Shown: positions 1 to 42,732 of the stretch, piece after piece
Layout: each line of letters begins with the position of its first letter
How positions within the stretch are numbered: position 1 is the first letter of the stretch
Virus record (IMG/VR): IMGVR_UViG_3300043219_000113
Location: 1 to 42,732 of that record
Source: a virus
Reading direction: 5' to 3' (one strand)
DNA length: 42,732 bases
Notes under the pieces: generated by a model
Database searches by the model: none
Told to the model about the DNA's origin: nothing
The model's input: the letters and a program-made list of their open reading frames with translations, nothing else
Position numbers and translations under genes: made by a program

Positions 1-396
1 GCGCAAGTCGGCAGAGCGCAAGTCGGCATAGCTCAAGTTGGCAGAGCGCAAGTCGGCAGAGCGCAAGTCGGCATAGCTCAAGTCGGCAGAGCGCAAGTTG
101 GCAGAGCGCAAGTTGGCAGAGCGCAAGTCGGCAGAGCGCAAGTTGGCAGAGCGCAAGTCGGCAGAGCGCAAGTCGGCATAGCTCAAGTTGGCAGAGCGCA
201 AGTCGGCAGAGCGCAAGTCGGCATAGCTCAAGTCGGCAGAGCGCAAGTCGGCAGAGCGCAAGTTGGCAGAGCGCAAGTTGGCAGAGCGCAAGTCGGCATA
301 GCGCAAGTTGGCCCTAGTCCCTCCCTCCTCGTCTCGCAACCATTTGCCATGAAGCTCAACGATTGAATTTAGCTCTTCTTTTGTGAATTTTTTCAT
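1..396 (-). CDS. Pentapeptide-repeat protein, N-terminal part (gene crosses the contig ends)
   Basis: This is the 5' part of a leftward gene that runs off base 1 and resumes at the right end. The start at 396 is preceded by AAGGAAGG. Residues 1-28 form a helical leader with the motif FTKEELNSIVELHGKWL, and residues 29-132 are about 21 tandem A(D/N)L(R/S)(S/Y) pentapeptides. Such repeats fold into a right-handed quadrilateral beta-helix. Some family members (Qnr, MfpA) mimic DNA and bind gyrase, but most phage members have no known role. The 15-bp units vary at essentially three positions. Merging the end overlap gcgc gives 858 bp, 285 aa, ending at 42267. The copy number may be miscounted by assembly. 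A leftward promoter lies upstream at 735-763. Confidence 0.9.
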   Translation of the reverse strand, partial: MKKFTKEELNSIVELHGKWLRDEEGGTRANLRYADLRSANLRSANLRSADLRSADLSYADLRSADLRSANLSYADLRSADLRSANLRSADLRSANLRSANLRSADLSYADLRSADLRSANLSYADLRSADLR

Positions 397-431
397 TTGT
401 CCTTCCTTTGTTAAGTGCCTCTACCCAAACG

Positions 432-447
432 GCCCAAATTAATGGGC
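432..447. repeat. Short inverted repeat between two leftward genes
   Basis: GCCCA and TGGGC flank a 6-nt AT-rich loop in the spacer between the 72-aa membrane protein gene and the pentapeptide gene. No T-run follows in the direction of transcription, so it is more likely an mRNA stem than a terminator. Confidence 0.35.
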
Positions 448-472
448 TAATGGTTGAGACCTGAGATGGGGT

Positions 473-691
473 TTAGTTGTTTTTTGCCGCAAGAACTATA
501 CATGTTGGGTGGTTGCCGTAATCATCTTGCATGGCGCACATTGCCGCAACAGGGTCAACGCCGTCATTGATCATCTGGACAATTTTTGTGTTGTGATCCT
601 TCCAGTAATCAGTGCAGACCCATACAAGCGCTACAAATCCTGCTACAAATATAAAATTAATGATTGCGTAAAATTTTCCTGACTCGCTCAT
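473..691 (-). CDS. Small single-pass membrane protein
   Basis: This 72-aa protein is predicted to span the inner membrane once, at about residues 8-28 (FYAIINFIFVAGFVALVWV). A polar domain with three cysteines follows. The start at 691 was chosen because AAAGGA precedes it by a normal distance. The longer open frame to 847 would cross the operators and the divergent gene start. It is the first gene of the leftward arm, directly after the promoter at 735-763, and is followed by the pentapeptide gene. First position in an early operon suggests host takeover or exclusion of other phages, but this is inference. The family was not recognised. Confidence 0.7.
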   Translation of the reverse strand: MSESGKFYAIINFIFVAGFVALVWVCTDYWKDHNTKIVQMINDGVDPVAAMCAMQDDYGNHPTCIVLAAKNN

Positions 692-726
692 AATCTTTAT
701 CCTTTCAGTTGTGTGTTGGTAGTTGA

Positions 727-742
727 TGTAAGTTAATTTACA
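727..742. promoter_or_regulatory. Operator-like palindrome over the leftward -10
   Basis: TGTAA and TTACA half-sites are separated by 6 nt. The palindrome covers the -10 of the leftward promoter, so a bound repressor would block the leftward arm. The likely ligand is the Cro-like protein encoded at 825-1031, by inference from position. A related palindrome at 791-803 has the same half-sites with closer spacing. Confidence 0.55.
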
Positions 743-763
743 CCTCATGTAATCATAAGTCAA
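735..763 (-). promoter_or_regulatory. Leftward promoter (TTGACT-17-TAAATT)
   Basis: Read on the minus strand, TTGACT (758-763) and TAAATT (735-740) are 17 nt apart, close to the sigma70 consensus. It faces the 72-aa membrane protein gene and then the pentapeptide gene. With the ends joined it also faces the recombination and lysis block, where no stronger internal promoter was noticed. The -10 is covered by a palindrome. Confidence 0.6.
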
Positions 764-772
764 ATTAATTCT

Positions 773-801
773 TGCAATTATTTTCAGATGGTGTAAATTA
801 C
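773..801 (+). promoter_or_regulatory. Weak candidate rightward promoter for the regulator gene
   Basis: TTGCAA (773-778) and AAATTA (796-801) are 17 nt apart. The -10 match is poor and lies within the palindrome at 791-803, which would suit autoregulation of the Cro-like gene. The assignment rests on position as much as on sequence. Confidence 0.3.
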
Positions 802-803
802 AC
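791..803. promoter_or_regulatory. Operator-like perfect palindrome GTGTAAATTACAC
   Basis: This 13-bp perfect palindrome lies 22 bp before the Cro-like gene and shares TGTAA/TTACA half-sites with 727-742. A third partial site, CATAAGTCAAA (754-764), overlaps the leftward -35. Paired operators between divergent genes are typical of phage switch regions. Confidence 0.55.
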
Positions 804-824
804 ACTAACAAAAGAGGAAATACT

Positions 825-1031
825 ATGACGCAAGATAAATACAGCAAGCTGCTTAAAAGATTTATTATTAGGAATTTCGACAGTTATTTCGAAGCCGCTC
901 AGTCTTTTTCGTGCAGCCCTACAACTGTATCGCTAGTACTGCAAAATGAGCGCAGTCCTAATAGGCTTATGCTTGAGGCTACAGGGCATGAGCGAGTAGA
1001 AGGTAAGGTTAGCTATGTGAGGGTTAAGTAA
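825..1031 (+). CDS. Cro-like helix-turn-helix regulator
   Basis: This 68-aa protein has a helix-turn-helix at about residues 22-42 (YFEAAQSFSCSPTTVSLVL), followed by a P..LMLEATG segment typical of small Cro/YdaS-type repressors. An AGAGGA ribosome-binding site precedes the start. It probably binds the TGTAA/TTACA palindromes at 727-742 and 791-803 and controls both arms. The next gene starts inside its stop codon (TAATG), so translation is coupled. No larger CI-like repressor gene was seen opposite it, so whether this protein maintains lysogeny or only times early expression is unknown. Confidence 0.75.
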   Translation: MTQDKYSKLLKRFIIRNFDSYFEAAQSFSCSPTTVSLVLQNERSPNRLMLEATGHERVEGKVSYVRVK

Positions 1032-1207
1032 TGCCTAAGTACTACCATAGTCCCGAGCATGTTAAAAGAATGCAAGATATTATGGGCGACCTTATTGGCT
1101 CACACGGTGGATACCCTCCATATATCATAAAAGAAACAGTCGGTAGCACTGGCTTTACTAAAACATGCGACCGCATCAGGCTTGCTACTACCGGTCGAGT
1201 CAGGTAA
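1031..1207 (+). CDS. Hypothetical protein, 58 aa, coupled to the regulator
   Basis: The start overlaps the stop of the Cro-like gene as TAATG, which supports a real, translationally coupled gene. The product has an aromatic, histidine-rich N-terminus (MPKYYHSPEHVKRMQDIM) and a GG-YPPYI segment, and ends in basic residues (TTGRVR). No family was recognised. Its position suggests expression together with the regulator. Confidence 0.6.
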   Translation: MPKYYHSPEHVKRMQDIMGDLIGSHGGYPPYIIKETVGSTGFTKTCDRIRLATTGRVR

Positions 1208-1250
1208 CCGCATCAAGGCCACTAATCTTAAGTATAGGAGCATTAGATAA

Positions 1251-1463
1251 ATGAAAGCGGACAGATTAACTTATCGAAAAATGTACTCAGATGGTAGCGA
1301 TGTTGAATTTGAAGTTGCCTATATTAATGAACCGTATCTTCACGACAAAAAAATTCAAGGATTTGTCAAGATTGAACATGTTGACGATCTTGTAATTCCA
1401 ATAACTAAGCTCAATTGGCTTATTGAGTGCTTGTCTCGCATCAAACAAAACCTTGATGATTAG
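1251..1463 (+). CDS. Hypothetical protein, 70 aa
   Basis: The open frame is preceded by GGAGCATTAGA, a leader also found before the gene at 7862. The sequence suggests a small strand-rich domain (residues 1-50) and a C-terminal helix (about 53-68, LNWLIECLSRIKQNL). The family was not recognised. It is one of a run of short early genes read in the same direction. Confidence 0.6.
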   Translation: MKADRLTYRKMYSDGSDVEFEVAYINEPYLHDKKIQGFVKIEHVDDLVIPITKLNWLIECLSRIKQNLDD

Positions 1464-1496
1464 CCCTTATACACAATTACACAATGGAGCCTGCCC

Positions 1497-1784
1497 ATGA
1501 ATAACCCATTACTAGATAAGCTGGAAGCAAAAGTACTTCCATATGCAGAGTGGAACAAACTATCGACAGGCCCAATGATTAAATTGAGCGATGTTAAGGC
1601 CATTGTCAATGAAGCCTTAGAAGGGATGACGCTCGTACCTGATGATGATTTTAACATGGCTGTAAACACTGCGGTAAATATTCTAAATTTGGCGGGCGAC
1701 GTAAGCAGTGAGTCAATAGAGGAAATGGCTTCCCATATCGCAGATACACTATTGGCCAGCAGCAAGGGTATAAAAGATGAGTGA
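1497..1784 (+). CDS. Hypothetical acidic helical protein, 95 aa
   Basis: A GGAG ribosome-binding site lies 6-7 nt before the start. The product is acidic and largely helical, with no cysteine, signal peptide or membrane segment. Its last 8 bases overlap the next gene, which implies co-translation. No family was recognised. Confidence 0.65.
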   Translation: MNNPLLDKLEAKVLPYAEWNKLSTGPMIKLSDVKAIVNEALEGMTLVPDDDFNMAVNTAVNILNLAGDVSSESIEEMASHIADTLLASSKGIKDE

Positions 1785-2127
1785 TAACTTGGGTAATCAG
1801 GACAGTAAAGAGGATATGTCTGCAATTGGCCGGCAAGATGATAATGTTAATTCAGAATTGCTTCGCTATATGGATGCCTGTAAAGAAAAGAATATTAGAA
1901 TCAAAGACCTTGAGGCCCAGCTATCCAAATCGCAATGGGTGAGCGTTGAGGCTGATCTTCCCCAATATGACAATGATGTAGTTCTTGTCGCTGTCTGCCC
2001 GCCTACGCAGATGAATGGCGTCCATATGGCTTGTAGGAGAAAAGGCAGGTGGGTCGTTTTAGATGAGTCCGGCAATCACGCAGACTTTATAACTAAATGG
2101 CAACCGCTCCCAGAGGTCCCAAAATGA
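1777..2127 (+). CDS. DUF551-like phage protein
   Basis: In this 116-aa protein, residues 50-116 match the DUF551 pattern: a WVSVEADLP opening, a VLVAV strand, a central GRWV and a terminal WQPLPEVP. Short proteins of this type are common in tailed phages and their function is unknown. The N-terminal 50 residues are polar and partly coiled-coil. The start overlaps the preceding gene by 8 bp, and the stop overlaps the next start as ATGA. Confidence 0.7.
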   Translation: MSDNLGNQDSKEDMSAIGRQDDNVNSELLRYMDACKEKNIRIKDLEAQLSKSQWVSVEADLPQYDNDVVLVAVCPPTQMNGVHMACRRKGRWVVLDESGNHADFITKWQPLPEVPK

Positions 2128-2333
2128 TAACCACAGCAAACCTTATCTGGCTATTAATCGGCACTCTCTTAAGCTTCGGATGGATTAACAAGCATAAAGC
2201 CTTATTAATGGCTAACTGGGACGCTGTACGGGCTAAATACAATGAATTAGAAGGCTGGGGTACATTAATTCTGTTTATTGCTCTATGGGGCTTAGGAATG
2301 ATTGTGGCGTATAGCCTGGAGTGGATGATATGA
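2124..2333 (+). CDS. Small two-helix membrane protein
   Basis: This 69-aa protein has hydrophobic helices at about residues 5-20 (ANLIWLLIGTLLSFGW) and 45-66 (WGTLILFIALWGLGMIVAYSL). The start at 2124 was preferred over 2097 because it overlaps the preceding stop as ATGA and follows AGAGG. A holin-like role cannot be excluded, but a clear 3-TM holin gene lies beside the amidase elsewhere, so a different membrane role is more likely. Confidence 0.65.
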   Translation: MITTANLIWLLIGTLLSFGWINKHKALLMANWDAVRAKYNELEGWGTLILFIALWGLGMIVAYSLEWMI

Positions 2334-2554
2334 ACGAAGATCAAATAAAAGCAGCAAAATCCATTGAGAGAGCATTAAAAAAAGCGGGCAAGCTTGGCCT
2401 TTCTGGTGGCGTATATGATGGGACTTTCTGCATCTGGCCTTCTGGCTCGGTCGACACGATGGATGAATCGACGAATTTTTTTGATGATGTCGAAGAGCAC
2501 GGCATGTCCCTCTTTACTCCTGGCATGCACCTGGATGGCGGTGCCGGGGTTTAA
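2330..2554 (+). CDS. Hypothetical protein, 74 aa
   Basis: The start at 2330 overlaps the stop of the membrane protein gene as ATGA, with GGA just upstream. A slightly longer frame from 2321 is less well placed. The product has a basic N-terminal helix (IKAAKSIERALKKAGKLG) and an acidic C-terminal half. No family was recognised. Confidence 0.6.
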   Translation: MNEDQIKAAKSIERALKKAGKLGLSGGVYDGTFCIWPSGSVDTMDESTNFFDDVEEHGMSLFTPGMHLDGGAGV

Positions 2555-2607
2555 TCAACTATCACTACTATAGGTCTGCAAAGGCCCTTACAAAGAGGTA
2601 AAATAAG

Positions 2608-2754
2608 ATGAATGCTGACTATGTTTATTGCACTTCTTGCGGCTATGAGGATTTCGATATATTTGTGGCTTACATTCGCTCAACTGCTAACGCTGACTGC
2701 TATGAGTGCCCATCGTGTAAACAAGAAACTACGCACGTTGAAGCAGAAGATTAA
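2608..2754 (+). CDS. Zinc-ribbon mini-protein, 48 aa
   Basis: Two CxxC knuckles, at residues 8-11 (CTSC) and 33-36 (CPSC), frame a compact zinc ribbon. An AAAGAGG site lies a little far upstream (10-12 nt). Zinc ribbons of this size often bind nucleic acid or protein partners, but no partner is evident. Several similar mini-proteins occur in this phage (5233, 9630, 38498, 40916). Confidence 0.6.
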   Translation: MNADYVYCTSCGYEDFDIFVAYIRSTANADCYECPSCKQETTHVEAED

Positions 2755-2789
2755 TTATAACATCTACCACCACTAAGAGGTTAAAGGAA

Positions 2790-2987
2790 ATGGAAGCAAT
2801 AAAAGGTTTTAAGTGCGGTGATGTAGTTAATTATCACTCTATTATCAATCCGCAAGGCCCAATCACTAGCACGCAACATATAATTAAGGCTATCCAGCCA
2901 GGGCCTAATAATTTTGGCGCTGATGTCGCATGGATTACCGGAAAGTCAGGGTGCGTGGCTCTTGATGCGCTATCTAAATCGAATTGA
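2790..2987 (+). CDS. Hypothetical protein, 65 aa
   Basis: TTAAAGGAA directly precedes the start. The sequence suggests a small beta-barrel-like fold: a GDVVNYH strand, a central I(I/K)AIQPG strand and a terminal WITGKSGCVALDAL segment. No family was recognised. Confidence 0.6.
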   Translation: MEAIKGFKCGDVVNYHSIINPQGPITSTQHIIKAIQPGPNNFGADVAWITGKSGCVALDALSKSN

Positions 2988-3010
2988 TTATAATATAAGG
3001 GGTAGAAGGT

Positions 3011-3343
3011 ATGGACTTAGCGCAAGTATTAGAAGATTTATATAAGAGTGAGATTAACTTTGATCTATCAACGTTTTGGGATCGTGGTTATATCGTAAGA
3101 CTTGGCGATCCCGCGAACGGATTTAAGGAGTCGTCAGAGGCGCTAAACACCTTGGATGAAGTTGCTAGGGAGTTGATTGGAATGACAAGAAAGCATTACC
3201 CGGATTCAGAATTTGCAAGTAAATACTGCCCTCTTTGTAATATCGGTTTTGGTCCCGGTCACAATGGGTCAAGCAGCTGTGAATCAGGGTCAATTGCCAG
3301 TGGCGGAAATAAAGCTCACTGCACATGCGATACCTGCTTTTAA
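3011..3343 (+). CDS. Hypothetical protein with C-terminal cysteine cluster, 110 aa
   Basis: Residues 1-60 resemble a small alpha/beta domain (FDLSTFWDRGYIVRLGD). Residues 74-109 hold six cysteines and two histidines, beginning CPLC and ending CTCDTCF, probably a zinc site. A GGGGTAGAAGG leader precedes the start. The exact family was not recognised. Confidence 0.6.
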   Translation: MDLAQVLEDLYKSEINFDLSTFWDRGYIVRLGDPANGFKESSEALNTLDEVARELIGMTRKHYPDSEFASKYCPLCNIGFGPGHNGSSSCESGSIASGGNKAHCTCDTCF

Positions 3344-3361
3344 CCCTCCACAATAAAGGAA

Positions 3362-3541
3362 ATGAAAATGAAAGCACAAAAGAAAGCAGCCGTAGAGGCT
3401 CACAATGCCCGATATGAGGCCCGCAAACTGGAAGTCATAGAAGAGGCTAAAAGACCTGTTCGGCGTAAGAAGAGGCGTAATCTTCCCTTATTTGCTGCGC
3501 TTGTCGGTATGGCTGTCAGTTATCAGAGCACTATTGATTGA
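3362..3541 (+). CDS. Basic protein with short hydrophobic tail, 59 aa
   Basis: A charged helical segment (about residues 4-30) is followed by a strongly basic patch (RPVRRKKRRN, 33-42) and a short hydrophobic stretch (LPLFAALVGMAV). AAAGGA precedes the start. The layout suits a membrane-tethered or nucleic-acid-binding peptide, but no family was recognised. Confidence 0.55.
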   Translation: MKMKAQKKAAVEAHNARYEARKLEVIEEAKRPVRRKKRRNLPLFAALVGMAVSYQSTID

Positions 3542-3566
3542 TCATTAATAGGATAGGGGAATAGAG

Positions 3567-3767
3567 ATGGAAATAAACAGAACTAAAGAGCATATGCAGG
3601 ATTACTTAAGGGTGGAGATCGATCCAGATGCAACGTTTAAGGATATTCTTGCTCATGCAAAAGGCATGGGCGGTATGGTTGAGCGACAACTGGCAACTAC
3701 ATTTTTTGATGAATTGTGCTTGATTGCTGATAGCAAGGCTTCCCCTTCTTTGCACGTGGTGGATTAA
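3567..3767 (+). CDS. Hypothetical protein, 66 aa, last gene of the first rightward run
   Basis: ATAGGGGAATAG precedes the start. The product is mixed helical (MQDYLRVEIDPDATFKDILAHAKG) with no motif recognised. Its stop overlaps by 4 bp the end of the convergent leftward gene at 3764-3874, so the two transcripts meet tail to tail with no terminator visible between them. Confidence 0.6.
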   Translation: MEINRTKEHMQDYLRVEIDPDATFKDILAHAKGMGGMVERQLATTFFDELCLIADSKASPSLHVVD

Positions 3768-3874
3768 AACCCTTCCCATCCCTCTCGACACCGATGCTTG
3801 CATGATGTGTATTTCATTGCTCTCTGGCCCATCCGGTAAAGTAATCTGTTCCATACATAATCAGGGTATTTCAT
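3764..3874 (-). CDS. Hypothetical mini-protein, 36 aa
   Basis: The start overlaps the stop of the preceding leftward gene as ATGA, which suggests coupling. The peptide is rich in aromatic and basic residues (MKYPDYVWNRLLYRMGQRAM, then two cysteines). Its size makes the call tentative. It ends convergently on the rightward gene at 3767. Confidence 0.45.
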   Translation of the reverse strand: MKYPDYVWNRLLYRMGQRAMKYTSCKHRCREGWEGF

Positions 3875-4035
3875 AAGCCTTTAGCCTCTTCAATTCCTAG
3901 CACCTTCATTATCTCTTTAGCGCGGATGCCTGCTAGATCAATTTCACTTTGATACCAAACATCCGGTATAATCCTTATGCATCTCAGCTTATTAATAATC
4001 CATACTTTAACAGTAAGATATCTCTTACGAATCAT
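3871..4035 (-). CDS. Hypothetical basic protein, 54 aa
   Basis: A strong TAGGAG site lies 6 nt before the start. The N-terminal half is strand-like and basic (MIRKRYLTVKVWIINKLRCI) and the C-terminal half helical (LAGIRAKEIMKVLGIEEAK). It is translationally coupled to the next mini-gene. No family was recognised. Confidence 0.6.
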   Translation of the reverse strand: MIRKRYLTVKVWIINKLRCIRIIPDVWYQSEIDLAGIRAKEIMKVLGIEEAKGL

Positions 4036-4059
4036 TATATTCTCCTAGTTGAATAAGGG

Positions 4060-4272
4060 CTAAACAGGGCATAAACCATCCAGCCATTTACGCTCTTGAA
4101 CGCTCAATCCTGATACTTTCCGCTGATTACCACAGGCTGGACAAGAGCATGGTGTTGGTGTGTTTACGGCCTTTGATAGACATTCAGACTCATTGATTAA
4201 ATCCCTTCCCCAATGTCGGCGCCGGTTATGCTTTAAGCGTTCTCGGTGATGTCGCCTTTCTGCAATACTCAT
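4060..4272 (-). CDS. Basic CSCxxCGN-motif phage protein
   Basis: This 70-aa protein has a very basic first third (MSIAERRHHRERLKHNRRRHWG) and a central TPTPCSCPACGNQRK motif. It recalls a widespread family of short phage and bacterial proteins with a TPxxCSCxxCGNxR signature and no known function. The cysteines probably bind zinc, and the basic arm suggests nucleic acid contact. The ribosome-binding site is weak, so expression may depend on the upstream gene at 4308. Confidence 0.65.
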   Translation of the reverse strand: MSIAERRHHRERLKHNRRRHWGRDLINESECLSKAVNTPTPCSCPACGNQRKVSGLSVQERKWLDGLCPV

Positions 4273-4307
4273 ATTTATTTACCATAGGGTTGAATAAGGG
4301 GGTTTAA

Positions 4308-4547
4308 TCAAGGTTTGATTCCATTACCCACTCCCCTGCATTGAGTTTCGCCAACTACTTCCCTTGATAGGTAGCTAGGATTATCTTTACCGTCGCGGAT
4401 ATCACGTAAAGCGTTCATTGCAGTATCGCGCCATTTAATAACATGCCTGAAGTTTTTGGTTTGCCACTTCACTAACTTATTTAACCGCGCTATCTCCCTC
4501 CCCTGAGATTCGCAAGTTCTTTCAAGCGCTCGAAAATGCTCTTCCAT
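4308..4547 (-). CDS. Hypothetical coiled-coil protein, 79 aa
   Basis: Residues 1-50 form a long charged helix with coiled-coil spacing (FRALERTCESQGREIARLNKL). GGGAGA precedes the start, and an extended -10 promoter lies about 25 bp upstream. It is the first gene of a four-gene leftward cluster. Confidence 0.65.
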   Translation of the reverse strand: MEEHFRALERTCESQGREIARLNKLVKWQTKNFRHVIKWRDTAMNALRDIRDGKDNPSYLSREVVGETQCRGVGNGIKP

Positions 4548-4569
4548 AATTATCTCCCAATTAACCCTT

Positions 4570-4578
4570 ATTATACCA
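4570..4578 (-). promoter_or_regulatory. Leftward extended -10 promoter (TGGTATAAT)
   Basis: On the minus strand the sequence TGGTATAAT is a perfect extended -10 element, with no good -35. It lies 23 bp before the gene at 4547 and would start the 4547-3764 transcript. Confidence 0.6.
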
Positions 4579-4643
4579 AACTAAGTGTAAATATTCACGG
4601 ATAAAGCCACATGTGGGATTAGCTGTAGATTATTTATTTGACA

Positions 4644-4681
4644 ATAAGCCCCTTTAAACCCCAATAAGGCGGATAAGCCCC
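4644..4681. repeat. Two ATAAGCCCC direct repeats
   Basis: ATAAGCCCC occurs at 4644-4652 and 4673-4681 (29 bp apart), with a related CCAATAAGG between. Short spaced repeats in a gene-free region can be protein-binding sites or replication iterons. With only two copies neither role can be argued strongly. Confidence 0.35.
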
Positions 4682-4698
4682 GATAACACACAAATACC

Positions 4699-4727
4699 TT
4701 GTGCATTGGACTGTATAAGTCTATATT
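4699..4727 (+). promoter_or_regulatory. Rightward promoter for a non-coding RNA (TTGTGC-17-TATATT)
   Basis: TTGTGC (4699-4704) and TATATT (4722-4727) are exactly 17 nt apart. Transcription would begin near 4734, just before a short GCGT/ACGC hairpin and the long terminator stem, with no coding frame downstream. Confidence 0.5.
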
Positions 4728-4733
4728 AGTGCT

Positions 4734-4865
4734 TGTAGGCGTGTAGGAACGCTGAACAGGAATAGAGAAAGGGTCAATAAGTTCAGGTTTTAGAGAGGCA
4801 AGGTTAATATTCCTACTTCTCTATTCCACCCCAATCTCTAGGGTCTGAATTTATTGGCCTTTTTT
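4734..4865 (+). ncRNA. Candidate small RNA with long terminator stem and loop-complementary 5' strand
   Basis: After a small GCGT/ACGC hairpin (4739-4752), bases 4769-4796 can pair almost without interruption with 4835-4862. The core is GGTCAATAAGTTCAG with CTGAATTTATTGGCC, extended by G-U pairs and TAGAGA/TCTCTA. TTTTTT (4860-4865) follows, giving an intrinsic terminator. The 11-nt strand GGAATAGAGAA (4759-4769) is perfectly complementary to TTCTCTATTCC (4817-4827) inside the apical loop, so the RNA could form a pseudoknot or an alternative fold. No open frame of note lies inside. The family was not recognised. Confidence 0.6.
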
Positions 4866-5190
4866 GTGTCTGTTGGTTTGATTTCGGGGCGGTCAATTAA
4901 AGACTAAAAGCTCCTTAACTAAATATTCGCCAGCAGACACAATCCCTCCTTTAGCCTTCCTGAGTCTGTACAGGGGTTGTAATTGTTAGTTAAAAGCTAA
5001 CTTGATCGCTCGCTACCTTCAGGGGCAGTTATTAACCCTGTACAGATTCTATCTTTAAGTACGCCTACCGAGTTGTTATTGATGAGAGTAAAGAAGGTAA
5101 GCTATTTCATCCCGTTTCTGCGGTCAAGATAGAAGCCTTGCTGGTGAGTCACATACTTTAAACAAGCGGGTTTGAGTCCCGAGGCCAGCA
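4865..5190 (+). ncRNA. Candidate multi-domain structured RNA
   Basis: Four consecutive inverted-repeat domains fill this gene-free stretch. The first is TTGTGTCTGTTGG (4865-4877) with CCAGCAGACACAA (4932-4944), one G-U pair. The second is TCTGTACAGGG (4965-4975) with CCCTGTACAGA (5036-5046), containing a GTTAG/CTAAC hairpin. The third is TTCTATCTT (5047-5055) with AAGATAGAA (5126-5134), containing ACCG/CGGT and GATGA/TCATC. The fourth is TGCTGG (5139-5144) with CCAGCA (5185-5190), containing a T-arm-like hairpin (5167-5181). Domains two and three abut exactly. The location beside phage tRNAs recalls large phage RNAs such as GOLLD and ROOL. Membership was not established. Confidence 0.5.
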
Positions 5191-5206
5191 CTCTCTTCAA
5201 TAGCAA

Positions 5207-5218
5207 CTCCCAGTCCAT
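5207..5218 (+). repeat. CTCCCAGTCCAT repeat, copy 1
   Basis: CTCCCAGTCCAT here is repeated exactly at 5791-5802. CAGTCCATATAAG (5211-5223) is repeated exactly at 5414-5426. The copies follow the structured domain, the 58-aa gene and the tRNA pair, so they mark unit boundaries. Function unknown. Confidence 0.5.
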
Positions 5219-5232
5219 ATAAGGAAAGAAAG

Positions 5233-5409
5233 ATGGCGAGCGATAAAGTTACTGTGTTTTGTCCAGAGTGCAAAGAGGAGCAGTTTATTGTCACAATAAC
5301 TGATTCTGGTAGCGGCCCGGATGAATGGGGAACTTGCCACTGGTTTTATGGTGATGGCGTGTGTTCAGAATGCGGATACAAAGGTGATTATTCAGATAGC
5401 AGCCATTAA
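5233..5409 (+). CDS. Zinc-ribbon protein, 58 aa, inside the RNA-rich region
   Basis: The product has CPEC at residues 10-13 and CSEC at 44-47, a treble-clef or zinc-ribbon arrangement, with acidic linkers. AAGGAAAGAAAG gives a good ribosome-binding site. It is the only convincing gene between 4548 and 6233 and lies between structured RNA domains and the tRNAs. It could act with those RNAs, but nothing in the sequence proves it. Confidence 0.65.
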   Translation: MASDKVTVFCPECKEEQFIVTITDSGSGPDEWGTCHWFYGDGVCSECGYKGDYSDSSH

Positions 5410-5413
5410 GCAT

Positions 5414-5426
5414 CAGTCCATATAAG
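5414..5426 (+). repeat. CAGTCCATATAAG repeat, copy 2
   Basis: This is identical over 13 bp to 5211-5223 and starts 5 bp after the stop of the 58-aa gene. It is followed by a small ATTGT-TGG-ACAAT hairpin (5430-5442). Confidence 0.45.
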
Positions 5427-5467
5427 ACATTGTTGGACAATAGAAAGAGTATTTGCTATATTGGTTG

Positions 5468-5528
5468 TGCTGGGTGCAAGTCATCGTACCCAAGAAAGAG
5501 GTTTCCCTAAAGTTCACCTCTCCCAGCA
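5468..5528 (+). ncRNA. tRNA-like 61-nt structured element
   Basis: TGCTGGG (5468-5474) pairs with CCCAGCA (5522-5528) like an acceptor stem. Inside, AGAGGT (5497-5502) pairs with ACCTCT (5516-5521), leaving a 13-nt loop. GGGT/ACCC can compete with the outer stem. No anticodon arm or D arm could be fitted, so this is not called a tRNA. The closing helix UGCUGG/CCAGCA recurs at 5139/5185 and, with one G-U pair, at 4872/4932. Confidence 0.4.
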
Positions 5529-5553
5529 TCCGAATTACAAAAGAACTTAGGCG

Positions 5554-5616
5554 GATTAAAAGCAACTTTAGAGTATAGATTTACATTTCACATTATACCC
5601 TAAAACCGTTTTAATC
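5554..5616 (+). ncRNA. Long hairpin before the tRNA pair
   Basis: GATTAAAA (5554-5561) pairs with TTTTAATC (5609-5616). Inside it, TAGAGTATA (5569-5577) pairs with TATACCCTA (5594-5602) with one A-C mismatch. It ends 14 bp before tRNA-Phe, so it may be part of the precursor or a processing signal. Confidence 0.45.
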
Positions 5617-5629
5617 GAGTTGTTATTGT

Positions 5630-5704
5630 GCACTTGTAGCTGAGACAGATTAGCGTGTGTCTGAAAAACACAAGAGATTGGAGCGTTACCAATCGAGTGC
5701 ACCA
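5630..5704 (+). tRNA. tRNA-Phe (GAA), atypical T- and D-loops
   Basis: The cloverleaf is clear. The acceptor GCACTTG/CGAGTGC (one G-U) is followed by A and encoded CCA (5702-5704). The D stem is GCT/AGC. The anticodon stem TGTGT/ACACA has loop CTGAAAA and anticodon GAA at 5663-5665. The T stem is ATTGG/CCAAT. The T-loop is AGCGTTA instead of TTCRANN, and the D-loop (GAGACAGATT) lacks the GG pair, so both partners of the usual elbow contacts are altered. It could be functional but divergent, or decaying. Only 4 nt separate it from tRNA-Cys, so they share a precursor. Confidence 0.7.
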
Positions 5705-5708
5705 AACA

Positions 5709-5783
5709 GGGTGATTGGCTGAATGGTAAGGCCGCGATCTGCAACATCGATGCTCAGTGGTTCGATTCCACTATCACCCTCCA
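5709..5783 (+). tRNA. tRNA-Cys (GCA)
   Basis: The acceptor GGGTGAT/ATCACCC has discriminator T and encoded CCA (5781-5783). The D arm GGC...GCC has GG in the loop. The anticodon stem CGAT/ATCG encloses loop CTGCAAC, anticodon GCA. The T stem AGTGG/CCACT has the normal loop TTCGATT. It is directly downstream of tRNA-Phe. Phage tRNAs usually offset codon-use differences or host tRNA cleavage. Confidence 0.85.
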
Positions 5784-5790
5784 ATAACAT

Positions 5791-5802
5791 CTCCCAGTCC
5801 AT
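5791..5802 (+). repeat. CTCCCAGTCCAT repeat, copy 3
   Basis: This is identical to 5207-5218 and lies 7 bp after the CCA end of tRNA-Cys. The stretch from here to 5867 holds no gene. Confidence 0.5.
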
Positions 5803-5867
5803 TAGACGCAGTAACAATTGACACTGGCGAAAAAGCAACTGTTATCCAAGACCATTAGGAAACACCT

Positions 5868-5973
5868 ATATTATTAATAACGTTAGAGCGCGGATAAAGC
5901 AGTGTAAGTGCAGGGCTTGGGTTGATCTCCCTACAAGGAATGTAAATAAGATGCTGCATACCGTTAATAATAT
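5868..5973 (+). ncRNA. Structured gene-free segment closed by a 10-bp inverted repeat
   Basis: ATATTATTAA (5868-5877) is perfectly complementary to TTAATAATAT (5964-5973). With a 2-nt bulge the stem extends to AACG/CGTT. Inside are GCAG/CTGC and AGGG/CCCT pairings around GGGCTTGGG, which resembles the motif copied at 5985 and 8210. No coding frame was found here. Confidence 0.4.
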
Positions 5974-5984
5974 CTGTAAAGCAA

Positions 5985-6028
5985 AGAGTATTGGCATGGG
6001 CTATGTAGCGTCCCTGCACAAACGCTCT
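5985..6028 (+). ncRNA. Duplicated structured motif, copy 1
   Basis: This element begins AGAGTATTGGCAT and ends CGCTCT, and folds as AGAG/CTCT closing a GGCA..GGG/CCC..TGC hairpin. It aligns almost fully with 8210-8252 apart from three single-base indels and one or two substitutions. It lies upstream of the attenuator-like element and the SPFH gene. Confidence 0.5.
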
Positions 6029-6080
6029 TTATGTTTGCTATGTTTTTCAATAAGTTAGAGTAAAATTATACAGGAAATGC

Positions 6081-6108
6081 TTGCATAATTAAATAAAATG
6101 ACTATTAT
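6081..6108 (+). promoter_or_regulatory. Candidate promoter (TTGCAT-16-TATTAT)
   Basis: TTGCAT and TATTAT are 16 nt apart and would start transcription near 6115, a few bases before the folded element at 6121-6216. The -10 is good and the -35 weak. Confidence 0.35.
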
Positions 6109-6114
6109 TATTAC

Positions 6115-6216
6115 TGGGTCGTGGTTGTCCCTTAACGAAGCTAAACAAGCTCTGATCTTTATCCTTTTTTGACTGCTTCGGTCACAACCACAAGGGATAG
6201 GGGTCAGAGCTTTTTT
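6115..6216 (+). promoter_or_regulatory. Attenuator or riboswitch-like leader of the SPFH gene
   Basis: Bases 6147-6167 pair with 6192-6212 in a continuous 21-bp stem with several G-U pairs (outer part AAGCTCTGA/TCAGAGCTT). TTTTTT (6211-6216) follows, a strong intrinsic terminator 18 bp before the next start codon. The upstream strand holds GTGGTTGT (6121-6128) and CGAAGC (6136-6141), perfectly complementary to ACAACCAC (6184-6191) and GCTTCG (6175-6180) in the apical loop. A pseudoknot or a competing fold could set read-through into the SPFH operon. It could instead be a separate small RNA. The topology matches 4734-4865. No known riboswitch class was recognised. Confidence 0.6.
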
Positions 6217-6233
6217 ATTATCTGGAGATTAGA

Positions 6234-7157
6234 ATGAAGATTAAATTAATTGCAGTAATTTCAGTGTTAATGGTTTTGGTGGGTTGCGGTACAAAGGTCG
6301 AGGTTCCTCCGGCTAATGTCGGGAAGATTTTAACTAAGAACGGCTTTGCGCCCGAAACGGTCCCGCCTAGTAAGTTCAGGCTTCCTGCCTGCTTGTCATA
6401 TTGTGATCGCCTGGTATTGCTTGAGGCTAGCGATAATAAGCTTGTCGAGCTGTTAACGGTCTTTATGCCGAAGGATAAGCTGAACATTACCGTTGACATT
6501 AGGGGGACGTACTCTATACCCACCTCCAAAAAATCTGTTGACTCGATTTACAGTAAGGTCGTGGCGCAGGAGATGGGGAATTCGCTATCAGCTATTACAG
6601 CTAAATCTGTTTATGCTACTTATGGTCAGCAGGCCGTTAGAGGAATTGTCCGCAGCGAAATAACTAAATATTCTATTAGCGAGGTCTTGGCTCAAAGAGA
6701 GGTAATCGGCCAGAATATTCACGCCGCTATTGCTGCAAAACTGGCGGCAACCAATACGCCAATTTCGATCAGTCGTTTTGAGCTTGCTAACATTCAGCCG
6801 CCAGCGGTTATTGTTAAAGCTCAAGAATCCGCTAAAGAGCGTGAGATTGATATTCAAAAAGCTGAGGCAGAGGCACAGATTGATCTAGTGAAGGCTGAGA
6901 GGGCGCTGGAAATAGCCAAGAAGGATCGTCTGGTTAAGCGAGAGGAAGCGGAGTCAATCGCAGAGCAGAATCGAATAGCTGCGAAATCCATCACCCCCCA
7001 GTTGCTGGCTTACAGAAAGCTTGAGACAGCTGAAAGAATTTATACCGCCTTAGCGAAATCAAATAACGTGGTTATTGTTCCGGCTGATTCATCTGGGTTT
7101 AGCAACATTAATGATAATGCCGTTCTGGCCAAGTTAATAGGAAGGGAGTTTAAGTAA
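6234..7157 (+). CDS. SPFH/band-7 (prohibitin-like) lipoprotein
   Basis: This 307-aa protein has a lipoprotein signal (residues 1-18) with lipobox LVGC, acylated Cys18. A band-7 domain follows at about 25-210 (FMPKDKLNITVDIRGTYSI...VLAQREVIGQNIHAAI...ISISRFELANIQPP). Next is a charged coiled-coil (about 195-250) and a short C-terminal region. SPFH proteins form ring or cage assemblies on membranes; HflK/HflC restrain FtsH. Lipid anchoring would place the domain in the periplasm. Its mRNA starts after an attenuator-like terminator. The next gene overlaps as TAATG and encodes a membrane protein, probably its partner. The role in infection is unknown. Confidence 0.8.
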   Translation: MKIKLIAVISVLMVLVGCGTKVEVPPANVGKILTKNGFAPETVPPSKFRLPACLSYCDRLVLLEASDNKLVELLTVFMPKDKLNITVDIRGTYSIPTSKKSVDSIYSKVVAQEMGNSLSAITAKSVYATYGQQAVRGIVRSEITKYSISEVLAQREVIGQNIHAAIAAKLAATNTPISISRFELANIQPPAVIVKAQESAKEREIDIQKAEAEAQIDLVKAERALEIAKKDRLVKREEAESIAEQNRIAAKSITPQLLAYRKLETAERIYTALAKSNNVVIVPADSSGFSNINDNAVLAKLIGREFK

Positions 7158-7486
7158 TGAATCTATTATTCGGATTAGTTATTGGCCTATTTAGCGCCTC
7201 TGCTTTCTGGATTACATGCTGGCTCATACCCGAAAGGGTGTGGGCGTTGCTGCCAGAAGAAATTCAAGCGTGGAAAGATGTTGTTATCCGTTTTTTTACC
7301 TCGGTAATTCTCGTTGTTATTTGCTGGAATAGTGTAATGACATACGCCCCGCGACTGACGCTGAGCACCAGCCATCAACCCTCAGCGCCAGAGTATAAAA
7401 ACATTCCTGAAACGAAGGATATTTTTGAGAGCCAAGATAGGTCGAATAGGTTTAGCGACAGGCTGAAAGTTGAAAAAGTTGAGTGA
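7157..7486 (+). CDS. Two-helix membrane protein paired with the SPFH lipoprotein
   Basis: This 109-aa protein has hydrophobic helices at about residues 3-24 (LLFGLVIGLFSASAFWITCWLI) and 43-60 (VVIRFFTSVILVVICWNS), then a polar tail. The start overlaps the stop of the SPFH gene (TAATG), so the two are co-translated and may form one membrane complex. No family was recognised. Confidence 0.65.
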   Translation: MNLLFGLVIGLFSASAFWITCWLIPERVWALLPEEIQAWKDVVIRFFTSVILVVICWNSVMTYAPRLTLSTSHQPSAPEYKNIPETKDIFESQDRSNRFSDRLKVEKVE

Positions 7487-7524
7487 GATTGAATGGAAGC
7501 ACGCATCAACTGGGATTTGCAGAA

Positions 7525-7593
7525 ATGCACCCGACAACGTATTTAAACGGAGAGCGCTGGGATGATGAGATAGTTCCGGTAACTTATATTTAA
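7525..7593 (+). CDS. Possible 22-aa peptide
   Basis: A short frame (MHPTTYLNGERWDDEIVPVTYI) fills the gap between two genes. No clear ribosome-binding site is present, so it is tentative. The rest of 7487-7613 holds nothing else recognisable. Confidence 0.2.
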   Translation: MHPTTYLNGERWDDEIVPVTYI

Positions 7594-7613
7594 ACAACTT
7601 TCGGAGTTAGATT

Positions 7614-7826
7614 ATGGATAGGAAATTCACCTACACAAAAAGACCTTGCAGCATTTGTGGGCAGAGAATAACCGCTAATGGGTTTGCAATGATTGCACAT
7701 TTAAGAAAGCACGTTCGGGAGGGTGTTATCAATGAAAGATCGATCGACGGCAGGCCTGCTTTTGCTAAGCCATCCGAAGGCTTAGCAGGGTTTAAAGATC
7801 AGTCTCGGGCTGGGAACTACTTCTAG
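7614..7826 (+). CDS. Small C2H2-type zinc-finger protein, 70 aa
   Basis: Residues 12-33 read CSICGQRITANGFAMIAHLRKH. The CxxC pair and two histidines four residues apart fit a C2H2 finger that may bind DNA. The C-terminal half is polar. CGGAG precedes the start by a workable distance. Target unknown. Confidence 0.65.
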   Translation: MDRKFTYTKRPCSICGQRITANGFAMIAHLRKHVREGVINERSIDGRPAFAKPSEGLAGFKDQSRAGNYF

Positions 7827-7861
7827 GCCGATTTTATGTACCTACTGGGAGCATTAGAGAT

Positions 7862-8197
7862 ATGAGTAATGATTATGAAAAAGATATAACCGAAGCGCTG
7901 GGAGACAACCGGCACTTAATCTTGCTCGGTTGTAGAGCCGATGCGGACATAGATCACTGGAAAGCCCTCGCAGCTAATCCTAAGTTTACTGCCGACCTCC
8001 CCAGCGAAGAACATCTTTGGTGGTGGTGGAATGGTGATGAGGATGCTGCGCCCGTCCATGTTGAAATAATGTACTCAGGAAGTAATGGCGAGCACTTTGC
8101 CTCTTTGGGTCAGCACGGATGGACGGTAGCTCAATGGGTTAAAGATATGGGCGGCATGTGGGCAAAAGCAACTGTCCCAGCAACGCCCATCACGTGA
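7862..8197 (+). CDS. Hypothetical protein, 111 aa
   Basis: GGGAGCATTAGAGAT precedes the start and matches the leader before 1251. The sequence has a tryptophan run (HLWWWWNGDED, residues 53-63) and a strand-rich middle. No cysteine cluster or membrane segment is present. The family was not recognised. Confidence 0.6.
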   Translation: MSNDYEKDITEALGDNRHLILLGCRADADIDHWKALAANPKFTADLPSEEHLWWWWNGDEDAAPVHVEIMYSGSNGEHFASLGQHGWTVAQWVKDMGGMWAKATVPATPIT

Positions 8198-8209
8198 ATA
8201 TATACTCAC

Positions 8210-8252
8210 AGAGTATTGGCATAGGGCTTGTAGCATCCCTGCCAAACGCTCT
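8210..8252 (+). promoter_or_regulatory. Duplicated structured motif, copy 2
   Basis: This segment aligns with 5985-6028 with few changes and keeps the AGAG/CTCT and GGCA..GGG/CCC..TGCC pairings. It lies 34 bp before the gene at 8287, so a 5' leader role is plausible. Confidence 0.5.
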
Positions 8253-8286
8253 ATAGGACAATTAACTTTAATTATTGGAGATTAGG

Positions 8287-8892
8287 ATGACAAACTTATA
8301 CAAATTTGAGAGCCTCAAGGATTTTATGCAGCAAAGGATTGATAGTTATATTTTATCTCTTGATCTTAATATTCCTGACAAGATGTACAGGATATCACAC
8401 AGAAAAATAGAAAGTGTTGAGTGTACTGGCGTTAGGTACTTCGACAAAATCCTACTGGGGATTCCCGAGTATAACAAAAGGCCATCTACAAAAGCGGTTG
8501 AAAAAATAAGAGAGGTACACGATAAGTTCATGTCAGAAGAGATGGATATTAATATGGTTAGGATAGGATTTAAGTCATCTGGTGGAAGCTTTAGCACAAG
8601 CTGGTCAGATAGCATAGATGAATACAATACCGGCAATTACTCAACTGATTTGCCAGCTTTAAAAGTCGAGCTTGAGGATCAGATAGAAGAATATAACAAG
8701 GTTTATATTGCAAAGGATGGGCAGTTTAATTGCGGGTATTGCCGAAAAGCTATTGATAATTCCGGAAAAGTAACAAGCAAGCTGATATATCAAAGCAGGG
8801 ATAATTGGGGGAAGGCCTTTGTGAAAACAGAAATGGTGGATTACTGCTCTGGGCAATGTGCTCACCACAATCAATGTGCGCATGAAGGCTAA
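8287..8892 (+). CDS. Hypothetical protein with C-terminal cysteine cluster, 201 aa
   Basis: The ATG at 8287 follows GGAGATTAGG; the TTG at 8275 lies inside that site and is not used. Residues 1-140 are charged and helical with no recognised fold. Residues 149-201 carry CGYC, CSGQC and further Cys/His residues, probably a zinc-binding domain. It follows copy 2 of the structured motif. Confidence 0.6.
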   Translation: MTNLYKFESLKDFMQQRIDSYILSLDLNIPDKMYRISHRKIESVECTGVRYFDKILLGIPEYNKRPSTKAVEKIREVHDKFMSEEMDINMVRIGFKSSGGSFSTSWSDSIDEYNTGNYSTDLPALKVELEDQIEEYNKVYIAKDGQFNCGYCRKAIDNSGKVTSKLIYQSRDNWGKAFVKTEMVDYCSGQCAHHNQCAHEG

Positions 8893-9007
8893 ATTATTAA
8901 AGACCTCACAGCAAGGAACCTATTTACAACGTATTTAAGGATAATAAGTATATCGGCAGTACAAGGAATAAGGCGGAAGTAAACGATTTAACCAGAGGAT
9001 AATAGAA

Positions 9008-9445
9008 ATGAAGGTTGCATTCAACGGTTGTTTTGGCGGGTTTAGTTTGAGTCCTCTAGCTGAGACCGAGTACAGAAAGAAAAAAGGAATAACTCTAACT
9101 TGGTATGAAGGCGTTGGCGATTATCCATATGAGAGCTATGTGAAGGTTGCCGACGTCAGTGCTTTGTCAGAGAGGGGGCGTAGTATATTTTCCTTATCAG
9201 CAGCAATTGAGGATTTGGGGGATAGGATAACTAAAATTCCAGAGGGAAGTGCTTTTTATGAGTCTTGGTATGGGTCAGAAAATAGGAGTGATCCAGATTT
9301 AATAGCAGTTATAGAGAGTCTTGGGGATGCCTCAAGCGGGGTGCACGCCAACTTAATGATCAAGGAAATACCGGACGGTGCCGAGTTTGAAATTGACGAA
9401 TATGACGGTAATGAGACGGTAGTTCCTCCGCGTCAGGTCTGGTGA
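9008..9445 (+). CDS. Conserved phage protein of the CFGGFxLS type, 145 aa
   Basis: The opening MKVAFNGCFGGFSLS, the central SDPDLIAVIESLG and the ending IPDGAEFEIDEYDGNE match a small protein family found in many tailed phages. These have no known function. It is probably cytoplasmic. The spacer 8893-9007 holds no gene. Confidence 0.65.
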   Translation: MKVAFNGCFGGFSLSPLAETEYRKKKGITLTWYEGVGDYPYESYVKVADVSALSERGRSIFSLSAAIEDLGDRITKIPEGSAFYESWYGSENRSDPDLIAVIESLGDASSGVHANLMIKEIPDGAEFEIDEYDGNETVVPPRQVW

Positions 9446-9489
9446 TCCATAAGGCAGGTATAAACACATTAATTAAAGAGGGTTAGACA

Positions 9490-9633
9490 ATGTGGAGGTT
9501 CGTACATAACTGTATAGCTCATCCTTTATTATTTTTTAGCTTCGATGCCGATTGGGCTGTTAAATTTCACGACTGGAGTAGCAAGAAAATGCACGATAAA
9601 TACCCTAAACTTTACAAGAGGATTGATTCATGA
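9490..9633 (+). CDS. Small conserved phage protein, 47 aa
   Basis: The pattern WRFVHNCIAHPLLFF...WAVKFHDWSSKKM resembles short phage proteins with a HN-IAHPL and FHDWT motif of unknown role. The N-terminal part is amphipathic or weakly hydrophobic. The stop overlaps the next start as ATGA. Confidence 0.55.
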   Translation: MWRFVHNCIAHPLLFFSFDADWAVKFHDWSSKKMHDKYPKLYKRIDS

Positions 9634-9926
9634 AGTGCCCACAATGTGAAAGCGTGCTGGTCGAGCCTAGAGGCTCTGAAAAATACTGCGAAACCTGCGG
9701 ATACCCCGAAGAGAATAGATGTGAGTTTTCTCTGGTGGAAATTAAGGCTTATATCCGATCAATGTTTCAGAAACAAAACTGTGTAGAGGATATTCGTATA
9801 GAAAACCATAGTCTCGCTTGCGCCTACAACCTACTAACAGACGACAAATATGGGATAACCCAGTTTTGTGATGATAATAAGGCTGAAGGGCTAACATTAA
9901 GCAGCTTTGCGCACGTAAAAATGTAG
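9630..9926 (+). CDS. Zinc-ribbon protein, 98 aa
   Basis: CPQC (residues 3-6) and CETC (20-23) form an N-terminal zinc ribbon. Residues 35-98 hold a small helical domain. It is coupled to the preceding gene by an ATGA overlap. A nucleic-acid-binding role is plausible but unproven. Confidence 0.6.
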   Translation: MKCPQCESVLVEPRGSEKYCETCGYPEENRCEFSLVEIKAYIRSMFQKQNCVEDIRIENHSLACAYNLLTDDKYGITQFCDDNKAEGLTLSSFAHVKM

Positions 9927-9968
9927 CACTACATAGACAACCCCTTTAATCAGAATGGAGAATAGACG

Positions 9969-10124
9969 ATGAGCGACGAATTCAAGAATTTACTAGATGC
10001 AGTAACCAAGGTTAAGGCGCTTTTAGAGGCCCCTGAAGAGGGTTTGCTTAGCTGGAATATGATGCTTACAGAGGCGGTCGAAGAAACCAAAAAAGCTATT
10101 AAGGTGCTTGGTGTGGACCCTTAA
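9969..10124 (+). CDS. Hypothetical helical protein, 51 aa
   Basis: ATGGAGAATAG provides a ribosome-binding site. The product is two amphipathic helices (residues 3-22 and 31-47) separated by EEGLLSW. No family was recognised. Confidence 0.55.
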   Translation: MSDEFKNLLDAVTKVKALLEAPEEGLLSWNMMLTEAVEETKKAIKVLGVDP

Positions 10125-10179
10125 CCCATTAACAACCTATAAGGCACAGACATTAAACATTAATACTGGAGAGTGAGAA

Positions 10180-10746
10180 ATGAAAAGTATCGTAAAGCAA
10201 GGTAGCAAGGTTGTTTTCCCAAAATTCACCAAAGAGCGGGTTTACATGATTCCGTTTACTAAAGAGTCTGGATTGCAGGATCAATATTCCCGATGGAATA
10301 ACACAGCACAGGATATGCTTGATGGTATCGATGTTGATGGCATTATGTATTTTATGGCTGATCAGGGAGAGGTTCAAGCTGGAAGCACACATAGGCGCGG
10401 CGGTGCTCATATCGATGGTAATTATGGCCCTACAGGCTTTGGTAATCCGGGCCCTCCCGGCTTTAAGATAATGGAGTATAGAATGCCTGATGATTTAACT
10501 GGCGGCATATTGCTAGCCTCCACTCATACCGGATGTAAGGCTTATTCTGGCACTGTAGAGGGCAATCCAGCAAAGGGCGGTGATTGTAGCCATTTAGACT
10601 TATCAGCCACTGATGAGCTAATTATGAAGCCCAGCCATGCCTATTTCGGCAATGTCACAATGATCCATGAATCACTACCGACTGAAGCCGATCAGGAAAG
10701 AACGGTTTGTAGAATTATTCTGCCTGATAATTATATGGCTGCATAA
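10180..10746 (+). CDS. Possible 2OG-Fe(II) oxygenase-like protein, 188 aa
   Basis: The protein has HxD at residues 77-79 (GGAHIDGNYG), a distal histidine at 163 (MIHESLP) and an arginine at 174, the order and spacing expected for the Fe(II) triad and 2-oxoglutarate-binding Arg of a double-stranded beta-helix oxygenase. Strands with glycine-rich turns lie between. If correct, it could hydroxylate a protein or nucleic acid base. An unrelated cupin-like or structural protein is the alternative. TGGAGAGTGAG precedes the start. Confidence 0.4.
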   Translation: MKSIVKQGSKVVFPKFTKERVYMIPFTKESGLQDQYSRWNNTAQDMLDGIDVDGIMYFMADQGEVQAGSTHRRGGAHIDGNYGPTGFGNPGPPGFKIMEYRMPDDLTGGILLASTHTGCKAYSGTVEGNPAKGGDCSHLDLSATDELIMKPSHAYFGNVTMIHESLPTEADQERTVCRIILPDNYMAA

Positions 10747-10771
10747 CCCACACTACTAAGAGGATAAGAGA

Positions 10772-10978
10772 ATGGCAGTTATAAGACGAAGGAATAAATC
10801 AAAACCGCCTGAGAGGGTAGCGCGTGATGTGGACGAGGTATGGTGGCGCGAGTTACTTGGCTACCTTCCTGACGGTTGCGCATGGAATGAGCTGTCGAAT
10901 GGCTGGCTAAATGAGCAGTATGAAAAAAATATATCACCAAAAGAAGTATTTGATCAGCTCACGCTCATAGAATTTTAA
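10772..10978 (+). CDS. Hypothetical protein, 68 aa
   Basis: AAGAGGATAAG precedes the start. A basic N-terminus (VIRRRNKSKPPERVARD) is followed by a tryptophan-rich helical segment (VWWRELLGYLPDGCAWNEL). No family was recognised. Confidence 0.6.
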   Translation: MAVIRRRNKSKPPERVARDVDEVWWRELLGYLPDGCAWNELSNGWLNEQYEKNISPKEVFDQLTLIEF

Positions 10979-11009
10979 CCCATAACCTTCCCTATAAGGA
11001 GAAAGCGAT

Positions 11010-11198
11010 ATGCACTTATACCACTATTGCGCATTGAGTCTTGTTGAAACTGGCACCGAGTATTACAGCGGTACAATGATGCTAAAAAAGAAGATTAAAA
11101 CAAACGCTGATTATGTCGTGTTTAAAGAGCAATTGGCCGAACATTTAGAGGTAGAGCCAAAATCATTTATTTTATCGTCCTTAAGTTATCTGTCCTAG
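11010..11198 (+). CDS. Hypothetical protein, 62 aa
   Basis: ATAAGGAGA precedes the start. The beginning (HLYHYCALSLVETGTEYYSGT) looks strand-like, followed by a helix. It is the last gene before the late promoter region. No family was recognised. Confidence 0.55.
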   Translation: MHLYHYCALSLVETGTEYYSGTMMLKKKIKTNADYVVFKEQLAEHLEVEPKSFILSSLSYLS

Positions 11199-11207
11199 CC
11201 ACTAATT

Positions 11208-11234
11208 ACCCTTAACTCCCAAAGGGTATATAAT
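11208..11234 (+). promoter_or_regulatory. Promoter with dyad, probably giving a leaderless transcript
   Basis: TATAAT (11229-11234) lies 7 nt before the start codon at 11242. Transcription should begin at or next to the ATG, and no ribosome-binding site is present. ACCCTT (11208-11213) and AAGGGT (11222-11227) form a dyad just upstream where the -35 should be, possibly an activator site. This could be the late-gene promoter. Confidence 0.5.
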
Positions 11235-11241
11235 ACGTGGC

Positions 11242-11529
11242 ATGAGCGATAAAGAGGACATCCAAGCCGTAGAGGACCGTACAGGCCACGTTCTGTCTAA
11301 GACTCACCTTATATCCATTGAAGGAGCAAAGCAGCAGAGAGGCAAGAAGTGGGACGGTAGCGACGACTGGACAGGCTATCCCATATTTTCTCAGTCTAGG
11401 GAAGACGGAAGCGGTGAGCATATCCACTTTGGCAAGTTAAACGGTGAATTTTACCTCGCAAAGCTAATGGGCACAGCAGCAAGGGAGCCTATTGAGTTTT
11501 TCATATCAGGGCGGAAGCGTGAACGATGA
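11242..11529 (+). CDS. Hypothetical protein, 95 aa, first gene of the late arm
   Basis: It begins directly after a TATAAT box without a Shine-Dalgarno sequence. The product is polar with a WTGYPIFSQ and GEFYLAKLMG core, and no signal or membrane segment. It ends in basic residues. The next gene starts within its last 11 bp. No family was recognised. Confidence 0.55.
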   Translation: MSDKEDIQAVEDRTGHVLSKTHLISIEGAKQQRGKKWDGSDDWTGYPIFSQSREDGSGEHIHFGKLNGEFYLAKLMGTAAREPIEFFISGRKRER

Positions 11530-11752
11530 TCTGGATAAGACAGGTGTGGCCTTTGAAGCTATCGTCGATGATGCCAAAAAGCGTGGCGTTATCGACGATG
11601 AGCAAGGCTATCGCTTGAAACGGAGATTTCGCATTAATTCGACTGTTAGCAAAATAGCCATAAAGATAGTAAAATCATGGTGGACGTGGGTAATTGCCTT
11701 ATTTTCTGGCATTGGCGCAGAGATTACTAACTTAATTAACGTGGTTGACTAA
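11519..11752 (+). CDS. Small protein with C-terminal membrane helix, 77 aa
   Basis: A GTG at 11519 behind GCGGAAG is the most likely start; the TTG at 11492 lacks a site. Residues 1-50 are charged, and a tryptophan-led hydrophobic helix lies at about 53-70 (SWWTWVIALFSGIGAEI). No family was recognised. Confidence 0.5.
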   Translation: MNDDLDKTGVAFEAIVDDAKKRGVIDDEQGYRLKRRFRINSTVSKIAIKIVKSWWTWVIALFSGIGAEITNLINVVD

Positions 11753-11779
11753 TGACAATAATCTACAGGTCTAAATAAG

Positions 11780-13741
11780 ATGACCGGCTTCCCCGCCTTT
11801 GGTGACACGACCTTTCCTAATTACATAGAGTCCTTCACCCTTGCTTCGTCAGGTGATAAGGGCTCTCTGAATGCCTCAGGTAATGTGGACTATGACTCAG
11901 CATTAGGCGCAAGAATAGGTACAACCATTACTGACGGCTCAACTTTGAGCTGGGATAATACTTTTGCTACTACCACTCACAGCCTGGATGATGGATTTAG
12001 TGTCAGTTTTGACGTAGAGAAAGGCATATTTGCGGGCACTATTGGCGGTCAGGCCGAGAATCGAACGTTATTTTTAATCGATGGAACTGAAGAGGCGGCG
12101 GTTTCACGGCAATTAACCAACACTAACTGGACCATTCTTAATGATGGAACACCCACCTTCACCGGTTATGTAACCCGGCATCAGGAATACACCACAAAGG
12201 TTAGAGTGGATATTAGCTTTGACCCCACGATCGGTAGTTTTGGCAACATCAAAGTATGGGCTAATAGATACCCGCTAATAGACCAAGACCTCTCTGCTTT
12301 GCCTGATTTTGATTCCGGACTTAATTTATCCGGATTAGGTACAGCAGGCTTTCCCAACATCTCACAGCGATTTAGCAATGTTCAGCTAATCGGCGCTCCA
12401 CTCTCATTCGATACCGTCAACAAGGTCAGGCTCTCTCATATGGGCGATAGCTGGATAGCGACCTATGGACAGCAGGAATTAGGCGGCGCAAATGATACGC
12501 CAGTCTTAACAGGTTATCAGGGTACGGAAGATAGTAGCAGTTACCTGGCCTCGGCCTCATGGAAAAACACAGCCTACGTGGCGCAGCTCACTAATGACTT
12601 GATTGAAAAGGGTATTTATCCAGACGGTGCGGCTGATCAGATGGGGTTTTATGGCCAAGATGGTGGTTTGTTAGGTGATAGTGGAGCAAAGCCCTTTGAT
12701 GAGCGTGTTGATGCCTGCTTAGCACCTCAAGGATCGGCTGGTACACCTTTCCCCTTCCCTGGTCAGGGATCAGCCACTACTGAAGTCTACATAACGCATG
12801 TAGGTACTAACAGCGTGTCTGGCTTTTCTAATGCCCAGATGGATGGCTTCTTTGCTGATTTTGAGGTTAACATTGATCGATTAATTACTGCCGGTGGCTT
12901 AGTAGTTGTGGATTTAATAACACCCCGTTACGACGGCAGCAGTATTCCCCAAGATGTTGACGAAGTTGATTACATGAACGGCCTGCTATCTTCATTGGAG
13001 GGCAGAAGGAATGCTTGTACAGTGAATACGGAAGTTAATACTTTATTTGCTGCTGATGCTACACTTGCTAACGAAATACATCCATCAAGAACGGGTCAAG
13101 TGGTATGGGCGCAAACGGTAGCGAGTGCAATAGAAAGGGTTCTTAATATGGCTATTACAATCCTTGGGAATAATGATAATACAAACGCAGTAACTAACGC
13201 TGTTAACGTGAGTACGATCCAAACAACTAATTTCGCCACTTCTGCACCTTTAGCCATCGATAGGAACTATAGGATAGTTCGATATGGGATATACGGTGAA
13301 TCACTCAACACTACAACAAAAACCAACGAAATCTATATCTATGACCATGACGGAGTGATCACTAATCTCCCCGGCATTTTTGTTACAGGTGACAATATTG
13401 AATTTACGGCAGTAGAGCCTGTCGATTTTTACTTTAAAACCCCGGACTCAGAGGTTATCCTTACCCCAGCCATGTTTCCATCAGGGTTTGCAGTGGTTGC
13501 GTTAGCTGCGACAGGTGCAACGGCAAGGGTTTATAAGGGTAGTAGTGGCGGCTCAAATGCATTTATAGACACCACTGGCGTATCGACTCCAGCTCCTGAT
13601 CCTTTCCCTGTTGCGGCGACATCACTAACAGAGTCAATTATCATATTTGTTGAGCTGGAAGAGATAGCATCGGGCGTAGCCTTAACCAGCGACCTAACGA
13701 GAGACCTAACAAGCAACTTAACATTTAATTTAACAGGATAA
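11780..13741 (+). CDS. SGNH/GDSL-hydrolase tail protein
   Basis: This 653-aa protein has a strand-rich N-terminal domain of about 210 residues that resembles a lectin-like jelly roll. An SGNH-hydrolase module follows: GDS with Ser224 (LSHMGDSWIATYG), GTN with Asn344 (THVGTNSVS), and His434 in NEIHPSRTGQ. The usual Asp two before His is Glu432. Residues 455-653 form a second strand-rich domain. Such phage enzymes remove acetyl groups from surface glycans during attachment. The ribosome-binding site is weak. Its place ahead of the terminase genes, apart from the tailspike, is unusual. Confidence 0.75.
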   Translation: MTGFPAFGDTTFPNYIESFTLASSGDKGSLNASGNVDYDSALGARIGTTITDGSTLSWDNTFATTTHSLDDGFSVSFDVEKGIFAGTIGGQAENRTLFLIDGTEEAAVSRQLTNTNWTILNDGTPTFTGYVTRHQEYTTKVRVDISFDPTIGSFGNIKVWANRYPLIDQDLSALPDFDSGLNLSGLGTAGFPNISQRFSNVQLIGAPLSFDTVNKVRLSHMGDSWIATYGQQELGGANDTPVLTGYQGTEDSSSYLASASWKNTAYVAQLTNDLIEKGIYPDGAADQMGFYGQDGGLLGDSGAKPFDERVDACLAPQGSAGTPFPFPGQGSATTEVYITHVGTNSVSGFSNAQMDGFFADFEVNIDRLITAGGLVVVDLITPRYDGSSIPQDVDEVDYMNGLLSSLEGRRNACTVNTEVNTLFAADATLANEIHPSRTGQVVWAQTVASAIERVLNMAITILGNNDNTNAVTNAVNVSTIQTTNFATSAPLAIDRNYRIVRYGIYGESLNTTTKTNEIYIYDHDGVITNLPGIFVTGDNIEFTAVEPVDFYFKTPDSEVILTPAMFPSGFAVVALAATGATARVYKGSSGGSNAFIDTTGVSTPAPDPFPVAATSLTESIIIFVELEEIASGVALTSDLTRDLTSNLTFNLTG

Positions 13742-13746
13742 AGATC

Positions 13747-14028
13747 ATGAGCGATAGAGATCAGGTAACTACACTCACCGCAAATACCAGTGCTGATGAA
13801 GTGGTTCTTGAAATGCATGGGGAATATAATGTAAGTATTCAAGGTGATATCGGCGGCGGTACACTCACGCATTATATTCATAATACAGAAGGGCGAGGGG
13901 GCGTGGCTAGAGCGGACACGACTGCCCCCTATTTAAGCAAGGTCCAGGAGTCTGAGTTCGTATTAACTGGATCCACAGCCCCTGATTTAGACATCATACT
14001 AACCCCTGTTACAGTTAATCAGGATTAA
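13747..14028 (+). CDS. Hypothetical strand-rich protein, 93 aa
   Basis: It begins 6 bp after the SGNH gene. The sequence is glycine- and threonine-rich with alternating hydrophobic strands (VVLEMHGEYNVSIQGDIGG), as in small virion decoration or fibre-associated proteins. It may assemble with the preceding tail protein. No family was recognised. Confidence 0.5.
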   Translation: MSDRDQVTTLTANTSADEVVLEMHGEYNVSIQGDIGGGTLTHYIHNTEGRGGVARADTTAPYLSKVQESEFVLTGSTAPDLDIILTPVTVNQD

Positions 14029-14041
14029 AGACGGCGGTAGT

Positions 14042-14065
14042 CATAAGTTAAACTTATGGTATAAT
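14042..14065 (+). promoter_or_regulatory. Extended -10 promoter with a 17-bp palindromic operator
   Basis: CATAAGTTAAACTTATG (14042-14058) is a perfect palindrome with arms of 8. TGGTATAAT (14057-14065) is a perfect extended -10 that overlaps its end. The palindrome shares TAAGTTAA with the operator at 727-742, and its half-site resembles CATAAGTCAAA at 754-764. The same regulator may bind all of them. It controls the small genes at 14092-14818 independently of the late genes. Confidence 0.6.
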
Positions 14066-14091
14066 CCAAACATATCAATAGGATTAATACC

Positions 14092-14277
14092 ATGAGAGAC
14101 ATTAACAACCAAAGAGAAGTCAAGGTTGATAATACAGAAATCTATAAGCTTGGCGATAAGGTCAAAAAGATTGACGGTAAAGAGGTTGACAAAGATGAGC
14201 CTTATTCTCTGATAATGATCATATTAAACGAATACAATCTATCTGTTATCAAAAATGAGACAGGTATCTTACACTAG
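14092..14277 (+). CDS. Hypothetical protein, 61 aa, behind an operator-controlled promoter
   Basis: ATAGGA lies about 12 nt upstream. The product is highly charged (DINNQREVKVDN...KLGDKVKKIDGKEVDKD) with a hydrophobic strand-like end. Its own promoter and operator suggest expression outside the late programme. No family was recognised. Confidence 0.55.
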   Translation: MRDINNQREVKVDNTEIYKLGDKVKKIDGKEVDKDEPYSLIMIILNEYNLSVIKNETGILH

Positions 14278-14303
14278 CACCAACCGTAAGGAGTGCGCCA
14301 TCA

Positions 14304-14582
14304 ATGAACAGACGTAAATTCCTAGCTCTATTAGGTATAACGGCAGCCGCTCCACAGGCCGTTAAAGCAATATCCATCGACGAGCAACGCCTTGATAACT
14401 CCAGCGTTCATATTATTAAATGGGGTGATTCGTCCGTCGAGACTGGCTTTGCCCAGCGGCACGCAGCCATGATTGAGGATATATGGATAAGGACAGGAAA
14501 GGGCGAAACACCTACAGAATTCCAAGGCATGACAGCCATTAGAACTGGATTGCCTAAGGCCTGCCGGAGGGTGGATAAGTAA
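14304..14582 (+). CDS. Small protein with a twin-arginine (Tat) signal
   Basis: Residues 1-22 form a Tat-type signal: RRKFL, a moderately hydrophobic core (ALLGITAAAP) and an AxA-like site (VKA). Cleavage would leave about 70 residues in the periplasm or membrane. Tat export implies folding or cofactor binding before export, or avoidance of the Sec route. AAGGAG lies upstream. The next gene overlaps as TAATG. A Tat substrate is uncommon among phage genes; a cassette changing the host envelope is possible. The mature part was not recognised. Confidence 0.6.
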   Translation: MNRRKFLALLGITAAAPQAVKAISIDEQRLDNSSVHIIKWGDSSVETGFAQRHAAMIEDIWIRTGKGETPTEFQGMTAIRTGLPKACRRVDK

Positions 14583-14818
14583 TGGATGTCTATGATGTTC
14601 TGATTTTTCAGCAGTACACAGCCGCACAGCTTGGCACCTCTGTTGCTCAGTTTCAACTAAGTCGGCAGGATGTCATGGATCTCGGTTCAGAGATTTTGCT
14701 CAGGGGAGGTTTTATTAGCATGAATCTATCAAATATGGCATCACTAATGGCTATGACCGGAGCACTAGAGAAAGGGACTACATTTATGGGCATTTCTTTA
14801 ATTGCTAGCGATATGTAA
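14582..14818 (+). CDS. Hypothetical protein, 78 aa
   Basis: The start overlaps the Tat-signal gene stop. The sequence is helical, with an N-terminal YDVLIFQQYTAAQLG segment and a methionine-rich, weakly hydrophobic C-terminus (MNLSNMASLMAMTGAL). No family was recognised. The spacer after it is AT-rich with ATATTAAT palindromes and no clear terminator. Confidence 0.5.
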   Translation: MDVYDVLIFQQYTAAQLGTSVAQFQLSRQDVMDLGSEILLRGGFISMNLSNMASLMAMTGALEKGTTFMGISLIASDM

Positions 14819-14871
14819 TGGTTATATCGAAATATATTAATATAGATTTATCAAAAGGTTAGCCAAGTATC

Positions 14872-15180
14872 ATGGCAGCACCCAAAGGCAATAACTACGG
14901 AGGGAGCGCGTTAGTAGCAAGGAACGCACTGGAGCACGCTCTGCTGGCTAGTCAGGGCGAAGAGCCTGCGGGCGAGAAGGTTAGTAAGTTCAAGGCTTTA
15001 GTTGAGATATGGGACGCACAAATCACTAAGGCTAAGGATGGCGATACTCAATCAGCATCTATGATTATTGATAGATTAGACGGCAGGCCCAAACAGGCGA
15101 CAGAGCTTACAGGCGCTGACGGAGGCCCTATCCAAACAGATTCAGTCTTTGAGTTTATCCCAGTGGATGCTGGCTCTTGA
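14872..15180 (+). CDS. terS: Terminase small subunit (putative)
   Basis: This 102-aa protein begins MAAPKGNNYGG, as in many phage small terminases. A helical DNA-recognition region follows, and it ends GRPKQATELTGADGGPI, also frequent in the family. The large subunit follows directly, with a TTGA overlap. It would bind the packaging site and regulate the ATPase. It is shorter than the P22 protein. Confidence 0.7.
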   Translation: MAAPKGNNYGGSALVARNALEHALLASQGEEPAGEKVSKFKALVEIWDAQITKAKDGDTQSASMIIDRLDGRPKQATELTGADGGPIQTDSVFEFIPVDAGS

Positions 15181-16733
15181 GGCGTATCAAGATCGAGTAC
15201 GTTAAAAACCTCTACCCTATCTTTACCAAGCCCAAGCGCATAAAAATCATAGTCGGTGGCCGAGGCTCAACAAAGTCAACTGGCGTGGCTGATTATGTCG
15301 ATACCAAAATGGCAGTCGGTGAGTTGTGGTGTTGTGCCAGGGAGAACCAGAACAGTATTGAAGAGTCGGTCCACAGGACATTGTTGGATGAAATTAGCCG
15401 GTTAGAAATGGAAGGGTTCAGCGAGACTAAAAACTCAATCACTCACGCTAGTGGTGGGCGGGCATTCTACCGAGGATTGGCACGAAATATATCCAGTTTA
15501 AAATCTACGCTATCGGGTATTGATGGGCTATGGATTGAGGAAGGTGAAGACATATCAATTAATACGCTGAGAACTTTAACGGCCTCTGTCCGGTTAAACG
15601 CCAAGGATACTGAGAAGTTGTTGGATGGCAGGACTATTGAAACTATTGAAGAGCTTGATGAGCTATTGGCCGATAGTGATATTGATATGCCTGAGATCAT
15701 TATCACAATGAACAGAGGCGCAAGGACTGGCGCTATTGCACAACAATGGTTAGCCAGGGCAGAGACTGAGCTATCACGATGTGGATACTATGAAGACGAT
15801 CTAATCATGGTTGTCGAGATGAATTACACTGATATGCCTAAGAGCTGGTTTATTGCTTCAGGATTAGAGCAAGAAAGGCTGGATGATTTAGATAAGTTGT
15901 CAGATGCTATGTATGGCCATAAGTGGTTAGGCTGGTATCTCGACGAAGTTGAAGGCTCAATCATTAAAGGCATCTGGTTTGATGCTGCAGTCGATGCACA
16001 TAAGCTGGAGAGATTAAAGAAGCTCTTTGAACCTAAAGGCTCAATCAGGGCTGCGCATGACCCATCAGATTCAGGCGGGGATAATAAAGGATACTGCTCC
16101 CGGCATGATTCAATATTCAAAAGGATTACCTGTTCTGATATCGGTGAAATTGATGAGGGCTGTGATTGGGCTATTGGATTAGCGAAGGAAGATAATGCAG
16201 ATTCCTTTATTGTTGATGGTGACGGCATGGGTACAGGCTTAAAGCGTCAGCTATCCAATGCATTCACAGGCACTAAAACAAAGTATCATCTGTTCAAGGG
16301 TTCATTGTCTGGCAGCGGTCAGGACAGGGCAGATGATATCTATTTACCCTCTGCAGGTGATAGTGATTACGGTAAGCCAAAAACCTATTCCGAGACGTTC
16401 AAGAACAATAGGGCACAATATTCGATATCTTTAGCCGATAAGTTCTATAATACCTACAAGTGTGTGGTGCGCGGTGACTGGATTGATCCATCAGAGATGA
16501 TTAGTATTGATTCTGAGGGTGTCGATGATATGGATAGACTGCGCTCAGAGGTTACAAGAATCCCTATTAAGCCCAACAATACGGGACTTCAACAGATTAT
16601 GAGCAAGCAGGAAATGAAGCTATTAAAGATTGATTCTCCTGGTATGTGGGATTGTATGATGATGTCAGAATACATGCCGCCACAAAAAAAGATTAGAAAG
16701 CCGATTCAATACGCGAGTACAGGCTCAGTATGA
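15177..16733 (+). CDS. terL: Terminase large subunit
   Basis: This 518-aa packaging motor has a Walker A motif GGRGSTKS (residues 27-34), a Walker B-like strand with LWIEE (Glu121-Glu122), and a C-terminal RNase H-like nuclease with acidic residues in AAHDPSD and FIVDGDGMG. The only start available in the N-terminal region is TTG at 15177, which overlaps the TerS stop (TTGA), so it relies on coupling. The length is normal. It cuts concatemers and pumps DNA into the prohead through the portal. Confidence 0.9.
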   Translation: MRRIKIEYVKNLYPIFTKPKRIKIIVGGRGSTKSTGVADYVDTKMAVGELWCCARENQNSIEESVHRTLLDEISRLEMEGFSETKNSITHASGGRAFYRGLARNISSLKSTLSGIDGLWIEEGEDISINTLRTLTASVRLNAKDTEKLLDGRTIETIEELDELLADSDIDMPEIIITMNRGARTGAIAQQWLARAETELSRCGYYEDDLIMVVEMNYTDMPKSWFIASGLEQERLDDLDKLSDAMYGHKWLGWYLDEVEGSIIKGIWFDAAVDAHKLERLKKLFEPKGSIRAAHDPSDSGGDNKGYCSRHDSIFKRITCSDIGEIDEGCDWAIGLAKEDNADSFIVDGDGMGTGLKRQLSNAFTGTKTKYHLFKGSLSGSGQDRADDIYLPSAGDSDYGKPKTYSETFKNNRAQYSISLADKFYNTYKCVVRGDWIDPSEMISIDSEGVDDMDRLRSEVTRIPIKPNNTGLQQIMSKQEMKLLKIDSPGMWDCMMMSEYMPPQKKIRKPIQYASTGSV

Positions 16734-16927
16734 ACCTAGCCAACATGTTTCGCACAGCTGATGAAGATGGCGAATGCTCAGATGAGATAGGGCCAGGGCT
16801 CCACGTGGAACAATTAAGAGCTGAGGTCGAGGCTGAAGGTTATATCTTTAAGACGGATGGCCGTGCATTCTCAGTTATAATAAGCAAAAGACAGCCTATT
16901 AATTACCCGAAAGCAGGTACAGTTTAA
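16730..16927 (+). CDS. Hypothetical protein between terminase and portal, 65 aa
   Basis: It overlaps the TerL stop (ATGA) and touches the portal start, so all three are co-translated. The first half is acidic; the second is strand-like and basic (FSVIISKRQPINYPK). It may be a minor packaging or head protein. No family was recognised. Confidence 0.55.
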   Translation: MNLANMFRTADEDGECSDEIGPGLHVEQLRAEVEAEGYIFKTDGRAFSVIISKRQPINYPKAGTV

Positions 16928-19002
16928 TGCCAATGACCGATGAGGAGCTATGTAACAGGCTGCGAGATAGAGAAGCCGACGCCATACAGTTCAATAGTAC
17001 ATTCGGCACAGAGAATGAGGAGAACCTGTCTTATTATCTAGCCAGGCCCTTTGGTAATGAGATAGCCGATCAATCTCAAGTCGTATCAACCGACTGCGCT
17101 GATGTGGTTGAAGCTGATATGCCCTCTCTAGCCAGGGTATTCCTTGGGCCAAACCCGGTTATAACCTTCGCGCCCAATAGTAAATCTGAGGCCGATGTCA
17201 AGGAAGCTGAAGATAAAACACAGTATATTGACTGGTTAGTCAGGGGGCAGTCTCACTCATTTCAAACTCAGTTAGGATGGCTGAAAGACTCTGAAATCCA
17301 GAAGTTCGGCGCGGTTAAGTATTTTATTGAAGATGTCGAGACGACCAAAGAAGTCAAGATGCGTGGATTGTCAGAGCTTGAGATAACCCAGGCCGAGGAA
17401 GACCTTGATAGCAAGGATGTCAAGAGCATAGATAGAGTTAAGGAAGAGGATAATGAGGTTGAAGAGGGCGATGAGCCTACTTTTGATATTACCTTTCGAA
17501 TTACAACACGATCAGGCAATCGAGCAACCTACAAAGGCGTTGACACTGGGAACCTGTTAATCACAAGGGGTTCGGAGAGTGTTGACGAAGCCAGCTTAGT
17601 CGGCGATATAATGACCAAGACGCGTGGCGAGCTAAAGGCTATGGGTGTGTCGGTCACTAAGATCAACAAGATACCCACTGCAGGCTCTAAAACTGTTGAG
17701 TCCTCAAAGATGAACACCTTGCGGTTCAGTGATGAGGGTGGTGATTCAAGCATCGTGGTTACTGATGCATGGGCGGCTGAATATGTCGAGCTATTAGATT
17801 TATATGTAAAGGTTGACTACGACCAGGACGGGATTGCAGAGCGCAGACGTGTATTAAAATCACGCTTTGAAGAGGTGATTATTATTAACGAGGCTTTTGA
17901 CCACGTACCTTACGCGATCATCTCGTCAATTATCATGCCACATTCTGCTATCGGGCGTAGTCGTGTTGAGGTTACAAAGTCCAATCAGCTGCAGAAGTCT
18001 AAGTTACTACGGGAATCCTTTGATAATACGGAATTAGTTAATCACCCCGGCATTATTGTTAACGATGATAATGTCAACGTCGATGATATGTTAACGGTAA
18101 GGTCTGGGCGCATCATTAGAACAGACGGTGTCCCATCACAAGATGCATTCCCTTTAGTTGTTCCCTCAGTGCTTAGCGAATCCTTACAATTTATTCAGTA
18201 CTTGGACTTTGCCCGCGCACAGACCACAGGGACATTGATGGCTTCGCAGGGATTGGATGCTGATGCGCTTAATTCAGAGACAGCTACCCGGTTTGTGGGT
18301 GTTCAGGATGAGGGCTCAGCTAAAATTGAGCTGGTTGCCAGAGGAATAGCGGAGGTAGGGTATAAAAAGCTTTATGACGGTATGGCCTGGCTAGTCAGTC
18401 ATTTTCAAGATTCATCTACTGAAATCATGGTGTTAGGCAAGGAGTTAACTGTTGATCCGAGAAAATGGCGGTTTGATCATAAGGCTAAGTCCGAGATCTC
18501 AGAGGGTGCCGGTGATCAGCAGAAACAATCGAATACATTGACAGGTATATTACAGATTCAGCAGCAGATGAAGGCGGCAGGCTCACCACTGGTTGACGAG
18601 GTTAAGATATTCAATACCTTGGATAAATTAGTTAAGGTTAATGGGTTGGCTCGGGTGGATGAGTTCTTTAACAATCCAGAGGTTGAAGATGATTTACTCA
18701 AGGCTAGGAATGAGATACTGACCAATACTGTCGAGCAGTTACAACAGATGGTTCAGCAGCTACAGAATCCGTTGGCTGAGGCCGAAGAAATCAAAGGGCG
18801 CGCTAAATTAATAGAGGCTGAAGGCAAGCAAGAGCTAGATGCCGCTAATATGCTGAAGGATATGAAAGAGTTCAGGGAAGAAATGAAGCTTGAGTTTGAA
18901 AAACTGGATGAGAGCAAACGCCAAGCCAATATGAAGACAGCAACCGACTTAACGAAGCTTGAGCTTGATAGTGGGGAAGAAGTGCCAGGGGGCTTAGTAT
19001 GA
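16927..19002 (+). CDS. Portal protein (P22 gp1-like)
   Basis: This 691-aa protein is close in length to P22 gp1 (about 725). The N-terminal region shows the podovirus portal pattern (VVEADMPSLARVFLGPNPVITF), and the core has ETATRFVGVQDEGSAKIELVARGI. A long charged helix lies at about 600-680. It would form the dodecameric vertex through which DNA enters and leaves. The context between TerL and scaffold agrees. Confidence 0.85.
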   Translation: MPMTDEELCNRLRDREADAIQFNSTFGTENEENLSYYLARPFGNEIADQSQVVSTDCADVVEADMPSLARVFLGPNPVITFAPNSKSEADVKEAEDKTQYIDWLVRGQSHSFQTQLGWLKDSEIQKFGAVKYFIEDVETTKEVKMRGLSELEITQAEEDLDSKDVKSIDRVKEEDNEVEEGDEPTFDITFRITTRSGNRATYKGVDTGNLLITRGSESVDEASLVGDIMTKTRGELKAMGVSVTKINKIPTAGSKTVESSKMNTLRFSDEGGDSSIVVTDAWAAEYVELLDLYVKVDYDQDGIAERRRVLKSRFEEVIIINEAFDHVPYAIISSIIMPHSAIGRSRVEVTKSNQLQKSKLLRESFDNTELVNHPGIIVNDDNVNVDDMLTVRSGRIIRTDGVPSQDAFPLVVPSVLSESLQFIQYLDFARAQTTGTLMASQGLDADALNSETATRFVGVQDEGSAKIELVARGIAEVGYKKLYDGMAWLVSHFQDSSTEIMVLGKELTVDPRKWRFDHKAKSEISEGAGDQQKQSNTLTGILQIQQQMKAAGSPLVDEVKIFNTLDKLVKVNGLARVDEFFNNPEVEDDLLKARNEILTNTVEQLQQMVQQLQNPLAEAEEIKGRAKLIEAEGKQELDAANMLKDMKEFREEMKLEFEKLDESKRQANMKTATDLTKLELDSGEEVPGGLV

Positions 19003-19307
19003 GTGAAAAAGAAAGGCGCGAGCAATTAGATAACAGCATTAAGCGCAAAGGTGACGCTGATCTTATATTGAATTCATATTTACACAAAGAAGCATGGAAT
19101 GTGATTGAGTTACACCTGTTTAACCAGTTTTCCAAGACAAAAGACGAGCAATCTGCCGAAAGAGAAGCCCTTTACCATGAGATGAGAGGGCTACAACGTG
19201 TAAAAAAATATTATGAGAGTATACTAACCACAGGTAAATTAGCAGAAGATGAGCTAACACGGTTGCAAAAAGCATTTAGAGCAGCTAAAAAAGCAATAGG
19301 AATGTGA
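18999..19307 (+). CDS. Hypothetical helical protein in the head cluster, 102 aa
   Basis: It is coupled to the portal gene (ATGA). The product is almost wholly charged helix (EKERREQLDNSIKRKGDADLI; EALYHEMRGLQRVKKYYES). Its place between portal and scaffold suggests an assembly or head protein. No family was recognised. Confidence 0.6.
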   Translation: MSEKERREQLDNSIKRKGDADLILNSYLHKEAWNVIELHLFNQFSKTKDEQSAEREALYHEMRGLQRVKKYYESILTTGKLAEDELTRLQKAFRAAKKAIGM

Positions 19308-19314
19308 GGTTTAT

Positions 19315-20199
19315 ATGCAAGACAATCTAGATAATCCAATTTTGGAACCTAGTGATAAGTTTTACGGTGTTGAATCGGATAAGGCGGAAGTCCCCGAGGA
19401 AATCACCGCTGTAGTAGAAGAAGCCCCAGAGGAAACAGTTGTTGAATCTGAAGAGTTGGATGTCAGCGCCAGCGAAGCCGAAGATGATGCGGGATCTCTT
19501 GTTTACGAAATTGGTGGAGAAGAGGTAACCCAGACGCAGATTCAAGAGTGGAAGCAGGGATATTTACGGCAATCCGATTATACGTTAAAGACTCAAGGTG
19601 TAGCCGAGAAAGTCAAAACTGAGGTAGCTAAGAAAGTATCTGAAGGTATTGGTGATCTTGAGGCTAAGGCTTCGGCCCTAGCTGAGCACACAACAGCGCT
19701 AACTGCCTTGCTTGATGAGGTAGAGGGTAGCGTTGATCTTGAGGAATTGCGCGAACTAGATTATGAAGAGTACCAGAAGACCAAGGAAACGATAGATAAC
19801 CGGAGAGCAAAGATTAAGCAAGCCTCTGAAGCAGCCCATAAGGCTGTTGGAGACGCCAATCTAGCCCATGCTACTGAGCAGCGTTCATTGTTTATAGCTT
19901 CAAATCCCGAGTGGTCAGACGATAAAGGTCAGGCTACGCCTAAACGGGATGATGACTTTAAGCTTATTAGTGAATATGCACAGTCGGTAGGCTTTACGCC
20001 TGATGAGTTCGGCCAAGTTCAGAACCACAAGGTGATGATTGCCGTTCTTGAAGCTGCAAAATATCGTCAGTTGAAGCAAAAAACGACTAAATCCAAGGAA
20101 GTCAAGGTAGCTCCGAAACTAGTAAAACCAACACAACAGAAATCAACTAAAACTGATACCCGAAGCGATGGTGACAGGTTCTACGCCGTTAAGGGTTAA
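19315..20199 (+). CDS. Capsid scaffolding protein (putative)
   Basis: This 294-aa acidic protein has a disordered N-terminus (to about residue 60), a long helical centre (VAEKVKTEVAKKVSEGIGDLEAKASALAEH) and a basic tail (KATKSKEVKVAPKLVK-like), as in scaffolds that bind coat subunits at the C-terminus. The location directly before the major capsid gene supports this. Sequence similarity alone would not be decisive. Confidence 0.7.
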   Translation: MQDNLDNPILEPSDKFYGVESDKAEVPEEITAVVEEAPEETVVESEELDVSASEAEDDAGSLVYEIGGEEVTQTQIQEWKQGYLRQSDYTLKTQGVAEKVKTEVAKKVSEGIGDLEAKASALAEHTTALTALLDEVEGSVDLEELRELDYEEYQKTKETIDNRRAKIKQASEAAHKAVGDANLAHATEQRSLFIASNPEWSDDKGQATPKRDDDFKLISEYAQSVGFTPDEFGQVQNHKVMIAVLEAAKYRQLKQKTTKSKEVKVAPKLVKPTQQKSTKTDTRSDGDRFYAVKG

Positions 20200-20209
20200 T
20201 CAATTTCCT

Positions 20210-20231
20210 CGGGCTCGTCGTGAGACGCCCG
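20210..20231 (+). promoter_or_regulatory. GC-rich hairpin in the capsid gene leader
   Basis: CGGGC (20210-20214) pairs with GCCCG (20227-20231) across a 12-nt loop, ending 16 bp before the capsid gene start. No T-run follows. It could stabilise the abundant coat mRNA or reduce read-through from the scaffold gene. Confidence 0.4.
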
Positions 20232-20246
20232 GTAACGAGGTGAAAT

Positions 20247-21263
20247 ATGGCTACAATAGGTGCCACACTAAAAACCATGGCGGATTGGGGTAAAGAAGTC
20301 GATCCAGATGGGAACACTGCACAGATTATCGAGATACTGGAACAAGATAATGAAATTTTAACTGAAATGCTCTGGAAGGAAGGCAACCTACCCACGGGCG
20401 AACAAACATCCGTCAGAACGGGATATCCGGCCCCGACCTGGCGATTACTCAACGAAGGTACGCCAAACAGCAAAGCGACATCCGTGCAGATTACTGAGCA
20501 GGTCGGTATGCTTACGGCTCGCTCACAGATCGACAAGGACGAAGCCTCTCTAAACGGCAATACCAACTCATATCGATTCAATGAAAACGTCGCTCACATG
20601 GAGGGCATGAGCCAGGAAATGGCATCCACGCTATTTTATGGTTCGGCTGCAAACCCTGAAGAATTTGTCGGTTTTTCCAACCGATATAATGATCTTGGTG
20701 CAGCTAATGGCCAGAACATTCTCGATGCGGGTGGTACGGGCTCAAATAACAGCTCTATCTGGTTTGTAGGCTGGGGACCACGTTCAGTGTTTGGCGTCTT
20801 CCCTAAAGGCTCTAAAGCAGGCCTGGAACATGAAGACTTAGGATTGGGTGATGCGTTCGATTCGAATAACTTCCGATTCCGCGCATGGATGGACGATTAC
20901 TCATGGAAAGCCGGGCTAGCGATTAAAGATTGGCGCTTTGCGACACGTGTTGCTAACGTCGATATCCCTGATCTTGTTGGACAGACAGGCTCTCAGGCAT
21001 CCACTGCAGCAACGGCAATCATTAAGATGATGTCTCGATCTATTGATCGTCTGCCGAGGCTCACGGGTGTTAATACGAGCTTCTACTGTAATCGAACCGT
21101 TCTATCACACTTGCGGATAGCAGCCCTGGATAAAAGTAATTCAGTTGTAACGATTGAGCCCGCGCTTGATCAATTCGGCAAGACCATTCACACAATGACG
21201 TTCTTAGGTCATCCTGTTCGCGTCACTGACGCACTGACAGAAGCCGAAGCTCGCGTAGTATAA
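20247..21263 (+). CDS. Major capsid protein (epsilon15/BPP-1-like)
   Basis: This 338-aa protein has an N-terminal region (MATIGATLKTMADWGKEVDP, then DNEILTEMLWKEGNLPTGE and TVRTG-like VRTGYPAPTWRLLNEG) that resembles the HK97-fold coat proteins of epsilon15 and Bordetella BPP-1 as I know them. It is followed by a cement-protein gene as in those phages. CGAGGTGAAAT provides the ribosome-binding site. Confidence 0.88.
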   Translation: MATIGATLKTMADWGKEVDPDGNTAQIIEILEQDNEILTEMLWKEGNLPTGEQTSVRTGYPAPTWRLLNEGTPNSKATSVQITEQVGMLTARSQIDKDEASLNGNTNSYRFNENVAHMEGMSQEMASTLFYGSAANPEEFVGFSNRYNDLGAANGQNILDAGGTGSNNSSIWFVGWGPRSVFGVFPKGSKAGLEHEDLGLGDAFDSNNFRFRAWMDDYSWKAGLAIKDWRFATRVANVDIPDLVGQTGSQASTAATAIIKMMSRSIDRLPRLTGVNTSFYCNRTVLSHLRIAALDKSNSVVTIEPALDQFGKTIHTMTFLGHPVRVTDALTEAEARVV

Positions 21264-21273
21264 GGGGAAATTT

Positions 21274-21747
21274 ATGTATATTGATGCACAAAATCAGTTC
21301 TCCAGCGCGCAAACATTTGCGGCTGGTGGTGGTGTCGGAACTAATGTTATTGATCTTTCATTAGATCGATCAATTGGTAATGGCGAGCCAATGGCAGTGG
21401 TGTTTGCTGTCACTACGGCGGCAGTCGTTAACACGGGTGATGAAGATTATCAGTTCGATGTTGAGTATGCCAGTAATGCCGCACAATCCACAGGGCGACA
21501 GTTGGTAGGCCGCAGGGTGTTTGAAAGCACGCCTACAGCCCCGGCTCAGGATTCTGACTTATTGATTGTGGGATTTCGGATTATCATCCCGATTCCTCCA
21601 ACTGCGCTGTCTGAGTCCGAGCAGTTCCTTGGCATTCGTGTAGTGACACTCGGTACTGGTGACAGTATTGACTGTGATGCCTGGTTGACGCCTATGAGCA
21701 TGATTGACGCACCAAATGATTATGCTTCTGGGTATTTAATCACTTAA
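21274..21747 (+). CDS. Capsid cement protein (Bbp16-like)
   Basis: This 157-aa protein begins MYIDAQNQFSSAQ, and then GTNVIDLSLDRSIGNGEPMAVVF. This fits the Bbp16 family of capsid-stabilising proteins that bind the outer head surface. It is strand-rich with no signal. It follows the coat gene and is closed by a strong terminator hairpin. Confidence 0.8.
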   Translation: MYIDAQNQFSSAQTFAAGGGVGTNVIDLSLDRSIGNGEPMAVVFAVTTAAVVNTGDEDYQFDVEYASNAAQSTGRQLVGRRVFESTPTAPAQDSDLLIVGFRIIIPIPPTALSESEQFLGIRVVTLGTGDSIDCDAWLTPMSMIDAPNDYASGYLIT

Positions 21748-21753
21748 CTAACC

Positions 21754-21774
21754 GGGGCTTCGGCCCCTTCTTAT
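21754..21774 (+). terminator. Intrinsic terminator after the cement protein gene
   Basis: GGGGC-TTCG-GCCCC, a stable UUCG tetraloop hairpin, is followed by TTCTTATT. The short T-run suggests partial termination, which would lower expression of the connector genes relative to coat. Confidence 0.75.
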
Positions 21775-21785
21775 TCGAGGTATTT

Positions 21786-22019
21786 ATGTTAGTACGTGTT
21801 AAAGACACACTGGTCGAAAACTTCTATGGGTTCTACGGTCAAGAGCGCCGTTATCCCGGTGATGAGTTCATGCTTAAAGCCGTGAAGGACGATAAGGGTA
21901 AGATTATCCATTCTGCTGAGTCTCAATTCTCCAGCAAGTGGATGGAGAAGGTATCCGTACCCAGAAAGCCCGGCCCAAAACCAAAGACTGAAGAGATCCT
22001 CAGTGAAGAATTAACTTAG
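21786..22019 (+). CDS. Hypothetical protein between two terminators, 77 aa
   Basis: CGAGG precedes the start. The N-terminal half is strand-like (LVRVKDTLVENFYGFYGQERRYPGDEFML), and the C-terminal part is proline/lysine-rich (PRKPGPKPKTEE). It is probably a minor head protein. The coding end overlaps the start of the next terminator hairpin. Confidence 0.6.
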   Translation: MLVRVKDTLVENFYGFYGQERRYPGDEFMLKAVKDDKGKIIHSAESQFSSKWMEKVSVPRKPGPKPKTEEILSEELT

Positions 22020-22039
22020 GGCTTCGGCCCTCTTTTTTA
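22018..22039 (+). terminator. Intrinsic terminator with UUCG loop
   Basis: AGGGC-TTCG-GCCCT is followed by CTTTTTTAT. This is the second such hairpin within 270 bp, so coat-region transcripts are probably separated from the connector genes in two steps. Confidence 0.8.
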
Positions 22040-22052
22040 TTGTGAGGTCGAT

Positions 22053-22667
22053 ATGCCACTGGATACCTTTAACAACCTGAAGCTTGAGATAATTGATTTT
22101 AGTCATAGAGATGATATCGATTTAAAGGTCGATACCTTTATCAATCTTGCTGAAGTTGAAATGTTCTCCAATTCCACCAAGCGGCTGAAGTTCAGAAGCG
22201 GGGAGACAAGGGTAACTGATACGGCATCCATTTCTTCACGATTCCTGGCGCTCCCCGCTGGGTTTATAGAGATGCGCCGCTTGCGTATTGATACGGTAAC
22301 CGGATTTCTTCCTTTGACCTACCGGACGCCAGAGCAGTTAGTATCTAGTGATGGACCGGGGCGCCCTCGGTTCTTTACGGTTACTGATCAGATAGAGCTC
22401 GATACTATTCCTGATGAGGCTTATGTTATTGAGTTTCAATATCTGGCAGAGTTCACGCCTTTATCCTTAGGCAATCAGACCAATCCAGTATTAACCCTTG
22501 AGCCTAATGTTTATCTATTTGGCGCACTTAAGCAGGCATTTGTATGGGCGGTTGATAAGGAGCAGACAGCCACATACCACACGCTGTTCATCGAAGCTAT
22601 TAAGGGTGCCAATAAGAAATACAACGCGGGTAAATACGGCCAAAGTCCGGTAATGAGGCTTGGTTAA
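22053..22667 (+). CDS. Head-tail adaptor protein
   Basis: This 204-aa protein has a helical N-terminus (LEIIDFSHRDDIDLKVDTFINLAE), then a strand domain with LPAGFIEMRRLRID and a YLAEFTPLS segment, and a C-terminal helix with FGALKQAFVW. This matches the adaptor proteins of podoviruses that dock under the portal. It overlaps the gp10-like gene (TAATG), as expected for a connector operon. Confidence 0.75.
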   Translation: MPLDTFNNLKLEIIDFSHRDDIDLKVDTFINLAEVEMFSNSTKRLKFRSGETRVTDTASISSRFLALPAGFIEMRRLRIDTVTGFLPLTYRTPEQLVSSDGPGRPRFFTVTDQIELDTIPDEAYVIEFQYLAEFTPLSLGNQTNPVLTLEPNVYLFGALKQAFVWAVDKEQTATYHTLFIEAIKGANKKYNAGKYGQSPVMRLG

Positions 22668-24103
22668 TGCCCTTCAAAACCCTCCCCCTCAACATCGCCG
22701 GACCCTCTGCAGAGCACAGGGATTTATCCGAGTCTTCTCAATTCACGCAGAATTTCTATCCTGAATTAATGCGAGGAGGGAAGTCTGAGTTTACACTTCA
22801 ATCCTTCCCTGGCCAGAGTTTGTTTGGCTCTACAACAGGTGCCGATCGCGGATCATGGGAGATGAAAAATATAGGCTATCGCGTTGCTGGAAGTACGTTG
22901 TTTGAAGTTGAGTCTAATGGTAACCATGTTTCACGTGGAACCATTCCAGGCTCTGCGCGGTGTACGTTTGCTGATGACGGCAGAAATCTTATTATTTGTT
23001 CTGCCGGGGTGGTTCAGCAATACACGCAATCGACTAAAGTGTTAACCACTGTTACCGATGTGAATATTGTCGGGTCAACAGCGGTTACTTTTCTAAACAA
23101 CAAATTTATTTATACCAATGTGGATATCGAGTCAGGCGTGGACTTTGTTGTATCCAGCGTCGGTGATGGTACATCAGCAAACGGATTAAACGCTGGCGCC
23201 GTAGAAGATGATCCGGGTAAGTTGATTTATGCCTATGCATTCGAAGATATTATTTATATGTTCACCGAAAAGACAACGCCCACTTACTGGAATAACGGCG
23301 ACTTGCAGCCTCCTCTTGATCCAAGAACAGGCAGGGTAATTGAAAAGGTTGGATTAGATGCGTTGCATTCTGTCGCGAATACTGACGAGTTTATCTATTG
23401 GCTAGGTGATGATAAAAGTGTCTATCGTGCGATTGCCGGAAATGCTCAATCTATCTCAAGCATCCCTGTTGCTCATGCCATGGAGAATTATGGAGTAACC
23501 TCAGATGCGGTAGGGTATACGTTTAAAATTGAAGGGCAGAACTTCTATTTACTGTCCTTTCCCACTGAAAATAAGACTTGGTGTTTAAGTGAGGCGCTAG
23601 GGATTGACGGCTGGTTTAATCTATCGGCAGATACCAGTAGAGGTAAGTATAACGCGACCTCACATATGAAGGTTTATAATAAGCATTTAATTGCTGATGA
23701 AACGAACGGAAATTTATACATACTTGATATAAATGCATTTTCTAATAACGGGCAGACCATCCAGAGGGTGAGAACGCTGTCGTCTATTCATGGGGGGTTG
23801 GTTAGAAAGCCAGGTAAGCGGATAGAGATGTCCAGCTTTGAATTAATCATGAAAAAAGGCGTGGGCTTAATTACAGGTCAGGGTGAGAACCCGAAGATTA
23901 TTATGGAGTACTCTGTGGACGGTGGAGAATCTTACAAGCAAGGTAATTTTATACCCGTAGGAAGGATGGGGAAGACGAACATTAAGGTGAAGTGGGATAA
24001 CGTAGAATCATTTTATGATTTGATTCCTCGCATTGTCACTTCCGACCCCGTGTATTATTCACTACAGGCAGCGTCTATTGAAGCAAGGCTGGCGGGGTTC
24101 TAA
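22667..24103 (+). CDS. Tail stabilisation protein (P22 gp10-like)
   Basis: This 478-aa protein is near the P22 gp10 length (about 472). The N-terminus has NFYPELMRGGKSEFTLQSFPG, and a run of beta-propeller-like repeats follows with YIFTEKTTPTYWNNGDLQPPLDP-type strands. In P22 the hexamer closes the portal channel and anchors the tailspike. The position after the adaptor gene agrees. Confidence 0.82.
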   Translation: MPFKTLPLNIAGPSAEHRDLSESSQFTQNFYPELMRGGKSEFTLQSFPGQSLFGSTTGADRGSWEMKNIGYRVAGSTLFEVESNGNHVSRGTIPGSARCTFADDGRNLIICSAGVVQQYTQSTKVLTTVTDVNIVGSTAVTFLNNKFIYTNVDIESGVDFVVSSVGDGTSANGLNAGAVEDDPGKLIYAYAFEDIIYMFTEKTTPTYWNNGDLQPPLDPRTGRVIEKVGLDALHSVANTDEFIYWLGDDKSVYRAIAGNAQSISSIPVAHAMENYGVTSDAVGYTFKIEGQNFYLLSFPTENKTWCLSEALGIDGWFNLSADTSRGKYNATSHMKVYNKHLIADETNGNLYILDINAFSNNGQTIQRVRTLSSIHGGLVRKPGKRIEMSSFELIMKKGVGLITGQGENPKIIMEYSVDGGESYKQGNFIPVGRMGKTNIKVKWDNVESFYDLIPRIVTSDPVYYSLQAASIEARLAGF

Positions 24104-24396
24104 TGGGGATAAAAGTCAATCCACCATTACAGAACAAAATCCCTGAAGAGCTACTAAAAACCAAGCCTATGCGGGTTTTCTTCACGCAATTAATGGAGGA
24201 TTTCTTTAAGCTATGGCTTAGGAGTGGGGGTGGCGACGACCTGGTTGTATCGGCCAATGAATTCAGCCCCAATGTAGCCGCAAGGATTATTGACATTGAA
24301 TTACGATTAGGCACGGGTGATCCGTTTACATGCGATGAAACAGGGTTTAGCTGTGACTCAACTAAAATAACGTGCGATAGAACCGAGACAGGATAA
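24103..24396 (+). CDS. Small tail or virion protein, 97 aa
   Basis: It overlaps both neighbours. The N-terminal two thirds are helical. The C-terminus has three short repeats of the type FTCDETGFSCDSTKITCD, where each ends in CD. Similar repeated tails, with other residues in place of Cys, are seen in small phage proteins beside tail genes. Function unknown. Confidence 0.55.
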   Translation: MGIKVNPPLQNKIPEELLKTKPMRVFFTQLMEDFFKLWLRSGGGDDLVVSANEFSPNVAARIIDIELRLGTGDPFTCDETGFSCDSTKITCDRTETG

Positions 24397-26162
24397 TGAC
24401 TAAGCAGCTTGTAAACATAGGCACGACCGATGATGACGGAACAGGTGACGAATTACGCGACGGCTTTGATAAGATCAATAATAATATTAACGAGATATAC
24501 AATGCTGCCACTCCTATTCCTGATAAAACGACTTTAGAGGCCAACAGTACAAAAGTAGGCTCGGCAATTACTTTAAATGTCGGCGCTTATGTCATGGGTA
24601 TTATTGACTTAATCACAGATACGCTGACCGTCCAGGCTGGCACCGTGCTTATTGGTACAACGTCCTCTCTATCCAGCGTTACCACCAATTCGAGTTTAGC
24701 CACAATAACAGTTATAAGTGGCGCGGGCTCATCCTCACTTTTTGGCATGGGAGGGTTTAAAATTAACAACACAGGCACGGGCGCCGCGGTCAGGGCGGCT
24801 CCTAACTCAGTTTTATTCACACAAAACCTATTTACTTCAGCGGCGGGTAACGGGCTGGAGCTTGACGGTGCTGGAGGGTTTGGGCTTAGGGGATGGACCT
24901 TCACTTCAGGTGTAACGAATGGCTGTGTCATGACAGGCACAAATCCAAGAACAGTGATGGCGCTATTTAACCCCGCTGATGTGACCGGTATTGGACTGGA
25001 TATACAAGGACCAATGTCCGGCTCCTTGCTTCTCGCGTCCCCGATTATTGAATCTGTCGGCATTGGGATTCGATGCAATCAAGCCATTCAGGGCATAGGT
25101 ATAAGTGACGGCCTTGTTAGTTCGGCAGGCGCAAAAGGAATTGAATTCACAGGATCAACAGTTGGCGCTATACGGGCGACAGGCTCAAGGATAGCAGGCA
25201 ACACAGCAGGTACGGCGGCTTCCGGTAATGGCCATGCTTTTGATATACAAGGGGCTAATACTGTTAGCTCGCTAACAATTGATGACTCGAATATGTTTAC
25301 TCGCGGATCGGGTAATGCCTGTTTTGCCACCGATGCAGATAGCGCAACAAACATTGGGCTTCGAGGTGATTTTTCTACGACTTCTTTTGTGCCCATCATA
25401 GGCGGGACGGCTTTATTAAACGCGACTAAGAAAGATATTTCTTTGGTTTTTGTGGGTTGTTTTGGCAGCACTCCTGCAGTAAGTACGGAGGTTGCCAGCT
25501 CTATTGTGTTGGGGTGCTTTACTTTAGATTCTCAGGCTACCACTACAATAGGCTTTCAGGGTGATCATAACGGCGCGATAACAGCAATGGCTGACTCTGC
25601 AGCTAACCCAGGCACTCACACAACGGTCACCAGCGCAGGGCATGGCATGGGCAACGGTGAGCCGGTGGCTCAATTTGGTACAACGTCCTATAACGGATTA
25701 TTTACCACTTCGGCAACAACAGCCAATGATTACGACATTGAGAGACCTTTCGTGGCTAACGATGCTACCGGTAATTTTGAAAGTGGATGGGTTAAGATTG
25801 CAGGTTCAACAACAGACTGCCCTACTATTGAACGGTTTAATGGAAGTGCTGACAACGAGCAAGAATATTTAGCAGGCGCAACGGTTTCATTAACCTATAA
25901 CGCAAACATAGCAGGACAGAAGTCAGGGGCGGCGGTGCAGCTGTATGAGTTTGCTTTATTTTGCGACTCGGGTGTGGGTGACGGGTTTGTAAAAATTAAC
26001 GGCTCAGTACCCCATGATTTTACTAATAGAGCCTCATCGACAAGCCTGAGAATACCCACAGAAGCGGCCCAGGGTGAGAAATTTACTTCCTTTGTGAGAA
26101 ATGTTGACGGCACCGTTGATTTTATTTGCGATGCCTTGACCTCTGATATAGGTGTTAGCTAA
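24396..26162 (+). CDS. Tail fibre or beta-helix protein, 588 aa
   Basis: The N-terminal motif VNIGTTDDDGTGDELRDGFDKINNNINEIY is typical of phage fibre proteins that attach to the tail. Residues 60-400 carry regular short strands (GIGISDGLVSSAGAKGIEF) as in a right-handed beta-helix, and a strand-rich end domain follows. It probably contacts host surface glycans or forms part of the tail tip. It is a second receptor-binding candidate beside 31345. Confidence 0.65.
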   Translation: MTKQLVNIGTTDDDGTGDELRDGFDKINNNINEIYNAATPIPDKTTLEANSTKVGSAITLNVGAYVMGIIDLITDTLTVQAGTVLIGTTSSLSSVTTNSSLATITVISGAGSSSLFGMGGFKINNTGTGAAVRAAPNSVLFTQNLFTSAAGNGLELDGAGGFGLRGWTFTSGVTNGCVMTGTNPRTVMALFNPADVTGIGLDIQGPMSGSLLLASPIIESVGIGIRCNQAIQGIGISDGLVSSAGAKGIEFTGSTVGAIRATGSRIAGNTAGTAASGNGHAFDIQGANTVSSLTIDDSNMFTRGSGNACFATDADSATNIGLRGDFSTTSFVPIIGGTALLNATKKDISLVFVGCFGSTPAVSTEVASSIVLGCFTLDSQATTTIGFQGDHNGAITAMADSAANPGTHTTVTSAGHGMGNGEPVAQFGTTSYNGLFTTSATTANDYDIERPFVANDATGNFESGWVKIAGSTTDCPTIERFNGSADNEQEYLAGATVSLTYNANIAGQKSGAAVQLYEFALFCDSGVGDGFVKINGSVPHDFTNRASSTSLRIPTEAAQGEKFTSFVRNVDGTVDFICDALTSDIGVS

Positions 26163-26485
26163 TGACCGACCGGGTATTAACAGATAGAACAGTAACTCCC
26201 GTGAATACGCCAACGACGGTCTATACAGCTCCATCGGATGGTCAGGGCACCATTATAACCGCGTTTACAGCGAGTAATTGCTTAACGAGTGGCGTATCGT
26301 ATAAGGCGTACATTACAGGCGGAACGGCCGATTGTGCCATTATTCCGTTTACAATAGTCGGGAGGGACAAATTCAGTCCAGGCTCGGCGATTGTGGGGCA
26401 CACAGTTCCATCAGGGTCAAAAATACAGGTAGAAAATAGCGCCTCCGATGGCTTAAACTTCTATATAACAGGTCGAGAGCAGTGA
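26162..26485 (+). CDS. Hypothetical strand-rich virion protein, 107 aa
   Basis: It overlaps the fibre gene (TAATG). The sequence has alternating strands (TTVYTAPSDGQGTIITAFTASN; KIQVENSASDGLNFYITG) like small beta-sandwich decorations. It may cap or accompany the fibre. The next gene starts at its stop (GTGA). Confidence 0.55.
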   Translation: MTDRVLTDRTVTPVNTPTTVYTAPSDGQGTIITAFTASNCLTSGVSYKAYITGGTADCAIIPFTIVGRDKFSPGSAIVGHTVPSGSKIQVENSASDGLNFYITGREQ

Positions 26486-26973
26486 ACACAGCAAAGGCCA
26501 TTGAGCCAGAGAAATATTCTGTTCACGTCTGCAGGGATATGGATTATATTAAGTCGGTCATGCTCGACCCTGAAATGTGGGAGCGGTGCGCTGATGATTA
26601 CACCGACGAGTCGGTTATTGATAAGGCGCAGTGTGTTTGGCTAATATGTTATTATTACGATGTGCCTATGGGGCTGGCATCAGTAAGAGGTGAGTCGACT
26701 AGTGTGGTTAATGTGCACATTTATATACCCAAAAGTAACCGGGGAAGGCATACAAAATCTATCGGGATTGAAGTGCTGCGATGGATTAAAGGGGTTGCAA
26801 AGCCTCATATCCATAAAGTGAATACGAAAATACCCGTTATTCATAAAGATGTAATACGGTTTGCGCACTCGCTAGGGTTTAAAGATGAAGGTATAGATAG
26901 GCTATCCATGATGAAAAACGGCAAATTGATCGATCGGTTAAATCTTGGCATGGCTTTAGGGGATATTGTATGA
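26482..26973 (+). CDS. GNAT-fold acetyltransferase-like protein (P22 gp14 type)
   Basis: This 163-aa protein starts with GTG and is coupled to the preceding gene. The pattern VWLICYYYDVPMGLASVRG, VNVHIYIPKSNRGRHTKSIGIEVLRWI, NTKIPVIHKDVIRFAHSLGFKDEG follows the GNAT core, with a basic RGRHTK loop where acetyl-CoA would bind. P22 gp14 and related podovirus proteins at this place carry a DUF2824/GNAT fold and affect virion assembly. Catalysis is unproven. Confidence 0.65.
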   Translation: MNTAKAIEPEKYSVHVCRDMDYIKSVMLDPEMWERCADDYTDESVIDKAQCVWLICYYYDVPMGLASVRGESTSVVNVHIYIPKSNRGRHTKSIGIEVLRWIKGVAKPHIHKVNTKIPVIHKDVIRFAHSLGFKDEGIDRLSMMKNGKLIDRLNLGMALGDIV

Positions 26974-27836
26974 GTGACCTGAGTAACTTAAACCCCTTTA
27001 GCGGGGACTTCAGCCTAACAGACGCACTTATTACAGGCTCTGACCCTCTTGACCTTTTTGGGTTTACTGCTGCTGACGAAGCCGAAAGAGCCGCATTGGA
27101 AGCCGCTGGGATTCAGACTGCAGCTGGTGAGGAGGCTATTGCCGGAAGTAGAGCAGCAACACTGCAGGCGCAAGGATTCTTTGAGCCATTCGCGGGGGCT
27201 GCTGAAAGAGGTATAGAAGGGTCTAGCTTTCTGACTGACCCTGAACAGCGATTCGATTTCTTGCAGAATAATCCTTTGTTTAATCTATCATTGGAAAACG
27301 CCAATCAGCGAACATTGCAATCCGCATCAGCCAATAAGCGATTGAGCTTTGGCGATACCCTACAGCAATTATCCAACAATGTTTTATTGTCGTCTGCTCC
27401 GCTATTAGCTACCCAAGACAGGAATATTACTAATCTATTAAACTTTGGCGGTGATGTAGCGACTTCTCAAGCGAATATAGCAACAGGCCAAGAGGCCAGT
27501 ATTGGTAATCTTACGACTGATATCGGCGCTACTAATGCTGCCGCCCTTATCGCTGGGCAGAATGCTCAACAAGCCGCTCAGCAGAATCTTTCTAGCACTG
27601 CGTTGACCGCTGGCGCAATATTCCTATCTGATGAGCGATTGAAAACTAACAAGAAAATAACGGGCAAGTTCGGCGAGTTTAATTGGTGGTCGTGGGATTG
27701 GAATGAATTGGCCGGTGAATTGTTTGGCCTATTCGGTAGTGATATGGGCGTTATGGCTCAAGAGGTTCTACTTATAAAGCCTTCTGCTGTTATCAATCCC
27801 GATGGGTTCTACCGCGTTAATTATGAGGCATTATAA
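26970..27836 (+). CDS. DNA ejection protein with S74-like C-terminal chaperone motif
   Basis: This 288-aa protein has an Ala/Gln-rich helical region (about residues 35-215), typical of internal virion proteins delivered into the cell. Residues 220-288 start SDERLKTN and end with GVMAQEV and DGFYRVNYEAL, the signature of the peptidase S74 intramolecular chaperone. In that family, cleavage before the Ser releases the domain after trimerisation. It is first of three ejection-type genes. The domain is short (about 69 residues), so self-cleavage is uncertain. Confidence 0.7.
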   Translation: MSDLSNLNPFSGDFSLTDALITGSDPLDLFGFTAADEAERAALEAAGIQTAAGEEAIAGSRAATLQAQGFFEPFAGAAERGIEGSSFLTDPEQRFDFLQNNPLFNLSLENANQRTLQSASANKRLSFGDTLQQLSNNVLLSSAPLLATQDRNITNLLNFGGDVATSQANIATGQEASIGNLTTDIGATNAAALIAGQNAQQAAQQNLSSTALTAGAIFLSDERLKTNKKITGKFGEFNWWSWDWNELAGELFGLFGSDMGVMAQEVLLIKPSAVINPDGFYRVNYEAL

Positions 27837-29077
27837 TGGCTATTGACACAAGACTGCCCTTGGCTGTAAGTGGCCCTAGAGATATAGGTCAGGTGTTTAA
27901 TAATGCCCTCCTTAACGCTCAAGGCTTTCAGGAATTACGGCAACAAAGAGAGCAAGCCCCTTTACAGAATAGATTGCTGCAAGCCCAGGTAGGTACGGCA
28001 GAGGCAGGACAAACACGGCAAGAGCAAATAAACCGTTTTCAATCGGTAGCCTTTGGTGCGGCTGAAATACTTCCAGGACTACAGTCAGGCAACTTTGCCG
28101 GTGTTAATCGGCAGCTGCAGGCCCGCAGAGCTAAGCTTGTGGCTGAAGGTAAGAACACCGCGCAGACAGACGAGGCTATTGGGCTATTAGCGACTAATCC
28201 GCAGCAATTATTAACTCAAGTTAACGAGGTGATTGGTGTTGCTCAGCAGCAGGGGATATTGAAGGCTCCGTCAGCGGCACAGAGAACTAAATTTATAGGA
28301 ACGCCTCAAAGGATAAGTAGGCAAGTACCCGACCCGGTAACCGGTGAATTAGTATCTAAAAACTTTCTGTCTGGAATAGTGCAGCAGCGTGATGGCACAT
28401 TTAAGCGCGAAGATGTGGCGGTTGAGGGTAGCTTTCTTTCAACCATCGGAGAGACCGCAGAGGAGGAGTCTACCCGGGCTGTAAAAGAGGCTGGGGACGT
28501 TGCAGGTGCTAAAATAACCGGCGCATCTAAAGCTAAAGCAAAATCTGCGCCACTAATCGCCAAGACAGAATCATTTATAAGGTCAAAAGTTAAACTAGCA
28601 GAGAAAGCAGCGGCTGAAACAGGCGAGGTATTAACCGATCTAGCAAGAATGAAAGCTGCACTCCCTGGATTAACTGATGTTGTCAATAAGCTGAGAGAAT
28701 TAGCGCCCATAGCTACAAGCACGTTCGGTGGCAAGGTTTTCGATACAGCTGTTAGGGAGCTTGGCTTTGGATCAACTAAAGGGGCCACTGCAAGTGCCAA
28801 ATTTGGCGCCATGGTCAACAACCAAGTATTGCCCCTATTAAAACCTACTTTTGGCGCGGCATTTACCGTTCAAGAGGGCGAGTCTTTAAGGCAAACAATG
28901 GGCGATAAGAGCGCTCCTGCTGAGCAGAAGATGGCTACATTAGATGCATTTCTTGAGCAGAAACAAAGAGATATAGAAACCAAAGAGCTGCAGTTACAGC
29001 AGACATCTACACAGGACACAACAGCAACACAGCCTCAAGTAATCCGATTTGATGCACAGGGTAATATTATTCAATGA
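27836..29077 (+). CDS. DNA ejection (internal virion) protein, 413 aa
   Basis: The sequence is rich in Ala, Gln and charged residues with long helices (QGFQELRQQREQAPLQNRLL; ESTRAVKEAGDVAGAKITGA) and no membrane anchor. Its length, composition and place between two similar genes fit the P22 gp20/gp16 class. The C-terminus is Gln/Thr-rich. It overlaps both neighbours. Confidence 0.65.
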   Translation: MAIDTRLPLAVSGPRDIGQVFNNALLNAQGFQELRQQREQAPLQNRLLQAQVGTAEAGQTRQEQINRFQSVAFGAAEILPGLQSGNFAGVNRQLQARRAKLVAEGKNTAQTDEAIGLLATNPQQLLTQVNEVIGVAQQQGILKAPSAAQRTKFIGTPQRISRQVPDPVTGELVSKNFLSGIVQQRDGTFKREDVAVEGSFLSTIGETAEEESTRAVKEAGDVAGAKITGASKAKAKSAPLIAKTESFIRSKVKLAEKAAAETGEVLTDLARMKAALPGLTDVVNKLRELAPIATSTFGGKVFDTAVRELGFGSTKGATASAKFGAMVNNQVLPLLKPTFGAAFTVQEGESLRQTMGDKSAPAEQKMATLDAFLEQKQRDIETKELQLQQTSTQDTTATQPQVIRFDAQGNIIQ

Positions 29078-30702
29078 CCATTCAGGCGCAGTTAGCAGAC
29101 GGTCGTTTTCTTGAGTTTCCAGACGGAACAGACCCTACTGTTGTTCAATCCACGGTAAAGCGACTATTAGGGGTCCAAGATGGAAATGCTACCACTAGTC
29201 CTACTCCTGCTGTTGATGATGTTCGACAAGCGGGGATAGGCGAGAGAATTGTTGGCGGGATAGAAACTGCCGCAACGATTGCGTCTGGCGCTATTGCCGA
29301 GCCTGCCGCGGGTATTGCTGGACTAGCTACCGGACTATTAACCCAAGACCCTGCCGCGGCTGCTGAAGTTGTTTCGGGTGTCAGAGAGCGATTAACCTTT
29401 GAACCAAGAACGGAGGCGGGACAGCAGGCATTACAGGCTACAGGCGAGGCATTGCAGCCAATAGGCGAGGCTTTGCAGGGCGCTGAAACGGCACTAGGTG
29501 AGGCGGCATTTGAAGCGACTGGAAGCCCAGCAGCAGCAGCCGCGGCGACTACCGTGCCCACGGCCTTACTTGAAGCATTAGGTCTTGGTGTTGGCGGCAA
29601 ATTGGCAAAGTCAACCAAGCGCACACAGCCATCCAAGAGAGCGGTAGACAAGGCTCTTCGCGAAGCTGCGCCAGATGCCGAAACGATTAAAAACACAGCG
29701 CGAACCATTTATAACGATCTTGATAATTCTGGGATCAGGATGAAGTCGAAAGACTTTAAGGGGATGGTGCGAAGAATTAAGCGGGAGACAAGAAAGCAGG
29801 GTCTTGATGCGAGAGTGACGCCAAAAGCCGCGGGCGCTATTGCAGCCCTAGATGATGTCGTTGGTACTGCGCCCACACTGACAGAAATTGACACTTTAAG
29901 AAAAATATCTCAAAACGTAGCTAAAAACATTGACCCAACAGAGGCGTCTTTAGGCGTCCAGATGATTAACGAAATTGATGGGTTTTTGGATCAAGTACGA
30001 CCAAGCGCATTAACTAAAGGCGATATACCTGCCTCAGAAGTGGCCGGAAAGTACAAGGCTGCACGGACTTTATGGGGCAGAGCTAGACGAGCAGAAGTGA
30101 TTCAAGAAGCCATTACTCGCGGTCAGGATGTAGCGGCGGGCGCAGAGGCGGGGATTCGAAACGAATTTAACCGGATTCTGAGAAATAAGAAATTATCAAA
30201 ATTCATTCCTGCCGAAGAAAAGGCACTGATGCGCGATGTAATTAAGGGTGATTTTTCCCAAAATATGACAAGGCTTGTAGGTAAGGTCGGCCTGTCAATT
30301 GACCGATCACCCAACGTATTCGCCTCTATTGTTGCTGGTGGTGGATTAGGCACGGCTATCGGAGGGAGTACGGGCGCTATCGTTGTTCCTATAGTGGGTA
30401 CTATTTCCAAGCAGATAGCCAAGACACTAACGGCCAATAAGGCAAAGTTTGTTGAAAGCATGACAAGAGCAGGCACTGATGGTAAGAAAATAACTAGAGC
30501 TTACTTAAATACAATCCCAAGAAAAAATCAGAGCGCCAGCCAATTATCAGAATTATTATCAGACCCCACTATTGACTTATCCAACATGATTGACAGCTCG
30601 AATAAGTTGATCAGAGAGGCCGCGGAGATGGCGGAGGGAAGGCGTATTGTAGGCAGGGCATTAGGCTCGACAGCCCCAGGCGCAACGACAGGCGAGGAAT
30701 AA
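29074..30702 (+). CDS. DNA ejection (internal virion) protein, 542 aa
   Basis: This is the third and largest ejection-type protein. It has an N-terminal small domain (ADGRFLEFPDGTDPTVVQSTVKRLLG), an Ala/Gly-rich amphipathic stretch (about residues 55-200), a charged helical centre, and a glycine-rich hydrophobic segment (about 405-450, VFASIVAGGGLGTAIGGSTGAIVVPIVG) that could insert in membranes. Together the three proteins probably form a channel across the cell envelope. Confidence 0.65.
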   Translation: MTIQAQLADGRFLEFPDGTDPTVVQSTVKRLLGVQDGNATTSPTPAVDDVRQAGIGERIVGGIETAATIASGAIAEPAAGIAGLATGLLTQDPAAAAEVVSGVRERLTFEPRTEAGQQALQATGEALQPIGEALQGAETALGEAAFEATGSPAAAAAATTVPTALLEALGLGVGGKLAKSTKRTQPSKRAVDKALREAAPDAETIKNTARTIYNDLDNSGIRMKSKDFKGMVRRIKRETRKQGLDARVTPKAAGAIAALDDVVGTAPTLTEIDTLRKISQNVAKNIDPTEASLGVQMINEIDGFLDQVRPSALTKGDIPASEVAGKYKAARTLWGRARRAEVIQEAITRGQDVAAGAEAGIRNEFNRILRNKKLSKFIPAEEKALMRDVIKGDFSQNMTRLVGKVGLSIDRSPNVFASIVAGGGLGTAIGGSTGAIVVPIVGTISKQIAKTLTANKAKFVESMTRAGTDGKKITRAYLNTIPRKNQSASQLSELLSDPTIDLSNMIDSSNKLIREAAEMAEGRRIVGRALGSTAPGATTGEE

Positions 30703-30722
30703 TTATGTTATTAACCAGAAAA

Positions 30723-31235
30723 CTACCAGTGAGCATATTCGCCATAAAGCTCTACAGCCTTAGCTTTGTATGCTTCGTGAGCCTCTTCAGGGCAATCAAA
30801 ATATCCAAGATGAATACGCCTGCCGTTAAATTTAATGCCAGCAACATACCTTTTATTCTTTTTGAACCAGCTCACACCTTTATATCCTGTTGTATTATTC
30901 GATTGATGAGGTGATGAATGCAAATTTTGAGCGCAAGTGGACTCCCTAAGATTTGCAATAATGTTATTACTTGGATCGCAGTCTTTATGGTCTATGTAGT
31001 CGGGGCACCATCCGTTGTGATATTGAAAAATAACGCGATGAAGAAAATAATTGGTCTTAAGGATTGTTATCTGGTAGTAGCCGATGCCTTTACTATAACT
31101 ACCAGCAGCCCTACCAATAGCAATGTTTTTAGACGGCTTTATTTTATAAGCAAGGGGTTGGGCGGTATTATCTTCGCAATAACTGAAAAGGTTATGAAGG
31201 AGTTGCTGAGGTGGTAGTATTAGGCGAGATTTCAT
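30723..31235 (-). CDS. HNH endonuclease with AP2 DNA-binding domain
   Basis: This 170-aa protein has an HNH core at about residues 60-105 (FLHRVIFQYHNG, IDHKDCDPSNNIIANLRESTCAQN) and an AP2-type domain at about 114-165 (TTGYKGVSWFKKNKRYVAGIKFNGRRIHLGYFD). This is the standard layout of free-standing homing endonucleases. It is antisense between the ejection and tailspike genes and has its own promoter, so it is probably a mobile gene. The ribosome-binding site is weak. The two open frames opposite it are shadows. Confidence 0.88.
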   Translation of the reverse strand: MKSRLILPPQQLLHNLFSYCEDNTAQPLAYKIKPSKNIAIGRAAGSYSKGIGYYQITILKTNYFLHRVIFQYHNGWCPDYIDHKDCDPSNNIIANLRESTCAQNLHSSPHQSNNTTGYKGVSWFKKNKRYVAGIKFNGRRIHLGYFDCPEEAHEAYKAKAVELYGEYAHW

Positions 31236-31267
31236 TTTTAGACCCTATAAAAGGTATCATTGATTTA

Positions 31268-31313
31268 TGCGGCAACGGTTGATAAAACCGGGTTCAGATG
31301 CCTCCTAGCCGCA
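31268..31313. promoter_or_regulatory. Hairpin at the 5' end of the endonuclease transcript and in the tailspike leader
   Basis: TGCGGC (31268-31273) pairs with GCCGCA (31308-31313), enclosing CGGTT-GATAA-AACCG. The leftward start predicted from the promoter at 31321 falls next to 31313, so the endonuclease mRNA would begin with this hairpin. The same segment lies in the tailspike leader. Function unknown. Confidence 0.4.
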
Positions 31314-31320
31314 CACGCAG

Positions 31321-31329
31321 ATTATAACA
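31321..31329 (-). promoter_or_regulatory. Leftward extended -10 promoter for the HNH gene (TGTTATAAT)
   Basis: On the minus strand TGTTATAAT is a perfect extended -10, 86 bp before the endonuclease start. No clear -35 is seen. An independent promoter is common for homing endonuclease genes placed against host transcription. Confidence 0.5.
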
Positions 31330-31344
31330 TAACCGGAGTCTAAT

Positions 31345-33927
31345 ATGGCCCTCGCACCAATCCAGTTTATATCCGACTTCATGGAAGAGTACCCAAATTG
31401 GTGGCTTAAAGCTTATGAGCAGGGTACAACCACGCCTTTAGCAATGGCTATTGATTCGTCAGGCTCACCAACCGTGGCTAAAGCTGAAATATCAGCAGGC
31501 CCCACGCCACCTTTAGGATTGATCAAGACAGCCGGTAACGTGACCTTCATCCCGTATATTGATGAGGCTTATGACTTATATATCTTCCCAACTGAGGCAG
31601 AAGCAGACGCTAATGATACCGTCAATGCTATTCAATTAGCTGATGATGTTGATTTCCTGCAGCTATTACCTAACCAGGTTGGGGGCGTCATTGTTGCTGG
31701 AATGGTTGCTAATACGGTTTTAATTGTGGGGGATTTTGTTAATACTGTTGGCCATCAATCTAACGGTGACGGAGGTGATAACCAGTATGAAATAGTGGCG
31801 GGCGGTACTGGAGCAGATGATAATTTCCTCTTTATTGATTTAGATAACGGACTACAAGCCAAAGGTTTATTTCCTGGTGATATCTATTGGGCTGCTCAAG
31901 CAGGTAATGATTCTGCTGCTTTACAGGTTGCGCTGAATACCACGGCTACTCTAGGTGTTCAGCTATCCATTAACACCGACTACGACTTGTCGAGCGCAAG
32001 CACTATAACTATTCCCGCTACTGCCAACGTGGTCTGCGATGAGGGTGTTGTCTTCACCGGTACAGGTTCAGCTACGGGGGTTTTTGAGTCCATAGGTACA
32101 GTAGCCACGGCTTTTGAGCTAACGTCTGTGGCTAATATGGGTGATACCACTATTGCCGTTAATGCGTCCTCTAACTTCTCAGCGGGTGATTTAATCCACT
32201 TAATCAGTGTTAAAAACTCATTGAGTCGAGTCGATGCCGGGTCGTTCTTTTTAGGTGATGGCACCGCATCCCTTCCTTTTGCCTATTTTGCCGAGTTCTT
32301 TTATATCGCCGAAGTCTTGGGGGGTGGTTCTTATCGTATCTCCAGAGAATTAAGTTTCGATGGTTATGAGATTAACGCGGCGGGCGAGACAGAGACGGGA
32401 AGAACGCAATCAACGTGCCAGGTTGTTACTCCTACCACAATGAGATGGACGGGCGGCAAGATACTCAAAACCGATACAGGTAAACCCTTTCAAGTTACTT
32501 ACGGGTTAGATGTTGTTATTGATAACGTCGAAGTGGTGCGCGGGGCTGTGTTTGGTGAAAGCTTTAGATTCGATACTTCCTATAATTGCGAGGGTCGTAA
32601 TTTAATGAACACCAATGATCCTGAATTAGATTGGGTTCAGGGTACGCACCACGGTAATTTAAACCGGTTTAAGATTATCGGCTCACATAATTGCGGGTTC
32701 TATCGGATCAAAGACAGTTACGCGGCTCAATCAGTAGACTTTTCTTACGGCAGTACAATTCCTGTGTGTAATATTGCGCCTTATTGTAAAGAGAGTCGAT
32801 TTGAGGGATGTTTTGAGGGATTGACTTCACACCCAGGATCGTATCGAGAACAATGGTTAGGCAATTATATTACTGATTGTTGGGCTGATGGCATTGTAGT
32901 TAGAGGTTATGAGCCTGTTGTTCGTGGTAATAGCATCTACGCCAATAAGGAGTGGATTGATGCCGACGGCTTAGCCGGGGCTGATCAGACTTATGGAGTC
33001 TCATTAAACTACGGAGGGCCAAGACGGGCTGACGTTCACGGCAATACATTTAGAGGGTTCTGGGCGGCTGTACATATCGTGAGTTCGCCTACCCGAGATT
33101 TAGTCTGGGATAACGTACTATCGGATATAAGCGATAACCAGATAAGCGGCTGTTACCAGGGGTTAAACACTAATGTTGATGATCCTGTTAACGGATTTCA
33201 GCGGTTTATTAATTACACCAATAACGCTCACAGTAATATGGGAAGGTTTATTGTTGACCTTTCTGAATACAGTGCCGGTGTGAATATTATCGGCAATACA
33301 ATGGATGGAGATTTTAGATACAACGGTGTTAACTCGACTGTATCGTTCGTGGTAGCCACCACTAACTGCCCTACTCTCACGGTGAAGGATAATGCATGGC
33401 GTATTGCTCGCCCAGGCACTACCGCAAAAACCGCAAGAATGTTTGCCAATGGCGGTGTGACGGATACAACGACCTATCCTGAAGCTGATTGGGGTGGTAC
33501 TTCTGAGATAATGAACAACACCCATCCTGAAACTGTTGGGTATAGTTACTCGAACGTGGGCTATAACCAGTTCCGCTATTCAGAATTTCAACAGGAAACC
33601 TTTACCATTGCAACGGCTGATGTACTGGTGCACCTCAAGCGTCACGGTACAACCTTCCTAAACCTCGATATAGGGTCATCCGGTAACTTAGATACCCTTT
33701 CACCTGATGAAAATATTGTATTCAATGACGGGGATATAGTGGCTATTACGATCGAGAGTGCAGCCAGGACGATTACTTTGCGGGACATAGCGACCTCAAG
33801 CGCAAGTCTTAACGGCTTTCAACTACCCGGCGGAACCAGCGTCACACTTGATACCCTTTACGACACAATTCTACTGATGAAAGCCGGGACACATTGGGCT
33901 ACTCTAAGCGTTGAGGCTACTAATTAA
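31345..33927 (+). CDS. Tailspike with right-handed beta-helix
   Basis: This 860-aa protein has an N-terminal head-binding region (IQFISDFMEEYPNWWLKAYEQGT, residues 5-30, a motif shared by many tail fibres). A pectate-lyase-like beta-helix follows from about residue 130 (GDIYWAAQAGNDSAALQVALNTTATLG, then regular turns to about 700), and a C-terminal strand domain. Such proteins bind and often cleave lipopolysaccharide or capsule. Catalytic residues cannot be assigned by eye. CCGGAGTC precedes the start. It ends 7 bp from the convergent leftward operon. Confidence 0.82.
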   Translation: MALAPIQFISDFMEEYPNWWLKAYEQGTTTPLAMAIDSSGSPTVAKAEISAGPTPPLGLIKTAGNVTFIPYIDEAYDLYIFPTEAEADANDTVNAIQLADDVDFLQLLPNQVGGVIVAGMVANTVLIVGDFVNTVGHQSNGDGGDNQYEIVAGGTGADDNFLFIDLDNGLQAKGLFPGDIYWAAQAGNDSAALQVALNTTATLGVQLSINTDYDLSSASTITIPATANVVCDEGVVFTGTGSATGVFESIGTVATAFELTSVANMGDTTIAVNASSNFSAGDLIHLISVKNSLSRVDAGSFFLGDGTASLPFAYFAEFFYIAEVLGGGSYRISRELSFDGYEINAAGETETGRTQSTCQVVTPTTMRWTGGKILKTDTGKPFQVTYGLDVVIDNVEVVRGAVFGESFRFDTSYNCEGRNLMNTNDPELDWVQGTHHGNLNRFKIIGSHNCGFYRIKDSYAAQSVDFSYGSTIPVCNIAPYCKESRFEGCFEGLTSHPGSYREQWLGNYITDCWADGIVVRGYEPVVRGNSIYANKEWIDADGLAGADQTYGVSLNYGGPRRADVHGNTFRGFWAAVHIVSSPTRDLVWDNVLSDISDNQISGCYQGLNTNVDDPVNGFQRFINYTNNAHSNMGRFIVDLSEYSAGVNIIGNTMDGDFRYNGVNSTVSFVVATTNCPTLTVKDNAWRIARPGTTAKTARMFANGGVTDTTTYPEADWGGTSEIMNNTHPETVGYSYSNVGYNQFRYSEFQQETFTIATADVLVHLKRHGTTFLNLDIGSSGNLDTLSPDENIVFNDGDIVAITIESAARTITLRDIATSSASLNGFQLPGGTSVTLDTLYDTILLMKAGTHWATLSVEATN

Positions 33928-33933
33928 ACATCT

Positions 33934-34080
33934 CTAATTAAGTGCGTGATAGGCTTCAATAATATCGGACTTAATCTGATCGCTGATTATTGAGTGGTTG
34001 TAATTAATATCGAGATAGGCATATCTGGCCAATAAGGCGATAAGGATAATATCCACTGCGTATATAAATATTTTAATCAT
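33934..34080 (-). CDS. Small membrane protein, 48 aa, end of the leftward operon
   Basis: A single N-terminal hydrophobic helix (IFIYAVDIILIALLARYAYL) is followed by a polar helix. It overlaps the preceding leftward gene by 8 bp. A lysis accessory role is possible, but it has neither lipobox nor spanin signature. Confidence 0.5.
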   Translation of the reverse strand: MIKIFIYAVDIILIALLARYAYLDINYNHSIISDQIKSDIIEAYHALN

Positions 34081-34336
34081 CAATAACATCGATGGGGTTT
34101 ACAATCTCATAATCCCCGTTTCTGTGCTGTTTGACGGTTTTGACGCCGAGTTTGAGGCTGATTATCCAGCTATGGACTAAGGCTATTTTGTCGAGTTGAT
34201 GGAATCGATGGGTGTTCAGCTTATTAACTTTGCGGTTATTCATGGCCTGCCACGCAACAGGAAGCCCCATAAGCAATAGGATTAAATCGACTACATTGCC
34301 GTTTTGAATAACCCAATCAATAAATCCAGTAACCAT
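34073..34336 (-). CDS. Small membrane-associated protein, 87 aa
   Basis: The ATG at 34336 follows GAGGTGG at a good distance; the TTG further out is not used. A hydrophobic stretch at about residues 13-31 (NGNVVDLILLLMGLPVAW) is followed by a basic helical part. No family was recognised. Confidence 0.55.
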   Translation of the reverse strand: MVTGFIDWVIQNGNVVDLILLLMGLPVAWQAMNNRKVNKLNTHRFHQLDKIALVHSWIISLKLGVKTVKQHRNGDYEIVNPIDVIDD

Positions 34337-34646
34337 AATAAACCACCTCAATAATCATAATTTTAATCAATAACTCTGTTAAAAACGCTCTGCCTAATAC
34401 TTTAGTAGTAGCCCAATTAAACAATATTCTATTCCCTGATGGATTACATTCGTTGCATTCCAGCTGCAAATTCCACAATTTAAACCTTAATCGCCTTGAT
34501 CGTGACTGCGGGACTATATGACCACTCTCCAGACGCTCTGTAGCAGGGCAGTGAACACACTTATACTTTCCTTTAGATCTTTCTATCCTCTTGTGTAATC
34601 GTGCTGTGCGTGTCCATCGTGGCTGCTGGTGGAAGTTAATCGCCAT
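34317..34646 (-). CDS. HNH endonuclease-type protein, 109 aa
   Basis: The core CVHC, then LESGHIVPQSR, LWNLQLECNEC and NPSGN, has the paired CxxC zinc sites, the central His and the Asn of an HNH nuclease. The last 30 residues are hydrophobic, which is odd for a nuclease. Phage HNH proteins often help DNA packaging or nick DNA, but this one is far from the terminase genes. Confidence 0.75.
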   Translation of the reverse strand: MAINFHQQPRWTRTARLHKRIERSKGKYKCVHCPATERLESGHIVPQSRSRRLRFKLWNLQLECNECNPSGNRILFNWATTKVLGRAFLTELLIKIMIIEVVYYGYWIY

Positions 34647-34857
34647 TTATACTATCGAGAATATAACTCTGAAGCAGAAAGCACTCAAAGCTTAAGTCAG
34701 TAATTGGCTTTGTGTCAGAATAGACATCAGAAGTATCATCCTCCCACGTCACTATGGCGGTTATGCTTTTGATCTTTCCTTGATACCTGTCTAGTCGAGA
34801 GATTACGCTTTCAACTGAAGGCTCATGCGCTCCCAACTCTTCAATATTGTCTGTCAT
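34636..34857 (-). CDS. Hypothetical protein, 73 aa
   Basis: The ATG at 34857 lies 8 nt after AAGG in a leader repeated before the gene at 35320. The product is acidic with a strand pair (KIKSITAIVTWEDDTSDVY) and a C-terminal helix. No family was recognised. Confidence 0.55.
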   Translation of the reverse strand: MTDNIEELGAHEPSVESVISRLDRYQGKIKSITAIVTWEDDTSDVYSDTKPITDLSFECFLLQSYILDSINGD

Positions 34858-34859
34858 AC

Positions 34860-34879
34860 TTTTCACCTTATCTGTTATT
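34860..34879 (-). repeat. 20-bp leader repeat, copy A
   Basis: TTTTCACCTTATCTGTTATT (plus strand) is identical to 35324-35343. Each copy lies just upstream of a leftward start codon and contains its AAGGTGAAAA ribosome-binding region. Confidence 0.6.
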
Positions 34880-35114
34880 CCACATCTGATTTATATTCAG
34901 CCGCCAATTGTTCGGCGTGTGGATGTTTCATAAATTTCAGCACCATTCGATTGAGCTTAATATCACAGCCCGTACATAGTGGCCGGTAATTATTTCCTTC
35001 AGAGCATATTTGCCACTGCCCATAAGGAGGCTCGCCGCAGCGGATACACTTAAGCCGCTTTAGTCCTATTTCTGTGTACGGCTGCTTTCTCCTAATCTGC
35101 CAAGGGCTGTTCAT
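34875..35114 (-). CDS. Conserved phage zinc-finger protein, 79 aa
   Basis: It opens MNSPWQIRRKQPYTEIGLKR, with CIRCG, CSEGNNYRPLCTGCD and a helical end, matching a frequent phage protein of unknown function with four zinc ligands. The ATG at 35114 overlaps the preceding stop as ATGA and was preferred to the GTG at 35123. Confidence 0.65.
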   Translation of the reverse strand: MNSPWQIRRKQPYTEIGLKRLKCIRCGEPPYGQWQICSEGNNYRPLCTGCDIKLNRMVLKFMKHPHAEQLAAEYKSDVE

Positions 35115-35320
35115 GCAGGGCACTGGATCAAGGTAACGAGATCAAAAAACTCTTTTTTGTTTAATCGAAATCCTCCGACAGTTATAGTAGATCCCTTGCT
35201 GTTGGTTGGTATCAGCCTTCCGTCAGCCATCACCAAAACATAACCATGACGCTCTGTATCCCAGTCATTGGCGTAATCTTTCATTTTTTCTAACTGCTTC
35301 TTTCTTCTGGATTTGAACAT
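35111..35320 (-). CDS. Hypothetical basic protein, 69 aa
   Basis: The leader AAGGTGAAAAGGT precedes the start. The N-terminus is basic (FKSRRKKQLEKMKDYAND), and a strand-rich part follows (GYVLVMADGRLIPTNSKGS). No family was recognised. It is coupled to the zinc-finger gene that follows. Confidence 0.55.
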   Translation of the reverse strand: MFKSRRKKQLEKMKDYANDWDTERHGYVLVMADGRLIPTNSKGSTITVGGFRLNKKEFFDLVTLIQCPA

Positions 35321-35323
35321 ACC

Positions 35324-35343
35324 TTTTCACCTTATCTGTTATT
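35324..35343 (-). repeat. 20-bp leader repeat, copy B
   Basis: This is identical to 34860-34879 and directly precedes the gene at 35320. It suggests a duplicated translation start, or a shared RNA-binding site. Confidence 0.6.
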
Positions 35344-35367
35344 ACAGTCTATATAGTCATTAGGGGT

Positions 35368-35772
35368 TTATGATTTGGTTGAGAAGCAGTGATTTATAAC
35401 TCTGGCCGATCTGCGCAAGTCGGGGTCTGTATATGCGATGCCGCCATGTTTTATGACCATATTTACCACGGCATCCAGTGATTTTATTTGCGCCCTGCTA
35501 AAGCCTTCTGGGATTACGTGGAGTATAGTGGTCTTGCCATCCATGTGAGCGGATTCGATAACTTCGGCAATACTGAAAACACCAGTCATAGCTGCGGTTA
35601 TAACGTACAGATGAATATTGCAATCAACCGATTTTTCTGACTCTTCTCGGGCCTGACAATCGGATGTCCAATCATCAACCACAGGATTAAAATAGTCCAC
35701 ATCCAAAAAATTTATTAATTTATTGCGCCATGTAGATTCAGCACACGTTCCACCTAAAAATACTTTATTCAT
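35368..35772 (-). CDS. Nucleoside 2-deoxyribosyltransferase-like protein
   Basis: The opening VFLGGTCAESTWRNKLI, DYFNPVVDDW, and LYVITAAMTGVFSIAEVIESA are the marks of the Nuc_deoxyrib_tr2 type of Rossmann-like fold. In this 134-aa protein the glutamate in IAEVIESA would be the catalytic residue of the family. Such enzymes transfer or hydrolyse deoxyribose on nucleosides or nucleotides, so it may shape the nucleotide pool or act on a signal nucleotide. Substrate unknown. Confidence 0.75.
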   Translation of the reverse strand: MNKVFLGGTCAESTWRNKLINFLDVDYFNPVVDDWTSDCQAREESEKSVDCNIHLYVITAAMTGVFSIAEVIESAHMDGKTTILHVIPEGFSRAQIKSLDAVVNMVIKHGGIAYTDPDLRRSARVINHCFSTKS

Positions 35773-35821
35773 TCTCTATCTCCAGTAGTTATAAGTAGTT
35801 ATACCCGAAGGCGCTAAAAGG

Positions 35822-36016
35822 TTAATCGTCTGGCCTCTCGTACTTATTCAGATCGCTAAACTCTCCAAGCTCTTCTTGGTTTTCAGGCAAATTCATACCT
35901 CTCATTCGTTTAATATCAATCAGGCTGATTTCCCCACGCCTGCATCTTGAGCGCAGATGGCCTGTTTCAATTTCCGAATAACTAACTGAATAATCTTTCT
36001 CTATTACTAAATACAT
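35822..36016 (-). CDS. Hypothetical protein, 64 aa
   Basis: AGGGGTAG precedes the start, the same leader type as at 37494 and 37947. The product is charged with a LRSRCRRGEISLIDI centre and an acidic tail. No family was recognised. Confidence 0.55.
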   Translation of the reverse strand: MYLVIEKDYSVSYSEIETGHLRSRCRRGEISLIDIKRMRGMNLPENQEELGEFSDLNKYERPDD

Positions 36017-36047
36017 AATCTACCCCTATAGCCTAAGCCACCAATAA

Positions 36048-36437
36048 TTAATCTGCCCACCAAGCTTTAACATCAAACTTAGGACAGGTTTTACCGCTAT
36101 CAAGATCGTTATGGCCAACAACAGCCGCCCCTGGAAATCTTGTAAGCAGCTTGAATATAAGCTCCCTTAGCGCGTGCCATTGCTGCGGTGTATAAATGCC
36201 ATCACCAATCAAGCAAACGCCTACAGACTTCGAGTTATTGCCTCTGGCGTGAGAGCCTACCCAGTACAGTGGGCGCCCATTCTCAACAGTGCCATCCTCA
36301 AGTATTACCCGATGATATCCTATTCCGTCCCATCCCTTTTGAATATGCCAGAGATGGATAGTTTCTGCATTGTCGCCCCTGCCTTGCGGTGAGTCCGAGC
36401 AATGTACTACGATGTATTTAACGTCTTCTGCTTTCAT
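36048..36437 (-). CDS. Endolysin, N-acetylmuramoyl-L-alanine amidase (PGRP/T7 lysozyme type)
   Basis: This 129-aa protein has the amidase_2 core: VVHCSDSP with His12, WDGIGYHRVI, SVGVCLIGDG, and VGHNDLDSGKTCPKF with His109 and Cys118 as further zinc ligands. It cuts the bond between muramic acid and the peptide in peptidoglycan. No signal is present, so release depends on the nearby holin. The length is normal for T7-type enzymes. Confidence 0.9.
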   Translation of the reverse strand: MKAEDVKYIVVHCSDSPQGRGDNAETIHLWHIQKGWDGIGYHRVILEDGTVENGRPLYWVGSHARGNNSKSVGVCLIGDGIYTPQQWHALRELIFKLLTRFPGAAVVGHNDLDSGKTCPKFDVKAWWAD

Positions 36438-36817
36438 TTCTCTTTCTCCAATAGTTCAGGGTTTTCGTATATGTTGCCGATTACAATATAGTCATTACCG
36501 GCAGTTCTAGACGCCCTTAGCGAGCCAATCAATGTTTGATGCTTGCCTTTGCCGCTTAGCCGGAAAATTCCATCCTTAAAGACAATCTCAGACAGGTTGA
36601 AACTTGATTTAATATAAGCGCTAGGCTGTAAAATATCCCCCTCATAAATCTCTACACCATTCTTATCATTTAATCCGGTGTATTGCATCATGGAATAACC
36701 GTCAGATTCAAAGTTTTCAAAATTATCATTAATACCGACAGCATCATAAACATTAGGATCTGAAAGCATTTCCATATCAACTGGATTCCAAGCTCTAAAC
36801 TTTATTGTGCGACTCAT
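36434..36817 (-). CDS. YopX-like phage protein
   Basis: This 127-aa protein has the typical start IKFRAWNPVDMEM, then MMQYTGLNDKNGVEIYEGDIL and a terminal VIGNIYENPELLE. These are the signature segments of the YopX family, whose function is unknown. It overlaps the amidase gene by 4 bp. Confidence 0.85.
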   Translation of the reverse strand: MSRTIKFRAWNPVDMEMLSDPNVYDAVGINDNFENFESDGYSMMQYTGLNDKNGVEIYEGDILQPSAYIKSSFNLSEIVFKDGIFRLSGKGKHQTLIGSLRASRTAGNDYIVIGNIYENPELLEKEK

Positions 36818-36818
36818 T

Positions 36819-36935
36819 CTACCACCCCATAACAGTTATAAATTGATTTCCGAATGAAAGCCATAACAGCAAGAATGGCAAACATGTTAGTACAAAGCCT
36901 GTAAATATATAATGCGGTATCATTTCCGTATCCAT
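36819..36935 (-). CDS. Membrane mini-protein, 38 aa
   Basis: AAGGGG precedes the start. Nearly the whole peptide is hydrophobic (IFTGFVLTCLPFLLLWLSFG). It lies between the holin and amidase and overlaps the preceding mini-gene by 16 bp, so a lysis-accessory role is likely but unproven. Confidence 0.45.
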   Translation of the reverse strand: MDTEMIPHYIFTGFVLTCLPFLLLWLSFGNQFITVMGW

Positions 36936-37012
36936 CTTTCGCACCCCTTAGCTATCCAGATTAAAAGTATTACTGCCGTTAAAAATCCTAATGCTATGTA
37001 CCAATAAATCAC
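36920..37012 (-). CDS. Membrane mini-protein, 30 aa, overlapping the holin end
   Basis: A GTG start overlaps the holin stop (GTGA), which suggests coupled translation. The peptide is one hydrophobic helix (WYIALGFLTAVILLIWIA) with a basic tail (KGCERWIRK). The topology would suit a small lysis regulator or spanin fragment; too short to classify. Confidence 0.4.
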   Translation of the reverse strand: MIYWYIALGFLTAVILLIWIAKGCERWIRK

Positions 37013-37494
37013 TTAAGCTTATTTGTTTTCTGTTTGCTTCCTGATGACGAACCAAACCAAAAGTTTAATATCTGGCCCTGTGCAAGAGTCATTATTCCTA
37101 TAAGCGATACTGCAAGATCATGTATGTTATCGGGAATGGTTAGCGTACCCTTAAACAATCCGTACATGAGAGAAAAATAGCCGACAGTGTAGACAATACT
37201 TAAAATAACTTGCGGCAGTATCGAAGTATCCATAGAAAACTTTCTAGCGTTTTTGCGATCCTCAACATTGAGCTTTTTTTCATCAATAGCGAATTGTTTG
37301 TTTGCATTCTTGAGCGCTAATAGTTGCGTAGGGTCTGCACCACTAATCGCTATAGCAATATCTTCAATCGATGCTGACTTATTACCTAACAATTGATCAC
37401 CGATTACGCCAACCGCAGCGCCCGCTAATGGGCCACCTAAAGCCATTGCCAATGCTGGAGCTACTGCTGCTAATGTTTCTTTCCAGTCACTCAT
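37009..37494 (-). CDS. Holin, GTA_holin_3TM type
   Basis: This 161-aa protein has the family pattern: an N-terminal Ala/Gly-rich hydrophobic segment (about residues 8-35, LAAVAPALAMALGGPLAGAAVGVIG), a charged linker, and two membrane helices at about 95-118 and 125-147. It would form the membrane lesion that releases the amidase encoded 0.6 kb downstream. AAGGGGTAG precedes the start. Confidence 0.8.
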   Translation of the reverse strand: MSDWKETLAAVAPALAMALGGPLAGAAVGVIGDQLLGNKSASIEDIAIAISGADPTQLLALKNANKQFAIDEKKLNVEDRKNARKFSMDTSILPQVILSIVYTVGYFSLMYGLFKGTLTIPDNIHDLAVSLIGIMTLAQGQILNFWFGSSSGSKQKTNKLK

Positions 37495-37497
37495 AAT

Positions 37498-37947
37498 CTA
37501 CCCCTTAAACGTATATGATTGAACACCGCCGCCGCTGTTAATATCTCTCTTTACAGCTATTTCTATCGCCTCCATGGCGCCAGCTCCAGCATCCATTGCG
37601 CCTAGAGCAATCTGCCACCCGCTTCCGTCAGCCATCGCGTCATTATAGTGGATGGGCATCCCTTCTCCGTCGTACCTATATACGACAACAGAGCCTTTAT
37701 CTGTAACGCAAACGATAGATGCCGCATTTTCATCTTTATTTTCTATCTTAGGGAATTCGCCAGTTTTATTGTTTTTTATCCAGTCAAAAATCTTTCCTGA
37801 TGTAAAACAACAGCCGCTCTCAGCAACAGCTAAATAGCCCCCGACATTTAAATAGAGCTTCTGATCATTGTCGCACTCTACAGTATCACCGCTGACTCTT
37901 CTGCTATCCGTAGCCAGAGTCTTTCCATCCCATGCAATAGTTGTCAT
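37498..37947 (-). CDS. Proteasome/HslV-like Ntn hydrolase
   Basis: This 149-aa protein starts MTTIAWDGKTLATDSR, as HslV starts MTTI; removal of Met would expose Thr2 as the N-terminal nucleophile. An acidic residue in TDSR and a lysine in NDQKLY sit where Asp17 and Lys33 lie in the family. HslV subunits form a peptidase ring fed by HslU. The phage protein has no unfoldase beside it and may act alone or with the host ATPase. It is the gene directly before the holin. Confidence 0.7.
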   Translation of the reverse strand: MTTIAWDGKTLATDSRRVSGDTVECDNDQKLYLNVGGYLAVAESGCCFTSGKIFDWIKNNKTGEFPKIENKDENAASIVCVTDKGSVVVYRYDGEGMPIHYNDAMADGSGWQIALGAMDAGAGAMEAIEIAVKRDINSGGGVQSYTFKG

Positions 37948-37949
37948 GC

Positions 37950-38180
37950 CTACCCCTTTAACTGTGTTTGCTTGTTAATTAAATAACACTTTCTCGCCTT
38001 TAAGTTTACCATTGGCCTCACTAATTCTGGAGGTTTATCAATCGCCATTAGGTAATGCTCTATCTTGTACAGGTCGTTTATCATCCGCTGCACTGCGTCA
38101 GTCTCTGTGACTAAGTTCTTTAGCTGTTCGCCCTTTGCTATGCGCTCTTTATGGTGATTGAGGTTTACCACTTCAGACAT
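37950..38180 (-). CDS. Hypothetical helical protein, 76 aa
   Basis: The start at 38180, behind GAGAGAG, gives a smaller overlap with the preceding gene than the longer frame to 38258. The product is charged and helical (LNHHKERIAKGEQLKNLVTE), with a KARKCYLINKQ end. No family was recognised. Confidence 0.55.
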   Translation of the reverse strand: MSEVVNLNHHKERIAKGEQLKNLVTETDAVQRMINDLYKIEHYLMAIDKPPELVRPMVNLKARKCYLINKQTQLKG

Positions 38181-38494
38181 AACTTTACTCTCTCTGCGAC
38201 CCTTCTTACACTCATAATTAATTGCTTGCGGGTCATGTGGCTCTTGTGACATACCCACTTGTGATATTTAGCATTCTGCCCCGTGCCTTTTCTGACAAGC
38301 CAGCTACCCTCTCTGTTGCAGATTTCTATTAATCGCTTTTCCAGGGATTTCTTTTCCATCTGAAACAGCAGGACAAGCTTTCCGCGATTCATTATTTCCA
38401 AGTAGCAGATATAAACATCGTGCAAGGTGTAATCACCTGACTTCATATTGCCCTGAAGAAACTGCTCTAACAGATCGTGCGATAAAGTATCCAT
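38165..38494 (-). CDS. Hypothetical basic protein, 109 aa
   Basis: The product is helical and ends strongly basic (RKQLIMSVRRVAERVKLCLKW). The centre (EKRLIEICNREGSWLVRKGTG) could be a winged-helix-like segment. The ribosome-binding site is weak. A DNA-binding or replication role is possible but not shown. Confidence 0.5.
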   Translation of the reverse strand: MDTLSHDLLEQFLQGNMKSGDYTLHDVYICYLEIMNRGKLVLLFQMEKKSLEKRLIEICNREGSWLVRKGTGQNAKYHKWVCHKSHMTRKQLIMSVRRVAERVKLCLKW

Positions 38495-38497
38495 AGT

Positions 38498-38668
38498 CTA
38501 TTTAATCCGCGTAAATAAATAATCTAACTTTTCTTCAACCGTCAACTTTCCCCACGACTCCAGCAGAATGCCCTCTTTATCTTTTTTCAAACACACACAA
38601 CACTTGTTGTTCATATGTTCTGTTTCCTTACAGCATCTAGGGCAGTATTGAAGCTCTATAAATGCCAT
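38498..38668 (-). CDS. Zinc-ribbon protein, 56 aa
   Basis: CPRC (residues 9-12) and CCVC (about 23-26) form a zinc site, followed by a helix. The start at 38668 was chosen for the GAGGATG site before it; it overlaps the previous gene only if the longer frame is used. Confidence 0.55.
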   Translation of the reverse strand: MAFIELQYCPRCCKETEHMNNKCCVCLKKDKEGILLESWGKLTVEEKLDYLFTRIK

Positions 38669-38679
38669 AATCGCATCCT

Positions 38680-38865
38680 CTAATAAAGTGTAGGAACCAG
38701 ACGCCACTTAACAGGCTTCTTGACCTTCTTCCACTTGGCGTGAAGCTTTACCATTCTAAAAGTTCTAACGGCGTCACGCTGGGTAAATTCATCCGTTGCA
38801 AAGATGGTAAGGAAGCCGCCTTTCTTCAGGTTAAACTCACAGTTGAATGCTGGTATTAACTTCAT
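38680..38865 (-). CDS. Hypothetical basic protein, 61 aa
   Basis: A short strand-rich N-terminus (LIPAFNCEFNLKKGGFLTIFA) precedes a lysine-rich end (KLHAKWKKVKKPVKWRL). GAGAG precedes the start, which overlaps the NinG stop (ATGA). No family was recognised. Confidence 0.55.
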   Translation of the reverse strand: MKLIPAFNCEFNLKKGGFLTIFATDEFTQRDAVRTFRMVKLHAKWKKVKKPVKWRLVPTLY

Positions 38866-39410
38866 CTCTCTAACTCCAATTGCTTAAGCTTGTCATTGAA
38901 ATAAACTTCAATCTCTTTTAGTTCGGGGCCGGTTCGCTTAACTGTTCCGCCTGTGCTGGCCAGCAGGAAATCAACCCTTTCATCACCAATCTTTATTCTC
39001 AGATTCTTTTCGTAATCACCAGAACCTCCCTTGAAATAATTGCAATTCAGGTTCTGGCCATGAATATTATCTTCGTGGTATCTGATCTTGGGGTTGTTTC
39101 CAGACTCTTGAAAGTGACCGGCATGATAATCAGGCTTTAATGGTTGATTGCAGCAAATACAAGGCTCGTCTTTATCGCGCATCCTGATGTATTTATGGCA
39201 AGCTTTTTTAACGGCTGGTCTTCTGGTTTTAAGATCATTCAACCAAAACGCACTCTTTCTTTCGCGGTCTTGTTGCTTCTCTTTCTTTGCGGCCTTAACC
39301 CTTGCAAACTCTAACGCACACTTTATAGAGCATACTTGCGTAGTGCTTTTCCATACTTCAAAGCGGTTATCGCAAGACTTGCATTTTTTTAGTTTGGGTT
39401 TAATGCTCAT
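38862..39410 (-). CDS. ninG: NinG/Rap-like recombination protein
   Basis: This 182-aa protein has two N-terminal cysteine knuckles (CKSC at residues 10-13, then C27 and C31), a charged helix and a C-terminal CICCNQPLKPDYHAGHFQESG-NNPKIRYHEDNIHGQNLNCN region. This is the lambda NinG pattern, an HNH-like structure that cuts branched DNA in recombination. The ATG at 39410 overlaps the previous stop (ATGA). It works in a cluster with ERF. Confidence 0.85.
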   Translation of the reverse strand: MSIKPKLKKCKSCDNRFEVWKSTTQVCSIKCALEFARVKAAKKEKQQDRERKSAFWLNDLKTRRPAVKKACHKYIRMRDKDEPCICCNQPLKPDYHAGHFQESGNNPKIRYHEDNIHGQNLNCNYFKGGSGDYEKNLRIKIGDERVDFLLASTGGTVKRTGPELKEIEVYFNDKLKQLELER

Positions 39411-39667
39411 GCGCGGCAGTTCCAATTGTTCCCAGCCTCAACAGCAGCCCTATCAATATACTTTTGCTTGTATCGATAATTGGTAAAAGGGTCAGCTAAG
39501 CGCTCTTCGATTGTCATAAGGTCACATATTTGAACGGATGATATAGCCATGCCGCAATCGCTCCATATTTCAAACTGGGTTCCCATGCCATCAGGATAGG
39601 CTGGAATCTCACCACAGAAAGGGCAAGGCGAAAGCTCGGGTTTTGTAGTATTATCTTTATCTGTCAT
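39407..39667 (-). CDS. Lar-like restriction alleviation protein
   Basis: This 86-aa protein has PCPFCGE at residues 14-20, a WSDCG pair, and ends AGNNWNCRA, close to the W-N-R end of Lar-family proteins. In Rac prophage Lar eases type I restriction. It could protect incoming DNA or only share the zinc fold. GAGGAG precedes the chosen ATG at 39667. Confidence 0.65.
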   Translation of the reverse strand: MTDKDNTTKPELSPCPFCGEIPAYPDGMGTQFEIWSDCGMAISSVQICDLMTIEERLADPFTNYRYKQKYIDRAAVEAGNNWNCRA

Positions 39668-39739
39668 CACTAAGCTCCTCATAGCTTGTTCGATGGAAGT
39701 GGTGTGCCTAGTTTGAGCTAGGTAGGCCCAATTATAACA

Positions 39740-40171
39740 CTAATCCCCATGCCTATTGGGGAAACTTTGATCGATATTGAAATGCTCGGACAGGTGTCTA
39801 GATATCTGCTCGTAAACTTTACTGACTTCATGCGTCTCAAGCTGAGTAGTCGATGGCTTATCAGGATACATTGCAAGCTGAATAGATCGCCACAGTACTT
39901 CTTTCACTGATGCCATTGTCCAGCTCACAGAAGCCTCTTTCTTGGCTAATACGTGTATCATATCGTATCCAGAGGCGTTAAATCTTTCAGCCAGAAGTGA
40001 GCAGTATTTATGGATAGACTTATTCTGCAAAGTAGTCCGCTTGGCCCGCTCACCTTTTGTATCTACGACTAAAGTATTAGTCAGGCAAAGCTTCTCATCT
40101 TCGGCGTCCATAGGCGCAAATAACGGAAGTCCATCACGCTCACCCACTTTGACTAATACTAATCTGCTCAC
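39740..40171 (-). CDS. Conserved phage recombination-region protein, 143 aa
   Basis: The motif RTTLQNKSIHKYCSLLAERFNASG, then SVSWTMASVKEVLWRSIQLAMY and HLSEHF, matches a common phage protein found in recombination clusters, sometimes annotated as NinB-like. The RxxxQN feature recalls lambda NinB (Orf), a mediator that helps exchange proteins on ssDNA. The relation is distant. It starts with GTG. Confidence 0.55.
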   Translation of the reverse strand: MSRLVLVKVGERDGLPLFAPMDAEDEKLCLTNTLVVDTKGERAKRTTLQNKSIHKYCSLLAERFNASGYDMIHVLAKKEASVSWTMASVKEVLWRSIQLAMYPDKPSTTQLETHEVSKVYEQISRHLSEHFNIDQSFPNRHGD

Positions 40172-40205
40172 TATTATTTATTCCTATCTCTATAGTGCTA
40201 AAGGG

Positions 40206-40403
40206 TTACACTACTACCATTATTTGATGCGCTATATCTTCAAGCCTTTTTAGCTTTTCACTGTCTTTGCACTCAATAGTAATAATAATCTGATCACCCT
40301 CAAGGTTTACGATAACGGCGTTTTTACTGGGGATTATCTTTTTAACTCCCGCCTCATAAAATCCATCATTATCACCAACGCCTTCACACTTTATTCTTTC
40401 CAC
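40206..40403 (-). CDS. Hypothetical protein, 65 aa, GTG start
   Basis: GGAG lies 6 nt before GTG at 40403. The longer TTG-initiated frame would begin in that site. The product is a strand-rich small domain (AVIVNLEGDQIIITIECKD) with a terminal helix. No family was recognised. Confidence 0.5.
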   Translation of the reverse strand: MERIKCEGVGDNDGFYEAGVKKIIPSKNAVIVNLEGDQIIITIECKDSEKLKRLEDIAHQIMVVV

Positions 40404-40457
40404 ATTATTCTCCAATTAAAGTGCGGTTCTAACAACGAATACCCGCGAGGTAGCACC

Positions 40458-40916
40458 CTATATCTCACCACGAGGATGGGTGCTAATTGACCATAAATAC
40501 TGCGCTATTGGGCGAACCATCCACAAAGGATTAATATCTGGAACCTCACCTTTTAGCTTTGCTGCCTCTTCGCGCTTTGCTTCTCGCGCCTTTGCCTTGT
40601 TACGATACCCTGTAGAGCTTACCTGCTTCGATATCTTCAGCGGTATTTTGTGATCATAGGCATAAACAGGATCGTAGAAATGTATGCGCCCAAAACGTGA
40701 TTGCTCAAAAGGCCGGTAGCTATCTCTCAACTGCTTAAGCGCTCTAAAGTATCGTGAGGCATCACAGTTAAAATGAGCGCAGATACCTGTTGAATTCAAT
40801 CCAGGCTGATCCTTTATTAACTGCTTGAAGTCGGCAACATTGACAGGATTTATTTTTCTCGCATTAGACCTGCCTATTGGCCTTGCATCCTCAAGGTAGC
40901 CTTCTGTGTATGTCAT
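40458..40916 (-). CDS. Basic possible DNA-binding protein, 152 aa
   Basis: Residues 25-70 (VADFKQLIKDQPGLNSTGICAHFNCDASRYFRALKQL) resemble a winged or simple helix-turn-helix. A basic helix follows (NKAKAREAKREEAAKLKG). No replication initiator was recognised elsewhere in the phage, so this gene beside ERF is a candidate for that task by position only. It is coupled to the zinc mini-gene (TGATG). Confidence 0.5.
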   Translation of the reverse strand: MTYTEGYLEDARPIGRSNARKINPVNVADFKQLIKDQPGLNSTGICAHFNCDASRYFRALKQLRDSYRPFEQSRFGRIHFYDPVYAYDHKIPLKISKQVSSTGYRNKAKAREAKREEAAKLKGEVPDINPLWMVRPIAQYLWSISTHPRGEI

Positions 40917-41026
40917 CACTCTTCTTCCTCATCATCAACCCATGAACAATGCTCTTTGCAATCAGGGCATATACCCACATCTTCATACTCTCCGGCTTCT
41001 GCGCCGCAACATTCGCTAACTAACAT
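40916..41026 (-). CDS. Zinc-knuckle mini-protein, 36 aa
   Basis: The peptide MLVSECCGAEAGEYEDVGIC continues PDCKEHC and an acidic tail. The Cys pairs fit a zinc ribbon. It overlaps the ERF stop (TAATG) and the next start (TGATG), so all three are co-translated. Confidence 0.55.
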   Translation of the reverse strand: MLVSECCGAEAGEYEDVGICPDCKEHCSWVDDEEEE

Positions 41027-41775
41027 TATGCTGCCGCCCATTCAGGGGTCTTCATCAGCCCGCGCTCGATAGTGGTAAAGATTCCGCCTTTAGTTGGGGC
41101 CTTCCATAGTTCGCGTTGCACTTGTTCTTCAAGCTCTGCCCATGCTTCTTTGGCTGACGAGTAATCCTTTTCAAGCAAGCCCTGCTTAACAGCGGCAACG
41201 CTAAAGAACTCTTCTCTTAATAGGTTGTTATATACGAGCAATTCCTCCACGGTTACCTCTGGCTTTCCACCATCGTTATCGTCTGCGCCAGTGGTAATAC
41301 CTAAAGCACCCGTAAGGGAATAGCGGCGTAAATAGGTTATAGATGATGCCATTGCCTGAATTGCGTTTTTGCCGCCAGAGGTATCTGCTGGGGCCGTGAT
41401 GCTTGTTTGCTCGTGATGTCCAAGCCTGTGCGTAACAATACAGCTAACTGTTATACTGTTTTCGCCTTGGCTTTGCTCAAACCGATATGACAAGCCGGAC
41501 TCGTCAAGGATGGGCCGGATAGCTTGTGCTATATCATCAATATCAGCATACTTGGAGTTATGCCCCTCCCGCTTTTTGGCAATACGCTCAAGCTTGGATT
41601 GGAATAATGTCATTGCCTCACTATAAGCCTTTCGAGATTCAGAAGCCTCCCATCGCTCTTGCAGGTCCATTAGCTTTTCTAATTTATCCAAGTCCGCGCC
41701 CTGCTCTACTGCCATTTGTAAAAGCATTGCTGGACTGCTGTTAGTTGTTTGTAGTGATTTACTTTCAGTATTCAT
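41026..41775 (-). CDS. erf: ERF-family single-strand annealing protein
   Basis: In this 249-aa protein, residues 30-165 carry the ERF core (YSEAMTLFQSKLERIAKKREGHNSKYADIDDIAQAIRPILDESGLSYRFEQ..., GGKNAIQAMASSITYLRRYSLTGALGI). It anneals complementary ssDNA in phage recombination and can help circularise or concatenate the genome. GAGGTGG precedes the start. Neighbouring NinG-like and NinB-like genes agree. The C-terminal part is variable. Confidence 0.9.
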   Translation of the reverse strand: MNTESKSLQTTNSSPAMLLQMAVEQGADLDKLEKLMDLQERWEASESRKAYSEAMTLFQSKLERIAKKREGHNSKYADIDDIAQAIRPILDESGLSYRFEQSQGENSITVSCIVTHRLGHHEQTSITAPADTSGGKNAIQAMASSITYLRRYSLTGALGITTGADDNDGGKPEVTVEELLVYNNLLREEFFSVAAVKQGLLEKDYSSAKEAWAELEEQVQRELWKAPTKGGIFTTIERGLMKTPEWAAA

Positions 41776-42077
41776 TATGTTTCCACCTCAGTAGGCTCGG
41801 AATGATCTTCAATGGCTAATAAGGATTGGATTTGTTCTTCGATGTTGTTCATTTTGATCTGGGCATCACCGGCGATACTTTGTTGTTCGGCTTTGAGCTG
41901 GCCAATTCTATAACCAGTTTTGTCATAGCCGTCAGGAATTGCCATCTCCACATCAACATGATGGGTATTAACAAGCACATATTGATACTCGGACATGTCG
42001 CATCCATAGATCATGTACTCATCGGTTCTCATATTTTGATGCAAAAAAAGCTCTGTATTTACAGTGATTGTTTTCAT
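41775..42077 (-). CDS. Hypothetical protein beside ERF, 100 aa
   Basis: The sequence has a strand-rich first half (TITVNTELFLHQNMRTDEYMIYG) and a long C-terminal helix (KAEQQSIAGDAQIKMNNIEEQIQSLL). It touches both neighbouring genes (ATG overlaps). It may aid recombination by position. No family was recognised. Confidence 0.6.
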   Translation of the reverse strand: MKTITVNTELFLHQNMRTDEYMIYGCDMSEYQYVLVNTHHVDVEMAIPDGYDKTGYRIGQLKAEQQSIAGDAQIKMNNIEEQIQSLLAIEDHSEPTEVET

Positions 42078-42274
42078 TATTGCTTATCTCCAAAAGTTTC
42101 ACTACCGTTTAAATATCCCTTTAAAGAAGGGTTGCCAGTATAAGTACCATCAGGACGCTTCATTGATTCAGGCTCAAGCTCTCTAAAGTTTTCTTCAAAG
42201 TTATCGAAGATAGAAGGCCCATTGTTTTTAAGATCGTTCTCTAGCTCTTCTACTTCGGCTCTTGATTTAATCAT
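42077..42274 (-). CDS. Hypothetical acidic protein, 65 aa
   Basis: It overlaps the end of the pentapeptide gene by 8 bp and abuts the next gene. The product is acidic and helical (AEVEELENDLKNNGPSIFDNF), and its tail is glycine-rich. No family was recognised. Confidence 0.6.
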   Translation of the reverse strand: MIKSRAEVEELENDLKNNGPSIFDNFEENFRELEPESMKRPDGTYTGNPSLKGYLNGSETFGDKQ

Positions 42275-42732
42275 TGGTCTTATCCTCTTTTTTTACATAA
42301 GGCGTAGCAGGCGATACTTCGACAATTTTAAGAATGATATCTCTGTACTTTTTCCAAAAATCGCTTTCGTGGTCTTTCATTTCAAGCCAGTCACCAAAGC
42401 TTAATTGCGTACAACCAAATGCTATTGAGTCGGTGTTATAGGTTATTGAAAACTCACTTTCGATATGTAGTGACTTTATTTCAGACCCGTTTCCTACAGC
42501 GTTATTTATGTGAATAGAGCTCAAGTCGGCAGAGCTCAAGTCGGCAGAGCGCAAGTCGGCATAGCTCAAGTCGGCAGAGCGCAAGTCGGCAGAGCGCAAG
42601 TCGGCAGAGCGCAAGTTGGCAGAGCGCAAGTCGGCATAGCTCAAGTTGGCATAGCTCAAGTTGGCAGAGCGCAAGTCGGCATAGCGCAAGTAGGCATAGC
42701 TCAAGTCGGCAGAGCGAAAGTTGGCAGAGCGC
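42267..42732 (-). CDS. Pentapeptide-repeat protein, C-terminal part
   Basis: This is the continuation of the gene that starts at 396. About 14 further pentapeptides are followed by an 80-residue non-repeat end (IHINNAVGNGSEIKSLHIESEF...IAFGCTQLSFGDWLEMKDHE). The same end type (AVGN, IKS, IGC, W) is seen in other phage pentapeptide proteins. An internal ATG at 42704 is not the real start, since repeats continue beyond it to the contig edge. Near the edge the units AYLRY and ANFRS deviate from the main pattern. Confidence 0.88.
   Translation of the reverse strand, partial: RSANFRSADLSYAYLRYADLRSANLSYANLSYADLRSANLRSADLRSADLRSADLSYADLRSADLSSADLSSIHINNAVGNGSEIKSLHIESEFSITYNTDSIAFGCTQLSFGDWLEMKDHESDFWKKYRDIILKIVEVSPATPYVKKEDKTND

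Follow-up and report, generated by a model that had tools for sequence, protein, structure and literature searches.

The window analysed here, the whole 42,732-nucleotide viral sequence IMGVR_UViG_3300043219_000113 (positions 1 to 42,732), contains at about 4547-6234 what appears to be a phage locus for structural RNA, read from left to right. The first transcript expected from it is a candidate new ornate RNA, about 530 nt long, of the GOLLD/ROOL type but unlike them in sequence, with an exchangeable tRNA mimic that tRNA machinery may release or recognise. We regard this explanation, taken jointly and with a function that we infer, as an even call. On the plus strand the order is 530-nt RNA, 58-codon gene, tRNA-Phe(GAA), tRNA-Cys(GCA) and a strong terminator.

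The original prediction described an RNA-dense region of 1.7 kb with a single 58-codon gene, two tRNAs, at least eight inverted-repeat domains and a repeated boundary motif, and most of this inventory is borne out. The only plausible reading frame between 4547 and 6234 is 5233-5409 (+), both tRNAs are present, 28 inverted-repeat pairs lie within 4540-6240, and three boundary motifs each occur at two sites: CGAGTTGTTATTG at 5069 and 5616, CTYCAATARCAWCTCCCAGTCCAT at 5195 and 5779, and CAGTCCATATAAG at 5211 and 5414. The excess of structure is likewise real, but strong structure occupies the first 530 bases and not all 1.7 kb. The original prediction had missed the pseudoknot and the portable module described below, and also that the region divides into three: 530-nt RNA, small gene and tRNA unit.

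The large RNA, at 4690-5230 (+), has a fold z of -10.55, compared with a mean of -0.52 (sd 1.19, lowest -3.46) for 40 tiles of 540 nt from the same genome; extending it to 4620-5230 gives -11.3, and the adjoining coding stretch 5231-5412 gives +0.61. Sliding folds of 200 nt miss this signal because such windows cut the domains. In the minimum free energy (MFE) fold an outer helix P0 pairs 4697-4713 with 5211-5224, the latter strand including the 13-nt CAGTCCATATAAG that is repeated at 5414-5426 on the opposite side of the 58-aa gene, and a 9-bp long-range helix P1 pairs 4735-4743 with 5060-5068. Within these lies a predicted pseudoknot: the 5′ arm of S1, GGAATAGAGAA at 4759-4769, finds 11/11 pairs with 4817-4827 (a perfect helix of 10 bp arose in 10 of 2000 shuffled versions of the stretch) and is crossed by S2 (4768-4864), a terminator-like 19-bp stem (4768-4787 with 4845-4862) ending in U6. 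Three hairpins complete the RNA: B (4864-4942; TTGTGTCTGTTGG / CCAGCAGACACAA, 13 bp), C (4959-5049; inverted repeat and MFE fold) and D (5070-5209; inverted repeat and MFE fold), the last closing the module with the stem GAGTTGTTATTG / CAATAGCAACTC.

A second ornate RNA with the same order of parts supports this architecture. In contig L050, from a distantly related phage, the module sits within an RNA of fold z -10.6 in which pseudoknot, U6, hairpin and module follow one another as in the window, with almost no shared sequence. The S1 counterpart is in the same place with a different sequence, the S2 counterpart (L050 13071-13180) keeps the topology and the AAAG/CTTT base, and the hairpin B counterpart, TATGTCTGTTATTTG / CAAATAACAGGCATA, has 15 bp. 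The original prediction named covariation as a check; for the pseudoknot domain it is seen in two sequences, the window and L050. The pattern CTTTTTT-TGTCTGTT-TTTG, used to seek more such RNAs, occurs in 21 other contigs, and among all contigs that have it L050 and the window are the only ones in which the tail was seen to form a hairpin with an arm further downstream. A search for close relatives by lipoprotein and portal protein found none near enough for covariation across the whole RNA; contig L072 has a lipoprotein 66% identical to that of the window phage and several tRNAs, yet lacks the module.

We know of no function for GOLLD or ROOL. Both kinds of kinship drawn by the original prediction, likeness in type and no match in sequence, held up: GOLLD (RF02032) is a large, highly structured phage or prophage RNA near tRNAs, as is the window RNA, and is further characterised by assembly into a homo-oligomeric RNA cage. 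Its covariance model (gathering score 150 bits) finds nothing in the window at E<=10, in a search of unproven sensitivity, as every control genome likewise stayed below the cut-off. Some GOLLD RNAs hold tRNAs in a linker region (PMC12286853), whereas the window RNA holds a T-arm module instead of a whole tRNA. ROOL is large, pseudoknotted, phage-borne and often beside tRNA islands (PMC12286853), all features that resemble the window RNA and its tRNA neighbourhood, and its model (RF03087, 99.1 bits) matches neither the window nor any control genome. The large RNA of phages of the type of Xanthomonas phage Kintu precedes tRNA genes; in Kintu, L011 and L015 it has the same module, with no sequence similarity to the window RNA outside it. 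Proteo-phage-1 (RF03044) gives a weak, sub-threshold match in two phages of this type, SOVA965 and Silvergun, only and none in the window. The tmRNA and permuted tmRNA models (RF00023, RF04321) likewise find none there, and no tRNA-like domain with a tag frame is seen. Rfam 15 as a whole, the search that the original prediction had proposed, matches only the tRNAs in the window, both at the gathering score and at E<=10.

The module (5130-5203, +; covariance model 69.9 bits, E 3.6e-17) is present once in the window and is predicted to form a three-way junction without an anticodon arm. A variable closing helix (module P1, 5140-5145/5184-5189) encloses a D-like arm (5146-5149/5155-5158), a linker (5159-5166) and a T-arm (5167-5170/5178-5181, loop TTTGAGT) whose sequence, CGGG-UUUGAGU-CCCG, conforms to the UUYRANN type of 7-nt T-loop. 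The core, 42-43 nt long, is near-invariant in 33 IMG/VR contigs and Kintu, with one further, truncated copy. Both sides change in 13 of 20 pairs, the T-stem running from G-C through U-G to C-G, and the covariation score is 0.515 versus 0.162 shuffled (0/500) and at most 0.169 slid, so that the covariation sought is present for 5130-5203 too. The fold is not established as tRNA-shaped, because GG, a feature of tRNA D-loops, is missing from the D-like loop (CACAU) and the junction lengths of 0, 9 and 2 differ from those in tRNA; the tRNA covariance model has no match at 5130-5203, where 8-9 nt stand in place of the anticodon arm. An alternative hairpin, AAACC/GGTTT, is preferred by single-sequence folding and was set aside: by eye it shows no compensatory change, which the T-arm does. 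A slippery heptamer, TTTAAAC, was rejected as a frameshift site, since the tmRNA and tRNA settings offer no reading frame for it.

Copies of the module occur in three main settings: the intervening sequence of permuted, two-piece tmRNA genes (L010, L020, L058, L059, L068 and L071), between or behind tRNAs (L006, L007, L012, L013, L014, L018, L055 and L063), and inside large RNAs (Kintu, L011, L015, L050, L075 and the window). Matches to RF04321 span the module in these six tmRNA contigs and in 13 further ones of that kind; in L059 the module is nearly the entire intervening sequence, and it is no part of mature tmRNA. Two kinds of copy (L005/L008 and L009) have no tRNA nearby. Each locus has a single module, and this holds for tRNA arrays with as many as 18 members. 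In Kintu it is an insertion into the large RNA, the corresponding site being empty in phages CUB19, S72, SOVA965 and Silvergun, and in the window it shares a repeated closing stem with the tRNA pair. At the sensitivity used the module was not found in 84,980 bacterial and archaeal genomes (25/25 pattern matches lack the remainder of the module) or in the plasmids searched.

We suggest that the locus would first yield the ~530-nt RNA, comprising the pseudoknot domain, the long hairpins B and C and, as its terminal hairpin, D with the 60-75 nt module, whose helix in acceptor-stem position, D-like arm and canonical T-arm could act as a mimic of the T-arm and elbow. Phages may shift this module among transcripts processed by tRNA enzymes, where a tRNA-handling protein or RNase P would bind it, so that either the carrier RNA is matured or the binder is occupied by a decoy. 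More tentatively, and with the balance against it, the module may represent a new phage-only RNA class: an anticodon-armless tRNA mimic passed between phages as a cassette, parked for release by tRNA enzymes in tRNA arrays, permuted tmRNA genes and ornate RNAs, and then occupying a host reader of the tRNA elbow, such as a defence enzyme that targets tRNA. YrlA, one of the bacterial Y RNAs, has a tRNA-like domain and is a tRNA mimic with no decoding role. We rejected it as the identity of the module, which has no Rfam match and no TROVE partner: the YrlA partner Ro60 (TROVE, PF05731) was found in 0/7 module-bearing phage records and did match in a control genome. A search for a protein common to module-bearing phages, as the decoy partner, found HNH endonucleases alone to recur, and none that explains a decoy. 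Movement among these settings would link GOLLD/ROOL-like RNAs to the tRNA machinery and give the intervening sequence of two-piece tmRNA in phages a concrete meaning; the module also offers a 75-nt handle for biochemistry, and the covariance model from its alignment can be used on any sequence collection.

The module could instead be a maturation or stability element that folds fast, spaces tRNAs or fills the tmRNA intervening sequence, and acts as a guide for RNase P, RNase Z or another RNase, with no role once excised. Almost every copy does belong to a transcript that tRNA enzymes cut, and in L059 the module is close to a whole intervening sequence; we nevertheless think this rather unlikely, as a single copy serves even long tRNA arrays and the core is conserved far beyond the need of a spacer hairpin. 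That the module is a riboswitch-like aptamer seems very doubtful: the module, a compact three-way junction whose core is invariant, has the typical look of an aptamer, and a glutamine riboswitch has been reported with the permuted tmRNA gene of methylophage Melnitz (PMC9004378), but the module copies share neither a downstream gene nor an expression platform and are mostly followed by tRNA or the tmRNA body.

Two further alternatives concern the 530-nt structure itself. The apical loop of hairpin C, at 4998-5019 (+), is weakly paired in the fold and complementary at 20 of 22 positions to 5230-5251, the stretch around the start codon of the 58-aa gene; none of 200 shuffles reaches 20 pairs and five reach 19, in single-base shuffles for a single pair of sites picked post hoc. 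The whole could thus be a translational leader in which this loop controls the gene start and the remainder is scaffold. We consider this improbable, since the Cys-rich protein (5233-5409; CPEC...CSEC, zinc-ribbon-like by eye, good ribosome-binding site) has no relatives in PHROG, Pfam or phages and its gene is not seen next to the module elsewhere; within the ornate RNA that we favour, the loop probably also represses its translation. It is more improbable still that the region is not one RNA, with S2 and U6 terminating an upstream transcript and the rest being tRNA precursor in which hairpins are incidental. S2 followed by U6 does look like a terminator, its tail TTTTTT-TGTCTGTT recurs behind ordinary terminators in other phages, and a promoter-like site lies at 5434-5462; however, P0 and P1 enclose S2 in the fold, and in L050 as in the window the tail pairs with the downstream arm to give hairpin B.

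Behind the gene, the tRNA cassette (5617-5793, +) is closed by GAGTTGTTATTG / CAATAACATCTC, the same stem as in hairpin D. It encodes tRNA-Phe(GAA) (5630-5704; RF00005 43.8 bits at 5630-5701), found by Rfam only and with an unusual T-loop, AGCGTTA, and tRNA-Cys(GCA) (5709-5783; 52.5 bits at 5709-5780), found by ARAGORN and Rfam; both have an encoded CCA and exceed the gathering score of 29. The two promoter-like and two terminator-like sites of the original prediction fared unevenly. Consensus promoters number 3 versus 4.5 expected by chance, and only TGGACA-17-TATATT at 5434-5462 (+) is a good site, with 10 of 12 consensus matches and a TG before the second hexamer. A simple terminator scan finds 2 versus 1.8 expected, but the inverted repeat at 6142-6217 followed by a T run (feature 6142-6222, +) is a clear, strong terminator-like hairpin, with a fold z of -5.2 for 6101-6222. 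Between cassette and terminator, a further structured stretch at 5861-6045 (+) has a fold z of -2.9 to -3.0.

A tRNA-like T-arm module occupies positions 5130-5203 (plus strand) of the window, and was first traced as a 48-base blastn match between this region and noncoding DNA of Xanthomonas phage Kintu. IMG/VR pattern scans found its core in 33 contigs, plus one, L055, where it is cut by the contig end. Typically the core reads GTGAGGCACATCCTTTAAACCAAGCGGGTTTGAGTCCCGAGGC; in the window it is GTGAGTCACATACTTTAAACAAGCGGG..., with a linker one base shorter. Across 21 distinct sequences, compensatory changes occur in 10 of the 12 pairs of the closing helix, in two pairs of the D-like arm (GARN-CACAU-NYUU), and in one of the T-arm (CNGG-UUUGAGU-CCNG). 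Paired cells make up 91.7% of this alignment, and covariation is 0.515 versus 0.162 when shuffled (0/500) and no more than 0.169 when partners are slid; the compensatory changes that the original prediction looked to for support are present in the module. A competing AAACC/GGTTT hairpin, often preferred by single-sequence folding, showed by eye no compensatory change in the alignment and was rejected.

The module sits in several settings. Rfam permuted-tmRNA matches span it in contigs L010, L020, L058, L059, L068 and L071, ARAGORN permuted-tmRNA calls cross it in L059, L061 and L065-L070, and the rest of this group has the same flanking sequence; the L059 intervening sequence reads CCACCA, module, GGGGGTGACC. 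Elsewhere it is flanked by two tRNAs (L007, L012, L013), lies 3' of one (L014, L055, and L018, whose tRNA-Ser was read by eye) or near tRNAs (L006, L063), or is embedded in large RNAs (the window, L050, L075, Kintu and the Kintu relatives L011 and L015); no tRNA was seen at the L005/L008 and L009 copies. Each searched locus holds one copy. Searched plasmids gave no match, and a scan of 84,980 bacterial and archaeal genomes produced 25 contigs with the pattern, none with the T-arm or closing helix. A 2025 survey of 97,179 tmRNA sequences reports a single tRNA gene and a single repetitive element within permuted intervening sequences, and its consulted passages make no mention of such a module (PMC11915505); we found no published description in the open-access literature.

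Nearly all settings of the module are substrates of tRNA-processing enzymes. Together with its single copy per locus and near-invariant core, this suggests a small RNA released or recognized by that machinery, and its canonical T-arm points to proteins reading the tRNA elbow as candidate partners. The module could act as a decoy, a processing element or an aptamer, each of which is possible; we infer, and favor over the alternatives, that it is a mimic. In three of the tRNA-array copies, L007 (344-481), L012 (10714-10955) and L013 (1927-2171), tRNA-Lys(UUU) is the gene immediately 5' of it; this tRNA is the known target of PrrC, an anticodon nuclease.

In the window the module lies within a predicted large RNA of 530 nt, whose originally noted density of structure was upheld: 4690-5230 folds with a z of -10.55, far beyond chance, against a mean of -0.52 (sd 1.19, lowest -3.46) for 40 tiles of the same genome and +0.61 for the 58-aa gene alone. 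In the predicted fold an outer helix, P0 (4697-4713/5211-5224), encloses a small hairpin, helix P1 (4735-4743/5060-5068) and hairpin D (5070-5209); P1 in turn encloses hairpins B and C and a pseudoknot domain. Here 11 perfect pairs make up S1 (4759-4769/4817-4827), and this helix crosses S2 (4768-4787/4845-4862), so S1 and S2 would form either a large pseudoknot or mutually alternative helices; S2 ends in U6, with hairpin B directly 3'. The RNA is similar in kind to GOLLD and ROOL, which often lie near tRNA islands, the GOLLD linker sometimes holding tRNAs (PMC12286853). The earlier failure to match either persisted, as neither covariance model matches the window, with the reservation that among control genomes none passed the GOLLD cut-off and none registered for ROOL.

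The same plan recurs in L050, a 41.6-kb IMG/VR contig; several of its proteins, including endolysin, NinG and Erf-like proteins, are 23-57% identical to counterparts in the window phage. A noncoding stretch of ~900 bases carries S1 (perfect, 10 bp), S2 (19 bp with a U-run end), hairpin B and then the module, and 13040-13620 folds with a z of -10.6. Because the arms differ in sequence, the module and TGTCTGTT apart, the agreement counts as two-sequence covariation, which is suggestive; alone it lacks statistical strength, since shuffles also gave perfect 10-bp helices (10/2000 for the window, 32/2000 for L050). The conserved tail TTTTTT-(1-2 nt)-TGTCTGTT-TTTG is also found behind ordinary intrinsic terminators of several unrelated phages (L107-L127).

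Judged from sequence comparison, the Kintu module is an insertion into a large RNA, as the same RNA has an empty site in CUB19, S72, SOVA965 and Acinetobacter phage Silvergun; in Silvergun a tRNA is inserted at another position. In Stenotrophomonas, Xanthomonas and Acinetobacter phages, tRNA arrays are preceded by large conserved noncoding RNAs of ~600-800 nt (compared sequences L101, 1490-2226; L102, 1500-2065; L103, 1500-2105; L104, 1400-2236) that match Proteo-phage-1 only weakly. A conserved RNA domain of the Kintu-type large RNAs comprises two hairpins with complementary loops, GCTGAT and ATCAGC, within a common stem (Kintu, 3140-3300; L075, 11620-11780, minus strand; also L101, L102 and L104); in some, the two hairpins are separated by inserted tRNA or T-arm fragments. 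Rfam has no name for this domain, which also occurs in many Klebsiella and Escherichia phages; 136 phage records match the Kintu large RNA, many through pieces of it.

Minus-strand small genes and a plus-strand lipoprotein gene (PHROG 200) flank the window locus, 4547-6234, which holds, as originally read, one plausible gene (5233-5409, 58 aa) and two tRNAs; these are tRNA-Phe(GAA) and tRNA-Cys(GCA). The repeats reported as a boundary motif are real; of the promoter- and terminator-like sequences, consensus counts are at chance level, whereas two long hairpins ending in T-runs (4768-4864 and 6142-6222) are clear. A 13-base direct repeat (5211 and 5414) flanks the 58-aa gene on both sides and a loop at 4998-5019 is complementary to its start, sequence features suggesting that the gene was inserted at the 3' edge of the large RNA, which may control its translation. 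A 50-base noncoding element occurs twice in the window, both times intergenic (5982-6031 and 8207-8255; 88% identity). At both window ends (1-420 and 42267-42731) the sequence belongs to a single pentapeptide-repeat gene; the record therefore probably represents a circular genome that was broken within repeats. Three sequences carry, within ~600 bases of the module, a non-canonical tRNA T-loop, AGCGTTA instead of TTCRANN: the window tRNA-Phe (5677-5693), a Kintu tRNA-Gly (3524-3540) and a tRNA-like gene of L010 (near 2905-2921, minus strand). A related T-loop, ATCGTTA, occurs in an unannotated tRNA of Pectobacterium phage My1.

Follow-up and report, generated by a model that had tools for sequence, protein, structure and literature searches.

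A conserved phage RNA with a terminator-like stem and two further covarying helices, probably a switch ahead of a gene block

A 132-nt RNA element on the + strand of the window (the whole stretch of DNA that was analysed, a complete virus record from IMG/VR, 42,732 bases long) is probably an RNA switch, undescribed so far, that controls a phage gene block. From its sequence and surroundings, we give an even chance to the element being the 5′ leader of a late transcription unit with a conditional intrinsic terminator. Three helices, their compensatory conservation, strand specificity, a predicted folding order and the genomic position of the element were computed, and the coordinates of the features in the window are collected in Table 1.

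Results

Helices of the element

The first-pass annotation of this DNA had proposed that strands A1 (GGAATAGAGAA) and A2 (TTCTCTATTCC) form 11 perfect pairs, and A1 is indeed the perfect reverse complement of A2. A nearly continuous stem between B1 and B2, followed by six T residues, had also been described; this was confirmed as 28 uninterrupted pairs with a duplex energy of -33.7 kcal/mol, of which 7 are G-U by a hand count on both strands, and B2 extends three bases into the T-run (T6). The form of an intrinsic terminator is present, with T6 directly after the 28-pair stem. Many pairs in the upper part of B are U-G, and a small CCC...GGG hairpin (E) of the minimum-energy fold competes with this part.

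The sequence from 4734 to 4870 folded at -51.4 kcal/mol as against -32.4 kcal/mol for shuffled sequences (z = -5.1; none of 200 shuffles matched it). The A helix alone was moderately unusual, 11 pairs being reached by 1.8% of 2000 loop shuffles, and relatives of the RNA were searched for because this helix by itself was only mildly unusual. A third helix, C, was seen by eye: its strand C1 (GTAGGAA) is the loop of a 5′ hairpin, H1, and its strand C2 (TTCCTAC) directly precedes A2 in the apical region of the terminator.

Table 1. Coordinates, strand and evidence for the features of the window discussed in the text
Feature	Position	Strand	Evidence
Promoter-like site, TTGTGC - 17 nt - TATATT	4699..4727	+	8/12 sigma-70 consensus matches
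Conserved RNA element (leader or small RNA), 132 nt	4734..4865	+	Covariance model, 7 records; 0/200 shuffles (4734-4870)
5′ hairpin H1, GGCGU 4738-4742 / ACGCU 4749-4753	4738..4753	+	Fold; model alignment
C1, H1 loop, partner C2	4743..4749	+	7-8 pairs (five members) or 6-7 pairs (two divergent members)
A1	4759..4769	+	11 perfect pairs with A2; 8-14 pairs across 7/7 members
B1, 5′ strand of terminator-like stem	4769..4796	+	28 pairs with B2; 7 pairs changed on both sides (6-sequence alignment)
C2, partner C1	4810..4816	+	Pairing in members
A2, partner A1, or B1 3′ end in predicted minimum-energy fold	4817..4827	+	Fold, pairing
Alternative hairpin E, CCC 4830-4832 / GGG 4841-4843	4830..4843	+	Minimum-energy fold; CCC...GGG by eye in 7/7 members
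B2, 3′ strand of terminator-like stem	4835..4862	+	Pairing, model alignment
T6 run after GGCC	4860..4865	+	GGCCTTTTTT in 7/7 members
tRNA-sized hairpin element, closing stem GTGTCTGTTGGT / GCCAGCAGACAC	4866..4940	+	2/1000 shuffles; fold z -5.3
Two long-stem modules, 4962-5049 and 5070-5209	4962..5209	+	Fold; comparable ones elsewhere by eye
Two tRNA genes	5630..5783	+	Rfam tRNA 5630-5701 and 5709-5780; ARAGORN tRNA-Cys 5709-5783

Relatives of the RNA

The same RNA, of about 130 nt, was found in six further phage records, giving seven members (the window, G005, L030, L031, L032, L038 and L040). Among 12 records related to the window through the lipoprotein, portal or head protein, G005 was the sole carrier by DNA similarity; DNA matches in three others of the 12 had E values of 0.04 or worse and were taken as chance. 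A pattern of the conserved B strands retrieved L030, L031 and L032 and, again, G005; a gapped pattern retrieved the same four, and a relaxed pattern gave 22 matches, these four and 18 new ones. The first five members were used to build a covariance model, which scored L038 at 57.8 bits and L040 at 43.3 bits; the other 16 of the 18 new matches had no match to the model and were dropped as chance. A match in L035, a Verrucomicrobiales MAG, lay inside a long ORF and was rejected. As three homologues were found via the B sequence and two via a relaxed form of B, selection by the search accounts for part of the near-invariance of B; A and C lay outside the selection by the search patterns.

Besides weak opposite-strand matches that overlap it, the covariance model found one locus per record. 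It found no match in G011 (36 kb) or G006 (24 kb), both of which may be fragments, and none in Xanthomonas phage Kintu, where a GTAGGCG...GCGCC hairpin may be coincidence. Rfam release 15 gave no family match over the element in the window (at the gathering threshold, and for 4200-6300 also at E <=10), in L014, L030, L031, L032 and L034 (E <=5) or in L038 and L040 (E <=2); the L040 copy drew a sub-threshold match to MIR844 (24.3 bits vs a cut-off of 70). No DNA similar to that around the RNA in the window, L030 or L031 was found in the annotated phage collection, a piece of Kintu excepted. When the L032 stretch was used as a query, 1023 records matched over its tRNA part, the best 20 of the 1023 lying within query positions 156-331. 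The portions of the literature consulted contain no recognised description of this RNA.

When flanks of 2.5 kb were compared, the RNA was the main common stretch in most pairs of members, and G005 and L030 had common DNA also upstream and downstream of it. The portal of the window has only distant relatives in annotated phages, all 234 records being below 60% identity, and it had no match in the L030, L031, L032 and Kintu records in a search run without a positive control. The RNA recurs in phage records that differ in gene content and is likely to be a mobile or strongly selected module.

Conservation and covariation

The first-pass annotation had pointed to homologues with non-complementary A1 and A2 as the check on its proposal. 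Complementarity was kept in all seven members despite differing sequences, with 11, 13, 8, 10, 14, 9 and 10 pairs. In a permutation test that allowed any register (n = 7), the members' own A partners were matched by one of the 5040 assignments, which was the identity itself. The 8-pair A helix of L030 was, alone, not beyond shuffles (0.28). L038 and L040 have A helices of unrelated sequence. In each of the five other members A was longer than any other pairing of the apical loop with the 5′ side, and C was present in all five.

The C helix comprised 7, 7, 7, 7, 8, 6 and 7 pairs in the seven members. In its permutation test (n = 7), in which L030 and L031 have identical H1 loops, 4 of the 5040 assignments were as good by run length and 2 of the 5040 by energy. 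The topology of C is crossing in five members and nested with A in L038 and L040, where the C partner lies after A2 rather than before it. Changes on both sides were seen in each helix: column -5 of A carries G-C, A-U and U-A, and column 5 of C carries G-C, A-U and C-G. H1 was paired in 100% of alignment cells, with one-sided variation in three of its four modelled pairs. For B, whose strands are near-invariant in five members, the six-sequence model alignment (which excludes L040, as this member was beyond the E-value limit) showed two-sided changes in 7 pairs, with 97.3% of its cells paired; none of 500 shuffles equalled this.

A chance palindrome was ruled out by this comparative evidence, that is, by the permutation tests of A and C and the alignment of B. 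The + strand folded 11.1-21.7 kcal/mol better than its complement in all seven members, which also ruled out a palindrome at the DNA level or an RNA from the opposite strand; the complement folds worse because G-U pairs are lost on complementing. Protein coding was rejected, there being no ORF of at least 60 aa over 4734-4865 and the length differences between homologues not being multiples of three. A likeness of GGTTTTAGAGAGCAAGGTTAAA to the Cas9 guide scaffold was also rejected, the motif being absent from the divergent L038 and L040.

Predicted folding order

The order in which the helices might form was followed by nested prefix folding, a model that does not score pseudoknots. With the RNA ending at A2, the probability of A, P(A), was 0.77-0.98 in the seven members, and it was 0.00 in all seven once the GGCC before the T-run was present. 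Six nucleotides before the GGCC point, P(A) was 0.60-0.84 in the window, L030 and L032, 0.25 in L038 and 0.00-0.01 in G005, L031 and L040; in these last three, A was gone 6-12 nt before the base of the terminator was made. For the finished RNA at equilibrium, the B fold beat a forced A by 6-22 kcal/mol, and read-through would therefore depend on kinetic trapping or on a helper. When A was forced in the five close members, the fold still allowed a small hairpin of the B2 strand before the T-run.

The arrangement found is that of an attenuator: A and B are both conserved, and the earlier A is predicted to compete with the terminator, with exclusion between them in the nested model. Instead of being excluded, A may form a pseudoknot with a portion of B. 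A pseudoknot of full A and full B seems strained by a geometric estimate, as A1 and B1 touch and the linker between A2 and B2 is about 7 nt in the window. The proposal from the first pass, either a pseudoknot or two exclusive folds of which one terminates, fits the predicted formation of A early and B last in all seven members.

Promoter region and downstream tRNA-like array

A promoter belonging to the RNA itself had been placed at 4699-4727. A promoter-like sequence does lie there, on the + strand, and its match to the consensus is weak, 8 matches of 12 falling below the threshold of 9/12 set for the promoter scan. The window, L030, L031 and L032 have a -10-like hexamer whose end lies 5-10 nt upstream of the RNA, and G005 has a weaker GATAAC at the -10 position, as judged by eye. 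Small opposite-strand ORFs are found immediately upstream of where the RNA begins in L032 (6191-6436), L031 (2458-2706) and the window (4308-4547), so that the promoter region of these three looks divergent.

At the other end of the RNA, all seven members have a tRNA or tRNA-like element beginning 0-4 nt past the T-run, which leaves no room for a separate promoter after the T-run. In the window it is the tRNA-sized hairpin of Table 1, beginning at the base right after the T-run; L032 has a real tRNA-Pro at this position, and the elements of G005 and L030 have weak cloverleaf-like folds (z of -1.6 and -1.3). When the closing stems were compared with 1000 shuffles each, 2 shuffles were as good for the window, 4 for L040 and 100-602 for the others. 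A CCYTTCTAAA or CCTCCTTTA motif directly follows the closing stem in six of the seven members, L032 being the one without it. The stretch after the T-run in L031 (2927-2991) gave a sub-threshold match to the mascRNA family (25.3 bits vs a cut-off of 42.5).

Over the 370-850 nt downstream, long-stem modules fold in the window and in four other records, and they vary in number and content among records. Modules whose stems begin with GTCTG...CAGATT or ATGTGG...CCCTTCAT were seen by eye in G005, L030, L031, L032 and L040. Some recurrent modules hold stretches like the T-arm of tRNA, as does the module at 5070-5209 of the window. A 47-bp tRNA-like stretch of the window (5142-5188) is 93.8% identical to positions 42202-42249 of Kintu (PP313117.1; L034 2001-2048), where it lies in an unannotated intergenic region ahead of tRNAs and the endolysin. 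The array at 4866-5209 of the window may be a new ornate phage RNA.

Position relative to the late genes

In the window, the genes for terminase, portal and head protein are on the + strand and those for Erf and NinG on the - strand. Six of the seven records yielded a large terminase, five through phrog_2 and G014 through the L031 terminase ORFs, and in six of six it was on the strand of the RNA; none was found in G017. The terminase is downstream of the RNA by about 10.2 kb in G000, 9.4 kb in G013, 9.2 kb in G014 and 12.4 kb in G016; in G005 and G015 it is downstream only if the genome is circular. Between the RNA and the terminase, ORFs of at least 90 aa on the same and the opposite strand number 10:1 in the window and 7:2 in G014. 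With the terminase as the sole marker, the RNA lies at the head of the late genes. No match to the Q antiterminator families PF03589 and PF06530 was found in the seven records, which may be fragments, and the positive controls of these searches were detected; in a search with PF06323 its own positive control was silent.

Several other features of these records were observed. The terminase match of G013 (8217-9449) reads through two TAG codons and that of G016 (145-1074) through several stops; stop recoding, frame error or decay are possible causes. Repeats of a pentapeptide-repeat gene, on the - strand, lie at both ends of the window (1-310 and 42520-42732), and the genome may therefore be circular, probably cut or collapsed in this gene. 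Downstream of the tRNAs, at 6234-7157, is a lipoprotein-like gene (phrog_200); it has a relative at 66% in a phage record of 90 kb and others, more distant, in records of 116 and 156 kb.

Discussion

The favoured reading, a leader with a conditional terminator, implies the following course of events. RNA polymerase would start just upstream of H1, and in the emerging RNA A1:A2 would form first, aided by C1:C2, enclosing B1 in its loop. Once the last bases of B2 are out, B1:B2 with T6 would either displace A or be blocked by it. Should B win, transcription would end and an RNA of about 130 nt would be released; should the A/C fold hold, polymerase would read through to the tRNA-like array and the late genes. 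The balance would be tipped by an outside signal, such as pausing, a phage protein or a contact that the RNA itself makes with polymerase. From sequence and folding we infer that the promoter works, that B terminates, that A and C oppose termination and that an outside signal decides between the two outcomes.

An alternative is a free-standing small RNA with its own promoter, as described in the first pass. In such an RNA, the terminator made by B would be ordinary and unregulated, with A and C forming a compact pseudoknotted body that acts in trans, for instance by binding a host or phage protein. The strong fold, the upstream -10-like sequence and T6 do delimit a unit of the size of a small RNA, the B strands are near-invariant in five members as for a protein-binding duplex, and each record has a single locus. 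However, an independent small RNA would need neither of two features: the tRNA or tRNA-like element that begins 0-4 nt past the T-run in seven of seven members, and the place ahead of the late genes that is common to phages of different gene content. Because that tRNA-like element adjoins the T-run and the terminase is on the same strand, the setting looks like that of an operon leader rather than of an isolated small RNA, and we regard the latter as unlikely. It is less probable still that a much longer structured RNA, in the manner of GOLLD or ROOL, has the element as its 5′ domain, with T6 as a linker and a 3′ end made by tRNA processing rather than termination. The long-stem modules over 370-850 nt downstream in the window and four records point in this direction, as do the closing stem after T6 in all seven members and the CCYTTCTAAA-type motif next to it in six. 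GOLLD and ROOL are described as phage RNAs of large, ornate structure near tRNA islands (PMC12286853); the element likewise is a phage RNA near tRNAs with long-stem modules downstream. Unlike them, it is small (132 nt), has a terminator-like end and matches neither of their Rfam models; moreover, GGCCTTTTTT after a long stem in all seven members has the appearance of a terminator, and the downstream modules differ in number and content between records.

The remaining alternative is a late leader of the Q type, in which a phage antiterminator would load near the promoter and carry polymerase through the terminator, with A and C only tuning the folding. The lambda pR'-tR' late leader (6S RNA), which is controlled by Q, is a short terminated leader heading the late transcription unit, and the element, as a predicted short terminated leader with a promoter-proximal terminator ahead of late genes, has the same placement. 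It differs from the lambda leader in its three covarying helices, some of them crossing, and in that the seven records have no recognisable PF03589 or PF06530 protein, with the controls detected; a Q system alone would also not explain the covarying A and C. The records may nevertheless encode an antiterminator of some other, unrecognised family. A Q-type leader thus seems very unlikely, the least probable of these readings. By the tests run on these sequences, the element is not a Q-type leader, and by Rfam it is not GOLLD or ROOL.

The preferred reading, a leader that decides termination by its own folding, has other counterparts. Attenuators and riboswitch-type leaders such as the T-box share with the element mutually exclusive helices of which one is terminator-like, on the nested model; they differ in that the element has no known ligand or sensor and no Rfam match. 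By analogy, the element would work like an attenuator, and it sits at the place of the lambda pR'-tR' leader. The put RNA of phage HK022 is not known to contain the terminator under its control. Compared by description, put is, as the element is predicted to be, a phage leader RNA whose own structure affects termination. It differs in acting on early transcription and by contact with polymerase, which it binds to suppress both pausing and termination (PMC9378689).

A further step would be to see in the element an RNA-only gate on the late unit: through its own terminator and helices C, A and B it would settle, with no Q-type protein involved, whether the RNA is released or polymerase reads on, and it would lead into a new ornate tRNA-like array. 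This would be a new class of phage RNA switch, and we hold it as a doubtful possibility. In phages that have no recognisable Q protein, the means by which late genes are timed is usually unknown. A leader that is conserved and has its terminator interlocked with two covarying helices would be a testable candidate for RNA-only control, and the neighbouring tRNA-like element and long-stem modules may be a second unexplained RNA structure.

Follow-up and report, generated by a model that had tools for sequence, protein, structure and literature searches.

The window, that is, the whole 42.7-kb (42,732 nt) stretch of DNA analysed, is a virus record with phage terminase, portal, and major capsid genes. 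A gene for an SPFH/Band-7 lipoprotein (Pfam Band_7, E 2.4e-14; PHROG_200 lipoprotein) lies on the plus strand at 6234–7157 and heads a 28-kb plus-strand block that extends to about 33.9 kb. Upstream of the SPFH gene, a stretch of ~1.7 kb reaching back to minus-strand ORFs that end near 4547 holds tRNA genes and no ORFs of at least 60 amino acids, with one shorter ORF near 5233. The element described here, e2 (plus strand, 6116–6216), is located at the end of this stretch.

The terminator hairpin of e2 comprises 21 contiguous base pairs, 17 Watson-Crick and 4 G-U, between strand C (6147–6167) and strand C' (6192–6212). It is followed by the T6 run of an intrinsic terminator (6211–6216), two T residues of which are also paired within the stem. 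The SPFH ATG at 6234 is 17 nt from this T-run, so that, as the original prediction had stated, a terminator stands in the leader directly before the first gene. The predicted MFE of 6115–6220 is −40.2 kcal/mol (z = −5.0), far more stable than that of shuffled sequences. Part of this fold is a small 5' hairpin, H0 (6116–6131), with the sequence GGG(TCGTGGTTGT)CCC, which holds segment A (GTGGTTGT, 6121–6128) in its loop; segment B (CGAAGC, 6136–6141) lies between H0 and C. Both segments are perfectly complementary to the terminator loop, A to A' (ACAACCAC, 6184–6191) and B to B' (GCTTCG, 6175–6180), confirming the complementarity originally noted, and both pairings also occur in predicted folds. 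When only the upstream part (58 bases) was dinucleotide-shuffled, no more than 1 of 2000 trials gave two helices this strong with the loop (P = 0.0005, the floor of the test). Within the terminator loop a small hairpin, i1, is predicted (TGAC(TGCTTCG)GTCA, 6170–6184), with B' in its loop.

Upstream of e2 on the same strand is a putative sigma-70-type promoter (6080–6108) with the −35 box CTTGCA (6080–6085) or TTGCAT (6081–6086), a spacing of 16–17 nt, and the −10 box TATTAT (6103–6108), matching the consensus at 8 of 12 positions. By itself this is a weak promoter candidate, from which transcription would be predicted to start near 6115. The gap between T-run and gene is too short to hold a promoter, and transcription of the SPFH gene must therefore come by read-through of the terminator.

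Several further features of the noncoding stretch were observed. The region 4864–6031 is piecewise conserved in L006, G033 (L133/L136), G034 (L138), and G035 (L132), with conserved blocks such as TTAGACGCAGTAACAATTGACACTG and AACGTTAGAGCGCGGATAAAGCAGTG...CCCTGCACAAACGCTCT and with variable inserts that include tRNAs. Searches with Rfam, at the gathering threshold and at permissive E-values, returned only tRNAs from the window and its relatives; beyond these, cutoffs as loose as E = 5 for the window gave no convincing match, and E = 2 for L133 gave none. The region has the appearance of a large structured phage RNA not described before. A 50-nt hairpin-like block at its 3' end (5982–6031) recurs with 88% identity at 8207–8255, upstream of a gene near 8275 whose ribosome-binding region resembles that of the SPFH gene. 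A tRNA-Phe-like gene with an unusual T-loop (5630–5701; Rfam 43.8 bits), missed by ARAGORN, directly precedes tRNA-Cys (5709–5783). A tRNA-like element at 5138–5190 has acceptor-like and T-arm-like stems and a shortened middle, and over 48 nt its positions 5142–5188 are 94% identical to unannotated sequence that immediately precedes the tRNAs of Xanthomonas phage Kintu. At the contig end, positions 1–310 consist of ~20 tandem copies of the 15-bp unit GCGCAAGTYGGCAGA.

The sister element and relatives of the design in other phages

A second element in the window, e1 (4738–4865), taken here as the first element of the original prediction, has a similar design. It comprises a putative promoter (TTGTGC-17-TATATT, 4699–4727), a predicted H0 hairpin GGCGT(GTAGGA)ACGCT (4738–4753) holding A (GTAGGAA, 4743–4749), segment B (GGAATAGAGAA, 4759–4769), identified from complementarity and predicted folds, and a terminator (4772–4865), all on the plus strand. 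The terminator is formed by C (4772–4786) and C' (4845–4859), with A' (4810–4816) and B' (4817–4827) in the loop and the T-run at 4860–4865. The two elements had been described as sharing one strand order, which is correct in that A, B, and C come first and C' last in both; the order of the loop segments differs, e2 being nested (A B C B' A' C') and e1 tandem, with crossing pairs (A B C A' B' C'). The e1 family comprises copies in five phages, the window and four other contigs, and in every copy a GTGTCTG hairpin comes next, followed by an ncRNA region. With helix segments picked by hand for the counts, 34 of 35 cells of A:A' are paired in the five copies, with compensatory change at 5 of 7 positions, and C:C' is paired in all 75 cells, with compensatory change at 3 of 15 pairs.

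About a dozen further elements of the e2 design were found in related phages. They share a plan in which a sigma-70-like promoter is followed by A, B, and C, a loop containing A' and B', C', and a T-run. The nested layout of e2 is present, in unrelated letters, in L006, L057, both elements of Pseudomonas phage AH02, and Lbo-JY16/L151, and more weakly in L108; the tandem layout of e1 is present in L090. In L006, the closest terminase relative (77%), the element reads TTTGGTC-CACAAGC-C-GCTTGTG-GACCAAA-C'-T7, the order of e2 in other letters and before a different gene. One AH02 element precedes gene 51 and the other lies 16 nt before an HNH gene. The gene-51 element has a relative of 71% DNA identity in Leptolyngbya phages and also a relative in two IMG/VR contigs, standing before a recombination operon. 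In the comparison of AH02, Lbo-JY16, and L151, which also have i1-like hairpins, 8 of 31 pairs of the terminator fold are changed on both sides, and none of 500 shuffles attains this number. Segment A does not vary in this family, and B shows one compensatory pair, a value met by 175 of 500 shuffles. A search of bacterial genomes with the A-segment pattern of AH02 gave five matches, none with the terminator layout.

Eight elements have their T-run about 3–20 nt upstream of a start codon (those of the window, L006, L108, L119, Lbo-JY16, and L151 and the two of AH02, with L119 assigned by eye), and a promoter-like site is present upstream of A in several of these. In L057, L090, and the e1 copies, a similar unit heads an ncRNA region, with no gene directly next; the promoters of L057 and L090 are stronger (11 of 12 consensus positions) and placed as in e2. 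The regions downstream of the relatives thus include an HNH gene, a recombination operon, unknown genes, and ncRNA regions, and the e2-type element is not tied to SPFH. In the nearest SPFH relative, the 90-kb L002 (66% identity), an array of tRNAs stands ahead of the SPFH gene, and no such terminator is present; several tRNA-like genes precede the gene there (5300–5960), as tRNAs do in the window. Downstream of the e1-like element of L090, a 103-nt tRNA match with an insertion (2065–2167, minus strand) was missed by ARAGORN.

No close homologue of e2 was found when the noncoding region was compared with phages by blast, which places its A and B pairs beyond a covariation test, and support for them comes from the analogy in layout. 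The layout of the loop complementarity is kept from phage to phage, and the e1 family adds compensatory change, the reverse of the lack of conservation that the original prediction had named as evidence against it. In the shuffle test of A and B against the loop, P was 0.0005 for e2, L057, and L090, 0.014 for e1, and 0.027 for L006; L108 (P = 0.15) and L035 did not pass. A strict scan for a strong hairpin with a T-run and two upstream-loop helices (score ≥ 36) was run on 1.7 Mb, made up of the window, ~80 relatives found through their terminase, the remaining parts of their contigs, and related isolates. It gave 9 matches (8 distinct), compared with a total of 1 when the whole set was simulated 12 times with a first-order Markov model. 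In a looser architecture scan, which allowed wobble pairs and loops of up to 90, simulated sequence yielded as many matches as real sequence, and our claim is therefore based on the strict scan only. L034, L064, L012, and similar matches of the looser scan were set aside as likely chance. Segment A lies within the H0 hairpin loop in most elements, with a combined P of 2.5e-4 from copies that are not independent; for e2 alone this placement is not significant (P = 0.34). The structure is real and conserved in its design, and the sequence together with its comparison across phages shows both helix sets, the shared layout, and a placement at the 5' end of transcription units.

Two competing folds and their likely function

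The predicted fold of the full-length element is the terminator in 14 of 14 elements, whereas in transcripts cut just before C' it contains A:A' and/or B:B' in 13 of 14, both being MFE predictions that ignore pseudoknots and kinetics. For the growing e2 chain the predicted fold switches between 6201 and 6204. Since B nearly abuts C, with a spacing of 0–5 nt across elements, B:B' and the full C stem would exclude each other sterically. Judging from linker lengths, A:A' on its own could form as a loop contact while C is paired. Full coexistence of C with both A:A' and B:B' as an H-type pseudoknot was also considered, and was rejected in view of the linker lengths of 0–5 nt. The relatives retain both shapes despite changed letters, which indicates that this is probably a genuine on/off switch. 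The alternative fold that excludes the terminator is conserved, by covariation in the e1 family only and by shared layout in e2.

We consider it probable, from the sequence and the modelled folds, that e2 acts in cis, close to its promoter, as a bistable attenuator of transcription in the SPFH operon leader. Starting at about 6115, at the putative promoter, RNA polymerase would first make H0 with A, B, and the 5' strand of C, followed by B' and A'. Before C' emerges, A:A' and B:B' would pair, with a predicted energy of −18 to −19.5 kcal/mol, leaving the 5' strand of C shut in between them. If this early fold lasts through synthesis of the T-run, read-through into the SPFH gene would result. 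Should it be prevented, or be left long enough to refold, C:C' would form as the more stable hairpin (about −39 kcal/mol), transcription would stop at 6211–6216, and an RNA of ~100 nt would be released. The choice between the two could be kinetic or controlled by a factor, and candidate triggers are the speed of the polymerase, a protein of the phage or host, and an antisense RNA, for which the released leader could itself serve. The transcription start, the kinetic competition and order of folding in the cell, and read-through as the regulated step are the inferred parts of this model. The switching leader originally proposed is thus retained as far as it concerns a terminator alternating with a competing fold directly before a gene, for which predicted folds and conserved layout speak; the proposed riboswitch and a special link to SPFH are not.

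The same parts could instead make up a stand-alone sRNA gene of ~100 nt, with its own promoter, a pseudoknotted or kissing 5' hairpin, and a 3' terminator, acting in trans or simply stabilised by A:A', with read-through into SPFH being incidental. Promoter-like sites directly precede the elements, those of L057 and L090 being the strongest, and would fit such a gene, as would the position of L057, L090, and e1 away from the immediate upstream side of a coding gene. From steric considerations A:A', with A in the H0 loop and A' in the terminator loop, could form alongside C. In addition, the e2 C strand (6153–6165) is a perfect 13-nt complement, possibly by chance, of the ribosome-binding region (13735–13747) before the gene at 13747. 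However, B:B' excludes the terminator, which would be needless in a plain sRNA, and the short distance from terminator to start codon in the eight gene-proximal elements leaves no space for a second promoter. Read-through as the only way to reach the gene speaks for an attenuator more than for a plain terminator or a free sRNA, and we regard the sRNA gene as rather unlikely.

A leader resembling lambda pR'-tR', in which a phage antitermination protein of Q or N type overcomes the terminator and A and B only modulate pausing or protein loading, appears less likely still. The layout is the same, with a promoter, a short leader, a large-loop terminator, and a long operon, here the 28-kb block; the e2 promoter agrees weakly with the consensus. 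Lambda tR' (25-nt loop) was detected by our scan at a relaxed threshold, and P22 Plate-tlate is annotated as such a leader. The two-helix complementarity in lambda is nevertheless weak (score 30), P22 has no such element in the scan, and no Q or N homologue was present among the window proteins scanned, a subset of the ORFs, Q proteins being diverse. It is very improbable that e2 is an ordinary terminator of the upstream tRNA/ncRNA unit with loop complementarity by chance. The tRNA-Cys, the second tRNA-like gene, and the conserved ncRNA do lie just upstream on the same strand, but the shuffle and null scans, the recurrence of the layout in other phages, the compensatory A:A' changes in e1, and an SPFH gene that has no promoter downstream of the terminator argue against this explanation. 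A metabolite riboswitch, for which the leader position and the terminator would speak, can be practically dismissed, since no Rfam riboswitch or aptamer core was matched, no common unpaired core was found across elements outside A, B, and C, complementarity is conserved while the letters vary, and the downstream genes have no common pathway.

The bistable attenuator that we favour for e2 may, more tentatively, exemplify an undescribed class of phage leader RNA switches across unrelated phages (a Pseudomonas phage, Leptolyngbya cyanophages, and many metagenomic contigs), defined by complementarity of the terminator loop to a 5' hairpin loop and the linker that follows it. The terminated leader might then feed back in trans on nascent leaders, giving operon control by RNA only. 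Such a class would represent a general, protein-independent switch heading phage operons, with letters free to vary while the two competing folds are kept, and this freedom would let it escape sequence searches and explain its absence from Rfam. RNA-based control outside the P4/P1 systems would be directly testable in the cultured phage AH02, whose host is Pseudomonas koreensis, and the element could find use as a compact transcription switch.

Comparison with known leader systems

As in classical 1-2-3-4 attenuators (trp type, T-box, and riboswitch platforms), e2 is predicted to have two exclusive folds, one of which is an intrinsic terminator. In the classical systems the antiterminator uses a strand of the terminator stem, whereas in e2 the upstream segments pair with the terminator loop, trapping the 5' stem strand in the competing hairpin. 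The lambda pR'-tR' (6S RNA) and P22 Plate-tlate leaders, which are governed by Q-type proteins loaded at the promoter, also have a promoter-proximal terminator before a long operon, with a large loop in lambda, but lack strong A/B complementarity. The P4 SeqA/IsrK leaders with the CI (C4) antisense RNA resemble e2 in having a phage promoter, a short leader with its own intrinsic terminator, read-through into the operon, and control by RNA-RNA pairing, as described for IsrK and P4 in PMC4825925. They differ in that the terminator loop carries no complement of the leader's own 5' part, the partner being a separate RNA encoded downstream. The Rfam models for isrK/P4 SeqA RNA (RF01394) and C4 antisense RNA (RF01695) gave no match in the window or its relatives, whereas both were found in P4 as the positive control, and C4-like antisense complementarity was not enriched downstream of e1. 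As no downstream antisense RNA is apparent either, membership of the P4 system is not claimed. IsrK is made both as a terminated short RNA and as a read-through mRNA on which the short form acts (PMC4825925), and feedback by the released leader is on this model a reasonable guess for e2, not a finding. The best reading of e2 from its sequence is a bistable attenuator of a kind absent from Rfam, a variant of phage leader attenuators with a putative function, and among known systems it comes closest to the P4 SeqA/IsrK leaders and the late leaders of lambda and P22.
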